Shown here: one piece after another, positions 1-64,000 of the stretch
Numbering within the stretch: position 1 is the stretch's first letter
Layout of the letters: each line of letters begins with the position of its first letter
Assembly: GCF_965363235.1 (NCBI RefSeq)
Contig: NC_134847.1
Location: forward strand, 54,964,439 to 55,028,438
DNA length: 64,000 bases
Origin: Mytilus galloprovincialis
Taxonomy: Eukaryota > Mollusca > Bivalvia > Mytilida > Mytilidae
Reading direction: 5' to 3'
The notes under the pieces: model-generated
The model's database searches: none
What the model was told of the DNA's origin: nothing
The model's input: the letters and a program-made list of their open reading frames with translations, nothing else
Translations under genes and position numbers: made by a program

Positions 1-152
1 TTACTATTATAGCCTGTGACAATATATCTTTAAAATCATTCCAGCATTCTTGTATGGTACTTGTATTTGCTTTTTGTATAAAATTATTCAGCTCTTTATC
101 TAGTTGTTTATTTATTCCGTTCATGTTACCCTTTTTATAAATACATACTTTA
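1..152 (-). mobile_element. LINE endonuclease/RT linker fragment, downstream part
   Basis: On the minus strand this reads without a stop to the window edge, giving VCIYKKGNMNGINKQL and then an ECWNDFKDIL segment. That pattern (aromatic/KK-x-NM, then W-x-x-F) is what lies between the AP-endonuclease and reverse transcriptase in non-LTR retrotransposons. The piece of endonuclease that should precede it is at 3336-3770 on the same strand. The Naiad element at 153-3335 separates them, so both are taken as one LINE copy interrupted by a later insertion. The clade cannot be named from this fragment. Confidence 0.6.
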
Positions 153-153
153 A

Positions 154-2694
154 ATACATAAGCAGCCTGGTGAATCGCATTCAAAGTTTGTACGATCACG
201 GAAAATAATTGAATTAAATTGGATTAAAAAATTACAGACAGTTTACCCTCTCGGTCTAAATGATAATATCATGGGAATTGGTAATATATCTAGAACCAAT
301 TCCGTTAACATTTTGGATATAGTTTCTAAAACTGTTCGTAAAAAACGTTCTCACGGTCGTAGAACAAATCGCAATCAAAGAAAATTTCGGGCCAATCATA
401 CCAATATTTCGGACCTAATTTCTATTTCAAAAAACAACGGCAGACATTATCTGTTAACAAAACTCTGTTCGTTACCGGTTAATAAGTTAAATAAAATTTT
501 GGAGGATTGCAACACAATTTCATATAGCAGTCCTAAGTATGAAATTGTTCAAATTATTATGGCATATTGTTATTCTAAATTATTTCCCAAAATTGATCGC
601 CCTGAAGATCATAAAAAACATTTTATTAAAATTAAGTATGTCAATAAAGGCTTTGATTTTGTAAATATTGCCGGTATATTTAACGACCATTCTGTTAAAG
701 AACACATTCCTGGATATTTTGACAATACTGAGCTACCTCTTATTTGTTATATTTACAAGAAATCTACCCGGAAATTTGTGTTTAATTATAGTCAATTGTG
801 TAAAGATGTTAATATCAGTGAAAATACACCTACTTCATGTAATTGCAGTAATTCCGAATATATTTATGGACCCATTTCCCATGTTATTACAGGAGATCTT
901 AACATCGTTCAAGACCGAGAGTTAAAATCATTCCTCAGTAAAGGACCTAAATATCGTCCCCCGTCAATTATTAATTGGAATGAGTGTCGTAATATCATCC
1001 ACGACTCACTCCATACTTACTGTATGAAATGGATAAAACGGGGAAAAGCTGACAAAAAATCTTTGGACTCTTTTTTTAATTCAGTAATGAAGATAGTTGA
1101 TATACGTATTCAACATTTTAAAGAACATTTTACTATAAACAATAACCACAATAAACCTATTTCTCGTATCAAACATAAACTAAAAGAACTAGCCAAGGAA
1201 TTTGTTTTTGTCCCGGCAGATAAAGCTGCTAATAATATTATTATTGTTTGACGTAAATTTTACATTGAGGTTCTGAAAAAGGAAATCACCAATTCACCAA
1301 CATTCCAACTGACTCCATTTTCAGAAAACGAAATCTGTAACAAACATAAACTGTTAGCCACCGCTTTACAAGCAGAGCCAAATACAATGAAAGTCCCAAC
1401 TATGTATTGGCTTCCGAAGCTACACAAAACCCCTTACAAATATAGATTTATTTCGTCTTCAAGCCATTGTTCAACTACTAAATTGTCTATTCTTCTTACC
1501 AGCACACTTGGTACAATTAAAAACCTGATAATAAATTGTTCAAATAAGGCCTTCGAAAATAGTGGAATAAATTACTTTTGGAGTGTCAAGAACTCGTTGG
1601 AAGTACTTGATAAATTGCATGCTTATATTGGTGATTTTGAATCTGTTCAAAGTTTTGATTTTTCTACCCTGTATACCACATTGCCTCACATTCTCATTAA
1701 GAAAAAATTCACACACCTAATTAAATGGGCATTCAAAAAATCAGAATGTGAATATATATGTTCAAACTCTTTTAGGTCATTTTTTAGTAGCAATAAACCA
1801 AAAAACTATGTTAATTGGACATGCTTTGATACTATATATGCCCTTGAATTTTTACTAGATAACATTTTTGTTCGCTTTGGAGATTCCGTATATCGTCAGA
1901 TTATCGGAATCCCAATGGGAACTAACTGTGCACCACTTATTGCGGACCTGTTTTTGTATTGTTATGAGTTACAATTTATGACAAAAATAAGCAAAGACCC
2001 ATCGAAACAACATCTGATAAACAAATTTAATAATACTTTTAGATATTTGGATGATATTTTGGCTCTCAATAATGACGACTTCAGTATGTATATTAATGAA
2101 ATTTATCCTGTTGAACTTACTTTAAATAAAGCTAATACTAACAATGACCACTGCCTTTTTCTTGATCTTGATATCTATATCACTAATGGAAAGCTGAATA
2201 CTAAAATTTATGATAAAAGGGATGAGTTTTCATTTCCTATCGTTAATTATCCGTTTTTAGATGGTGACGTTCCCTTGTCACCATCTTACGGTGTTTATAT
2301 ATCTCAACTTGTACGATTCGCTCGTGTATGTAACAATGTTTTCGATTTTAACGAGAGAAATTTATGTATTACTGAAAAATTATTACACCAGGGTTTTCGA
2401 TATCACAAACTAGTCAAAACATTTACTAAATTTTATCATCGGTATAAAGACATCATTCGTAAATATAGCTCAACATGCAGACTTCTAATACGTTCAGGTA
2501 TTTCACATCCAATTTTTTATGGTAATATTCTTTATAAAGCACAAAGGTGTCAGTATTCACCTCAGAAACTTACAAAACCTTTGAATAGACTTATTAAGAA
2601 GGGATATAATTACGATACTGTTGTCAAGTCATTAAAGATTGCATATTTTGGCGTTAATATTGAGTCACTGATAAGGTCTTTGCATCGGAACTAA
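154..2694 (+). CDS. Naiad endonuclease(partial)-reverse transcriptase with in-frame UGA
   Basis: One reading frame runs from the 5' truncation to TAA at 2692-2694, with a single UGA at 1249-1251; the first Met is at 271. The N-terminal 35 residues match the end of a GIY-YIG nuclease. The linker holds C190 and C192 (numbered from Met271) and GDLNIV...GPKYRPP. Next comes ADKAANNIIIV-UGA-RKFYIEVL. RT motifs follow: PKLHK (about 1420), motif A SFDFSTLYTT with Asp at 1657, motif B GIPMGTNCAP (about 1909), and motif C RYLDDIL (2041-2061). FLDLDIYI and a thumb region come last. All catalytic Asp residues are present. The UGA falls where, as I recall, related bivalve proteins have Cys. Clam Naiads are reported to encode selenocysteine, so recoding is preferred over a nonsense mutation. 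Confidence 0.78.
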
Positions 2695-2746
2695 ACACAT
2701 TTATTCTAAAATACAGTTGTTGGCATGACACGGGTTATGTTCTTCT

Positions 2747-2811
2747 CATATATGTTATGATGGTATGATACTAAACCCCTAACGGGAAGGATTGTGCCTG
2801 ATGTTCATATG
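2747..2811 (+). promoter_or_regulatory. Putative type 2 SECIS element in the Naiad 3' UTR
   Basis: This lies 53 bases after the stop. Helix I is CATAT (2747-2751) with ATATG (2807-2811). The core quartet has ATGA (2757-2760) opposite TGAT (2799-2802). Helix II is GGTATGATAC (2762-2771) with GGATTGTGCC (2789-2798), pairing at nine of ten positions with G-U pairs. An unpaired AAA (2773-2775) follows, 12 bases after the core. A small top helix, CCC with GGG (2784-2786), closes a short loop. Core, distance, A-rich bulge and extra top helix all match a eukaryotic type 2 SECIS. The fold was made by eye; no energy calculation was done. Confidence 0.72.
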
Positions 2812-3335
2812 ATGAAATCATAATCTTTCAGTCAGTTTAATTGAAGTCTGGAGCTGGCATGTCAGTTAACTGCTAGTAGTCTGTTGTTATTTATGTATTA
2901 TTGTCATTTTGTTTATTTTCTTTGGTTACATCTTCTGACATCAGACTCGGATTTCTCTTGAACTGAATTTTAATGTGCGTATTGTTATGCGTTTACTTTA
3001 CTACATTGGTTAGAGGTATAGAGGGAGGGTTGAGATATCACAAACATGTTTAACCCCGCCGCATTTTTGCGCCTGTCCCAAGTCAGGAGCCTCTGGCCTT
3101 TGTTAGTCTTGTATTATTTTAATTTTAGTTTCTTGTGTACAATTTGGAAATTAGTATGGCGTTCATTATCACTGGACTAGTATATATTTGTTTAGGGGCC
3201 AGCTGAAGGACGCCTCCGGGTGCGGGAATTTCTCGCTACATTGAAGACCTGTTGGTGACCCTCTGCTGTTGTTGTTTTTTATTTGGTCGGGTTGTTGTCT
3301 CTTTGACACATTCCCCATTTCCATTCTCAATTTTA

Positions 3336-3770
3336 TTTCCTTGGTACTTGCCTTTTTTGTTTTTGCTTTTAAAGTGTCAGTGATGACTATGCTATGGTCA
3401 CTCATTCCATCTTTGACTGATATGTTTTCAATGCTTGCTGGATTTGTTGTTAGTAAAAGGTCTAATATGTTATCTCGGCGTGTTGGTTCTTTTAATTTTG
3501 GTGTTAGACAGTTTTATTCAAGTGCTTCTTTGAACTTGTTATTGGTTTCCATACTATAGTTGTTTGGTTTTTTTATTTGAAAGTTGTATTTTTATCTATT
3601 TCACATGTTATGTCTGGCATGTTGAAATCACCAGTGAGCACTAGGTTTGGTAGATTATTTGCTTGGTTATCGATGTATTTAAGCTTTCAACGGATGCTAA
3701 ATTATTACTTGTTAATGTCAGTTCATTCTTTGTGTCATCTATGATATGTCCGGATCATACTTATTAAGAC
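3336..3770 (-). mobile_element. LINE AP-endonuclease fragment, upstream part
   Basis: Minus-strand pieces read LTGDFNMPDITCE (about 3605-3660), then PTRRDNILDLLLTTNP and GMSDHSIVITDTLKAK (about 3360-3480). These are the conserved GDFN, NILDL and SDH blocks of non-LTR retrotransposon endonucleases; SDH holds the catalytic His. Frames shift between the blocks, so the copy is decayed. The reading ends in KKASTKEI exactly where the Naiad tail begins, and the continuation is found at 1-152. Confidence 0.75.
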
Positions 3771-5018
3771 TGGGTCAACTTATTTGACATCACAAAGCCG
3801 TGATGTGCAATTTCATTTAGAGCTGAGCAGAATAATACAGACAGTTGGATGACCGATGCATAAACATATTCAGTTACCACTTACTGATGTATAATATGAC
3901 CGCAACCAAACGACACCCACACACAGTCTATATAATGTGTCTGGCTCTTAATCGTTCAGAATCTAAGTAATTGTCCACTTTCTAAGTAAGTTAAAAAAAA
4001 ACAAACTCAACAGACACTAAATGTATCAACCAATTTGTAAAACATGAAAAAGAAAGTATCCGATGAAAAGTTCACCACTGAAAAAAAGATTGCTTAACGA
4101 TAAGAGACAAACATTACATGCATTAACTATAACATTCTATTTATAAGGTACGAAAATATCCTGTTTTTATCTGAGCGTCACTGGTAAGTCTTGTGTAGAC
4201 GAAACGCATGTCTGGCGTGTTAAAAATTTAAACCTGTTACCTTTTGTTAGCCATCATTCGTGTTTTTCTCTGGCCTATATTTTCTCCCATTTATTTGTAA
4301 TGTTGTCATTTTAATGTTATATTAATTAACATCGCCATTAAAGCGGGGTTTTTTGGCATGCCACAAAACCAGATTCAACTCACAATGTTTTTCTAAAAAT
4401 GTCCTGTACCAAGTCAGGAATATGGCCATTGTTATATTATAGTTCGTTTCTGTGTGTGTTACATTTTAATGATGTGTTTCTGTTGTGTCATGGTTTTCTT
4501 ATATTTGATGCGTTTCCCTCAGTTTTAAATTGTAGCACGGATTTGTTTTTTTCTGAATCGATTTATGTATTTCGAAAAGCGGTATACTACTGTTGCCTTT
4601 ATTTGTACAAAATGAACCCAATTACTTCGATTAAAACATGCACGCACAGACGAAAGACCCTTAATATTACTCAAAACAAGCAAGTTTTTGTTATTACTCA
4701 CAATGAACTTTTTTTGACTAACCTCTAGGTTAGGAATGTTACAGAACCGTTGTTGTCCATTATGTGCTATTTTATAAGGGCCAGAATATGTTTATATTCC
4801 TAGTTATGGCATTACACCGATAAAATAAGATATTCATATATGTCATATTACATTCCTAAATTGCTAACTATTTTTTTAAATTGAAATTCAACATCACTTC
4901 TTGTATATTAACAAATAAGTGTCTTTATATTCTCAATTTCCGAGATAAAAAGGTTCATTTGAAAATTGTTAGTATAATGTTATGTATTTATTAATCATTC
5001 TTCGTCTTTTTTCTAAAG
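3771..5018 (+). other. Intron-like sequence with an interspersed repeat
   Basis: No exon was found before the acceptor at 5017-5018. About 4150-4480 is a copy of a bivalve repeat: it contains GTGTAGACGAAACGCATGTC and a downstream CCTGTACCAAGTCAGGAATA. Minus-oriented relatives occur at 9000-9660, 18540-18800, 50660-50880 and 59580-59850. The open frame at 4399-4728 belongs to this repeat. No membrane-span exon for the 5-kb gene is visible here, so its upstream exons are probably left of the window. Confidence 0.45.
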
Positions 5019-5624
5019 GCTTTAGCTGGACAAAATACGGAGAATCAGCCTCAAGCTTCTGAAAATTCTAGGGAAAATGCTATGGTAATAGACGAAACAC
5101 AAGGAGAAAATTCAACGGTTCTCTCTAATGAAAACGAGGTCAATAGAGGAAACAATATGGTTCATAATTTACATTTACCATCCGAGCTAACTGGTCCTGA
5201 TACCGGTCTTACACAGTTACCCCCACTAACGGCTAAATTTAGTCAGAACCAATCTGAATTTAATGAAAAAATAAAGAAAAAGAAGAAAAAGAAGAAAAAG
5301 AAGAAACATAATAAGGTTGACGATAACGGTATTGAGATACAGGGTAATGGCGTTTTACAAGGCAGTGGAGCAGATATAGAAACAATTGATGAAAATGGGA
5401 AACATTCTCGGAAACGTGAAAAGAAAAAGAAGAAGACAAAACAGCTGGAAAATTCAGCTGAATTAAATACACAGGAATATTTTGAAGAGACTCCCGAGCC
5501 TAAAGAAAAGAAGAAAAAGAAGAAAAAAAGAAAGAAGAGACAAAGTGATGATTCTAAGCAGGAAGAAGAGAATACTACAATAAAAACACAAACAACAGAG
5601 GAAAAAGAAAATGATACAGAGTAA
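5019..5624 (+). CDS. Last exon of a membrane mucin-like paralogue, Lys-rich tail
   Basis: A TTTTTTCTAAAG acceptor is followed by an open frame in phase 0, ALAGQNTENQPQ onward, ending at TAA 5622-5624 (201 residues). Three poly-Lys blocks lie around 5266-5310, 5419-5440 and 5503-5545, separated by acidic and polar sequence. The order of blocks, the LTQLPPLTAKFSQ stretch and the KTKQLEN repeat parallel the tail exon at 25193-25978 (SLGSLPPISDRF, KTKLQEN), and both exons start in phase 0. It is therefore taken as the cytoplasmic tail of a related type I membrane protein. Its other exons are not visible. The function of the basic tail is unknown; it may bind acidic lipids or act as a nuclear signal. 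Confidence 0.65.
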   Translation, partial: ALAGQNTENQPQASENSRENAMVIDETQGENSTVLSNENEVNRGNNMVHNLHLPSELTGPDTGLTQLPPLTAKFSQNQSEFNEKIKKKKKKKKKKKHNKVDDNGIEIQGNGVLQGSGADIETIDENGKHSRKREKKKKKTKQLENSAELNTQEYFEETPEPKEKKKKKKKRKKRQSDDSKQEEENTTIKTQTTEEKENDTE

Positions 5625-6101
5625 AAGTGTTTAAAACGTATTCATTTTGCTACAATGTAATAAGCCGGTTAAAACATCTGTGGTTTATTCTTATATTTTT
5701 ACTTTTGATAGCATCAATTCAAATTAGCAAAACATGCAATTTTATAAGAAACAAATTATTTCCCTTTTTATTTTCCATAACATGCTTTTTTTGTTAAATG
5801 TGAGATATAAAATATCAATCAAGCAAACAATTTGTTAATACTGCCACCTGACTCAACATGTTAAGAATTTCTTTGATATTTTGGAACATCTAACAATAAT
5901 TCCTAATAACTATGTGTGAAAAATTAAGTTGAAAAAAAGTCATAACTAAAAACAGCATTCTGTTTGGAACAAGAAGTAAGAATGCATTAGAGGGAGTAAT
6001 TATCTTTTTTAAGTTTATTAATTCAAATGTGCAAATGTGTTTCTATGTCATGGTAGCCACATTTTGTTTTACATATCCTATCATGCGTTTATGTTATATT
6101 G

Positions 6102-6107
6102 AATAAA
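6102..6107 (+). terminator. Possible polyadenylation signal of the 5-kb gene
   Basis: AATAAA lies about 480 bases after the stop, in an A+T-rich 3' region. It is the clearest hexamer noticed before the next repeat. Confidence 0.35.
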
Positions 6108-6369
6108 AGTTTTGTTATATGTGACAAACAATAGGTGCTTGATTGTCTAGATACATGAACAAAATATATAGTTACCCACCTTTTACACGTAAGCTATTTT
6201 TCTTTCGAATTATTAAGAAATTAACGAACCAATGTCTTTGGACGTACGTGTGGACGTGTACTTATATGCATCTTACGGATATTTTAAAGATAAGAAGATG
6301 TGGTATTATTGCCAATTAGATAATTCTCTATCAGAGACCAAATGACGTCAAAAGTAAGGAACTCTATGT

Positions 6370-6890
6370 CATCGCAAGGCCTTCAACCATAAGCAAAACC
6401 CATAGCGCACAACACATCTAAACTTGGGACAGTCACATACAGAATTTGGTGCAGTAAAAAATGATTGCGGGGATAGCCATCCCCTAACCTGGCATAGCGG
6501 TGTAACAACACAATATAAGAAAATAAACTTTAAAAACAAGTTGAAAAGGGCTGTTCAGGATCCTGCTAACATGTTGAACCCCTCCCCATTCTATGTATAT
6601 GAACCTGTCCTTATTCAGACGCCTGTAATTCAGTGGTTGTCATTTGTTGATGTGTTACATATTTGTTTTTCGTTCACTGTTTTGTTCCTTAAATTAGGGC
6701 AGGCCGTCAATCTTTTCGTTTGAATTTTTTGACTTTTTTCATTTCGGGGCCTTTTATAGTTGACTAATAATAATGCGTTATGGGCTCTGCTCACTATTGA
6801 AGGCCGTACGGTGACCTTAGTTGTTAATTTCTGTGTCATTTGTTCTCATTGCCAATCATACCACATCTTCTTTTTTTTATACTTCTCTCA
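6370..6890 (+). repeat. Mussel-type interspersed repeat
   Basis: The segment ends in a module with GAAGGCCGTACGGTGACCTT, then TTGTTAATTTCTGTGTCATT, then a CATACCACATCTTC end. Related minus-strand copies are at 46944-47070 and 51310-51450. The short open frames here (6424-6723, 6760-6969) fall inside the repeat and do not look like genes. Confidence 0.55.
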
Positions 6891-8320
6891 TCAGATCGAA
6901 CCAAAGCACATTTTTTTTTTAAACAAAAACACAAAAGACAAAAAAATGAAGATCTTAATGTACTTGTAGTTACTGAAAGCTAGGTCTAAGCCAATATCAA
7001 CTAACAAAAAAATCATGTGTTTATTTTTGTTCACGCAAACCTTGTCTTATTGAAAAAATACGGTGCAAATAGTTTGATTTACAAGTTAGTGTGTGTATGC
7101 ATTTGTGTTTATTCTTATATAATACAATGTAGTTGATTGACATGAATAATATGATCATTGTATTCATTCACCGTGTAATATTTTCTAGACAAAAAAAATA
7201 GATACATTTTTTTTATTTGTGTTGTAGTGTACTAGAATGCGAATTCTTTAAATGGATCTCAATGTTTTTATTGTCAGTTTAAGCCTTTTATGATTGTAAA
7301 ATTAATATTGCAGACACTATCATTTATAAATGTAACTGAATCTCGACTGATGGATAATAAGGCTCTCTAAAATATATATAATAAAAAAATAATCTGAAGA
7401 GAGTAGTATTATGTCATTTAAAACACAGCACTGTGAAAAGTACATGAATTGGATTAAGTATTGTTTATTACTTGATTTCAATTTACTATTCTACGAATGG
7501 ATGAGATACAAAGCCTTACATTTGATTACAATTTGAACGTTTTGTCATATAATTATATGTACTCATTATGTCATAATCGCAACATTTATTACTGTACTTA
7601 TGTACCTTAATTTATTATTTTTGTTTACCTAGAACCATGGTTAATCCCCTATTCTCTTTTTTTTATACAACATGTCATAAATGTTGTTCAAATAAATAAA
7701 TATTTTCAAAAAAGAGTTTTTTTTTAAAACATAACCATGAATAAAAAGAGGTTAAACATCTCTGAGATAGCTATTAAAAATCAATTATGATATCATATGA
7801 CCAACGAAAAAGACGAAAAGACAAGCCGACGAACACAAAACAAAAGATCCGGCAATATATTCCTGAACAATAAAACGACGATAAGCCTAGATGCAACGAA
7901 GGGTACATTTTGTTTGGCTATTAACAACAGTCGTCATACTCCTAACAAGTAAAATATTTGGTCTTTAGTTGCAATCAGAGATGTAATAACCGGGATTGCT
8001 GTTTTGATAGATGGAATATATATGTGGTCATGTGATCCACATATTTCAAATCTGTCACACCAAATCATAATAGCATCCGTAAAACCCTCGAGGAGATGGA
8101 TAACACGTTTCCTTAAAACATGTTTTACTAGCTTCTTCTCCCATCCACCAAATATATACATCAGCATAGGAGACACAAGCTCCTAAGCATTGTATCAGCT
8201 GAGTAATGTATTATACAGACAATATGAAAAATGTTATGTCTTTTTTTAGTTGATTGCATTTATCAACAGTAATTTATTGACATTTTTTTATGAAGGTCAA
8301 GATAAAGATAAACCTTTAGT
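6891..8320. other. A+T-rich sequence without a supported gene
   Basis: 6900-7790 shows only low-complexity A+T-rich sequence with homopolymer runs. 7790-8190 is of higher complexity, with opposed open frames of 60 and 80 codons, and its wording looks like a dispersed mussel repeat. No conserved protein domain was recognised. Confidence 0.4.
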
Positions 8321-8329
8321 AAAAACCGT

Positions 8330-9690
8330 GTAAAATTGAGAATGTAAATGGGAAATGTGTCACAAAGACAACAAACCCGACACAACAAGACAATTCCACA
8401 CCCAGAGGTGGCTTCAGCTTTTGTTTTGGGACGAGGAATTATTGTTAAAATCAGTCTTCTAATGATGTATCAGGGATTCTGTCTAAAACAAGATATTAGT
8501 ATCTACGTTGGTCATTCTTAGGACCTGACTTTGTTATGTCCTTACATTTAAAACAAGAATGCTTGTGCAATGGTGAATTTATGTTTTGCAAGAGTATAGA
8601 GATGATAAATGACAAAACTTAAGCACGGTTTCGATTATTGATAAAACTCATCAAAGACACCAGGTGTGTTATTTTTTTACTCCACCGATACGCATTTGGT
8701 CTACATAAGACTAATCAGTGACACTCAAATCATTTGCAAAGCCAAATCTAAGAACGAAGATAAAAAGCATTTATAACAAAACATTCCGAACAATTTAGTA
8801 TAATACGGCTAATGCATTATTTACCTGGGGTAGAAAACCTTAATATATTTTTAAATAATATAACATTGTACCTGACAGTCATCAGTGACGCTCAAATAAA
8901 ATCAGTTCCAATGCCAAATCAAAATGAAATTGAAAAGCATTAATAATCGAAAACTCTGAAAAGTTGAGTCAAAATAGAACGACTAAATAAAGGCAACAGT
9001 AGTATACCGCTGTTCAAACTCATTAATCCATGGACAAAAAACAAAATCGGGGTAACAAACTAAAACTGACGGAAACGCATAAATATAAGAGGAGAACAAC
9101 GACACAACATTACAATGTAACTAACACACACAGAAACGGACCAAGCATCAGACAAAATCCAACGAGAATAACAAATATAACATCAAAACCAAATACATGA
9201 ATTTGGGATAGACAAGTACCGTGACACGTCTTATCGCAATGTCAATTTACACTCAAAAATAAGAGAAAACAATCGACGCAACGTTAAATTGTAACACACA
9301 CAAAAACGAACTATAATATAACAATGGCCATATTCCTGACTTGGTACAGGACATTTTTAAAGGAAAAAATGGTGGGTTGAACCTGGTTTTGTGGCAAGCC
9401 AAACCTCGCACTTTAATGGCAATGTTAAATATAACATAGAAATGACAACATAATATTACAGGACTACAATACAAATAAATAGGAAAACGTATTAGATAAA
9501 GAAACACATGATTAATGAATAACAAAAAGCATCAGGTTTAAAATTTAATACGCCAAAAACGCGCCTCGTCCACACAAGACTCACCAGTGACGCCCAGATA
9601 TAAAAGATCGAAAGCGAAAAAAAGTACAAAGTTGTACTGCACTGAAGATCAAAAGTTGAAAAAGGTTGTGTCATATACGGCTAAGTTTTT
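8330..9690 (-). repeat. Mosaic of minus-oriented interspersed repeats
   Basis: 8333-8370 is a decayed copy of the Naiad 3' end (AAAATTGAGAATGTAAATGG). 8640-8960 holds two diverged copies of a unit with CATAAGACTAATCAGTGACA. 9000-9660 is a minus copy of the repeat at 4150-4480, including TGACTTGGTACAGGACATTT and a CGCGCCTCGTCCACACAAGA end. The 90-codon frame at 9253-9525 is the same repeat reading as at 4399-4728. Confidence 0.5.
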
Positions 9691-12232
9691 ATGCTTGGGA
9701 TAAGAACATCCTTATTATTTAGAACAATTAATGCTATTGCAAACAGTAAATTTTATCAAATGAATATAACAGATATACATAATGAAACTGAAGTATTAAC
9801 TCATTACATAAAACAAACACGAATACATAATGAATGACCAACACAGAATAGACACACCCGACTCAGTCCAGGCCTCAACGCAGTAAATTATGAAAATGAC
9901 GTCACATACGATGGTGAAAAGGCATTAAAAATTACGTCAAATACGATGGTGAAAAGGCATTATGAAATTTCTGAAACAGCAGAAAAATTACGTCACATAT
10001 GAAAAACTATATCTCAAAAGTAAAATAGAATTAGGATTGATTAAAGATTAAAATAGAACTAAATACTGATATTGCATTTATATATATGCAGTTTGTTATA
10101 AGGCTTTCTTTACTTGCAGTAGAAACCACTTAATATTTCAACAATTTTCAAACAACAGATTTACAGGAAATGAACATGTAAATGATATATCTTGTAATTT
10201 GTTACGTACTTTTTAGTTTTTAGTTTTCTATTTTGTGTTATGTGTACTGTTATTTGTCATTACATTGTTTTTCGGTTTTGTAATGATATTGTCAATTTGT
10301 TTTCAATTCGATTTTTGAGTTTGACTATCCGTTGGTATATATTGTGCCTCTCTTTTACGCTGACCGTTCGGTTCGTTTACATGAGATTCATCTGCAGCAC
10401 CCTACCCAGAACAGAAAATACAAATTTGAAGAACATTAATAACCGAGGATTTTGAGAAGTTTTACTTAATACGACGAAGGCAATCTTTACCTGGGTGTAG
10501 ACATTTATTGTTTTCAATATAACAACATTCTGCAGAGAGTAAATTTACAAAAAATATATATGTAAGATTTTAACTTAGCACAAAGCACAAAAATATTGAC
10601 TCCTGGTGTAACCGTCGTAGAAGAAACTTCCACCAGTAATATTATCAAACTTGTAGTCGTAACATAAAGGACACAAGACAGTAAAAAGTGCTTGCCTCAG
10701 TGCTGGTATTACCTGCTGGGACCAAACGTTCACTACAAATGGCATTGACCCAGTGATTGTGAAAACTTCTCAAACATTATACTTTATAATTTTAAAATAT
10801 ATAGTGGTGATGGATAGACTGATAAATATGTCTCAAATCTGGTCGATATAGCGTAGGTATCAAGACAGGTAACAACATATGTCAGTTTATTGGGATGGAA
10901 TCGAAAGAGTTTGAAAGCACGGTCGAATGTAAAGTTTGAGAGCATTACTATCCATAAATACGGGGGGAAATGTGCTAATACGACTAAGGATATATTTCCT
11001 TGGAGGTGGAAAGCATATTGTTTTGCACATTGTACAATCAGTAATTTTATAGAAAATTAACCTATCAATTATATTTCATGTCAGGACTACAATACCGACT
11101 CCTTGGTTGGTTTTACTCTTGGGGGAGAAACACCCGACACAAGTGGCATCAACCAAGTGATTATAAAAATTCTCATCAAAGATACAAGACATGTAGATTT
11201 GGTCACTAGATGCTTGTGTAATTTATATAAAATTCACCAGTGGTACCTGAATTAATACAGTTGGAAAGCCAAATAAAATAAAATGCTGAAGAGCATTTTA
11301 AATAACCGAAAGTGTCGTTGGGATACATGTTGCGTCACTATAATAAGTGAATTACAAATACCTTATTAAGAAGCTATGAATATATCGTTCACATTATAAC
11401 CAAGTTTAAGCTTGATGTCCTGACATCTTCCTCCAATTATATTACCCCTTAACTATTACTACATTAAAGATATCTAAAAATGAAGACTTGATGTCCCTTC
11501 TTCTTACAAATTTCGGGTTTCCATGCTCGTTTACTTACTAATTTGGCTTTCCTATACTCCTATAATTGAGACATTGATAAACCTTATGAAGAAGGAAAGC
11601 TCGTCTGGAGAACTAAGTCTGTTTTTTTATGAGTTCTACAGTGTCCTCGTTCTCGGAACGTACAAATATATGGAAACAGAATATAACACTATATCAATGT
11701 GAATAGCTTTTCTGGGTTTACCTACAGTCAGGAAATCTCAAACCTTTTATCTGTATTTTTTTCTTATTCTTTTTTAAATAGACTTATACTTCCTGTGTGA
11801 CGTTTATATTTTTTGACATAAACACGTGAAGCAATGAATGTGGTTGTTAATTTGATAAATGCTTTTTGTGCTTCTTTGTTTAATATTTGTTTGTTTTGAG
11901 ATCGTGACACAGTGATGACTGTTGTACCCATGTTTTGACAATTTTACCTATTATGTCTGTTTTATTACAGCATCGTTGTCAATTAAAATAGAATTTGATG
12001 CAACTGTCATACAAGTGAGAGGTTTAGCGATATAAAACCAGGTTCAACCCATCATTTTCTACAGTTGAAAAAAAAAATTCCTCTGAGTTCAGTATTTTTG
12101 TGATTTTCCTTTTTCCCTTATGGAGGTTTAAGCTTTTTAGTCATACCATAAACGTATCGAAGTTGTTGACTGATGTTCCCAACAATAATTTCTCTAGCTA
12201 TTAAGGCTTCAGAACTCATCTTATAACAAAGG
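9691..12232. other. Gene-free interval with decayed repeats
   Basis: 9885-9970 contains a short duplication of a module with ACGATGGTGAAAAGGCATTA. 10200-10400 is a repeat I also see at 26866-26935 (minus), 47350-47460 and 56740-56850. 10580-11420 reads like further diverged minus copies of the CATCAGTGACGCTCA family. No exon with plausible borders was found. Confidence 0.4.
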
Positions 12233-12463
12233 TCAAGGTAAAAATACCACGATGAACTTGGCCTTTGAAAGACCAATGATGCAAATCATTTGGTCTCCAC
12301 GTCTGTCGTTTGTTTTTAGTTTGGATAGAATCAGATACGTTTTCGCAGAGCTATCTTTAAAAAGGATCAGTCCATTGGGTTCGATTAAAAGTAATAAACT
12401 TTCGTCTGTATCAAAGCACTTGTCCCAACTCTCGATTTTATTCGACCTTTTGGTTATCAACAT
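12233..12463 (-). other. Unassigned open frame, possible exon
   Basis: The minus frame encodes about 76 residues with a protein-like composition (SWDKCFDTDESLLLLIEPNG, then RRGDQMICIIGLSKAKFIVV). It is open on the opposite strand too. I recognise no domain and no convincing splice borders. Listed only because its composition differs from the surrounding repeats. Confidence 0.15.
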
Positions 12464-12489
12464 GTACCCAATAGCAGAGCTAACTTAAT

Positions 12490-15400
12490 GTTTAACTTTT
12501 TACTCTGCAAACAAACACTAATTCAGTATGCTATGTGTTGATTCGGAAAAGATTGTTTCTGTCCGATACTTGTAACCAAAACCTGTTACTAGTATATACT
12601 CATTTCTTAAAGTTGTTTAGACAAATTTTAATGTTGATTTCAAAAGTAAAATGGGACTCCACATTTTAAAACCAAACCATCAAGACTTAATCTTCATTTG
12701 AGTGGTATAAAATCAGAGGCCATTTTCTGCATTTAAACGAGTTGTCCAAAATATTAAACTTTTATTATGTAGCGGCGACACTCATTATTATTCTTTCCTG
12801 GTTTATACATTTATAATTTGACCAGTGACTAACTTCAACATTTTATACTAATAGACATTTGCGGAAACTGTTATACATCTATGATAAGGATTACAATTAC
12901 ACTTACAGGTAACATTTAAATCTTTGGTCGTCTCAAAGTGTAAATGATAAAACCTCGTTCCAAAACAAAGTCTAACTCCTATGAAGTTTTCTATAGTTGA
13001 ACATCGGGGTTATAAAAAATGTGCATTGTAATGTGTATAGATCAAGTAATACACATGGTTTTATCACCGTTAAAAGTGATGCAATTGTACGGAGTATAAT
13101 AGAATTGTAAAACATCGTTTAATAAATTTACACGTAGAGACAGTCACATGAACACAAATGCAATTGTCGTTGGCTAGGTTGTGCAAAACTCAGACTAAGC
13201 ACTTTGATAATATTTATTGTTTTTGCATCGAAGATACATTTTCCTTCCTTTTTTAAGAGAACGAAACCCTAGCGGTCGGATGTTTATGAAGCATTTTTTC
13301 TTTATGTCATTGTACTTGACGTTAAGTATATTTTCATTATCTTTTACTTTTTTTGAATTATGCAAACCAATTGTTCACGTTTTTGGTATAAAAAAAAAAA
13401 ATAGTTATCAATGAATATTTTTGTGTCAAATATATAATTCCAACTATTCTTAAGACTTTGTTGCAATGTGAAATATGTGTACTCACCAGGAATTTTCATA
13501 TCTATCTTTTTCAAATTTAGCAAGACCAATACCGGTTCTGAACCTTCGTAGCTGCGTGTATTTGACTGGGGTTGGATTATACTGATTCCAAAGCAAAAAT
13601 GGTCATTCTCATTCAATCAAATCAATATTTCTTTCGGAATGTGTCTAGTAAAATGTCTAGCTATTGCCTACCAGAATGTAGTTGCATGGCAGACTTAGAA
13701 GTTATTTAGCCGCTGCAACTAAAATTTACTTATTATAACAAAATATAAAATCAGTTCCTTCTAATCAATAAAAGCCAAGACAGTTGTCTGTCCAATGTAT
13801 TTTAGAGAGATGAACTAACACTCGGACGGACAGAGTCGAACAGTTACTAAACCTGCTTTCGCCTTCAGCGACACAGGAACAAATTACTCCAAGGTTTTGA
13901 TTTGCTTGTTTTTATGCAATTTCTATAGAGATCCTGCAAGTGGTTCATTTAAAAATGGCCGGGTTCTTTTACGATGTAGATAATTCTCTCCCATGAACAT
14001 GTGTGGGTCTGGTTTGCTTGAAACATGCCATGATCTGAGACCAGTACAATTGTCTTAAAATTGTGCTTTAGAGTGCACTTATTAGACGGTGTCTATTTCG
14101 ACAACGTGTATCATCAAAAGTATTACTTTGATTAAAAGGGATAAAGAGTACAAAGGTTTATCAAGGGAGAATGTGTTAAAAAAAATCACACACTATCTAA
14201 GTCGGCTAGGGAGCTGTTGCGCATACAAAAGTGTAATAGTTTAAAAAAGTAACATTGATACAAATGTAGTTCAAAAGCACTGCGCTACGATAGGTTTAAT
14301 AATTATATTGTCTTAATTGTTTATCGTATTTTCCCATAATTTTCAAGTGCTAAATTTGTAAAGAAAATCTAAACAAAAATAATAAAGACACAATTTTGGA
14401 AACATAATATACAGAGACAAAAAAATTATATATTGATATAAAAATAAATTTTATGGGATAGATATCAGTTTGACAAACTTACTTTGCACATTGAGAAGCT
14501 TGATATTTCCTTAACAATAGAACATTATCAAAATTTTCAGCTATTTCTTAATGTGTTATCTCCCTGCAGTGTTATGTACCACCTTAGTACTTGTAGCCAA
14601 TCATAGCGTGCAAGCAATATACCAATCATCAAAGGAAATATGGAAATACTATGAATTTGAAAAAAGAATATAACACTAAAACAAGAATAACATAAAATGA
14701 TTAGATGAAGCAAATATAATGAGAACATATATACGGTGACAATATAACGGTCAAGTTAATCATAAACGCGATCATTGACCACAAACTTGTTCTATATAAT
14801 ACGAATCAAGCAACGTGTCGATCAAAAAGACGGTCTACAAATTTAAGTAATTATGCGATCAATAATCAAATGAAATAATAAACATTTTTTTCCAGTAAAT
14901 CATTGTGTAGATTTCATTTGAAATGTAATAAATGTATACCGTGTCGGCTTAAACAAAAGTTGAATACTTACTTCTGTAATTAAATCTGTATGAAATAATT
15001 ACATATACTTATTAAAAAGGGAATGGTCAATGGAACTGAAAACACTTTGTTATATAACCTTGTGTAATTTTTAACTAACTACGCAGTTGGTTGTAGTAAA
15101 CATCAGATAACTAATCAAAACCAGCAAATATTTAATGGATATTTTATACTGTGTTCTTGTTTATTCTGTTATTACCAGTAACTGTTTCATAGAAGGTATA
15201 TACATTTATACAATCATATATATTTATTTCTCCCTTGCTGAATTTTTGTTATGTATGTCGTTCAAATAGTTTGTAAGAATATAAACAGCTTGGACATGCT
15301 ATTTTTCATAATGTTGTTTAGAAATCATATGTTAACACACTTTTATCTTAACGCTTATTTTAGAGTAAACAACTTTCAATTTGCGAAAGCGGGTGATCTT

Positions 15401-16337
15401 TTCGTTTTTTTTTATGACAGACGAAATGACTGTGTTGTTCACAACATTTATAACATATATCATTAAATAATAATGCTATTTTTTAAATTTATCTGCTCCT
15501 ATTCGGTAATACCTTTGTACGGTGATTTGACTTTGCGCAAATTGGCATTTAATTTGCGCCATAAAAATCTTTCACTATGATTTGCACAACAATTCAAATT
15601 TAAATATGCGTCAATAATACATGTTAATAGTAGATACAAAATTTATTTATTCATTAGATAACCTATATATGTGAGGCTGTTTAAAAAATATTATATTTTT
15701 TTACGATATAGCGAAACAATTTCAACTTTTGTTTGGTGAATTACCTGTTAAGTGGAGCCTATTTAGATTTTATTATTTAGCGCAAATGAAAATTAGTGTT
15801 GAAGCGCAAATGAAAGATTGAATTTTGTAGATATTGGCTCAAATGAAATGTGTCAAAAATGTTGCCAATTGCATGGTTTATAAGAATTAAGAAATTGAAA
15901 CTAATTAATATAGTTATGTTTGACAAGGTTTGCAGCGATTGAAATTTTTGTCAACTTATTTTAAACAACTTTCTCAAAATAGGTAGGATTAACGACATTG
16001 GAAATGACACTGTAAAAAAATGAAAAACATTTAAACGCCTTAATCTAAAAACGTGAAATCCGAAAGACTTATAATGAAAAATAATCTGATAATATCGCCT
16101 AAAGCCCTATCATAATTTCCTTTTACTATGTCATCTGTTTCTCATCGTGGACCAATTTTCCATAACAAAAGCAGAGGACGGAATCAGTATAATTACAATC
16201 CCTTTTACAGATACAGCAGGGGTACTATTTTCGATATCGAAATTTCTAATACGTGCTTTCCTGTACCCAATGCCACCGTGCAATAAGCTGACATCTTTAT
16301 ATAAACAAACTAGAAACCTCATTTTTTAAATGTAAGA
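12490..16337. other. Long A+T-rich interval, no supported gene
   Basis: Short open frames occur, such as 13490-13616 minus, which meets a GTGAGT donor-like sequence, and 16131-16322 minus. None carries a recognisable domain. 15530-15850 has several GCGCAAATGA-type words in both orientations, suggesting a small dispersed element. Nothing else stands out. Confidence 0.3.
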
Positions 16338-16583
16338 TAATAAAATTGAGAATGGAAATGGGGAATGTGTCAAAGAGACAACAACCCGACCAAATAAAAA
16401 ACAACAGCAGAGGGTCACCAACAGGTCTTCAATGTAGCGAGAAATTCCCGCACCCGGAGGCGTCCTTCAGCTGGCCCCTAAACAAATATATACTAGTCCA
16501 GTGATAATGAACGCCATACTAATTTCCAAATTGTACACAAGAAACTAAAATTAAAATAATACAAGACTAACAAAGGCCAGAGG
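16338..16583 (-). repeat. Solo Naiad 3' tail, truncated copy
   Basis: On the minus strand this matches 3100-3335 almost base for base. It runs from a point beside CAAAGGCCAGAGG to the same terminal CTCAATTTTATT. It has no coding part, as expected for a severely 5'-truncated retrocopy. Confidence 0.75.
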
Positions 16584-16651
16584 CAACATTTATTGTAGAA
16601 TGGTTTTTGCTTTTCATTTATTTTTGTTGATCTTATTTGCAAAATCTGGAT

Positions 16652-17605
16652 GAATTTTAATTCCCCGAGGGTATCACCAACCCAGTAGTCAGCACTTCTG
16701 TGTTGACTTGAGTTATCATTGATATGTGTTCATAATTATAAATTATCTGTTAACAAAACTGCATTTGGCAAAACATATATAGAAATTTTCGGTCCTCAAA
16801 TCTCTTCAACTTCGTATTTTATTTGGCGTTTTTGACATTTATGTCATTCGAGCTTCACTGATTAGTCTTTTGTACACCAAACGCGCGTCTGGCGTAAATA
16901 TAACATTTCAATCCTATTGTCTATGATGAGTTTTTTTACAACCAATGTTTGCCACTGCTGGTAGAATTTTAATTTTCCGAGGGTATCACCAGCCCAGTAG
17001 TCAGCACTTCTGTGTTGACTTGAGTTATCATTGATATGTGTTCATAATTATAAATTATCTGTTAACAAAAAAGAATTTGGCAAAACATATATAGGAATTT
17101 TCGGTCCTCAAATCTCTTCAACTTCGTATTTTATTTGGCCTGTTTGACATTTATTTTATTCGAGCTTCACTGATGAGTCTTTTGTAGATTAAACGCGCGT
17201 CTGGCGTAAATATGAAATTTCAATCCTAGTGTCTATGATGAGTTTATTTAGAACCACTGTGTGCCACTGCTGGTAGAATTTTAATTTCCCGAGGCTATCA
17301 CCAGCCAAATAGTCAGCACTTCTGTGTTGACTTGAGTTATCATTGATATGTTCATAACTATAAATTAACTGTTAACAAAACTTTGATTTTTTTAAATACT
17401 TAGGATTTCCTTCAGGAATAGATTACCTTCATTGTTTTTTACAAAATTTTAGGAATTTTTAGTCATCAAAGCTTTTCAACTTCGTATTTTATTTGGCCGT
17501 TTTAACATTTTGTTGATTCGAACGTCACTGATGAGTCTTTTGTAGACGAAGCGCCCGCCTGGCGTAAATATAAAATTTCAATTCTGTTATCTTTGATGAG
17601 TTTAT
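16652..17605 (+). repeat. Three tandem copies of a 312-bp unit
   Basis: Units begin at 16652, 16964 and 17276 with GAATTTTAAT then a CCGAGG-TATCACCA segment, and end near TGGCGTAAATAT plus CTATGATGAG. The spacing is 312 bases twice. The third unit carries extra sequence in its middle (about 17385-17450), which resembles a fuller form of the dispersed repeat. The TCTTTTGTAGACGAA core at the end of each unit is shared with repeats elsewhere in the window. Confidence 0.8.
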
Positions 17606-17639
17606 CTATCCCTATATAACTATTCAAAAGTTATTATAT

Positions 17640-18260
17640 GCACGAATATTTTAATAACAAAGAAATCCTTGATCCAAAATATGTTTAAATGTCAATTTGA
17701 TATACTTCGCTTCTCTTTAAAAATACCTGAATTAAAGCAAAATAAAACTAGATTTGTAATTGCCAGCAATAACGGATGGCACCATTGTCCCCCATTGCCA
17801 GGTGAAAGGCAGTCATTTTGAAAATTCTAAAGTCAAAAAATGCATCTACACATGCCAATTGACATTCCTGTAAAGTTTCATTAAGTTTGGAACATTTTGA
17901 TTTTTTTTTACTTTTTTGCTGTTTCCATGGTGACGGTTACCATTTTAAATTCCAAAGATAAATGATGACATTGGCGACGTCGTTGAGGGTGTCATATTAA
18001 AAGTATTTTGGAATGACTTAAACAATACCTACGACGAAAGACTACCAAAACGTGGTGTGCAGAGTGCAGAAAGCTTACAAAAAATACCTACACTATGATA
18101 TTTCTTTTTGGACCTTTATATTATAGATTATAATAGCTCATCACCTTTTACATAAGCTTTGGATTTCAAATATTTCTGCCACAAGCATCACTGAAGAGAC
18201 ATGTATTGTCGAAATGCGCATCTGGTGCAGGAAATCTGGTACCGTTAATGTTTTTAATAA
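17640..18260 (+). repeat. Interspersed repeat copies, no gene
   Basis: The interval ends in a module with GACATGTATTGTCGAAATGC followed by GCATCTGGTGCAGG, which I recognise as a bivalve dispersed-repeat end. No coding sequence was recognised. Confidence 0.4.
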
Positions 18261-18539
18261 GAATTCATAAGAAGTTATAAAAAATACATTAAAGTTGAGC
18301 TTGAAGACAGAAAAATTCAAATTTTGTGTTGGTATTAGTGTTTTTTTTTATTTTGAGAATATAGAAACCTAATGATGACCAATATTTTTTTTTTATGAAT
18401 AATAGACATTTCGAAAACTAATCGATACTGACACTTACACCCATGCCTATAGGACGACTGGTAACATTTTTATAAAGGTCATCTCAAGCTGTACACTGTC
18501 CACCACAGGCATTTACATTATAGGTATGTATTTGAATTA

Positions 18540-18800
18540 ACATTTCAAATACTGTTTATAAAATAAAGGCAACAATACTAGTAGACAACCGTTGTTCAAT
18601 AGTCAAAAACCGAATAAGAAAATAATAAACCAACTTAAATCGAAGAAAATACATCAACAATAAGAGGAAAAAAACTGTCATATTTCTGACTTGGTACAAA
18701 ACATTTTAAGAAAACAATGTGGGATGAACCTGGTTTTATGGCCAGTAAAACCTCAAGCTCATATGGCAATGTTAAAAATAACGTTAAAATATTAACACTG
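18540..18800 (-). repeat. Minus copy of the 4.2-kb repeat family
   Basis: It shares the order AGGCAACAATACTAGTAGAC, then CTGACTTGGTAC, then GAACCTGGTTTTATGGC with 8990-9420 and 59580-59830. Confidence 0.6.
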
Positions 18801-19479
18801 TACAGTTCAAACTAACACAAATAGGTTTAAACACTTAGCACAGAGAAATACACAAATACAGGATGTAGAATATACATATTTTTTAATTGGCTCTGTTTAG
18901 TTCCTGTATATTGACCGATATTCACGTTGTACTTTGGTTTTATCAAACCAATATGGGAAGAGGACTCGTTTAAATTATTTCAACTTTACATAAAAACAGA
19001 CAGATGATAAGATGCAGTTGCTGCTGGGTCTGATATATCAACAAACTCCCCGAAAATACATAAATTTGACTATTGACTGTTGGCCATCTAGTAAGTGCTT
19101 CAATTTTCTTTTAAAAACAAAGAAGATATTCATACATTTATCTCATCATAAATGGTTACAAACATGAAAACAAAAAATCGGATTCGTTAATGGAAGCAAT
19201 TAGGAAAACTTGGTGGAATATCATAATTTCTCTATAAAAAAAGTATCTCAAAACTAATGAGGGCACTCAGTGTTTAAATATCAGACTGCAAATGAAGAAA
19301 AGCTATTACAGAATTTACATGTTTTACGTGCAACCAATTTTTTTTTCTCGAGTTTTGTTACTAATTTCTGGATTAATCTCCACCAGAAACGCTTACAGTT
19401 CAGCTTTTGAAAGCAAAGAATTGAAAAAGATGGAGAGCTATATAACTTAAAAGAACCTAAAAATATAACCAAAACACCT

Positions 19480-19690
19480 GTGGTCCACTTTGTCTAAGGG
19501 AGTCAAAACCTTAGTTTCTTTATAATTTCAAAATATATCAATGTACAATTTTAAAAAGGATTGTTATATTGTTATAATTTTTTTTTTATCGGCACCGAGA
19601 TACAAATTCGGTACTGCCTATTGAGCTTATGATACCTTCGCAGACTGATAGTATAATAACTGTGTTATCGACTAAGTGATGTTTTAAGTA
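19480..19690 (+). repeat. Dispersed repeat, related to 45190-45360
   Basis: It shares GGGAGT-CAA-ACCTTAGTTTCT, an inner GATACCTTCG-GACTGATAGTA segment and a TATCGACT-GTGATG end with the 45.2-kb copy. It lies in the intron or upstream region of the mucin-like gene. Confidence 0.5.
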
Positions 19691-19929
19691 AAAAAACTAC
19701 ACATTATCATTATTTTTTTCAAAGTGCTTTTCTTGATTTGCCGTCTAAGTGATATAAGGATGTATCTTCATTTCAAATAGATATGTGAGGATTGGGTATG
19801 AATGCCAAAGAGACAATTCTCAAGTCTATATACGTCTACCTTTACCTACTTTTATTCACAAAAAAAGTAATAAAACTATTAACCGAATATTCAACGCTAT
19901 CATGTGATTTCAAAATAATATTTTTATAG

Positions 19930-22900
19930 ACTCATTTGATTTTGTAGTATTAACATATGAAACAACAACAGCATATTCATCGACAACATCGTACACAACA
20001 GATCAACCGACAACAACGTACACAACAGAGACCCCGACATTAACGACTACAACAGATACCTCGACAACAACGTACACAACAGATCAACCGACCATAATGT
20101 ACAGAACAGATACACCGAAAACAACGTACACAACAGATCAACCGACAATGATGTACACAACAGATACACCGACAACAACGTACACAACAGAGACACCGAA
20201 AGGAATGTTTACAACAGAGATCCGGACAACAACGTACACAACAGATAAATTGACAACAACGTACAAAACAGAGACACCGTCAACAACAAACACAACAACG
20301 TACACAACAGAGACACCGTCATCAACAAAAACAAAAACGTACACAACAGATACACCGACAACAATGAACACAACAGATACAACAACAATGACGTACACAA
20401 CAGCGACACCGACAACAACGTACACAACAGAGACACCGAAAACAACGTTTAAAACAGAGTCACCGAAAACAACGTACACAACAGAGACACCAAAAACAAC
20501 GTTAACAACAGAGACACCAACAACAACGTTCACAACAGAGACACCGACATCAACGTACACAACAGATCAGCCGACAACAACGTACACATCAGAGACATCG
20601 ACAATAACGTACACAATAGATCAACAGACAATAATGTACACAACAGATACACCGACAAAAACGTACACAACAGACCAACAGACAATAATGTACCCAACAG
20701 AAACACCGACAACAGCGTTAACAACAGAGACACAGAAAGCAATGTTTACAACAGAGACCCGGAAAACAACGTACACAACAGAGACACCGACAACAACGTA
20801 CACAACAGAGTCACCGAAAACAACGTACACAACAGAGACACCGAAAACAACGTACACAACAGAGACACCGAAAACAACGTTCACAACAGAGACACCGACA
20901 ACAACGTTCACAACAGAGACACCGACAACAACGTACACAGCAAAGACACCGACAACGACGTACACAACAGATACACCGAAAACAAAGTTAACAACAGAGA
21001 CACTGACAACGACGTACACAACAGAAACACCCAAAACAACGTTTACAATAGAGACACAGACAATGACGTACACAACAGAGACACCAAAAACAAAGTTAAC
21101 AACAGAGACACCGACAACAACGTTCACATCAGAGACACCGAAAACAATGTTTACAACAGAGACACCGAAAACAACATACACAACAGAGAAACCAAAAACA
21201 ACGTTTAAGACAGAGACACCGACAACAGCGTACACAATAAATAGATCGACAACAATGAACAAAACAGATACACAAATAACAACGAACACAACATACACAC
21301 CGTCAACAAATACTTCAGATGAACCGACAACAAAGATCACAACAGATGATCTGACAACTACGATCGCAACAGATGAACCGACAACAACGTTCCCAAATGT
21401 TGAATCGACAGCAATGCATTATTCAAATGAACAGAAAACAACGATCACAACAGATAAACCAACAAGATTCACACCATTTGAACCGACAACACTGATTGCA
21501 ACATATGAACAGACAACAACGACCACAACATTTGAACCTTTAACAACGGTCACATCAGATAAACCATCAACAATTTTCACAACTGATGAACCGACAAACA
21601 TCATAACAGATACAACGACAAAACAGATCTCAGGAAATGAACCGACAACAATATACACAACAGTTAAACCGACAACAACAATCCCAACTGTTGAACCGAC
21701 AACAATGATCACAACAGATCAACCGACTGCAACGACCACCACAGATAAGTCGACAACAAACATTTCAACATTTCAGCAAAACACAACAGATCAATTGACA
21801 ACAATCAAAACAGCTGAACTCACAACAGAGATCATGACAGATAAACCGTCAACAACGTTTACAACATATAATCCGACAGTAACTATCACACCAGATGAAC
21901 CGACAAAGATCAATGAAGATACAACCACAATACCGATATCTGCTGATATACCGATAACAACTGTTGAAACGACTTCATCAAATACTTCAGACGTATCGAC
22001 AACAACGATCCCAACAGATAAGCCGACTTCAACAGATAAATCGAGAACAACGATCACATCAGTTGAACCGACAGTTACAATTAGATCAGCTGAACCAACA
22101 ACAAAGATCACAACAGATACGCAGTCAACAAATTTCACAACATATGAACCGACAACAACGACCATAACGCTTGAACCTTTAACAACGTTCACATCAGATA
22201 AACCATCAGCAATGATCACAACTGATGAACCGACAAACATCATAACAGATACAACGACAAAACAGATCTCAGGAAATGAACCGACAACAATATACACAAC
22301 AGATAAACCGACAACAACAATCCCAACTGTTGAACAGACAACAAAGATCACAACAGATCAACCGACTGCAACGATCACCACAGATAAGTCGGCAACAAAC
22401 ATCTCAACATTTCAGCAAAACACAACAGATCAATTGACAGCGATCATGACAGATAAAGCGTCAACAACGTTTACAACATATAATCCGACAGTAACTATCA
22501 ATGCAGATGAACCGACAAAGATCAATGAAGATACAACCACAATACCAATATCTGCAGATAAACCGATAACAATTGTTGAAACGACTTCTTCAAATATTTC
22601 AGACGTATCGACAACAACGATCCCAACAGATAAGCCGACTTCAACAGATAAATCGAGAACAACGATCACATCAGTTGAACCGACAGTTACAATTAGAACA
22701 GCTGAACCCACAACAAAGATCACAACAGATACGCAGTCAACAAATGTCACAACATATGAACCGACAGTAACTATCACATCATATCAACCATCAGAGAATG
22801 CAAAAGATACAACCACAATACCGATCTCAGGAAATGAACCGACAACAGGACACACAACAGATAAAACGACGACAACAATCTCAACAGTTGAACCGACTAC

Positions 22901-25900
22901 AAAGATAACCAGTGATAAGCCGACAACACACATCACAACATTAAAGCAAAACACAACAGATAAATCGACAACGATCAAAACCGCTGAACCCACAACAAAT
23001 ATCATAACAGATAAACCGTCAACAAATGAACCAACGGTAACTATCACATTTGATCAACAGACAAATATCATAACAGATACAAACACAATATCGATATCTG
23101 CAGATAAACCGATTACAACAATCACAACTGTTGAACCGAAAACAACATTCACAACAGTTGAATCAACAGCAAATAATACTTCAGATGAACCGAAAACAAC
23201 GTTCACAACAGTTGAATCAACAACAAATAATACTTCAGATGAACCGAAAACAACGTTCACAACAGATGAATCATCAGCAAATACTACTTCAGATGAACCG
23301 ACAACAACGATCACAACAGATGAACCTACAATTACGACCACAACAGATAAACCGACAACAACTACAACCACAACAGATGAAACGACAACAACTTCGACCA
23401 CAACAGATGAACCGATAACAAGAATTACACCATTTGAACCAACAACAACGATCACAATAAATGAACCTACAACTACGACCACAACAGATGAAACGACAAC
23501 AACTACGACTACAACAGATGAATCGATAACAAGAATCACACCATCTGAAACGACAATAACGATCACAACAGATGAACCTACAACTACGACTACAACAGAT
23601 AAAACGACAACAACTACGACTACAACAGATGAACCGTTAACAAGAATCACACCATCTGAACCGACAACAAAGATCACAACAAATGAACCTACAACTACGA
23701 CCACAACAGATGAACCGACAGCAACTACGACCACAACAGATGAAACGACAACAACTTCGACCACAACAGATGAAACGACAACAACTACGACCACAACAGA
23801 TGAAACGACAACAACTACGACCACAACAGATGAACCAATAACAAGAATCACACCATCTGAACCGACAACATCGATCACAACAGTTGAATTGGCAACAACG
23901 ATCGCATCTGATAAACCGACAACAAAGCTATCAAATGATAATCAAAAATCTTCCGAGGACGCAACAACTCGTATGTATTTTCTTGAATAAATTACGTTTG
24001 TAAAATTTTACGATTTTAGATTGAAATTAAATAAAACTTCTAGTATTTTAATATTTTCCATAATTGCATTGTTACATTTCTAAATGGAGACAAGACTAAA
24101 CTTTTCAGATAGAGAATATAAATAATCAGGGTAGCAAGGTTTTATTTTTTTTTAAACGCCCGGGAACAATAATTCAATTTGTAAAGATGATAGGTCCAAC
24201 GGCAGTCATTGACTATTTACATGTTAACTTACGTTGACTTCTAATGTACTGAATGATTATCTGTTTCAGTTTTGATAGTGATTGTAGTGATATTAGTGAT
24301 TACAGTTATTATCATTGCCGCCATACTTACGTTTGTATGCTGCAAATACATATGGCAAAAAGGAAAAGCGAAGAAGGTTAGTCTACCAAAATTATAATTC
24401 TTAAGAAAACAGTTGTGCTGAATTCTGATTAAAACCGGGATACCACATCCTAAGGAATCTAATGTTTATGGTAATGCTGTTTATCCATTTAAAAGGCGAT
24501 CCATGTACAGTTAACTTTTTCTTGAATAACCATTTTTAAAGTGATATTTTTTTAAAACCGTAGTATGATCTTTGAATATTCTTTTTTTACACTTAATCTG
24601 GTGTACGATCTGATAAAAACTTTAGGTCGGGTAGGACATAATTTGATTATTGGCTGTAGGTTACCTTTCGTTAACTGCCAATACTCTTAGTTCAGTGTGT
24701 CTATGTCTTATATGCGCGTGTTTATTGTTGCAACCGTATGTTTGTTATACTATATAGTTTGATTGTCGTCTTATTGTTGTCGAACCATCCAGTAGTATAA
24801 AAGAGAAAATATTGGATGGTTAAGACCTCGGAAAACAATAATGGTTAATAAGCGTATTTGTATTCTGATATCGGACATATAAATGTGCATGGAGCTTTTT
24901 CGCAATAATTAATTTCATTTTTACTCAGTCATCAAAAATCGCAATCGTAAATGCAAGCAATAATTTCTGAATTTACAGTACCGAAAATATTTGTGTGTTA
25001 ATGTGACTCGTTCAATAATAGACATTAAAATTATGATTTGCAGTCACTTACGTGTTTGGTAGTCATAAACCTGGTTACGAAAACTTTTAAGATGACATAA
25101 AACTTATTGATACTAGTTTGTTCAGCATTTTAAATACATAATTACTATAACAACAATTGAAGTAATTATTATTTCAAATTGTATTTTTACAGACGAAAAC
25201 AATTCCACCAAAATCAGAAAAGAAACCCTCTGATAAAGGACAAGGACCTATAAACCTGGAAGCGGATAATAATTTGTCGATTCAAGATGACTTTAAGAAC
25301 GTATCCCATAGTATTGCTAAACCTGTGTTCCCAATAATGTCACTTGGTTCATTACCACCAATCAGTGACCGTTTCACAGACAAATTGAAGAACAATGGAG
25401 ACAAAGACGACGAAACAAATGAAGAGAAGACTAGAAAATCCAAAAAGAAAAAACGAAAGAGATTTCTTAAAGAAAACCAAGTACATGCATCTGATGAATG
25501 GAAAGGAAATATAGTTGTGAATTCGGAGGATATTAAAACATTTGAAAATGTCAACGAACAAGAAAATCAAAACTCTAAAAAAAAGAAAAAGAAGAAGAAA
25601 AAGTCAAAAGTACAGGAAAACAGCACGGGAATTGATTACACGACAACAACAAATGAACCACCAACACCAACAACAACAATCACATCAATTGAACTGACAG
25701 AAACACAAACAACAACGAAGATGATAAAGCAACCGACAACAATCAAAACAGAAAGATCGACAACCATAAACTTAGATGAAAAAACAAAAATCGTGGCTAA
25801 TCCAACATTTGAAACCGTCAACGAAAAAGAATATGACAGCTCTAGAAAAAGGAAAAAGAAAAAGAAGAAAACAAAATTACAGGAAAATACCAAGGGATTT

Positions 25901-25978
25901 GATGAACTAGAGTATGATGACGTAACAAAAGACAGAATAACAAAAAAGAGACAAAAAAGAAACAAAAAGAAAAATTGA
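19930..25978 (+). CDS. Mucin-like type I membrane protein (three 3' exons)
   Basis: Three exons with matching phases: 19930-23970 (Thr-rich ectodomain), 24270-24376 (membrane span) and 25193-25978 (Lys-rich tail, stop TGA). Acceptors are TTTTTATAG, CTGTTTCAG and TTTTTACAG; donors are GTATGT and GTTAGT. About 1640 residues are visible. The signal peptide and first exons were not found; an open frame before 20097 shows that Met there is not the start. The ectodomain is short Thr/Pro/Glu/Asp/Lys repeats without any Cys that I can see, as in heavily O-glycosylated membrane mucins. It is expected at the cell surface with its tail in the cytoplasm. No named orthologue is recognised. A related tail exon at 5019-5624 suggests a tandem family. 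Confidence 0.8.
19960..21300 (+). repeat. In-frame 24-nt array (8-residue TTYTTETP unit)
   Basis: About 55 units resembling ACAACGTACACAACAGAGAC plus ACCG, translating to TTYTTETP or TTFTTETP, occasionally TTYTTDQP. Units vary by single bases but keep the frame, so purifying selection or repeat homogenisation has preserved coding. The minus strand is also open here because the unit contains no stop in that frame; the Val-rich minus frames are shadows. Confidence 0.85.
21501..22750 (+). repeat. Higher-order duplication of about 213 residues
   Basis: The block starting ACATATGAAC at 21501 recurs at 22140, 639 bases later, with the same order of irregular Thr-rich units (landmarks NIITDTTTKQISGNEPTT, NISTFQQNTTDQLT and TIPISAD). 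The second copy lacks about ten residues (near IKTAEL). High similarity implies a recent in-frame duplication on top of the short-unit array. Confidence 0.8.
23125..23880 (+). repeat. In-frame DEPTTTTTT repeats
   Basis: First come three copies of a 57-base unit (EPKTTFTTVESTANNTSDEP type, about 23138-23310). They are followed by units of TTTTTTDEPTT and TRITPSEPTT. Asn-Thr-Ser sites within the 57-base units are possible N-glycosylation sites. This forms the membrane-proximal stalk. Confidence 0.8.
24270..24376 (+). CDS. Transmembrane exon of the mucin-like gene
   Basis: The exon follows TCTGTTTCAG and ends before GTTAGT. With the single base carried over from 23970 it encodes LLIVIVVILVITVIIII, then AAILTFVCC and KYIWQKGKAKK. 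The span is about 26 hydrophobic residues ending in Cys-Cys and a basic stop-transfer stretch, which fixes an outside-in orientation with the Lys-rich tail inside. The Cys pair is a possible palmitoylation site. The exon keeps phase 1 at its start and phase 0 at its end, matching both neighbours. Confidence 0.85.
25193..25978 (+). CDS. Lys-rich cytoplasmic tail exon
   Basis: 261 residues from TKTIPPKSEKKP to KKRQKRNKKKN. Three poly-basic clusters (about 25435-25470, 25575-25610 and 25845-25875) are spaced by acidic/polar segments, the same plan as the exon at 5019-5624. Between the second and third clusters lies a Thr-rich stretch (25637-25790, TTTTNEPPTPTTTITSIEL) that resembles the ectodomain repeats and is absent from the 5-kb paralogue. 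Confidence 0.8.
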   Translation, partial: TKTIPPKSEKKPSDKGQGPINLEADNNLSIQDDFKNVSHSIAKPVFPIMSLGSLPPISDRFTDKLKNNGDKDDETNEEKTRKSKKKKRKRFLKENQVHASDEWKGNIVVNSEDIKTFENVNEQENQNSKKKKKKKKKSKVQENSTGIDYTTTTNEPPTPTTTITSIELTETQTTTKMIKQPTTIKTERSTTINLDEKTKIVANPTFETVNEKEYDSSRKRKKKKKKTKLQENTKGFDELEYDDVTKDRITKKRQKRNKKKN

Positions 25979-27278
25979 AAGAAAACACAAAATTTACTTC
26001 AGATCAGTCGAAAGATTATAATTTGTTATGATATAGTGTGCTATATTATATATATCTATTCTATACACGTAAATACTGTTGATGAGAAAGGAACAGTTTA
26101 TATGTGGGCACTGTATTTTTTCAAATTGTTTACGACGTCTTTATATATAGTCCGTTAGATGTGTACTGAGAACAAATTTAGTCCGAGCAAAAATAGGCTA
26201 TTTGTTATTTTTAAATTAGCTTTGACTAACCTTCAGTATACGTAACTGCTTGTTCTCGAAAATCGTTACTTAATGTTTTGTCTTTTTGTCTTTTTTTTAT
26301 ATTTTTCATGAGCTGATACACCACAATACAGTGGGCGCTATATGATCTGAGAAACATGTTTTTGAGCCTGAACAACTCAGGAGCCGGTAATTTAGTAAAT
26401 ATCGTTAGATTCTGTCTAGCGTATTTGTTTCTTCGTTTATTATTTTTATAAAAAAAAATGAGTTGGATTTTGCTTTTAATTTGACTCGCATTTGTCGTGC
26501 TGGTGTCTTATTTTTTTATGCGTATAAAAGGGCATAAATCTAGCACCGTGTTGAAGATCGTACAATGAGCATGTTCGTATTTTCTTGCATTCTCGTCCTC
26601 TGGTCTCAGTTGGATTCTGGTCTTATTATCAATCTACCACATCTCCTTGGTTTCATAATTTAAAAAAATAACATACCGATATCTGATATATTGTTTAGTT
26701 TTATAACTGAACAGTAGAAATATTTCATGCATGTTCAGGATGAAAACGACTTTAGAAGTAAATTAATATCTAAACCGACTAATTAATTTTTTAAATTATT
26801 TGTTAACGTACAAAGATATTTACATACCAAAGCAATTTTCTATTCAACATTCACATTAAAAAAAGGCGAAAGATAAACAGCGGGTATTCAAAACTCACAA
26901 GTCGAAAAAACTGACAAGTTGAACGCCATGGAAAAAAAGAATTATGTCAAAAAAACGAAAATGCCTATATCCTCAGAACACTACATTAGAAATGAAAGAC
27001 TGAGCAACACAAACTCCACTTTAACTGGGGGTTGGGGGACCAATGTGCTCCGGCAGGTTGAGCAGTTTCTGTTGACCAATTCCACGTGTTGAGCAGAACT
27101 GTTAATAGTTTGACGGGTAACAACCTGCAATGAGAGCTCAAACTTTTGATATAGTTTCAACTGGTGTGGCAGCGGATAACTGTTTTCATGGTATAGTTGT
27201 GATGCTCAACATTGATGTATACTAACGCTTACATAATTTTCTTTCTAAAAACTTTTTTGTGAAAAAAACCCCAGAAGT
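25979..27278. other. Intergenic, mostly without recognisable content
   Basis: 3' region of the mucin-like gene, with no clear AATAAA close to the stop. 26866-26935 is a minus copy of the repeat seen at 10200-10400 and 56740-56850. Nothing else is recognised. Confidence 0.4.
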
Positions 27279-27284
27279 TTTATT
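27279..27284 (-). terminator. Possible polyadenylation signal of the GST gene
   Basis: AATAAA on the minus strand, about 210 bases after the stop codon. Confidence 0.5.
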
Positions 27285-27492
27285 AAACATGTATTTAATT
27301 TAAGGATGTTATGTATTTATGATATAGTAATAATATTTAAACGTTGTATTATAAACAGAAGACGAACACTATATTGTTAATGCGTACAAATAGAACGAAA
27401 TCTTGATATAATATGTAAATGAAGCATTTACGATAGGCTTCTTGCTCTGTCTCTGAAAGTCAGTCGCAATAATTTATCAAGATTTAACTATT

Positions 27493-28176
27493 TCAAAGTT
27501 TACTCCGAACAGCTGCCGTTCCATCAGCATAAGATTCATATATCATAATAGATTTATCCGTGTCACATGTTGATTTTATCACCGAGGGTTGATTCTGACA
27601 AGCATTTATCCATTTGTGAACGGCTTTATATTCTTCAGTATCAGGAATTTGGAAACCTCTATGATGTTGAAGTACTGGAAATCGCATAGCGAAAGGAGCT
27701 AGCATTATATCAGGCATTGCCATTTTGTCTCCACCGAAGAAAGTAGAAGAATCTGATTTAAATTCCATTAAAGTTTTTAGATTACTAAGTAATTCTGATT
27801 TGACACTCTCTTGAATGTTTTTGTCTTGTTTTAGCAGCATCCTGTAATAGAGAGGCGTGATCTCGCGAGAAATATAGCCACTTACTATTCTCATCTTTGC
27901 CCTATCAAGTGTATCCATTGGAAGAAGTCGATTTTGTTTGCCTCCATATTCATCTACAAATTCTATACATACATCAGACTCGTATACAGATTTGCCATTG
28001 GCTTCTATCACAGGTACAAGCCCTCTAGGATTCAATTGAAGGAACTCCTTTGTTTTTTCTTTGTAAGGGTTATATTCAATATAGTCAAATTCGACACCCT
28101 TTTCAAGCAAAGCAATCCAAGCACGCTGAGCAAAGGGACAGAACCAGGCACAATAAAACTTTAAACGGTTTGTCAT
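27493..28176 (-). CDS. Omega-like glutathione S-transferase
   Basis: 227 residues. The N-terminal thioredoxin fold has FCPFAQRAW (residues 12-20): Cys at the catalytic position, as in omega-class enzymes, which act as thiol transferases or dehydroascorbate reductases rather than the usual Tyr/Ser transferases. The glutathione-binding loop is LNPRGLVPVIE and the ES-containing turn is SVYESDVCIEFVDE. An alpha-helical C-terminal domain follows with GGDKMAMPDIMLAPF. Length is close to the family norm (about 240). The whole coding region is in one exon. CTTTTTTCAG lies one base before the ATG, so at least one 5' UTR intron is likely, which argues against a processed retrocopy. It is a soluble cytosolic enzyme. 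Omega class is favoured by the CPF motif; an unusual related class is possible. Confidence 0.88.
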   Translation of the reverse strand: MTNRLKFYCAWFCPFAQRAWIALLEKGVEFDYIEYNPYKEKTKEFLQLNPRGLVPVIEANGKSVYESDVCIEFVDEYGGKQNRLLPMDTLDRAKMRIVSGYISREITPLYYRMLLKQDKNIQESVKSELLSNLKTLMEFKSDSSTFFGGDKMAMPDIMLAPFAMRFPVLQHHRGFQIPDTEEYKAVHKWINACQNQPSVIKSTCDTDKSIMIYESYADGTAAVRSKL

Positions 28177-28442
28177 TCTGAAAAAAGAACCAAATGTTTA
28201 TGCAATCTATTTGAATATCTTTTATACACGTGTACTACATCATACTACATACTTATTATCGACTTATGAGTTTGAATATCCTGTTGGTATATTATGCTCT
28301 CTTTTACTATTCATGAAGTAAATTAAATGGTTTTAGATTTAAAGAAGACAAATTCCAGCAATATTTTTTTCTGAAATGATTTGTTTGGAATTAGAAGATA
28401 ACTTAAACTCGAAGTTCAATAAGGAATCTTTGCTGGATTGCC

Positions 28443-28700
28443 TAAGGGACAACATCAAAAGATCAATGTAGGACAGAAAACTTAATTCACATAGTTTTTT
28501 CAAAGACCCCCCTACCCCCTGGTAACTTATTTGAAAAAAAAACGATTATCCAGTATGATAGCTGTTTCTGCAACCAGAAAATCAATTTAGGATAAAAAAA
28601 AAAAAAAAAAAACTTGCAGCCTCTTTAACCACCCTACCCCCAAACTATGTGAATTAAGTTTTTTTTATCCTACATCGATCTTTTGATGTTGTCCCTAATA
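28443..28700. mobile_element. Inverted-repeat MITE, about 258 bp
   Basis: The left end AGGGACAACATCAAAAGATC and the following bases to about 28499 are repeated inverted at 28643-28700, with few mismatches over about 55 bases. The middle contains an A-run and CCCCCTACCCCC. There is no coding capacity. The superfamily was not assigned because a target duplication is not clear. Confidence 0.75.
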
Positions 28701-29336
28701 GGGACACGAACTATATACCATACCTAGGCATAGTTTGTTCATCTTTCGTTAACTGTTATTAGTAAATTATACATGAAAATCTTGTTATTCTATCGATTAT
28801 AAAACAGCTTTTTTTAAAGGTCTTTTGAAAGTTATCTGACCCAATACAAATTATAATTATTGCTGTTAGGTCCTTTAAATCATATCAATTGAAACACCAT
28901 ACTTATTTGCTATGTGAAAAGAGCGATGCACAGTATAACAAACTTGCTACGGAATCGTCTTATCCTGAATGTTTCCTTGGCAAAACGTTACTGCTATCAA
29001 GAAAGGTTTTGCACCAAGGCTATCTAATAGAAAGTTAAAGTTTTGAAGTGGTAAAGTTGAAGTTATCCTTTCAATATATTGTATAGAGACGATATGATTA
29101 TTTGGTTGACTGTTTTAAAAGATAACTATGAATTTGTTCCAATTGTCGTCATCACAATCCTGTCCAATACATATATCTATCTATAGATATTTCTCTAAAG
29201 TGAAATAAACAAATGAGACTTAGGAGTTTACTTTCATCAGCAACACGATTGGTCAAACATTTGGGACATGAACTGCTTATGACAGTTTTAGTCGAGTTTA
29301 CCTTTGACCATCGAGACGTAATTTTACGGAAGCTTA
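28701..29336. other. Spacer without recognised features
   Basis: Short open frames on both strands (29152-29440) have no recognisable domain. Confidence 0.3.
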
Positions 29337-30768
29337 TTAGGGACATAGAAAAAATAATATTGGCAGTGAACTTTTTTTTTCAAAGTCGAAATTTTGACTT
29401 TTCAAATCTCGAAATTTTGACTTTTAACTTGAAACTTTGACTTTTTAAAATCTTGAAATTTCGACTTTTTGAAAAGTCGAAATTTTGACTTTTTTGAAAC
29501 TCGAAATTTCGACTTACAAATAGTCGAAATTTCCACTTTAAACTCGAAATTTCGACTCACGACTTATTTAAAACTCGAAATTTTGACTTATTTTAAACTC
29601 AAAATTTCAACTTATTTTAAACTCAAAATTTCGACTGTTTGTAAACTAGAAATTGAGACTTATTTTAAACTCGAAATTTCAACTTATTTTAAACTCAAAA
29701 TTTCAACTTTTTTTTTAAATCGACTTTGATCCCAAAATTTCGACTGTTGAAATCTCGAAATTTTGACTTTTTCTAAGTACTTTTAAAACTTTGATGTTAG
29801 TATTCATACACAGTTATTACAATTTCAGAAGGAGTAGACATGGACGCAAATTATTAAAGCGTCATCCACACATTTTGGCAATTTATATTTTAAAATTGAT
29901 TTTGTTCTTAAACTAAGATATGGATTAGCATTTGATACTGAATTCGGAAAGAACATGCATGTTGACAGATACAAAAATGTTTTCCCATATTCCATGTGTT
30001 TTAGTTCCCACGACACTCACTGTCATAGGATCGTCAGATCTGAGAACATTTAGCATCGCAGTTCAAAGGCCTGTTTGGTTTCCCAATAGCAAGTCATTGC
30101 CTTTGCCTTGTTTAAACAATGGTAAATCAAGTAGCCAAAAATGTCATGCATATTCCGGACGACAAATGAGCTGCTCGGTTTTCTAGTTTTGGAATTTTAA
30201 AATAATAATGGTTCTTTTTTCTGGACCATTGATTAAACTCTACAAAATGACATTCTTATGACCTTGTCTTTATATATATATATATTAGACTGTTGAATAA
30301 AAGTATGTCGTAATATAGGTGTGTCGGAATAACGGGGTTGTCTTGATACTATAAGTTATATGGTTCGCTACTGACCCCATACGGATCCATAGAGGGTTAG
30401 TAAAATTCATAGGGGGTGAGGCCGGAGCACTATATTGTCCGTACGGGGTCAATAGTGAACCGTATAACGAATTCATCGCACGCTGGACTTTTTCTGCTGC
30501 GTTATGTTGAAAATTCTAACATGACGTCCTTCAAACGCTTTGAGTACACACCCGTTTTAAAAAAGTCAAAATTTTTAGTTTAAAGTCGAAATTTCGATTT
30601 TTCATAAAGTCAAAAATTCGAATTCTAAAAAGTCAAAAGTTCGACTTTTCAAAAAGTCGAAATTTCAAGATTTTGAAAGTCGAAATTTCAAAATTTTGAA
30701 AGTCAAAATTTCAAGATTAGAAAAGTTAAAATTTCCCTGCTAATTTTTTTTTCTATGTCCCTAATGAC
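29337..30768. mobile_element. 1.4-kb element with inverted ends and TCGAAATTT arrays
   Basis: The ends are inverted copies of TTAGGGACATAGAAAAAA (29339 on the plus strand; 30766 on the minus). Inside each end is a minisatellite of TCGAAATTTCGACTT-type units (29383-29780 and 30560-30730). The core TCGAAATTTCGA is its own reverse complement. The middle holds a second nested palindrome (30352-30473). No transposase frame is present, so it is presumably non-autonomous. Confidence 0.6.
30352..30473. repeat. Nested palindrome, possible MITE
   Basis: The arm at 30356-30386 (GTTATATGGTTCGCTACTGA then CCCCATACGGA) is repeated inverted at 30440-30471 with only three or four differences, around a loop of about 50 bases. 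It could form a long hairpin. Confidence 0.7.
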
Positions 30769-31119
30769 GTTACGCACGATATTGCGTCCCAATTAGTAAC
30801 GTCAAAATTTGACGTTTTACGTCGGTAATCGAGTATACTTTGTTCGTTTTGTTTGTAATCATTTTTGATCGATATGGTTACTTCAAAGTCTTGAATATGT
30901 ATGAAATATTTCCTACTGGTAGTTACTCAAGCAAAAATAAACAATACAAAATAGGTATTTGGGTGAGAAAATAGTGCCTATAGTATATTATATAATGCGT
31001 TGGTCACCCGTTTAAATCTAAGAAGAGAGGGAAGGCAGGAAGCAATTCATGTTGCTTAAATAACATAGTTTTTGTGTTTTGTGCTGTTATCTTCTATCTT
31101 TTTTTAAATGTTGTTGGTT

Positions 31120-31160
31120 TTTTTGTGTTTTTTTTTGGGGGGGGGAGGGGGTGTGTGTGA
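31120..31160 (+). repeat. Short G-rich tract
   Basis: A T-run is followed by about ten G, then A, five G and a (TG) run; it is simple sequence. Confidence 0.6.
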
Positions 31161-31270
31161 TGATAAGTGAAAGGATTTTAATGAAAAAGACTTCTATTGT
31201 TTACAACGGAGTAATTAAATCAAGAAAGAGAATGATTGCGTGAAAAAATAATTATATTCATCTGATATGT

Positions 31271-31449
31271 TTACAAGCTTTGTATGATATCGAGGTGTAA
31301 CTCCTCAGGTACAACAATTTTACTGCTTCCTTTAATTTCAGCACAAATGAACCGTATTGCAGATGAATAGCAAATCGCAGTTCTACGCTTCACAAGTTTG
31401 AAAATAAACGGTTGATCTTTTATTCTCTCGTAATATAGCCCTTTCACAA
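31271..31449 (-). CDS. Candidate terminal exon of an unknown gene
   Basis: On the minus strand, after a TTCTAAAG acceptor-like site, a frame reads VKGLYYERIKDQPFIFKLVK, then RRTAICYSSAIRFICAEIKG and SSKIVVPEELHLDIIQSL to a stop at 31271-31273. There is no Met start and it is too short for ordinary ORF calling, but the composition is that of a folded protein and differs from the surrounding repeats. The end resembles a C-terminal alpha-helical box in a general way only. Upstream exons were not found to the right, so it may be a relic exon. Confidence 0.35.
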
Positions 31450-31499
31450 CTTTAGAATCTTGGTTAAATGAACAACCTCAGTCATCTGAAATATTTTAC

Positions 31500-33228
31500 C
31501 TATTTATTGACAAATTACCATATGTTTTTTTTTTTTTTTTTTATTTTAGATAATTATTCATTTTCTATTTAATATTAACTACTATTATATATTACAGTCT
31601 GTTCTTATCGTGGTTTCTATGATTCTATCTATTTTCGAAATTTGTAATTTGGTTATTTTGTTTTGTCACATGAAATCGAACCGTACTTGTTATTTAAAAA
31701 CAGTGAAATATCGTTCATATATCATGTGATAATACGAACTGCTTTCAATTTCGATGTCCAAGGAGGGTGATTGGCCTAATGAGTTCATATAAAGTGATAA
31801 AAAGCCTGCGGCGATTTTAAGATAAGCTCGTGGCGAGATTTGTTCGACTCCGATCCTAATCGACAGTTATTGCAAATATTTTAACTTAAGGTCGCCTGAT
31901 GTTAGGCTTCTCCTACCTATGATGACAGGTCAATAAAATACAACAAATGTCGTTTATACATGTACATGATGTAGTTGAGTTTAACACCAAAACAAAGAAC
32001 AAACTTTTAGAAATAATTTGAAAATACATATATGTTTAGCGTCCCGAATCGAAAACGTTCAAAACGTAAGAAAATTGTTCAGTGGACAAACTTGCAAGAC
32101 ATTTGATTTGTTAAAAAACGAAGTCATTTCGACTTAACAGCTTATCAAAAAGTATGTTATCGTATTGTGGGGTGAAAGCACAATTACGCAAAAGCACTAT
32201 TTAGTATGCTACAAATAGAATATTTAATATAATGACGTTGAAACTGACAGTGTTTTGGTAAAAAGCGGCGAAATTCGACATTGGACAATCTTGCAAGACA
32301 TTTTCCCGAAGCCAATGCGTTTTTATTTGTGGTGCGAGTGCTGTAAAATTACGGATTTGAAATGGTCTATCTAAGCACTTTTGTAGGAATAATTTATGAA
32401 AACAAAATTCTATATCATCTGATATTTTAAAAAGCGATAACTTTTGATAACTTACCATTTTCCGAAACCTGACCATGCCGAGGATTATTCATTTTTGAAA
32501 AAATCAGCTTTGACCGTTCCATCAACACAAAAAACAGCAATGCCATAATAAATTATATATGACGTTTATCATTCATGCGAATTTTCGCGGATTTGAAACT
32601 CTTTGTTAGACCACAAAAATTCCCGCAAAAGTTATTTTGCGAATAATTTGTTACGTCTGACACGCATATTTTTGACGTTTTGGCAACATTTGTATCATTA
32701 TTTGAAACTATTATGAAAAGTTAGAGAATATTTTTTTATATTTTTGGAAACAGTAATACCTGCCTAATCTATGGATATAAATTTCATAAAGCTGAACTAT
32801 TTAGATTTCATAGAAGAGCTATTTATCAAATTGCTCTGTCGCATTTCAATGCATTGACGCAATAACGTGCTTAACGTCAATACGCTTCCGTATAATTTAA
32901 TTCTGGAGTGTATGTACGGTTAACAACATATGATCATATATTTCAAAACTGAATAAGTAATAAATTTTTACCTTAAATGATATTTTCCGTATTCAAGTCA
33001 ATGGTTGTCTACTTTTTTCTGTAAATCTTCTGTTTATGTACTGTATTGTACAAATTGTGATGTGTTATGGTTGATAATATGTAGAACGTCGTTTGCTTAT
33101 ATACACTTATACCGTATTTACATATAGAACGACCTAACGTTCCACATTTCAACCTTGCTCCTATCTATATTTAAATAACTGATCATAACTGATAACACGC
33201 ATTGTATACAATAATAACTCTTGTTTAA
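31500..33228. other. A+T-rich interval, no supported feature
   Basis: Only short frames (for example 32201-32476 minus) and a T-run at about 31526. Nothing was recognised. Confidence 0.3.
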
Positions 33229-34645
33229 AGGGGCGGATCCAGGATTTTGGAAAGGCGGGGGGAAGCATTTAAAGATCGCCGAACTGACCGAGGCGAAAAA
33301 GTTTTTGGGACCTTTTTTGGGCTAAAAACATAAAATAAGTTCAAAAAACGGTTCATGTCGTGGGGCAGGTTTCTTTTGTAGTTTCTGTGAAACGTAAGGG
33401 TTGGCCATTTTCGATCCTGTATTCTTCCTATTAATTTTCTATCATAAAATGATAGTATGGATCCAAAGCTATGTACTGATAAATTTGATGTGGGACCCGG
33501 ACTTGTCAGTAAAAATAGACATGGAAAATTCTCGCCGGTTTGTACATTATAAGTTATCATAACCTCACAGATTTCTTGTTGTATACGCCTGGCTATTCGA
33601 CGGAATTTACAATACGACCGACAAGAGTTAAAAGAAGACAAACAAGCAATTTTCATCCCAATGTATGGTTGATTTGTTTCACCCAACAATATTAAGGGAA
33701 GTGAGGGGTTTCAAATCAACCAAAGGCTAGGAATGAGTCTTGTGACAACGAATTTATGAATGACGGTCGACAAATGGAGACAGAAAGGCCACATCCAACA
33801 GGCAGGTTGCAGTCTGGTCTTGAAAAAAGTATTCAATATATCAGTTCGGCGAAAAAGACATTCCGGTCAGACATGCAAACCCCGGCCACAAAAAAAAATA
33901 CGCCCGTTTTTATTCATCATGTTAATTTAATGCTAAATAATTCTGTTGGAAATTTTTGTTTCTAATAGCAAGAAAGTAAACAAGATTATTGTTTTCAATC
34001 CAGTTCCGGCCAGAACTTGTTTTATGCAAAACCAGAGTCATTTTTTCTCTCAAATATCTAAGACTGCCTCCTCAAAGCAAATGGTTCGTACCTTAGACTT
34101 TAAATCTATCTAGAGCTTATACAGACTTGGGATCATTATTCAGCTATGTTGTTTTATAATAGGCTGGGCGTTTGGGGTTTAACATGTTTTCGTAGATAAA
34201 TATCATTGCTGTGGAACTTTTTTTTTCATTAGAGTGTAATAGTCTATAGAGTATTACTTTCTGTTTAGTGGAATATTGAAATAGAAGTCAATACGTTCTT
34301 GCTCAATCCTTTGTCGCTTAGAAGGTGTTATGATTGTCACCCCAGCCTAAGCAATGTATTACTGTAATTTGAATTTCAAAATGACTGAGTGACGTTTTTT
34401 TCGACGCAATGGTCAACTCCACCATAGCGAGTCACATAACTTTGACAATCAGTAAATTCCAGCGAAAAATATCTTTATAAGAAAAGAATTGTCGCAAAAA
34501 AAAACAACACTAGAAAACACGGGAAATGGCAGAGTTCACGAAGTCTAGTCTGATTTATCCTTTTACGAAAAAAAAAAAAGAAAAGAAAAAAGTCCGATCA
34601 AAAAAGGCGCGTACGCCCTCTACGCCCCCTCTTGATCCGCTACTG
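33229..34645. mobile_element. 1.4-kb element with GGCGGATCC-type inverted ends
   Basis: The left end GGGGCGGATCCAGGATTTTG and the right end CCCCTCTTGATCCGCTACTG are imperfect inverted repeats of the same type as the 160-bp MITE at 62338-62497 (CAGTGGCGGAT). The 154-codon minus frame at 33225-33689 starts inside the left end, shows no transposase motif and is considered fortuitous. Probably a longer non-autonomous relative, decayed at its left tip. Confidence 0.5.
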
Positions 34646-34809
34646 GTTTGGACTACACCCTAACCATATAGTTCATTGATTGTATATTATATGTATTTGT
34701 CATAACAAGTAAAAAATAGAAAGATTTTAATAGGATAAATCTAAATATTAAAGAAACCAACAACATTTAACTCTAACAAAATTTAATATGATGGGGCAGC
34801 TTAAGGTCC

Positions 34810-35668
34810 TTAAGTATAGAACATTATCTCTAATTCACAATACCCTTACAGTTTTCTTTTATATCAACACCCCATCCAGACCCTCATTCATGTGTATGAC
34901 AGGCACCATTATTTGGTTAATTAGAACGAGATTTACATTTTAGTTTATATTATATTAGTACAATCTCATTTAAATCCAATGTTCTGATACATCTGTTGTC
35001 TTTGTCCATTATTCTCTAATATATTAACACCCCATACAGAACTTCATTCATATATATATATGACAGGGCAGGCATCGTTATTTTTGAGTTATATGAAAAA
35101 TATCTAGAACAAAAATTAAATTTTATTCTGTAAGCTTATAGTTTACATTTTATTCAAATATAAATGAGATATATACTACAAAGCCAATTAAAAAATACTT
35201 ACATTTTCAAAGTATTTATTCAAATAAATCCCGACAAAACAATTTATATTATGTTAAAATGAGAAGAAAATAGATGTGTATTAGTTAGATCTGTTTGTGA
35301 AAATACATTTGGGGATATATTTTTCAAGTCTAAAAATGGTTGTGAAAGAACACATTTCGTAAATGTTTTTTTGGGTTTTTTTTTTTGGCAATTACTAGTA
35401 GTTACTTAAATGATATCAATAATAGTTTTTCTCTGAAAACTTAAGACACTGTGCAAAGGGAGGCAAACCAAATTTTCCAAAAAAAGGTGCCATATCGCCA
35501 GCTGATGGTGCTATATATCAGCAGGTGCTCTGTCAGCAGGTGAGTGATCTAGACCTTACTGCATAAACTAAACATTTTTTTTCTCACAAAGAATGCATTT
35601 GAATAACTATGAACTGTTTTTTTCTGCTCTCATTTCATTTTACCATTGTATTTTTTAAAAAATAGCAT
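34810..35668 (+). repeat. 860-bp block, copy 1
   Basis: It starts CCTTAAGTATAGAACATTAT and ends near CATTGTATTTTT...ATAAAACACA. It is nearly identical to 38455-39317, differing by scattered substitutions and run-length changes. It contains no open frame of note. A G+C-richer patch with GTGCCATATCGCC and several CAGCAGGTG words lies near 35485-35545. Confidence 0.85.
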
Positions 35669-35877
35669 AAAACACATTAACATTCAAATAGAGTTAATTC
35701 CCTTTTGCCATGTTATGTAAAGCTTGTCCCATATGAAATACTTTGTTGAAATATGCACTAAAGGGATCCATTTTAATAGGACAGAAAAACATGGCTAGTG
35801 TGAACAAAATCTGCAGTGCTCTAAACGTGTTATGCTAAGAAAGTTTTCCCTTTAATAACTAAGAATAATATATAAAC

Positions 35878-36243
35878 TTTAATGTGCGTATTGTTATGCG
35901 TTTACTTTACTACATTGGTTAGAGGTATAGGGGGAGGGTTGAGATCTCACAAACATGTTTAACCCCGCCACATTTTTGCGCCTGTCCCAAGTCAGGAGCC
36001 TCTGGCCTTTGTTAGTCTTGTATTATTTTAAATTTAGTTTCTTGTGTACAATTTGGAAATTAGTATGGCGTTCATTATCACTGGACTAGTATATATTTGT
36101 TTAGGGGCCAGCTGAAGGACGCCTCCGGGTGCGGGAATTTCTCGCTACATTGAAGACCTGTTGGTGACCCTCTGCTGTTGTTTTTTATTTGGGCGGGTTG
36201 TTGTCTCTTTGACACATTCCCCATTTCCATTCTCAATTTTATT
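35878..36243 (+). repeat. Solo Naiad 3' tail, 366 bp
   Basis: It matches 2970-3335 from TTTAATGTGCGTATTGTTAT to the terminal CTCAATTTTATT with few differences. It is a 5'-truncated copy of the Naiad 3' end without any coding part. The 112-codon minus frame reading through it (36078-36416) is fortuitous. Confidence 0.8.
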
Positions 36244-36959
36244 AGTACCAGTAATAGCATAGAAGGTTGCAAAATATTCCTTGTAACACAATATAAATTG
36301 TAGAAGATAAGATACTGACATTCTTTATCATTTATGTCTGTACCAGAATATCTCCTTTTTTCGATATCAAACACATTGCAAACAAATTTCACATGTTGCT
36401 CATTCCTGAAGGACATTCATTTCTGAAGAAAATCAATGTTGAAAATACCAGAAAAAGGATACCTGAAATGATTGTTGATGTCTTATTATGACAAAAATAT
36501 CAAAGTGTCCAGATTGCACATTCTAAACAATATAACTAAAATTATATACACTATCAAAATCTAGTAAAATGGAAAGAAATGGCAGAAGATACTATCTTGT
36601 ATATTGAATATGAACACTTGTATCACAAAGACATAAGAAAAGATTTCTGACTGAAAATATTCCTTAAACATGGTTTATTTCATTTGAAAAAATTTACATG
36701 AGATCTATTTAAACTTAGTCATTAGAACCATTAAAATTTTCAGTTCAAGCTCCCTTTATCTATATATTTATATATTAATCACATATTTGTGACAAAAACA
36801 TCAGTTTTTGAATTTGCAATAATCACAAATTTGCACTATTCATATTTCAGCCTTGAGCAAGTAACTGGATATTTTGCCTTGTTATGATGCAATGCTTTTT
36901 AAACAACAAAGAAAATGAAAGTGGATCGAAATGAAAGTTAAATCTATAATACTTAAATA

Positions 36960-37660
36960 ATGAGGTCCAATTTGTTAGCCTACATGCAGTAAAAACGACA
37001 AATCAAAGAATTCAACTTTATATATAGCTAATATAGGACAATGGTGTTGATTAAAAATTACACCACTCTCGACCTTTTTGGTTTTCAACATAATTAATAT
37101 TGCCAATAATTAACAAGTTCCAGGTTGAATCCGATTCTGATACCAATAGTGTTTTCACATGTTACCTATTACCTTATCTGTATGTTCCGCATCTGACAGG
37201 TGCACCACCATTGTATTGAGGATTTGCCATTTACACAGGTCATAAACAAAGGGTTGACACTACTAAATCATTGTCACATTGTTTCCTATTGTAATATTAT
37301 AATCAGTATGGCTTTATAAGATGACAATACGAGTACTTAAAATCTAGACTTAAAATAAGGCGTATAGGTAGTTTTCAATTTGTTAGCCAGCATGACTTAA
37401 AACAGCAAATCAAAGAATTCAACTTTATAAACTAATATAGGACAATGCTGTCAATTCAAAAATACTCCATTCCAAACCCTTTTGTTTTCCAAATAATTAA
37501 TATTACTAATAATTGATAAGTTCCAGGTCAACAGTTCAAACAGAACGAGTTGGAAAGCAGAGAAAATTTTGCATCTTATAAACAGCATGACTTTATCAGG
37601 TGACAATACCAATACTGAAAACCCAGTCTAAAATAAGGCTAACACATAGTTATATACTTT
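36960..37660 (+). repeat. Two diverged tandem units, about 405 and 285 bp
   Basis: 36965-37130 and 37375-37535 share CAATTTGTTAGCC, AAATCAAAGAATTCAACTTT, CTAATATAGGACAATG and AAGTTCCAGGT in the same order. 37295-37380 and 37575-37655 share GGCTTTATAAG/GACTTTATCAG, GACAATAC and TAAAATAAGGC. An old local duplication. Confidence 0.6.
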
Positions 37661-37796
37661 AATTCAGTAATGAACCTGCAATATCACGGGTGTGTTCTTG
37701 TTTGTTATGAGAATAAAAGATCTAGAAATATGGAGTTTTTGCCATTCTCACACGAAATGAAAATACATATAGGAAACAACATAGACATGTGTCTTT

Positions 37797-38005
37797 GAAT
37801 AAAATTGAGAATGGAAATGGGGAATGTGTCAAAGAGACAACAACCCAACCAAATAAAAAACAACAGCAGAGGGTCACCAACAGGTCTTCAATGTAGCGAG
37901 AGATTCCCGCACCCGGAGGCGTCCTTCAGCTGGCCCCTAAACAAATATATACTAGTCCAGTGATAATGAACGCCATACTAATTTCCAAGTTGTACACAAG
38001 AAACT
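37797..38005 (-). repeat. Solo Naiad 3' tail, 209 bp
   Basis: Minus-strand match to about 3130-3335, ending in the same CTCAATTTTATT. The similarity stops at GAAACT (38005), where a different repeat begins. Confidence 0.75.
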
Positions 38006-38454
38006 TTGAAACATTGCAAGCTCTAAGTCCCCAAGATAAAACCAGATGCTCTGCAGGGCACAGCTTTATACGACCGCAGAGGTCGAACCCTGAACAATTG
38101 GGGCAAGTATGGACACAACATTTAAGCTTGATACAGCTCTGAATTTGGATTCTGATTAAATAGTTGACACAACATAGGTTTCTGACACAGAATGAATGTG
38201 GTCTAAGAACTTAAAACTTAAAAACTTAAAATCTTTAAATTGGACATTTACCTATTATAGTCCTATATCCAAAATCTAAATACATGGTTAGATTCAGCAT
38301 ATAATAGAACCCCATATATTCAATTTTTGTTGAAATCAAACAAAGTTTAATTTTTGACCATTTGGACCTTAATGTAGACCAATTTGAAAACGGGACAATA
38401 CTGTGCAATTGAATATTTCTTGCTATTGTGCAAAACTGTGCAATTGAAAATATC
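38006..38454 (+). repeat. Fragment of a mussel mid-repetitive element
   Basis: It carries GCTTTATACGACCGCAGAGG, AATTGGGGCAAGTATGGACA and AATCTAAATACATGGTTAGA, a word order I recognise from a dispersed mussel repeat. It is flanked directly by a Naiad tail on the left and the 860-bp block on the right. Confidence 0.55.
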
Positions 38455-39317
38455 CTTAAGTATAGAACATTATCTCTAATTCACAATACCCTTACAGTTT
38501 TCTTTTATATCAACACCCCATCCAGACCCTCATTCATTTGTATGACAGGCACCATTATTTGGTTAATTAGAACGAGATTTACATTTTAGTTTATATTATA
38601 TTAGTACAATCTCATTAAAATCCAATGTTCTGATACATCTGTTGTCTTTGTCCATTATTCTCTAATATATTAACACCCCATACAGAACTTCATTCATATA
38701 GATATATGACAGGGCAGGCATCGTTATTTTTGAGTTATATGAAAAATATCTAGAACAAAAATTAAATTTTATTCTGTAAGCTTATAGTTTATATTTTATT
38801 CAAATATAAATGAGATATACTACAAAGCCAATTAAAAAATACTTACATTTTCAAAGTATTTATTCAAATAAATCCCGACAAAACAATTTATATTATGTTA
38901 AAATGAGAAGAAAATAGATGTATATTAGTTAGATCTGTTTGTGAAAATACATTTGGAGATATATTTTTCAAGTCTAAAAATGGTTGTGAAAGAACACATT
39001 TCGTAAATGTTTTTTTGGGTTTTTTTTGGCAATTACTAGTAGTTACTTAAATGATATCAATAATAGTTTTTCTCTGAAAACTTAAGACACTGTGCAAAGG
39101 GAGGCAAACCAAATTTTCCAAAAAAAGGTGCCATATCGCCGGCTGATGGTGCTATATATCAGCAGGTGCTCTATCAGCAGGTGAGTGATCTAGACCTTAC
39201 TGGATAAACTAAACTTTTTTTTTTCTCACAAAGAATGCATTTTAATAACTATGAACTGTTTTTTTCTGCTCTTATTTCATTTTACCATTGTATTTTTATA
39301 AAAAATATCATAAAACA
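38455..39317 (+). repeat. 860-bp block, copy 2
   Basis: Near-identical direct copy of 34810-35668, with start points 3645 bases apart. The flanks differ on both sides, so the copies are either two insertions of one unclassified element or a local duplication with later insertions. Confidence 0.85.
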
Positions 39318-39838
39318 CACAACAAAAGCCACATAGTCACGCGTCAAGGGCGATAATAAATAAGGTTAAAAAATCAATAAAAGGAAGGTAAGTACTTAGA
39401 TTTCTGAACTAGGTAAACATAAGTACAAGCTTTACCGTTAAAATTCGTTAAATAAAATAATTTTGTTAAATGATATAATAATTCAGTATCAAATCAGCTC
39501 TAATACGGACGAAGGATCATTTGCAAAGCTGATGATATTTATACAACTTTTCGGACCGAGGGACAAAAACTTCCTGTTTCAATTTGGCAACCCCTCGCAT
39601 AACTTTAGACATATTTGCATTTTAATGACAAACGATACAGGGGAGGTGTATGGACTATTTCCCCAAATTTCCTGTTTTTGTAGTACGTAAATACAGTGTA
39701 CAGATTTTTTCCTTCCTTAAAATCATTGACGATTCTTTTGTCATAGAATTTACTTTCGGTTTTGATTTTTCGAAATTAGAATAGAGTGAAGGCGACCCAA
39801 TATTGTATGGAACGTCATAACTGCCTTGTGGTACTTCA

Positions 39839-39960
39839 TTCTATTATGATGAGGTTTTTCTCTATTATGATGAGGTTTTTCTCTATTATGATGAGAGTTT
39901 TCTCTATTATGCTGAGGGTTTTCTCTTTGAGTATTTTCTTTATTATGATTAGCTATTAGA
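39839..39960 (+). repeat. Minisatellite, about five 23-24-bp units
   Basis: Repeats of TCTATTATGATGAGGTTTTT, becoming less regular to the right (TATTATGCTGAGGG, TATTATGATTAGC). Confidence 0.8.
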
Positions 39961-40025
39961 AGTGAAACATGGGAAATTAAGGGAATCAGGGAAATTAAGA
40001 GAATTAAGATAGAACAAAAAGAAAA

Positions 40026-40975
40026 TGGCAGAATCAGAAATTTTGAAAGTTCTTCAGAAAGTTGGCTTGCTCCATGTGTGAAAAAATGTTTGAGAAATAA
40101 AAAATCAAACCAAATATTGTCAGCATGCTTTTAAAATATGAACTGGAATATCTTTGACTTGCCATGCCTGGGAATAGGATGACACTGAGAATGGAATGCA
40201 TCAAGTACATGTATGAAACCTGTGAAAACTGAGGGTTTGGATGTTCATCCAAATTCCATGTCAACAAACATGTACTGGAATCGTTGTTGGGATGTGACTT
40301 CAAGATATCGGACGTTTGAAGATCTTTAAAATCACTATCAACTCGCAGACAACAGTCTATCGACGCCTAGCCCATTTTTGACTACAGAAAAGAAATTTTT
40401 CTGATATTTATGATGACAACCTTGACAATTTACTTTCCGGCATTGTCGTGACTTTCCTCATTGTGACGAACGCATGTTACGTGAAATACTGAAAGGAAAA
40501 GGAATTAAAGTACAAATATGGAGGTTAAGAGATGTCATTCATAGAAAAGACTACGCTGTTATTTAACTTGAGAGAGAAAAACCGGTTGACTCCACAGGCG
40601 TGCATATAACGTGATGGCACCAAACCACTTTTGGCACATATACTGTAAGCGTCAATTGGTAAGATGGAGATTCATTATACTGGGTGGAATTGATGGGTTC
40701 AGTAGGCTAATTATGAATCTACATTGTGGTGACAACAACACATCCGCCACCGTATTAAGTAGCTTTCTCTCTGTAGCGAATTTTGGTAAGGGTTCGGCCA
40801 AATAAGGGACTAGAAAATGTATCTGTGGCGGATTTCATGTTGACAAAAAATAGTGACGGCAATATGATTACAGGCCAAAGCACGCACAGTCGGAAAATGG
40901 AGAGATTGTGGAGGGCCGTTTACGAGGTTGTTTTGTGCAGTTTCTACAGCATATTCTATCATATGTAAGACAGGG
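40026..40975 (+). pseudogene. Decayed gene with integrase-core (rve/DDE) domain
   Basis: Separate plus-strand stretches resemble one protein family. First comes a helical N-terminal part (MAESEILKVLQKVG), then a middle part (GKGIKVQIWRLRDVIHRKDY), then the catalytic core: [34 protein letters not shown] and a late TGQSTHSRKMERLWRAVYE segment. The order APNxLWHIDxxxKLxRWRF...GGIDGFSR...R.ERLWR is typical of an integrase-core family spread through animals as a transposase-derived gene. The copy is broken in several places and regarded as a fossil. Whether its source was a DNA transposon or another integrase-bearing element is not decided. Confidence 0.7.
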
Positions 40976-41277
40976 GAATTTAATATCTACTAAATGAACT
41001 GCATTTAGTAGCCATACACTACATTTACATGAATGAAATTAACAGAAAAGCTTGAACAAGCCATATAATAAAAAAATCAAACTCAACTTACGTCAATATT
41101 CGGATTGCCGGTCAAATACTGAATCCACTTGGTACACAACTCAGTGAAAGAGATTTAGTTGATTTTTGATTAGAGGGAAACATTGATGCGGCTAACTTTA
41201 TTGACGACGAAAAGTTGATAAGCCCCCATTAACATAAAAACCTTAAAATATGATATACTAGTAATATACTAATTGAC

Positions 41278-41906
41278 CTAACGTAACGGTACCCAAATTG
41301 CACCGAGTACCCAAATTGCACCTATTTAGCAAAATTAGCAGCGGAAATTTGACAAGATTTTCTAGAGGCTAAACAATTTGTATTTTAATGATTTGATACT
41401 ATGCACGTCTTTCAACATATATGTAAAAGTATTTAGATTTACAAAACGTTCCCAGTATTTATCAACAGATGAAGTGTTTACTGAAAAGGCAAAATGTACG
41501 GAAACGTCATCAAAACGTCATCTTTTGAAAATTAGCAAATACAATATGTTACAAGTATTCATTTCTCAAAAAAAATGAAGAGTCAGCATGGACAAATATC
41601 CAATTGTTCAAAATATTTGAAGAAATTAAACAAAAGCTCTGTTATTCGACTTTTGACGATGCGAATATAAGCATAGATGCAATTTGGGTACTCCTCATTA
41701 CAGAATCATTGATGGTTTGGAGGTCAGTTCAGACCAATTTTTCTATGATTCCATATTGATTGAAAATCAAATTGCTGTGCATATATAATAAAAAAAAGGG
41801 AACGGCTACAAAATAAACACAAAATGGAAATTTTTGTCTTGATAAAAAAAAACGTGGTTAAAAAAAACTGTCAAAATAGGTGCAATTTGGGTACCGTCAC
41901 GTTATA
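41278..41906. mobile_element. 630-bp element with 25-bp inverted ends
   Basis: The left end ACGTAACGGTACCCAAATTG plus CACC is matched inverted by the right end at 41880-41905 (GGTGCAATTTGGGTACCGTC plus ACGT). TA at both borders would fit a Tc1/mariner-type target duplication. The phrase CCCAAATTGCACC occurs again just inside the left end and, inverted, at about 41680. There is no transposase frame. Confidence 0.75.
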
Positions 41907-42331
41907 CATCCACATGATAAGCATTACAAATAAAGTGTGTTGAGATCATTCCACTTCAGCGTTACCACCATCGGACATCGGAGTAGCTATCAACAAGATA
42001 GCGTCACAAAACCATCGCATTTCAGCGTGGTAAGAAATGGAATTCATCGTAAAGCCATTGCACCTAATCGTGTCCATCGTGGTTCAGAGTCCTAGATATC
42101 TATATATTGGTCTCTTCAAGAATCAAAGATATTTTAATAAGGCAGTGGAATGTTTTTTTCCATTTTATCCGGATTTCCCAAGGAAAATAAATATACGTTA
42201 TAAATATACTTCGGGCAGGCGGCTGGCAAACAGTGTCCGTGCAATTAATTAAAAACGCTCGGGCGAATTCAAATTTAGATATGCAGTTGTCTGTTAATAA
42301 TTTAAGGTCGTTTGATTTTCGCTAGTTTAGG

Positions 42332-43741
42332 CCACACCAATTTGATCCCTTGTTCGACGGACCCGCCCGCACCTATTTTTTTCAAAAAGATTTTTTTATT
42401 TTTTTTATATTCCCGCATCCGGAATTGTAATCATGTCCATTTCCCGCACCGTTTTTTTTGTAAATATTATAAAAAGATATCAACATTTGTTAAATCACAG
42501 TCTAACCTGTATATAACGATTTTAAACATAAAAGCACCCCACCACACTGTGTAAATATCTGTGAGAATATTTGTTTCAGTGCTCCGATAAAAAGTTATAA
42601 CAGCGGGTATTTCCGTGAAGAACAAAACATTGGTTTCTTTCCCCCTTACTTTATTCCCTTTTAAAAAATGTTCGTTGTTAGAATAAAGTACAAAGAACTT
42701 CTGAAGGATTTGCCTTCAACTGCAATTATATTGTATGCTGGCGAAACAAAACTATCCATAGCCGCTGCATGTTTATGCACCTGTCCTGATTGATTCAGGA
42801 GCATGTCGTTCAGCAGTTATCGTTTGTTGATGGTGTTCTATTTTCCCGTTTGGATATATAAATTAGATCGTTGGTTTTCCTGTTCGAATTGTGTACGATA
42901 ATAATTTTGGGGTCCTTTATAGCTTGCTGTTTGGTCTGTATCAAAGCCCTGTGTAAAAGGCCGTACTTTGACCTGTGTTTGTTATTATCAGGTTGAGAAC
43001 AACCCTCCCTCAGACAAGTGGTCATTTTACTGATGTACATGATGTAGAAAAGAAAATAGAAATACCAAGGATTTGTATAGTTCTTCTATACAAAACCTTT
43101 GAACACTTAAAAAAGAATTTTGTACTCAAAAAGAGGAGAGTTACATCATATTTTAAACAATTATTTCTAAAAGAGGGGTCCACGACCACTTATTTTGAAT
43201 AATATTAAACTGTTAAAGTAAATGTGTTAACATGGTTAAAGTCCAGGAATATTACTAAATTCTTGGACATGTTTTGACCATTTAATACCAGATAGATATA
43301 TAGTTCTATGAGAAAATATGAGCCCTTTTGTACAAACAAATATATTATGACTTATATTGATCCCTCATAAAACATGTAAAAGGGATATTTATAACATTAA
43401 GGGGTTGCCCTTAAACTGATTATGATTTGGATGGAGAATTGTCTCATTGTCAGTCACACATACATTGACCAGATTTAATTATTTCTTGGTGAACAGGGAA
43501 AAAATACTTCAGAAATTAAAGAAATGTCAAAGTACAAGTGATAAATTAAGTTTTAATATTGTCAAAACCTATTATTTTATGTTTACAAAAAAAAATTATA
43601 ATCGCTCGCCTTTACTTTTCAAGCTTCGCCTCAAAAATTTGCAAATTAAATATTTTTTTATTAAAATTTTCAAATCGCTCGCTCGCCCCAAATTTTGGAG
43701 TCCAAAAATCCGTAGAACAAGAAATTAAATTGGTGTGGCCT
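42332..43741. mobile_element. 1.4-kb inverted-repeat element with nested repeat
   Basis: The left end GGCCACACCAATTTGATCCC and TTGTTCGACGGA is matched inverted at 43712-43741 (with TCCGTAGAACAAGAAATTAA). Inside, 42820-43010 and 43370-43460 are parts of another dispersed repeat (GGCCGTACTTTGACCTGTGT; GGATGGAGAATTGTCTCATT). There is no coding capacity. Confidence 0.65.
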
Positions 43742-44059
43742 TAGCTTAAATTGTGTGGAGTTCAATACCTTAAACTAGCGAAAAGTGATACGTAGTGCTT
43801 TGTCCGTGCAACAACGATATTTTTTTAAATTTAGATATATTGTTCAATGACTAAATGAAGGTCAAGTTCGATGTTCACGATTTTAGCTTTTATAATTTTT
43901 GAGCTGTACACCTTTAAACAGTGAAAAGTGATACTTGTATTGATTTGGGCCATTCAATTTCCGAACCCTACAAAGATTAACAATGTTTTGTACTTGATCG
44001 TTTATGGATATCCAGAGTTGCAAATATCAATTTCAGGCGGTAAATTAGGTTTACTGTTG

Positions 44060-46005
44060 CAACTCATTTCATACCTTGACCATTTCGTATCCTATCCCTG
44101 CCATTTCATACCCAACATTTACAAATACGCACCCACGAAGAAACCATCCATACCTTGCAAAATGCATCTACCATTTACTATCACATGGACTAAACACATA
44201 TGTTTACTATTTCGTGTTATATTTGCAAGACAATTATACAAAATTGACAAAAGTGACCACAGCAACAACAACAACATATAGGAGGAATGCATAAATACCG
44301 AGCCATGGCAAAATGATATTAGCAAAATTGGACTTCACAGTAAGAGTGAATAATTAACAAAACATATTGGAAAACCCTGTAACACGCAGTTTAGATGACA
44401 AAGAACCTATAATCTATACGCCAACCCCATGGTAGCATACCATTTCGTACCTTGACCATTTCGTACTCGCTAGAAAAAAACAATTTTGTACCATATGGGC
44501 AAAATGCACATACCATTTCGTACCTCATGGACTAAATACATGTTTACTTTTTCGTATAATATATTTGTAAAAGTCATTTTTTTCAAATATAAATTATTTT
44601 AAGATATTTTGTACTGAATTCAACATAAGTTAAATGCATCCAGCCGTAAACATTTTGTAAAGAACGATGATTTGTTTTATTTGAAAGCATTTGGATACTT
44701 TGATTACCATGATTACAGTCTTTTTTGTTTGTTTGCAAGATGTGTCCTTTATTAATTATTCAACTCTAAAAGTATGAGGTTGATAAGCCAACAAAGGAAT
44801 AATTATCTGCATTGTTTGGTTGTTTTTTTTCTGTAAGTAAATGCAGTAAAGAGGGATACAAGCTGATATTCACCCAAGACGGAAGCCATAGATAAAAGTG
44901 TTTGCATAACAATTTGCACATTTTTAGTGATAAATAAAGTAATTGCTATGGCTTTTCCAATTTGAGAAATTCTAAGTTATCATCTATTTTGTTTTCTTAT
45001 ATTTTACCATATAATTCCCGTAAAAAAATGAAAATAACACGTTTAATAATTTCTTGCATCCGAAGCGCTTTTCTGGATTTACTTTCATCAGGAACGCTTA
45101 ATTGAAATACGAAGATGTGTAAGTACCGAAACCGTGGAATAGCTATATGTCAAAAATACCTAGAATAAATAGTCAAATTCATCTAAAACCAACTTTGCCG
45201 GAGGGAGTTGCAACCTTAGTTTCTTAATAATTTCAAAATTTATAAACGAACAATTTTAGTACAGTTTGTGAAATCATGTCAGTACCGACGTACTGACTAC
45301 TGAGCTGATGATACCTTCGGGGACTGATAGTACACTAGCAGAGGTATCGACCCGGTGATGTAAAAAATTGAAAACAACACGTTTAATAAATTCTTGCGCC
45401 TGAAGCGCTTGTCTGGATTTACCTTCATCAGGAACACTCAAAGCAAAACATTTGAAATCCGAAAATGGATAAGTACGTTTGACAAATATCCGTTTTTAGT
45501 ACATATTGAATATTTTCTAAAGATATTTTAGAAGAATCCTGGCATATAAAACATTCATTAAGGTTCAACTGCACATAAAAATAAATAATATATATTTCTA
45601 TAATTGTTAACTGTAAAAATGATATATAATATTTAAATGCAAAGTTTAATAGATGTAAAAAAGTCGTTTATTGACTTTATTCCTTTATAATATCCCATCC
45701 TTGCTTTAATCTTAATTTCAATTTGACAGCCTCTTGTTAGACATATAAATATGCGTTTACCATGCATGTTTACAAAATCTCAACTACCGATTTTTGTACA
45801 AAATGTCGAAGCTTTATTAATTGATGATACGAAATAGTCAACATATACACATGTATTTAGTCGGTAAGGTACGAAATTGTATAAGCAGTTGATCAAAAGG
45901 GTACAAAATAGTATTAATCATAGGTACAAAATGGAAACTGTTTGGTTTGATATGGTAAAGGTACTGATCGGTACTGAATGGTTAGGGTAGGAAATGTCTA
46001 GCTTA
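44060..46005. repeat. Inverted pair of CATTTCGTACC-rich blocks
   Basis: 44060-44220 and 44430-44560 are diverged direct copies of a block with CATTTCGTACCTTGACCATT and TGGACTAAATACATGTTTAC. 45770-46005 is the same block inverted. The ends of the interval are thus long inverted repeats around about 1.2 kb, so this may be a foldback-type element. The small open frames at 43928-44325 fall inside it. Confidence 0.55.
45028..45430 (+). repeat. Two tandem starts of a 342-bp unit
   Basis: AACACGTTTAATAATTTCTT (45035) and AACACGTTTAATAAATTCTT (45377) begin matching segments that run through TCTGGATTTAC-TTCATCAGG. The part between, 45190-45360, matches 19480-19690. Confidence 0.7.
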
Positions 46006-46611
46006 CATTCCCAAGGCTTTACATGTCTTTCCCTTTGCTTAAATCCTAGTTTGTCTCTGTAGATAGAGACATCAAAGGTCTAATGATGATTTAGACTACT
46101 GTAATAAAGCTCATTTTTGCGAGCAATTTATTTTTACGATCTTCGTGAAAAGAAAAGTAACGCGAATCTGTTAAACTTGCATCTGTCCGTTTTTAACTGC
46201 ATCAAGAGAATTGAAAAGTCGCAAAATCAAATATCCACGAAGTGTACTGGAAACGCCAAAAAAACGCGAAATAAAGTATTTGCTCAACATAAGTTGATTT
46301 ACAGTATCACACAAGTGTGAGGTTCTATTAATCAGCGCAGAGCTTTTATTATTTTCAGACTTATTTTTTTCTAACCTGTTTATAGTCTTTAATGTTTACG
46401 TATTATTTTGTCTAGTTCTATTATAATATTATAGGTTTTGTTTTCTATAGACTTGCATGTTGGTTGTGGCCCTTTGACGTGCTTTTGTTTGTGGTTTTGA
46501 CTGATCTCACGTGTTACTGTATTCGTATTAATTTTAATTCGAGCAACATTTGTAGATAAAACGCGCGTTCGGCGTGTGCATGTTAAGCCTGGTTTCTGCG
46601 ATTAGTTTATT
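46006..46611. other. Repeat remnants, no gene
   Basis: The 67-codon frame at 46117-46320 shows no domain. 46420-46600 contains a repeat end with AAAACGCGCGTTCGGCGT. Confidence 0.35.
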
Positions 46612-46900
46612 TCTGGAATTATGTCTAGATATTAACATAGGTTGTCTATCATTCACTTCAAATTATTGAATTATGTCTATATATTAACAAAGGTTTTCTA
46701 GAGTTAAATTCACTTTATGGAATAATGTTTAGATATTATCATAGATGTGAAGGGCTTGCATCAATTTATTGAACAATGTCAAGATATTATCATAGGTTGT
46801 CCAGAACTTATTTCACTTGATTGAATTATGTTTGATATAACACAGGTTGTCGTGTTTATAGTTAACGTCAATCCGTGGATTTATGCATTGACATTAACAT
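46612..46900 (+). repeat. Degenerate minisatellite, about 55-60-bp unit
   Basis: About five units of GAATTATGTCTAGATATTAA, CATAGGTTGTC and TTCACTT, at 46616, 46672, 46720, 46775 and 46831, clearly diverged. Confidence 0.65.
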
Positions 46901-46943
46901 ACTAGTTGGTTGTCTAGAGTTTACTCTGATGATGTTAATAAAC

Positions 46944-47460
46944 TTGAGAATGGTAATGTAGAATGTGTTAAAGACACAGAAATTAACAACTGTTGTTCAC
47001 CGTATGGCCTACAGAAATAAACAAAGCCCATACCGCATAGTCAGCTATAAAAAGCCCCGAAATGTCAAATATAAAACAATTTAAACGAGAAAACTATTAT
47101 TATTGACATTTTAAGACACAGTGATTTTAAATCATTTTTTTTTTAAATCTTTTAATGTCAATATTATCATGAAATTTTACTAATACAAAGAATGCTGTCG
47201 AAACCATTGTATATGATAAGGCATACATTATTCTTTCGTATTTTAAGCATCTTGACAGGTAAAACAATTGCAACTGCTAAAAAAAATAACAATGAGCTAT
47301 CTATCTCCTTTCTCTCGTTTCAAAGCACCAAAAGTCACCACAGTCCTTTAGTTTTCTGTGTAGTGTTTTGTGATCTTGTAGATCTTTTTGTTGTTTTTTG
47401 CAATGGCATTGCCAGTTTCTCCTAAGATTTATACTTCCCATTTGGTATCTGTTTGCTTCT
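46944..47460. repeat. Fragments of two dispersed repeats
   Basis: 46944-47070 is a minus copy of the repeat at 6370-6890 (CACCGTATGGCC; CATAGTCAGCTATAAAAAGC). 47350-47460 is a plus copy of the 10200-10400 family. Confidence 0.5.
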
Positions 47461-48466
47461 CTTATACCAATTGCTGGTTATGCGAGTAAACACACCATAG
47501 TAGTAAAAACATAATTAGTTTAAAAAATGATTGTACAATCTCTAGTTCATTTGAATAAAATAAGGAGATGTTGTATGCGAAAACTATCCATACAAGTTAA
47601 CCGACATAAATGCAAACAACTACTGATCACATAGGCTATGAAAAAGACAAAAAAAAATTAAATAGACATTACACTTTACGAGAAACTGATACGACCGTCG
47701 ACAATGGACAAGTCCTGAACTGTATTGTTATCCCAAAATACTTTTGAAAACGAATTGTACAAAATCAAAAGTGGAAACATGATATCCTGAATTATGCTGT
47801 AAACAAAATTGAACAATTACGACAGACAAGCAACAACAAAAACCACTTGAATTCAGGTTCTCAGCTTAACGAAAAGCACATACAAATTCGGTGGGGTGGA
47901 AAATGTTAAGAAAACCAACACCACTCAGTGATTTAGTCACTAACCCTAATTAAACATCATTTATTAAAAGGTACGTAAACTTAAAATATGTGCAACGCAT
48001 AAAACAGAACTTGAAGATGATGATACTGAAAGTTAGTTCAAAGACCGATTTGAAGTTATATTGACCATTATTACATTAATCCCGTTCAAAGAAAACTAGG
48101 ACGTAAGGCCAGACACTAAATAAACTTCCTTAATTAAGGGTATCCAAAATATTGAAAAACAATGTTAGATATATTTGCGTATGACATAAGTAATGATAAA
48201 TATTGTAGATTTACCATCTTTAAAATTTCACAAAGTATTGGTTATGCGGGCTTCTCTTAAAAGACTTGCATCAGTCACGTGTTTATGCTACTTTAATAGA
48301 ACAATTAACACCTCTTTTATTGTCCGAGCAGCAGAAGCAGAGTTCTAGTCCTTTTATTTCAAAATGTTATTATTTATGTTTATTTTCATCGGAATTAAGT
48401 TAATGATGGCGTTATGTTTTGTAGCTTATTGAAAGTAGTATTGTCATTTTCTTTTTCTTATCTCAG
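47461..48466. other. Upstream or 5' UTR intron of the TRIM-like gene
   Basis: No other feature was recognised. The interval ends in a polypyrimidine tract and TCTCAG at 48461-48466. Confidence 0.4.
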
Positions 48467-48472
48467 GCATCC

Positions 48473-50191
48473 ATGGCTTCTTCAGACCAATTTTGTACGC
48501 TATGTGAACAGAACCATATAGCAAAGACAGCTGAAATATGGTGTTATGAATGTCAAGATTATTTGTGTCTTGATTGCCGCAGACCTCATAGTGTTTCAAG
48601 GTTGTCAAAACGACATAATACAGTTTCCATTGACGAATACAAAAAACTTCCATCCTATATTCGTTCAATAAAACACATCTGTGAAGAACATGACGAGCAT
48701 TTTGATTCTTTCTGTCCAACACATAACATTACATGCTGCAGAAAGTGTATTCTATTAGATCATAAAAACTGCACAGACATATCGCTACTTGAGGAAACTT
48801 TACAAACTGTGAACCAAACAACAAGATTATCGAAACTCGATCAGAGCGTTGGTGATGTTATGGAATATATACAAAAAGTGAAGAGCAATAGAACCAACTA
48901 CAAACAAATGATTCTAAAACAAGAACAAACAGTAAAGGACGATATCAGCAAAGTTCGTGAAAGGCTTAATAACAGTCTAGATGATATTGAAAGGACAACA
49001 TTGAGAGAACTTTCCCAAGTGGTGCATACTGAAATAAGTAACAATGACAAATCCATCCAGACATTGTTTGGGATAGAAAAAGATGTTACAATTTTATCAA
49101 GAAATATACAACTGATTAAGGAAAATGCTACAAATATGCAGGTACTATTAGGTGTCCAGGAAATAGAATCATCCTTAGTATCTGCAAAAAGATCTCTCGA
49201 AACTTTCCGAAAAGAAGGAAATACAGACAGTAAATCAATCACATTTGATGGAAAAAATGTCGAAATTATTATTAAAGACATGAAATCGTTTGGTACATTA
49301 GCTAGTTCAAAAACCTCAAGTAGTATAGATATCATTGATAGCGAGTCGACACAAGCGCAGATATTTGCAAATACTTCAAATACCTATGACAGCGTTACTC
49401 TTAAATTGAATAGAACTATTGAAATCCAGCAAAGGACTCATTCCAATTTTATATGCGGCTGTACCTTCTTGCCTGAAAATAAAGTGTTGATAGGTGAATT
49501 TAACAATAGCAGTTACTATGATCGGATTATTTCGATTGATGAAAAAGGGTCAAACATAAAAGAACATCATTTAAATGAGAGCAGCTCGAAAAATATTGCG
49601 GTATTCGATATAGAAAAAGCTTCAACAGACGGAAACACAATTGCAATCTCTTCCCGGGATAGTAAAGTTTTCCTTTTTAATTTGGGAAATTCAAACTTAA
49701 AGGAAATACCAATAGATGGCGAGACTAATGGCATTTCATATCACGATGGAACGCTGTATTGTTGTTCAGCCTCTAGAGGAATCAAAAGCGTTAATATTGA
49801 GGATGATACACATATTGTTCTAGATGTTCTTTCCTTTAACTGTAGAACATATTCGTATATAGCGTATCATAACGACTTACTTTATTACACGAACACTGAA
49901 ACAAGCATTGAATGCTGCGATATTAAAGGCAAACGATTATGGTCATTAGAAGACAGAGAAATATTAAAACAACCACGTGGTATCGTCGTTGATAAAAATG
50001 GAAATATATTCGTAGTAGGTGGTCGTTCTGAAAACGTCGTTGTTATATCAGCTGATGGTAAAAAATGCAGAGAAATTCTATCTAAAGATTCTGGACTGAG
50101 CAGTCCTAGAGCTATAGCGTACAACCATGAGTACAATAGATTGCTCATTTGCAACAATCAATTTAAAGCTTTTATATATGATGTTGTATAA
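48473..50191 (+). CDS. RING-less TRIM-like protein with two B-boxes
   Basis: 572 residues in one exon. TTCTTATCTCAG lies six bases before the ATG, so a 5' UTR intron is likely. Residues 8-52 form a B-box 1 (FCTLC, WCYECQDYLCLDC, KRHNT) and 67-104 a B-box 2 (HICEEHDEHFDSFC, CCRKCILLDHKNC). All expected zinc ligands are present. Residues 110-240 are a coiled coil. About 300-572 form beta-propeller-like repeats (EIPIDGETNGISYHDGTLYC, LKQPRGIVVDKNGNIFVVGG, SSPRAIAYN), as in NHL or TRIM2/3-type C-termini. No RING finger is present, so it should not be a ubiquitin ligase by itself. Large families of such genes occur in bivalves and are often linked to innate immunity; that role is an inference here. 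Confidence 0.9.
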   Translation: MASSDQFCTLCEQNHIAKTAEIWCYECQDYLCLDCRRPHSVSRLSKRHNTVSIDEYKKLPSYIRSIKHICEEHDEHFDSFCPTHNITCCRKCILLDHKNCTDISLLEETLQTVNQTTRLSKLDQSVGDVMEYIQKVKSNRTNYKQMILKQEQTVKDDISKVRERLNNSLDDIERTTLRELSQVVHTEISNNDKSIQTLFGIEKDVTILSRNIQLIKENATNMQVLLGVQEIESSLVSAKRSLETFRKEGNTDSKSITFDGKNVEIIIKDMKSFGTLASSKTSSSIDIIDSESTQAQIFANTSNTYDSVTLKLNRTIEIQQRTHSNFICGCTFLPENKVLIGEFNNSSYYDRIISIDEKGSNIKEHHLNESSSKNIAVFDIEKASTDGNTIAISSRDSKVFLFNLGNSNLKEIPIDGETNGISYHDGTLYCCSASRGIKSVNIEDDTHIVLDVLSFNCRTYSYIAYHNDLLYYTNTETSIECCDIKGKRLWSLEDREILKQPRGIVVDKNGNIFVVGGRSENVVVISADGKKCREILSKDSGLSSPRAIAYNHEYNRLLICNNQFKAFIYDVV

Positions 50192-50319
50192 TTTCAACTC
50201 TAACATGAAAATGAAAGAAATGCATATGAATGAATAAGGATTGTTGAAAGAAAGCATTCATTTTAAACGAAAGCATTGTCCATAGTTGTCTATAAAAGCG
50301 AAAAAGAACCATATACTTT

Positions 50320-50325
50320 AATAAA
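50320..50325 (+). terminator. Polyadenylation signal of the TRIM-like gene
   Basis: AATAAA about 130 bases after the stop codon. Confidence 0.6.
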
Positions 50326-50659
50326 GTAAAATTAAGTTTAATGCATTTGTTTTGACTATGTGAAATGGTTCAAATTGGCTTAACCTGGACTTTTTAACTT
50401 TTTGTAGACGATTTGTATGCAATTTTGAGTCTGGTATCTGTCATACCTTCATTCACCTGCCAAATCTGAATACAACTGTAACTGTACAATAGTAATGTGT
50501 TGTATTTACCCGGTATGTGAGATACGTTAATTTAGCAAGTTCAGTATACATAATGCTGCTTGTTTTGATATTAATTGCATTTCTTAAGTCCGATAATTTA
50601 ATTAAGTTACGCATGATGTATTTAGAGTATTATAACTTGTCTTGACGTCTAAAAAGTAA

Positions 50660-50960
50660 AATCACAAAAATACTGAACTTGTCCGAGGAATATTCAAAAC
50701 GGAAATTCCCCAATCAAATGGCAAAATCAAATGATAAAACTCATCAAACGAAAAGATAACAACTGGCATATTCCTGACTTGGTACAGACATATTTTAATG
50801 TAGAGAATGGTGGATTGAATTGGATTTTATAGCACTAAACCTCTAACTTGCATGACAGTCGCATCAAATTAAAGAAACAAAAAGATATTTGGACAGCCGA
50901 TATGTTAAATTTAGTCCTGGTATCTATGATGAGTTTATTTAATTTATGTGTCGCACATAT
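50660..50960 (-). repeat. Minus copy of the 4.2-kb repeat family
   Basis: It contains CATATTCCTGACTTGGTACA and a GGTGGATTGAA...TTTTATAGC segment in the same order as 9330-9400. Confidence 0.55.
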
Positions 50961-51164
50961 CACACTTGCTTCGATTAATTTTTAATTATGTTTTCTCCTC
51001 TGATAATTAAACAACAGGAGATAAACCAATTCGAACTGTTTAACATTTTAAATGACAAAATTATATATTTGAGACCTCTCCCAGTGTGTACTTTAAAATG
51101 AAACGAAGAACCTAATAATTATTTGTTTTATAGGAAAACATTATCTTCCTTGCAATATTTCATA

Positions 51165-52240
51165 TTTAGCTCACCGGGCCAATGTTGGCTTAGGCCATCA
51201 CTTGGCGTCCATCGTTGTCTGTCGTCTGTCGTAGTAAACTATTTAAAAAATCCCAAATTACAGGCTCCTGAATTGGGACTGGGACAGGCACATACATAGA
51301 TAATGTGGCGGGGTTAATATAAAAAGACGATGTGATATGATTGCCAATGAGACAACTATCCACAAAAGACCAAAATGACACAGACATTAACAACTATAAG
51401 TCACCGTACGGCCTTCAACAATGAGCAAAGTCCATACCACATAGTCAGCTAAACATGTTAGTGGGATCCGAACCCTCCCTTTACCTGGGACAGTGGTACA
51501 ACAGTACAACCAACATAAGAACGAAATCTAAAACTATAACAAATCTGATATGAGGTTAAATTGTTCAATTGGTCAAGATCTATCAGCCCTAAATCGAACA
51601 ACCCATTGGTTGCTGCCACTAAATTGTTAGTTTTAGGTAAATTTTGCAGTTTTTTGTTATTATCTTGAATATTATTATATATAGATATAAACTGTAAACA
51701 ATAATAATGTACAAAAAATGATATGTCAAAAATTGTCAATTGACCCCTTAAGGAGTTATTGCCCTTTTAAAAGAATTTTACAAAATTTGTTCATTAATTT
51801 TGCTAACATTTAAAAATCTTCTCCCCTGAAACTACTAGGCCAAATACCCCGAAACTATAACTAAATGTTCCTTAAAGTATCTAGTCCAAATTGTATCTGA
51901 AGTTTTAATCCGTCAACAAACATGGCCACCATGGCTAAAAATTGAACAAAGGGGTCAAATGTAGTTTTTGGCTTATATCTCACAAACTAAAGCTTTTAGT
52001 GCAAATATTACATGGGTTAAAGTGTTCAAAAGGTTCTATCAACCCTGAAATTTTCAGACGAATCGAACAACCCATTGTAGGGTTGCTGCCACTGAATTTG
52101 TAGTTTTCACTAAATTTTACAGTTATTGCCCTTCAAAGATAATTTTACCCAATTTGTACATCATTCAAGTTTGCTAACATTTAAAAATCTTCTCCTCTGA
52201 AATACAGGTGAGCGATTCAGGCTCTTGAGAGCCTCTTGTA
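51165..52240 (+). mobile_element. Non-autonomous dispersed element with a 3' hairpin
   Basis: It begins AGCTCACCGGGCCAATGTTG and ends GTGAGCGATTCAGGCTCTTG then AGAGCCTC; the end can fold as AGGCTCT/AGAGCCT. 51310-51450 is another repeat (minus) nested inside. The two halves repeat each other: CATTTAAAAATCTTCTCC occurs at 51808 and 52180, and ACAACCCATTG...GGTTGCTGCCACT at 51598 and 52066. The same terminal hairpin occurs inverted at 58320-58350. The hairpin end recalls Helitron-like elements but canonical ends were not verified. Confidence 0.55.
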
Positions 52241-52289
52241 TAATCCATTTTTACCATTGAACGTAAAAATATTAAAGTAGCTAACAAAC

Positions 52290-52312
52290 AACAACAACAA
52301 CAACAACAAATG
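52290..52312 (+). repeat. (CAA)n microsatellite
   Basis: About seven ACA/CAA triplets in a row. Confidence 0.8.
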
Positions 52313-54440
52313 TTTTAACATAATTTAATAAGAATATAACTTTCTAATGTATAATCACAAGATTAAAGTCCAAAAAGTGTAAATAAATCAGCTGAATCCA
52401 TAATATTGTTGACTGCTATTCATTTTAACTATAGATGCGATGAATTATCGCTGAAAGTGTAATCATTTCTGACGTGGAATTTTTGGAGGTGCGATTAATT
52501 TTCATTATAATTTTATATGACAAATCGACTTGCAACAACTGCAAATAATCTTATATATAAAAAGTGACTTTAATACTGATGATATTTACCATGCAAGCTG
52601 GTAATAGGTTCTTTCTTGAATATACACGGGTATAACCAACTTCAATGGTTGATTTTGGACATTGTGTACTGTTTATAGATATTTTTTGTACTTTGTTTTA
52701 TATTTTGTTCGTCATAGTTCTGTACCGTTCGTAAGTAAAACACCGAGAAAATTATCATACTTAGCGATTTATGAGAAATTATATATCAAGGTCACTCGAT
52801 TGCTGCTCGAACTTTCTTTACTGTATGAGATGTTTATAAAATGGCATTACAAAAATTAACACATTTAATGAACTGCCATTTTTGTTAAATCATAACGAAC
52901 AGAGAGAAATACATTTGACGATTATACGATATATTTGCGTAACAAATGATAAAATCATGCACAAAGGACTTAGTTTATGATTTTTTATAGTTGATTTGAT
53001 GTATGCTTTATACATATTTCGGTATATTTTTAACTTTGTGATTTCGTGTATGTACGAACTTGTGTATTTTTGTTTTAACATGTAAAACGCTTAGAGTAAT
53101 TGTATTTTTATATAATGCGCTATAAAAATGCCTTGCAATAATAATATATACATGCATGGGTTCAAGAATTGGATAAACATTATTTTTTACCAGTCACTCG
53201 TTTTATATGACTATAAAGCGTGGCTGGTATTTTAGATTGGTTTCATATGGCTATAAAGAGTGACTGGCACTTATAATACCGTATTTTCTCCATTAACTAT
53301 CTCTTATAAATAATATGTAGTTATAACGATATGAAAATAATTAAAACGAAACACTATTGAAATCATTTATTAAAACATTACAAACATGCGATATGAATAC
53401 TCACACCCTTCTTGACGGGTTTTTGAAGTTTCTTTTTATTAAGAACAATTCATGAATTTAATAATTTATGTATATATACGCTTAAATTTGAATTGACAAA
53501 TGAGTGATCGAAAAAAAAACCAATAATACAAGAAGTTAACCACAGAAGTTTCAACAATTAAAGTGACACAATTGTTGTTGTTGTTATTCAAACACGCATA
53601 CTCTGTTGTTATGACTCATAAGAAATTTAAGAAAGATTTTTAACATGACCAGTGTATATCATCGTTTAGTGATGTGAGTTTTAATTTTACTTAAAATATA
53701 CATCTAGCCTTGATGTTTCATCTAAAAAATTCAGAATTGAAGCGATATTACGTACAAAATACATCTCAAGGTAAAAAGGTGTACCCTACTTCTCCTTTTC
53801 GATACAATTATTGCCTCTTTTTAATATTTTCCCCCAAAATTTATGCTTTAAAATGGTAAATCCTTTTTTTGTGGATTTTATTTAGGGGAATTTATGGTTA
53901 TGCATATAAAAATACAAATAGTTTTGAACCTATCATAGTCTACTGTTGTGTGAAAATTTGTCTTTTAATTTGAAAATTTACAATCACCAAGAAGCTCCAT
54001 ACTTTCGTTTGAGTTGAAACACGTATATTAGGTGCAAAATATTCTGAATTATACTACAAATACAAATATGTCATTGCTTTTTATTTGGTCTTATAAAGAG
54101 AAGCATTTGTTTTTTATAGTTGCAACTGGATATCCGCCTGATGAGGTAATTTATATAGCACAATTTAAATGTAATATTGCCTAAAACGTGGAGTCCAAAT
54201 GAATAAAACATGCAAACATTTTTGAATAATTGAAGTTAGCATTTTTGTGTATATTTTTGTAATTTTATGAATGATTTGTAAATTTATTGTCATCATACCA
54301 TTCCAATGCATGTACAAATATTGTATTATATATGAAGGTGCATCTTAACCGGCACTCTTTATCATTCTGATCATTACGGATATAGAGGAATAAAAGATTG
54401 TGTTGACATTGTGTTCTTGCTTTATTATATTTGTTTCATT
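52313..54440. other. A+T-rich interval, little content
   Basis: 53180-53275 has two copies of a CACTCGTTTTATATGACTAT / GGTTTCATATGGCTATAAAG module containing GTGGCTGGTA or GTGACTGGCA. No gene was recognised. Confidence 0.35.
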
Positions 54441-55160
54441 TTTCTCGAACCTGCGACTTTCGTTGCAGAAAGATCGACATAGAGATAGTGATCTGACGGC
54501 GTTGGCGGCGGCAGGGTTAGCCAAAACGACTTCTTAAAAGCTTCAGATTTTAGAAGGTGGAAGACCTGTATGCTTCATACCTTTTATATAGATACCTTAG
54601 GTTAAGAAGTTCCCATCTTTTACATGTCCATTGTCCCTGGCATCATTTTCATGGTTTAGTGACTACTTGGAAAAAAAACCGTTAAGTTTTTGAGATTTGA
54701 TTTTTTTCTAATACTATCAGCAATAGGTCAACTATATTTGGTGTATGAAAATATTTTATGATGTGCTTGTCAGTCTGGCAGGTTTTATTTGACTCTAAGC
54801 AATAGGTTAACTATATTTGATGAATGGAAGGATTGTAAGCTGTTTATGTGTTCCTGACATGGTTCATCTGACGTTGACCTCATTTTCATGATTCATTGGT
54901 CAATGTTTAGTTTTCTTGGTTAAGTCTATTTCCTAGAAACTATAAGTGATATGTCAACTATATTTAGTGTAATGAATGATTGTAAAGTGTACGTGTATTT
55001 CTCGTTTTGGTTTATATGACATTGACTTCATTTTCTTGGATCATGTTAAATTTATGGAATATTTGTAGTAAAGCTCTCATGTTGGACTATCAACATAGCA
55101 TCAATGGTGAGACATTTCAGCGTGTGCACATTTCAGCGTGTGCACTCTTGTTTCATATTT
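54440..55160 (+). repeat. Dispersed mussel repeat with internal subrepeats
   Basis: Subunits of roughly 130-160 bases recur, each with TTCATGGTT or TTCATGATTCA, TAGGTCAACTATATTTG and GGAAGGATTGTAAG-type words. It ends in a CAACATAGCATCAATGGTGA and GAGACATTTCAGCGTGTGCA segment. Confidence 0.55.
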
Positions 55161-56331
55161 ATATTATTATTATATTACTTATACATTTGTGTCAATTTAC
55201 TCAGGAAATGTACAGATAATATATACCATTTAAGAATATAGAGTATTGTTAATATTTTTTTTATTATATAACAAAAAACAAATGTATATAAGGATTATTA
55301 ATAAACTGAACACAATTGATTATGTGATAATGCCGTTAGAAAATTGAATAATACCATCAGATTATATACCAGTATTAGTTGTATAAACATAAAACATGTA
55401 ACTTAGAAGACAAACATAATTGTCAAAAGAAAACAATTATGTTTGCATTTTTAAAATATATATACACAAAGTTGTCAATTCGTTTATAAAATACATACAT
55501 CGATTGTCCTAAAATGATTTAAACTCAAACTGATACTAGTAAATTTTAATGACCGTAAGTCGCATAAAAATGGAAATGCATCTGTTCGGCTATATTAAAC
55601 GATAAGATTCAAGATAAAAATGGTCAACACAGAACAGAAAAAACATAATTTTCAGATTGGAGTGAATCTTTCATATTCAGACTAAAGCTAACAAATACAA
55701 ATATAATACTATGTTATGCAGTTCGTATCTGCGGCTAGAATTGAAGACAATACATCTGTCTGATCTTATTTTGATTTTCCAATAATTGCATAAAAAAGAC
55801 AAAACACGACGTGTCATTTACTTTCAAGGCAAGGGGAATACTCCAGATGTTAGGTTTTATTTTTTATTTCCGCAGCTAGTAAGTAACATCATAAGGTTAT
55901 GTCAGTGCAAACATCAAATACCAAACGTTAAGAAAAACAGTTTTGTGATTCCTCAGTTAACTAAGGTAATTGAGAAAATTATATTTGCAAACATTTTTTA
56001 TCACTGCATTAACTTTTATGAACCATTAGTTTTAAATATAATATAAGTTATTTGTACACAACAGATTGGATCCAACTAATGCCATGTTTTAAAGTTGTCT
56101 TGTATTTTGGAAATATTTTGGAAATAAAAGTAACTATCTAAACTGGAAAATGAATTGATCAATAAGTACAATATGTATTTTTGTAATGATAAGATATAAA
56201 AATAGATTATAAAATATCAGTTACTAGTATATGCATATATGTTCATACTCATTAAAAATTGTATTTATGATATATTGATACGAACATATATAAAAATTCA
56301 TTCAGTTAATAACTTCTCGCCACTGTTTAAC
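55161..56331. other. 3' flank of the receptor gene, no other feature
   Basis: A+T-rich. The 86-codon plus frame at 55786-56046 shows no domain. Confidence 0.35.
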
Positions 56332-59300
56332 TTAATAGTCAGCTGACCACCTTATTTTGTTCCCTCTTTGATCCTGATACTCGTCTGGTTTCCTTTGTCG
56401 TTCATTTCCGAACGTGGAAGACGGATTTTCCACAGCTGGTCGCCTGTTCTGTTGATTGGACATAACGGGATTATCAAAATAATACACACTGATGTTTTCA
56501 GGGCGGCTGTTGTATTGGCTTCTTCGTTTGTCCTTTTTTTGAGATTTCTCTCTGTTTTGGTTGTGGCTCCCTGATGCAACGGTGTGAGATCGTCTTAGGA
56601 CAACATCTTTGTTGTCATTAGATTGCTGTGGGTAAGAAAGAAAGGATATTTTTTTTAATAAGATTTGCTTTTATCAAAATGAATACTAATAAATTGGTAT
56701 TTTAATACATGCTGCCAATTCTTTAGTTTCTATGTTGTTTTGTGTACTGTTGGTTGTCCATTTGCCTTTTGCGTTTTAAGCCATGGCGTTGTCACTTCAT
56801 TTTTGATTTGTGAGTTTGTGGTACTATCTTTCGCCTCTCTTTAAGAGGCAATGATTAAATCACATGACTTTTAAATGGCGTGAAATTATCAGATGTATGT
56901 CTCCAATTTACATCCAGAATTTGTAATTGAATCAACTTGCCATTTCATTTTAATATTTGATAAATTCATACTTATCTTTAAAACAATCTACCTTTTCGTT
57001 ATTTTCGTATGATTTCGATATGTTCTGAACACTGGTTGGTTTTCCATTATCAGCTTTGACAGGTCCGTATACATCTGTTGTAGATTTTGAATCATTTTCT
57101 GGTGTAATGCCCTTATCCCCTTTTAGGCTATTTTGATTGGTATTTCTACTATTCTCAAAACTTGTGACCAGACTATCATTAAGTTTTTTTGCTTTCAAAA
57201 TGCTAGTTGAATCTGTAAAAATAGTAACCGAATGCTATTTTAAAAATGCTAACACTTATACATGTTATATGTCTTTACAAATATACGTTTAATTGCATAA
57301 TTTGGATAGATTTAAGCCAAGACGTATGTTTTCATCTCCTACGTTTAACCAATAAACAAAGGCAGCGGCCATTGCAGAAACACTTTTGTCCGATAGTTTT
57401 ATACAATTGTTAGAGAGTTAACCACTGAATACGTGTGTCACATATGTGGAAGGATAATTTGTATCTATCGTTACGCCTTGTTTTTGCTAACGTTATCTTG
57501 GTTGATTTTTGTAGAGGTTCGTGTTGCTCAGATGTTTAATTCATAAGAATATGTTGTTTTTGTCATATTTTTCTTAAATTTATTGCGCCTATTTGTAAGG
57601 AGTAGTTTATTTTTTTTCACTTAACCTTGAGCCTACCTTATAAACGATCTTACAGTGTTAAAAATTAAATCCGATAGTGTATTATATATTCAATTATTTT
57701 ATAATGTCATGTACTCAGATTTGACATACTTTTGATATGAAATATTTCAATGTATTTTCCGGTCATTTAATTTTTTTTTGTCAATTTTTTCATTATCTTT
57801 TTCTTTAGAGCACGAAGTTTGCTGTTCTTTCGACGTTTGATTTTTGAATGCCCATTAATATATATCTTTATTTTTCAAATAGTTTTTAAAAGACAAAATA
57901 GAACATTGCTTTCTTTCCACAACCCTTACCAGACGACTCCCTTTTCGAATCACTGGTTGACGTAGCAAAACTTTCCCTGGTAGTTTTCTGAAGACAAAAA
58001 GAACAGTATTCGATCATTACATACATCCATTCAAAAACATTTCTGTTATCTATAGTGAAACTGATTGGTATATTTATTCAATATATTAATTATTGTAAAA
58101 CATCTTATTTCTATCACAGGGAAACCATCTAAGTAGAAAAAGTAGAACTCAACGAATTTTCACTGAGTTTGGTTATTCAAGGTTATCATTTTGATCTGAG
58201 TGTCACTGATGAGTCTAATATAGACGAAACGCTTGCTGGTGTATTAAATTATACAACTGGAAATACTTGCAGCTAATTGTATATTATTAGTTTGTCTGTT
58301 GTAAAGTTTGAAAACAAGACGCTCTCAAGAGCCTGAATCGCTCACCTGGTAAACAATGCCTTATTGAACATATTGAACCATGCCAGGCAAACATGTACAG
58401 CTAACAATTCTTCAATATTACAAATATATATGACTTACTGTTTATAAATAAAGAAAATGTGACCAAAACACAAACACTTAAAACTTACCGCTGTTAAAAA
58501 GTCATTATTCGATTGAAAGAATACAAATACGGGTTACAAACTAATACCGACGGAATCTACTAACTTTTGAGTTTTATTTTGAGTAAATTGTAGATATATA
58601 CTTACTTGTGAGCTTTGTTTTGAGTAAATTGATGATTTATCAGCTCCCTTTACTCGCATCGTTTGTATTCCTTCTCGAATCTGTTGGTTTAAAACTGTAT
58701 GGAATAGGAAAATGAAAAATCCCTGAAATCATACGATAAAAATATCTTAGAAAAACATATATTCAAATCCCAGAGTAATTATTACTAATTTCTTTGCAAA
58801 TCTAATACGTCCTTGACCTCCATTTTTTAAAGTTTGACCGTTCCTGATGAAAGAAAATCCACAAAAGAATTTCAAAAGCTTATACAAATTTATAATTGTT
58901 ATTTTCATTTTTCATTTACAAGACATAACTAATCACTGAAGTGAACATGCTATTGAAAAAGAATCACCGAAAAAGACAGAAAAATGGAGGACGTGTGCTC
59001 CTGATTCACGCATTTCAATTCACTCGACGACTCTCGTTGATGGTCATTATGAAACGACAATATGTGATTCTTAATTCGTTTCTTTGTGCTTGATTCAAAC
59101 GTTCAGCTATTTAAATTTTGGCGGTATCTGGTGTGTCGTATAAAGACGTAAGGCAAAATTGTAGTACAAAATTATACGCATTTATTTTCTTATGAGTTTT
59201 AAAGATATTCTGATATCCTTTTTGATTTGTTATATATCCAACTGCAGACCTAATAATTTTACCTGTAAAGAGTTAACAACTGCAAACAAATACTGGAACA

Positions 59301-62300
59301 CAACTGTCTCCTCGTTAACCGAGAACACACCAAGGACCCACGTGACACCAAACAATGGTAATACAACACACAAACTCCTTATTCCAGCTCTGCAATAAAA
59401 ATTACATGTTATCAAGATTTTCCTTATGATTATGAAAACAGAGCGGAAACGTCAACGAAAAAATGCTTTGATCATGCAGTATTATTCTATATTATTTGAA
59501 TAACAGTATTTAATGAACTCATTTCAATTGAATGTAATCTTTTTTATATAACTTTATCAGATCCGATATGTAAGCAAATAAAGTCAACAGTAGTATACCG
59601 CTGTTCAAAAGTCATAAATCGATTCAGAGAAAACAAATCCGGGTTAAAAATTGAAACAGAGTGATAAAACATCCACTATCACAGAAAAAAACCAACATAC
59701 ATGTAGATGAACTATAAGATAACAACAGCCACATTCCTCACATGGTACAGAAATTAAAAAAAATAATGGTGAGGTGAACCTGGTTTATGGCTAGCCAAAC
59801 CTTCGCACTGTATGTCAATGTTAAATATACCGCTTAGATGACAACATTTCAAGACTGGTATACAGTACAAAATTAATGCATGAACAATAAAAGCTAATAC
59901 CTAAACATAATCTTGGACAGAACACAAAAACAGCTGAACAGAATAGATTAAAGAAATGTGTGTCTGTTAAACTAATAAATCAACGCCACAAAACATATTT
60001 AGTAACCTACTTTGCTCGTTCTTTTGTTGTCTTGTCCATCATGGCATGAGTGGCAAACATAGTCCTCAACACCAAAATGAGAATAATAAGGTTTACCTAA
60101 AAAATGACAGAGGTTATGTTTTTATTGGATCTTATTAAAAACATGTTAAGGATGTTCGCTGCTCAGTTTCAAAATAAATAACTTTTCATAAAACTAGTAT
60201 TTACTGATATTTCAAGATATTAGCCATTTGAATTTTGGCGGGAATATGCTCTCTCTTGGTTTTTCATAGCTTTATCATTGACCAGTTAAAGTACTCTAAT
60301 ACTATTAAGAAATAAATAAAATTGTATAAGACTTTTACAAATGACTTATAATTATACATGTAAAAGATTTTTAAAAAGAAAACTGGGGTTCATGGGGAAA
60401 TTTTTTTAAGGCATTCAAATGAATAAAACCAGAGGATTCCGAAAATCAGACAAAAATTCCAAACATGACAAGCAGACATCCTTAAATATTATAATTATTC
60501 TTTAGAGCTCGAATTGTTTATGGAGACAATTTTTATAATAATGTTTGATGAATTAAGAAAGTTTGAATAACAGCTTTTTTTTTAAAACGTTTTAGGTTAA
60601 CAATTTGGTGTTTCTTTTTAATTCATTGAACTGTTTTTATTGGCCAATGACTTATTAGAGCATGGCATCAAGGCATCAGTCTATTGTTAATGACTATATG
60701 TTGCTCTCTATATTTTGTTTGCTGTTTTTGTTGTAGGGTTAATGTCTAATCGATGTGTATCTAAAATCTCATATTTCTAGGGACATCGAGTTTTTACAAA
60801 TTAAAAAAAAAATTCTTTAATTATGAAATAGCTTATTGTAAGATTAAAAGCTGTTATTTTTTCGTACCAAAATAACAGTTAATGCAGGTCCCACAAATGC
60901 CCATATCAAGTTGGACTCAACAGAAAGCCAGCAACTGAAAAGAAAATTAAAAAATGTATTTTCATTTTAAATGAGGCTATGCGGTTAATTGAATATTTGT
61001 ACTAACAATTTGCTAAAGTCATTGTTTTAGTATCAAATTTCATTTGAAATACGTTTTTATAAAAGTATATGAAACACAAAAAAAAAGAAGTTAGCAATAC
61101 TACACTAAATGGTGAGGTCTAGCAAAATCCTTTACAGTAATGCATATGGTAACAAGGTTTATATGTATGGCATGTGTTTCTGAAACAAACTAAATAAGGT
61201 ATGCTTCAGATAAAAGATTTGGTAAGACAAATATACAGAAAAAAATAATTAAAAACAGTTTCATTTTTTTTTCAAGTATGTGCAAACCAGTTTCAGATCG
61301 GTAAAAAGAATCAAAGGAATGATTTTCAACATTATTTGTGGGAGTATAGTAATTATTATAATTTGCAATTGTTATTTGATTTCTTTTTGATGACATTTGT
61401 TGTATTTGTTGCAATCGTATTGTAAGATTGGAGGTCCTCTCTGGTCACTACGGCTTCAATCATGAATAACCATGCTGAAAGTGGCGGTAAATACAAATCA
61501 ACCAATCAATCAATCGTATTTGTGAATAAGATATAAAAAAAAGAAAAGAATATGATAAATACTATTGAGAATTTCCATATCCGTCTAGTTTGGTTGCACC
61601 CATAGATATTCCGACTATGACAGCTGGAGAAACTACAAAAAACAAGATTGAAATGAGCAATTACAGAAAGTACGAAATGTATTAAAAGAATATGATTGAT
61701 TCAACAATATCAGAAAGAATGTGTGATCTATTGATGCTGTTTTGGCAATGCAAGAATAAAATGGTTAAGCTGGATTGAAAAGTAAAAATTGAAAATTCTA
61801 CAGATACTTTACAAGATGACCACATATATTTTTATCATTGTCGAAGCCTAGTCATCTTTCTTATAATATATTTCACGGAATATCTATAAACCACGAATAA
61901 TGCAAAAGGTGTCATGTGAGGAGCATGATTTGTAGACTATTCCAGGCCAATTTATAGACCAACTAGATTGTTGGTTTGGCCTAGTAGTCTGTTGTTTTCT
62001 GTGTAGAATTTAAGACTATTGTTTGTTTTTCTTAAATTCATTTTACATTTTGTGCAAGGGTGATGTTAGTTTCATTGATTGCACCTTGGGTATCATCCAT
62101 CAAAGAGCAGAACTTCAGTTAAAAAATGAAGAAAAAAAATTAATTAAATGAAAATACATCGTATATTCTGTATATTCTTCAACGTTTTACCCTTTATGAA
62201 TAATTTCGATTGTTTTAGGGAGGTTTGTGTAAGTGTTTGCGCTCGGCAAAAAATCGTTACTTTTTTTGTTTTTTTATAAAAGAATAGTGTATATCGTGAT

Positions 62301-63990
62301 AATTTAAACGTTGAAAATGCAATACTGTACCCCAGCACAGTGGCGGATGCAGGAATTTTCGAAAGGGGGGGTGCTAGCCCAGGGCAAAGGGGGGGGGTGC
62401 AGGGGGGTGCAAACATATGTCCCGATTCAAATGCATTGATCGGCCAAAATAAAGGGGGGGTGCGGACCCCCGGAACCCCCCTCTGGATCCGCCACTGCAG
62501 CATGTTGGTATCAGCCATTTTGTTCTTGAAGATGTTGCGAAAACAAAAAGGACGGACATTGCAATTTCAATTCCTTCCGCAAGCATAAAGGCGAAGTCTA
62601 CCAAGAAGATATAATGTAACAGTACCGCCATAGCTGTGCAGACTTTCTACAATTTATCAAGGTATTACAAATTAACATAAACATTTGTTAGGTTTGGTAA
62701 ATCACAAATAATGTTATATTTATGAACTTTAATAGAATTAGATTCAAACGAAATTTAATACAAGATTTAATGAATCTGGCATATGATATGCATTTTATGT
62801 GTATTTCTTCGCAAATTCTTACCTGCAACCAAAGGCCTGTCATAAATTATAAGGAGAATGGTTCACATTTATATGGTACGTACATAAATCCCTCTCTATT
62901 CAACTTAAGTCAGTTGTTCTTTATATGTTTGTTTTTCAAGATAGAAGACATCACGCTTTGTTTGAATATAATTCTTGTTATTCACAAATAAGTTACATAC
63001 CTTATTGCCAGTCTGTGTTACTCCTGATAAAAACAAGATGTAGGACAGCGTCAAGGCAACACAAAAATTAACCAGTAAGATTGCTTTATCCCTTTTTATT
63101 TTTCTTCCGCGCATATCACATGTTAGTTGTCTACAAAAATAAGACAATGACACACACATCATTCGTACAAGTATAAGGATTCTTTGTTTCGGATACACTT
63201 AAACACTATGAACAGAGATGGATTTCAATGTTTCGTATTTATACTTTTTGTATGTAGATACCACATTCGTTCACTACAATATTGTTTTTGAAATATGATG
63301 AGTAAAGAGATTGTATTTTGTTCTTCAGAAAGTACTAATATTTTGAAAACGTTCTTATAGTAATTCGCATTAGATTTTCTTAATTAAATCTTATTCATTC
63401 ACATGGTAAGAAAACAAGTGAATATACAAAAAAACGAAACAACTCAAAACGACAGATCAATTAATAAAATGTAAACTTCAACTCAGCAGAACGCTATTCT
63501 TATGTAAGTCATTTATTTTGTAGATGCCTTTGATATTTTTAAATTACCTCTATAACATTGCATGGATCATAACTGTAACAACAAGAAATAAGATTGAAAT
63601 ACCACAACCAGCAGCAGATATTTTACTTAACACCAAGCTGTGTGATGGAGGCTGCAAATAGAAAGAAAATACAAACACTTCTGATTTTTTAAAATAAAAA
63701 CTTTTGCTACGCACAATATTGATTTGGATAATTATTGAATGTGTATTTTCAATGGGATACCCATCAATTAGGCAGCAACCCAATGGCACAAAACTCCACA
63801 ATGTTCTGTAAATTTATATTCAATAATATTCTGAAGTCATTCTGCAACCTTTTTATAAATACTCACTGCTCTTCCCGGACTCATAAGTAGTGCAAAATTA
63901 GTAGTGTGGTCATATTGGCATACTGTTACTCCTTCTGATGTCGTCACTAGTTTTGAACCAATAAAAGACCAAGCACCGTTTGGTGTGTTT
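56332..63990 (-). CDS. Adhesion G-protein-coupled receptor, GPS to C-terminus
   Basis: Twelve minus-strand exons with compatible phases: 63867-63990 (GPS), 63548-63651 (TM1), 63001-63130 (TM2), 62331-62646 (TM3, start of TM4, with a MITE inside), 61563-61632 (TM4), 60868-60934 (ECL2/TM5), 60011-60096 (TM5/ICL3), 59263-59389 (TM6/TM7), 58606-58722 (end of TM7), 57930-57987, 56992-57212 and 56332-56625 (tail, stop TAA). Landmarks: VSPAVIVGISMGATKLDGYG, YCWLSVESNLIWAFVGPALT, LPLFGVTWVLGVFSVNEE and GFFIFLFHTVLN, all typical of family B2. The tail is Ser/Asn/Lys-rich and ends RWSADY. The N-terminal ectodomain lies past the right edge. An in-frame TAG and a transposon insertion (separate entries) suggest a null allele or recent pseudogene; the rest is intact. 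Membrane receptor; ligand unknown. Confidence 0.88.
56740..56850 (+). repeat. Dispersed repeat in a receptor intron
   Basis: Contains CCATGGCGTTGTCACTTCAT, then GTACTATCTTTCGCCTCTCT; same family as 10200-10400, 47350-47460 and 26866-26935. Confidence 0.6.
58180..58350. repeat. Repeat ends in a receptor intron
   Basis: 58190-58250 has GAGTGTCACTGATGAGTC and ATAGACGAAACGCTTGCTGG. 58320-58350 is the inverted AGGCTCTTGAGAG-type hairpin end also seen at 52210-52235. Confidence 0.5.
59580..59850 (-). repeat. Minus copy of the 4.2-kb repeat family in an intron
   Basis: Contains AGTAGTATACCGCTGTTCAA, CACATGGTACAG and GTGAACCTGGTTTATGGCTA in the order seen at 8995-9400. Confidence 0.6.
61430..61540. 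repeat. Short dispersed repeat in an intron
   Basis: Contains GGTCACTACGGCTTCAATCA and AGTGGCGGTAAATACAAATC, followed by a CAATCAAT run; it resembles a SINE-sized mussel repeat. Confidence 0.4.
62331..62646 (-). CDS. Receptor TM3 exon split by a MITE
   Basis: The exon starts KVCTAMAVLLHYIFLVDFAF, then MLAEGIEIAMSVLFVFA (TM3; the Cys is the conserved ECL1 disulfide partner) and RTKWLIPTC, where a 160-bp MITE plus a 5-bp duplication interrupts it. Beyond the MITE the last bases run straight into a GTACAG donor at 62325-62330. Leaving out the MITE and one CAGCA copy, the exon is 151 bases in the right phase for the next exon. With the MITE kept, the added 165 bases preserve the frame but bring in a TAG stop inside the MITE. 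Confidence 0.82.
62338..62497. mobile_element. 160-bp MITE inside a coding exon
   Basis: The termini are inverted: CAGTGGCGGATGCAGGA at 62338 and, on the minus strand from 62497, CAGTGGCGGATCCAGAG. A 5-base direct repeat CAGCA flanks it (62333-62337 and 62498-62502). The interior is rich in G-runs. The 1.4-kb element at 33229-34645 has the same type of ends. Well-preserved ends and a clean duplication suggest a young insertion. Superfamily not assigned. Confidence 0.85.
63548..63651 (-). CDS. Receptor TM1 exon with an in-frame TAG
   Basis: It follows CTATTTGCAG and reads PPSHSLVLSKISAAGCGISI, then LFLVVTVMIHAML and TAG (63550-63552), ending AG before GTAATT. The next exon resumes in phase as RQLTCDMRGRK. 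In this receptor family a Trp before Arg-Gln-Leu would be usual, so TGG to TAG is the simple explanation. A weaker donor (GTTATA) nine bases earlier would remove the stop and keep the frame. Confidence 0.8.
63867..63990 (-). CDS. GPS-motif exon of the receptor
   Basis: It reads NTPNGAWSFIGSKLVTTSEG, then VTVCQYDHTTNFALLMSPGR. The pattern W-x(4-5)-C...C-x-C-x-H-x-T-x-F-A is the GPCR proteolysis site. Here the Cys after the Trp is Ser, the second Cys of CxC is Tyr, and HLT is HTT. The two missing Cys fit loss of one disulfide. Whether autoproteolysis still occurs is unclear. TTTTTACAG precedes the exon and GTGAGT follows it. Confidence 0.85.
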
Positions 63991-64000
63991 CTGTAAAAAG

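Follow-up and report, generated by a model that had tools for sequence, protein, structure and literature searches.

A Penelope-like retroelement copy of Mytilus galloprovincialis whose source very likely encoded a selenoprotein reverse transcriptase

The window analysed here, a stretch of 64,000 nucleotides of the Mytilus galloprovincialis genome, carries a 5′-truncated copy of a Penelope-like element (PLE), most likely of the Naiad type, and there are strong grounds to believe that the reverse transcriptase (RT) of its source element was encoded as a selenoprotein. The only in-frame UGA of the copy falls at a position occupied by cysteine in a relative with an intact frame (locus L003), and a match to the SECIS model lies just past the stop codon on the right strand. 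Selenocysteine is therefore by far the best reading of this codon. Our confidence is slightly lowered because the second match in the Rfam scan that detects the SECIS-like element scores so close to it, and because a distant PLE with an intact frame (locus L028) has no cysteine at the site. The copy and its coding features are the following:

158 to 3337 (+): 5′-truncated Penelope-like, probably Naiad-type, retroelement copy; the 5′ end is approximate (+/- 8)
154 to 2694 (+): frame of 846 codons and a TAA, open except for a single in-frame UGA
838 to 846 (+): CNC, a CxC-type motif N-terminal to the RT, read from the translation
1210 to 1224 (+): VPADK, where the RT fingers motif begins; conserved in L003, SADKGS in L028
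1249 to 1251 (+): TGA, the proposed selenocysteine codon, frame residue 366; cysteine (TGT) in L003, SECIS-like element downstream
1414 to 1428 (+): PKLHK, RT motif 2, from the alignment to relatives
1654 to 1689 (+): FDFSTLYTTLPH, RT motif A, from the alignment to relatives
1906 to 1935 (+): GIPMGTNCAP, RT motif B, from the alignment to relatives
2044 to 2055 (+): YLDD, RT motif C, from the alignment to relatives

An earlier note on this DNA, made from its letters, had described the frame from 154 to 2694 as open save for one UGA. The frame scan agrees: between an upstream stop at 151-153 and the terminal TAA at 2692-2694, both on the plus strand, the TGA at 1249-1251 is the only stop among 846 codons. 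Under the standard code the frame is split into two ORFs, 271-1251 and 1387-2694. The peptides that had been quoted on the two sides of the UGA, ADKAANNIIIV and RKFYIEVL, match the translation exactly, and the UGA residue stands after the ADKxxNN motif and before RT motifs 2 and A-C. By itself, a lone UGA in an aging copy is unsurprising. The open frame alone is weak evidence, since a truncated copy that has diverged by a few percent from its relatives could carry a stop by chance.

The same note had called the product a reverse transcriptase, and homology together with the order of the motifs identifies it as a Penelope-like one. Homology links the window RT to L028 (BLASTP E = 1e-9; hhalign 97.6%), which we take to be a PLE by its motifs and which itself matches RVT_1 with E = 8e-9. 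The motifs ADK, PKLHK, FDFSTLYTTLPH, GIPMGTNCAP and YLDD follow one another in the expected order. Pfam returned nothing on the full frame 154-2694 and weak matches on pieces of it, RVT_1 reaching E = 0.069 on one fragment, and NCBIfam returned nothing. A structure prediction (mean pLDDT 38.5, pTM 0.28) was not used as evidence.

Relatives of the element were sought in several collections. A pattern of conserved RT motifs, run over genome contigs, gave one match (L001), which led to PLE fragments in a Bathymodiolus symbiont assembly (G001); a search of this assembly with the window protein gave 10 matches. The family-level genome search found matches in 3 of 83 genomes (G001, G058 and G070), the order-level set being the same 83. 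At the class level one genome of 369 matched, and at the phylum level, with profile A2, one of 398; in both cases it was G001. The animal-type PLE fragments in this assembly, which is assigned to a Candidatus Thiodubiliella symbiont, comprise L001-L011, L025-L027 and L031. They are probably contamination from the Bathymodiolus host, and L003 is thus probably DNA of the host mussel. The 3′ UTR DNA of the window was not found in G001, G058 or G070. The RT protein had no match among phage and plasmid records, and two matches among PDB sequences were at chance level (E 0.27 and 0.57). Protein patterns run over viral contigs in three scans picked out 2, 13 and 75 stretches, none of them confirmed. 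With DNA patterns the counts were 0, 0, 5 and 3, and the stretches so obtained (L017-L024) did not look related. Scans for promoter and terminator consensus sequences gave nothing useful.

The loci from G001, G058 and G070 include three distinct places that cover the UGA site. The most informative is L003, on contig C17 of G001, which has an open frame and reads VPADKASNNIVFVCKSYYFE. It is 42% identical to the window protein over 123 columns (BLASTP E = 1e-29), and a cysteine with the codon TGT is aligned to the UGA with no gap; the cysteine is unchanged when the site in the query is masked as X. Locus L025 is the same place as L003. The second place, the decayed L031, contains stops and has a methionine aligned at the site beside a five-residue deletion; it is absent over the UGA site in the X-masked search. 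The third, L028 (G058:C405), is a distant PLE with an intact frame, where ADKGSAIVVMD puts an aspartate at the site by hhalign, while tblastn puts an asparagine there across an eight-residue gap. Cysteine is therefore found at one of the three places, that of the closest relative with an intact frame. The expectation of the earlier note that relatives would carry cysteine here holds for L003 and fails for L031 and L028. Its claim that coding is conserved on both sides of the UGA is borne out, as the homology to L003 runs gapless through the site and other PLE fragments match downstream of it.

A SECIS-like hairpin had also been mentioned, with no coordinates, and one was found in the 3′ UTR with the following parts:

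2747 to 2811 (+): SECIS-like element of type II form; RF00031 match of 32.3 bits, folds and pattern scan
2757 to 2760 (+): AUGA
2773 to 2775 (+): apical AAA; the apical part also has a CCC/GGG mini-helix
2799 to 2802 (+): UGAU

The element starts 52 nt beyond the TAA of the frame, on the coding strand, and its apical AAA is spaced 12 nt after the AUGA. The match to Rfam SECIS_1 (RF00031) covers the whole model and, at 32.3 bits, is 2.7 bits short of the cut-off of 35. In a scan of the whole 64-kb window at gathering level, nothing exceeded the Rfam cut-offs, the SECIS-like element included. In a permissive scan of the same 64 kb, it came first among the 10 matches listed (E = 0.017), followed by a microRNA model placed on a low-complexity repeat with 32.2 bits and E = 0.023, the cut-off of that model being 90.8. 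The E-value of the SECIS_1 match in a permissive scan of the 801-base slice 2600-3400 was 0.00022, for a slice picked after the motif had been spotted by eye. Elsewhere in the window, a hammerhead-like sequence of type III at 58197-58235 (+) matches weakly, with 27.9 bits where the gathering score is 48.5.

The minimum-energy fold reproduces the SECIS shape. The 46-nt core folds with z = -2.62, two of 200 shuffles being equally stable; longer stretches do not stand out in stability (z = -1.15 for 101 nt, -1.88 for 65 nt and -1.80 for 72 nt). In addition, both strands of the 64 kb were scanned for a pattern of ATGA, AA and TGAT with pairing at 10 positions. With at least 9 of the 10 pairs, the strict pattern occurs once on the two strands together, in the element at 2747-2811; at 8 of 10 pairs it occurs at three places. 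When the 3′ quartet is loosened to NGAN, at least 9 pairs are formed at seven places (4 on the plus strand and 3 on the minus strand). This increase from one place to seven suggests that the 3′ quartet carries much of the discrimination. Among 17 prokaryote genomes (the 3 contaminated symbiont genomes G001, G058 and G070, and 14 controls), no SECIS_1 match exceeded the cut-off; matches below it were seen in 2 of the 3 contaminated genomes (18.6 and 17.8 bits) and in 4 of the 14 controls. The SECIS-like element is the feature of this locus least likely to have arisen by chance. Together with the cysteine in L003 and the homology that flanks the UGA on either side, it leaves the selenocysteine reading first suggested in the earlier note well supported.

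The history of the copy bears on how its UGA should be read. Related 3′ sequences in the window are:

2966 to 3337 (+): 3′ tail common, in part or whole, to the window remnants, 97-99% identity
35875 to 36243 (+): tail remnant, 97-99% identity
16339 to 16584 (-): tail remnant, 97-99% identity
37798 to 38005 (-): tail remnant, 97-99% identity
8331 to 8381 (-): shorter related piece, 90%
46937 to 46978 (-): shorter related piece, 86%

The three other tails end, like the copy at 3337, in CAATTTTATT. These begin further downstream than the copy, and none of the three reaches the SECIS-like element or the UGA. On the outer sides of the copy, positions 1-157 and 3338 to about 3800 resemble, on the minus strand, a single older non-LTR ORF split in two, its halves flanking the PLE in antisense (...DHSIVITDTLKAKTKKASTKEI and FKVCIYKKGNMNGINKQLDKELNNFIQK...). 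The right half matches Exo_endo_phos_2 with E = 0.0026 and 18 bits, below the cut-off of 27.4, and the left half is presumably part of the same non-LTR ORF. Since the flanks look like two halves of one ORF, the PLE was probably inserted into, and is now nested in, an older non-LTR retrotransposon, with its 5′ end near 158. The copy is probably a dead, 5′-truncated derivative of a selenoprotein-coding source, that is, a record of such an element rather than a mobile one itself.

Other features of the window include an ORF of 1297 aa at 20097-23990 (+), which consists mostly of 27-bp (9-residue) repeats and has no Pfam match at E 0.1, and a duplication of about 0.85 kb (34807-35662 and 38453-39304), whose units lie 3.6 kb apart in the same orientation and share blocks of 95-99% identity. 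A glutathione S-transferase-like ORF is present at 27493-28176 (-), and an ORF with a B-box and a beta-propeller-like part (TRIM-type) at 48473-50191 (+).

In such a copy the UGA could be an ordinary nonsense mutation, a cysteine codon TGT or TGC changed to TGA in a dead element, and the hairpin a chance resemblance. Truncation of the copy and its 1-3% divergence from the three larger tails fit this reading, since neutral decay would be expected to give a stop or two. With the site counted as TGT, 393 of the 7,614 possible single-base changes in the frame (about 5%) yield a stop, and the score of the SECIS-like element is below the Rfam cut-off. However, only 23 of these 393 nonsense changes (6%) turn a cysteine codon into TGA, and there are no other internal stops. 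Moreover, the SECIS match is full-length, has the position and strand that a working element should have, and ranks first in the permissive Rfam scan of the 64 kb. We therefore regard a plain nonsense mutation as unlikely.

It is also conceivable that the source was a selenoprotein whose selenocysteine stood at another site, such as one in the N-terminal endonuclease that has been lost. The SECIS would then be real and the UGA at 1249-1251 a mutation private to this copy. An N-terminal part does appear to have been lost, and selenoprotein Naiads reportedly carry several selenocysteine codons. Nevertheless, the UGA coincides with the cysteine position of the closer relative L003, which is where selenocysteine would be expected, and this makes the explanation very improbable. 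Finally, leaky read-through that puts an ordinary amino acid at the UGA and gives proteins of two lengths is hardly credible: the site does read UGAC, and UGA-C is a leaky stop context, but the SECIS would be left unexplained and the shorter protein would be without motifs A-C of the RT.

If the UGA is instead read as selenocysteine, the following course of events may be proposed for the source element. The hairpin, 52 nt past the stop codon of its mRNA, would recruit the host SECIS-binding protein and, with it, the selenocysteine-specific elongation factor carrying Sec-tRNA. The UGA at 1249-1251 would then be decoded as selenocysteine, which would stand in for the cysteine that ends the first fingers motif (ADKxxNNIIIV-U). 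In the case of no recoding, translation would break off ahead of motifs 2, A, B and C of the RT, and for this reason an active RT would depend on the selenium machinery of the host. Both the insertion of selenocysteine and its chemical role are predicted from the sequence. Decoding of this kind is plausible in mussels, because two deiodinase cDNAs with a UGA and a sequence-predicted SECIS are described for Mytilus coruscus in PMC8481496.

The assignment to Naiads is based on several traits. According to Craig et al. from 2021, Naiads reportedly have a CxC motif between the endonuclease and the RT, an insertion in the fingers (IFD), an N-terminal GIY-YIG domain and no C-terminal endonuclease. 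In the window copy, the CNC at 838-846 may be this CxC motif; it is missing from the decayed relative L031. About 15 extra residues lie between motif 2 and motif A when compared with L028, and may correspond to the fingers insertion. No endonuclease was recognised C-terminal to the RT, consistent with the Naiad trait: the last 134 residues of the frame, which ends at 2694, gave four weak Pfam matches, none of them over the cut-off and none to GIY-YIG. The defining N-terminal GIY-YIG domain was not found by Pfam in what remains of the copy, which is truncated near 158. The first residues, LNWIKKLQTVYPLGLND, may be the end of such a domain, in which case the missing N-terminal part would reflect ordinary 5′ truncation. 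Judged by the CNC motif, the added residues that separate motif 2 from motif A and the lack of a recognised C-terminal endonuclease, membership of the Naiad clade is plausible.

Few selenoprotein genes are known from mobile elements. In each independent case, a selfish element would have gained the switch from cysteine to selenocysteine together with a SECIS, and would spread both in its copies. A selenoprotein retroelement may draw on the selenocysteine machinery of its host, which would tie transposition to selenium. It also looks like a pseudogene and thus confounds annotation. A search of titles and abstracts found no selenoprotein retroelement; most journals are outside its coverage, so this says little about what is in print.

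Three known systems can be compared with the window copy. The deiodinases of Mytilus coruscus share with it an in-frame UGA and a SECIS in the 3′ UTR; they differ in being host enzymes with selenocysteine at the catalytic centre, and not parts of a mobile element. The distant L028 has the same RT motifs (ADK, PKxHK, LYTxxPH, G..MGT..AP and DD), but is only 22-27% identical and has no cysteine at the site, where the two alignment methods place Asp or Asn. It is probably of the canonical PLE kind with a C-terminal endonuclease, its 3′ end being cut off.

The third system is that of the Naiads. Spider and clam Naiads reportedly evolved, independently of each other, into selenoproteins with multiple selenocysteines (Craig, Yushenova, Rodriguez and Arkhipova, in MBE in 2021). 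This Naiad paper appears among the references of PMC11167929. The window copy resembles Naiads in its PLE-type RT, in having no recognised endonuclease after the RT, in its UGA accompanied by a SECIS-like element, and perhaps also in the CxC-type motif before the RT and in the added residues that separate motif 2 from motif A. It differs from them in showing one selenocysteine codon where several are reported, and in missing the N-terminal GIY-YIG domain, apparently through truncation. The element is probably a real selenoprotein retroelement that would join the selenoprotein Naiads as a further member. More speculatively, and with considerable doubt, a mussel Naiad-type lineage may have fixed one selenocysteine of its own within the fingers motif of the RT, as a gain separate from those of the clam and spider Naiads that reportedly carry several selenocysteines. 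If so, the production of RT in this lineage, and hence its mobility, would hinge on the selenium supply of the host.
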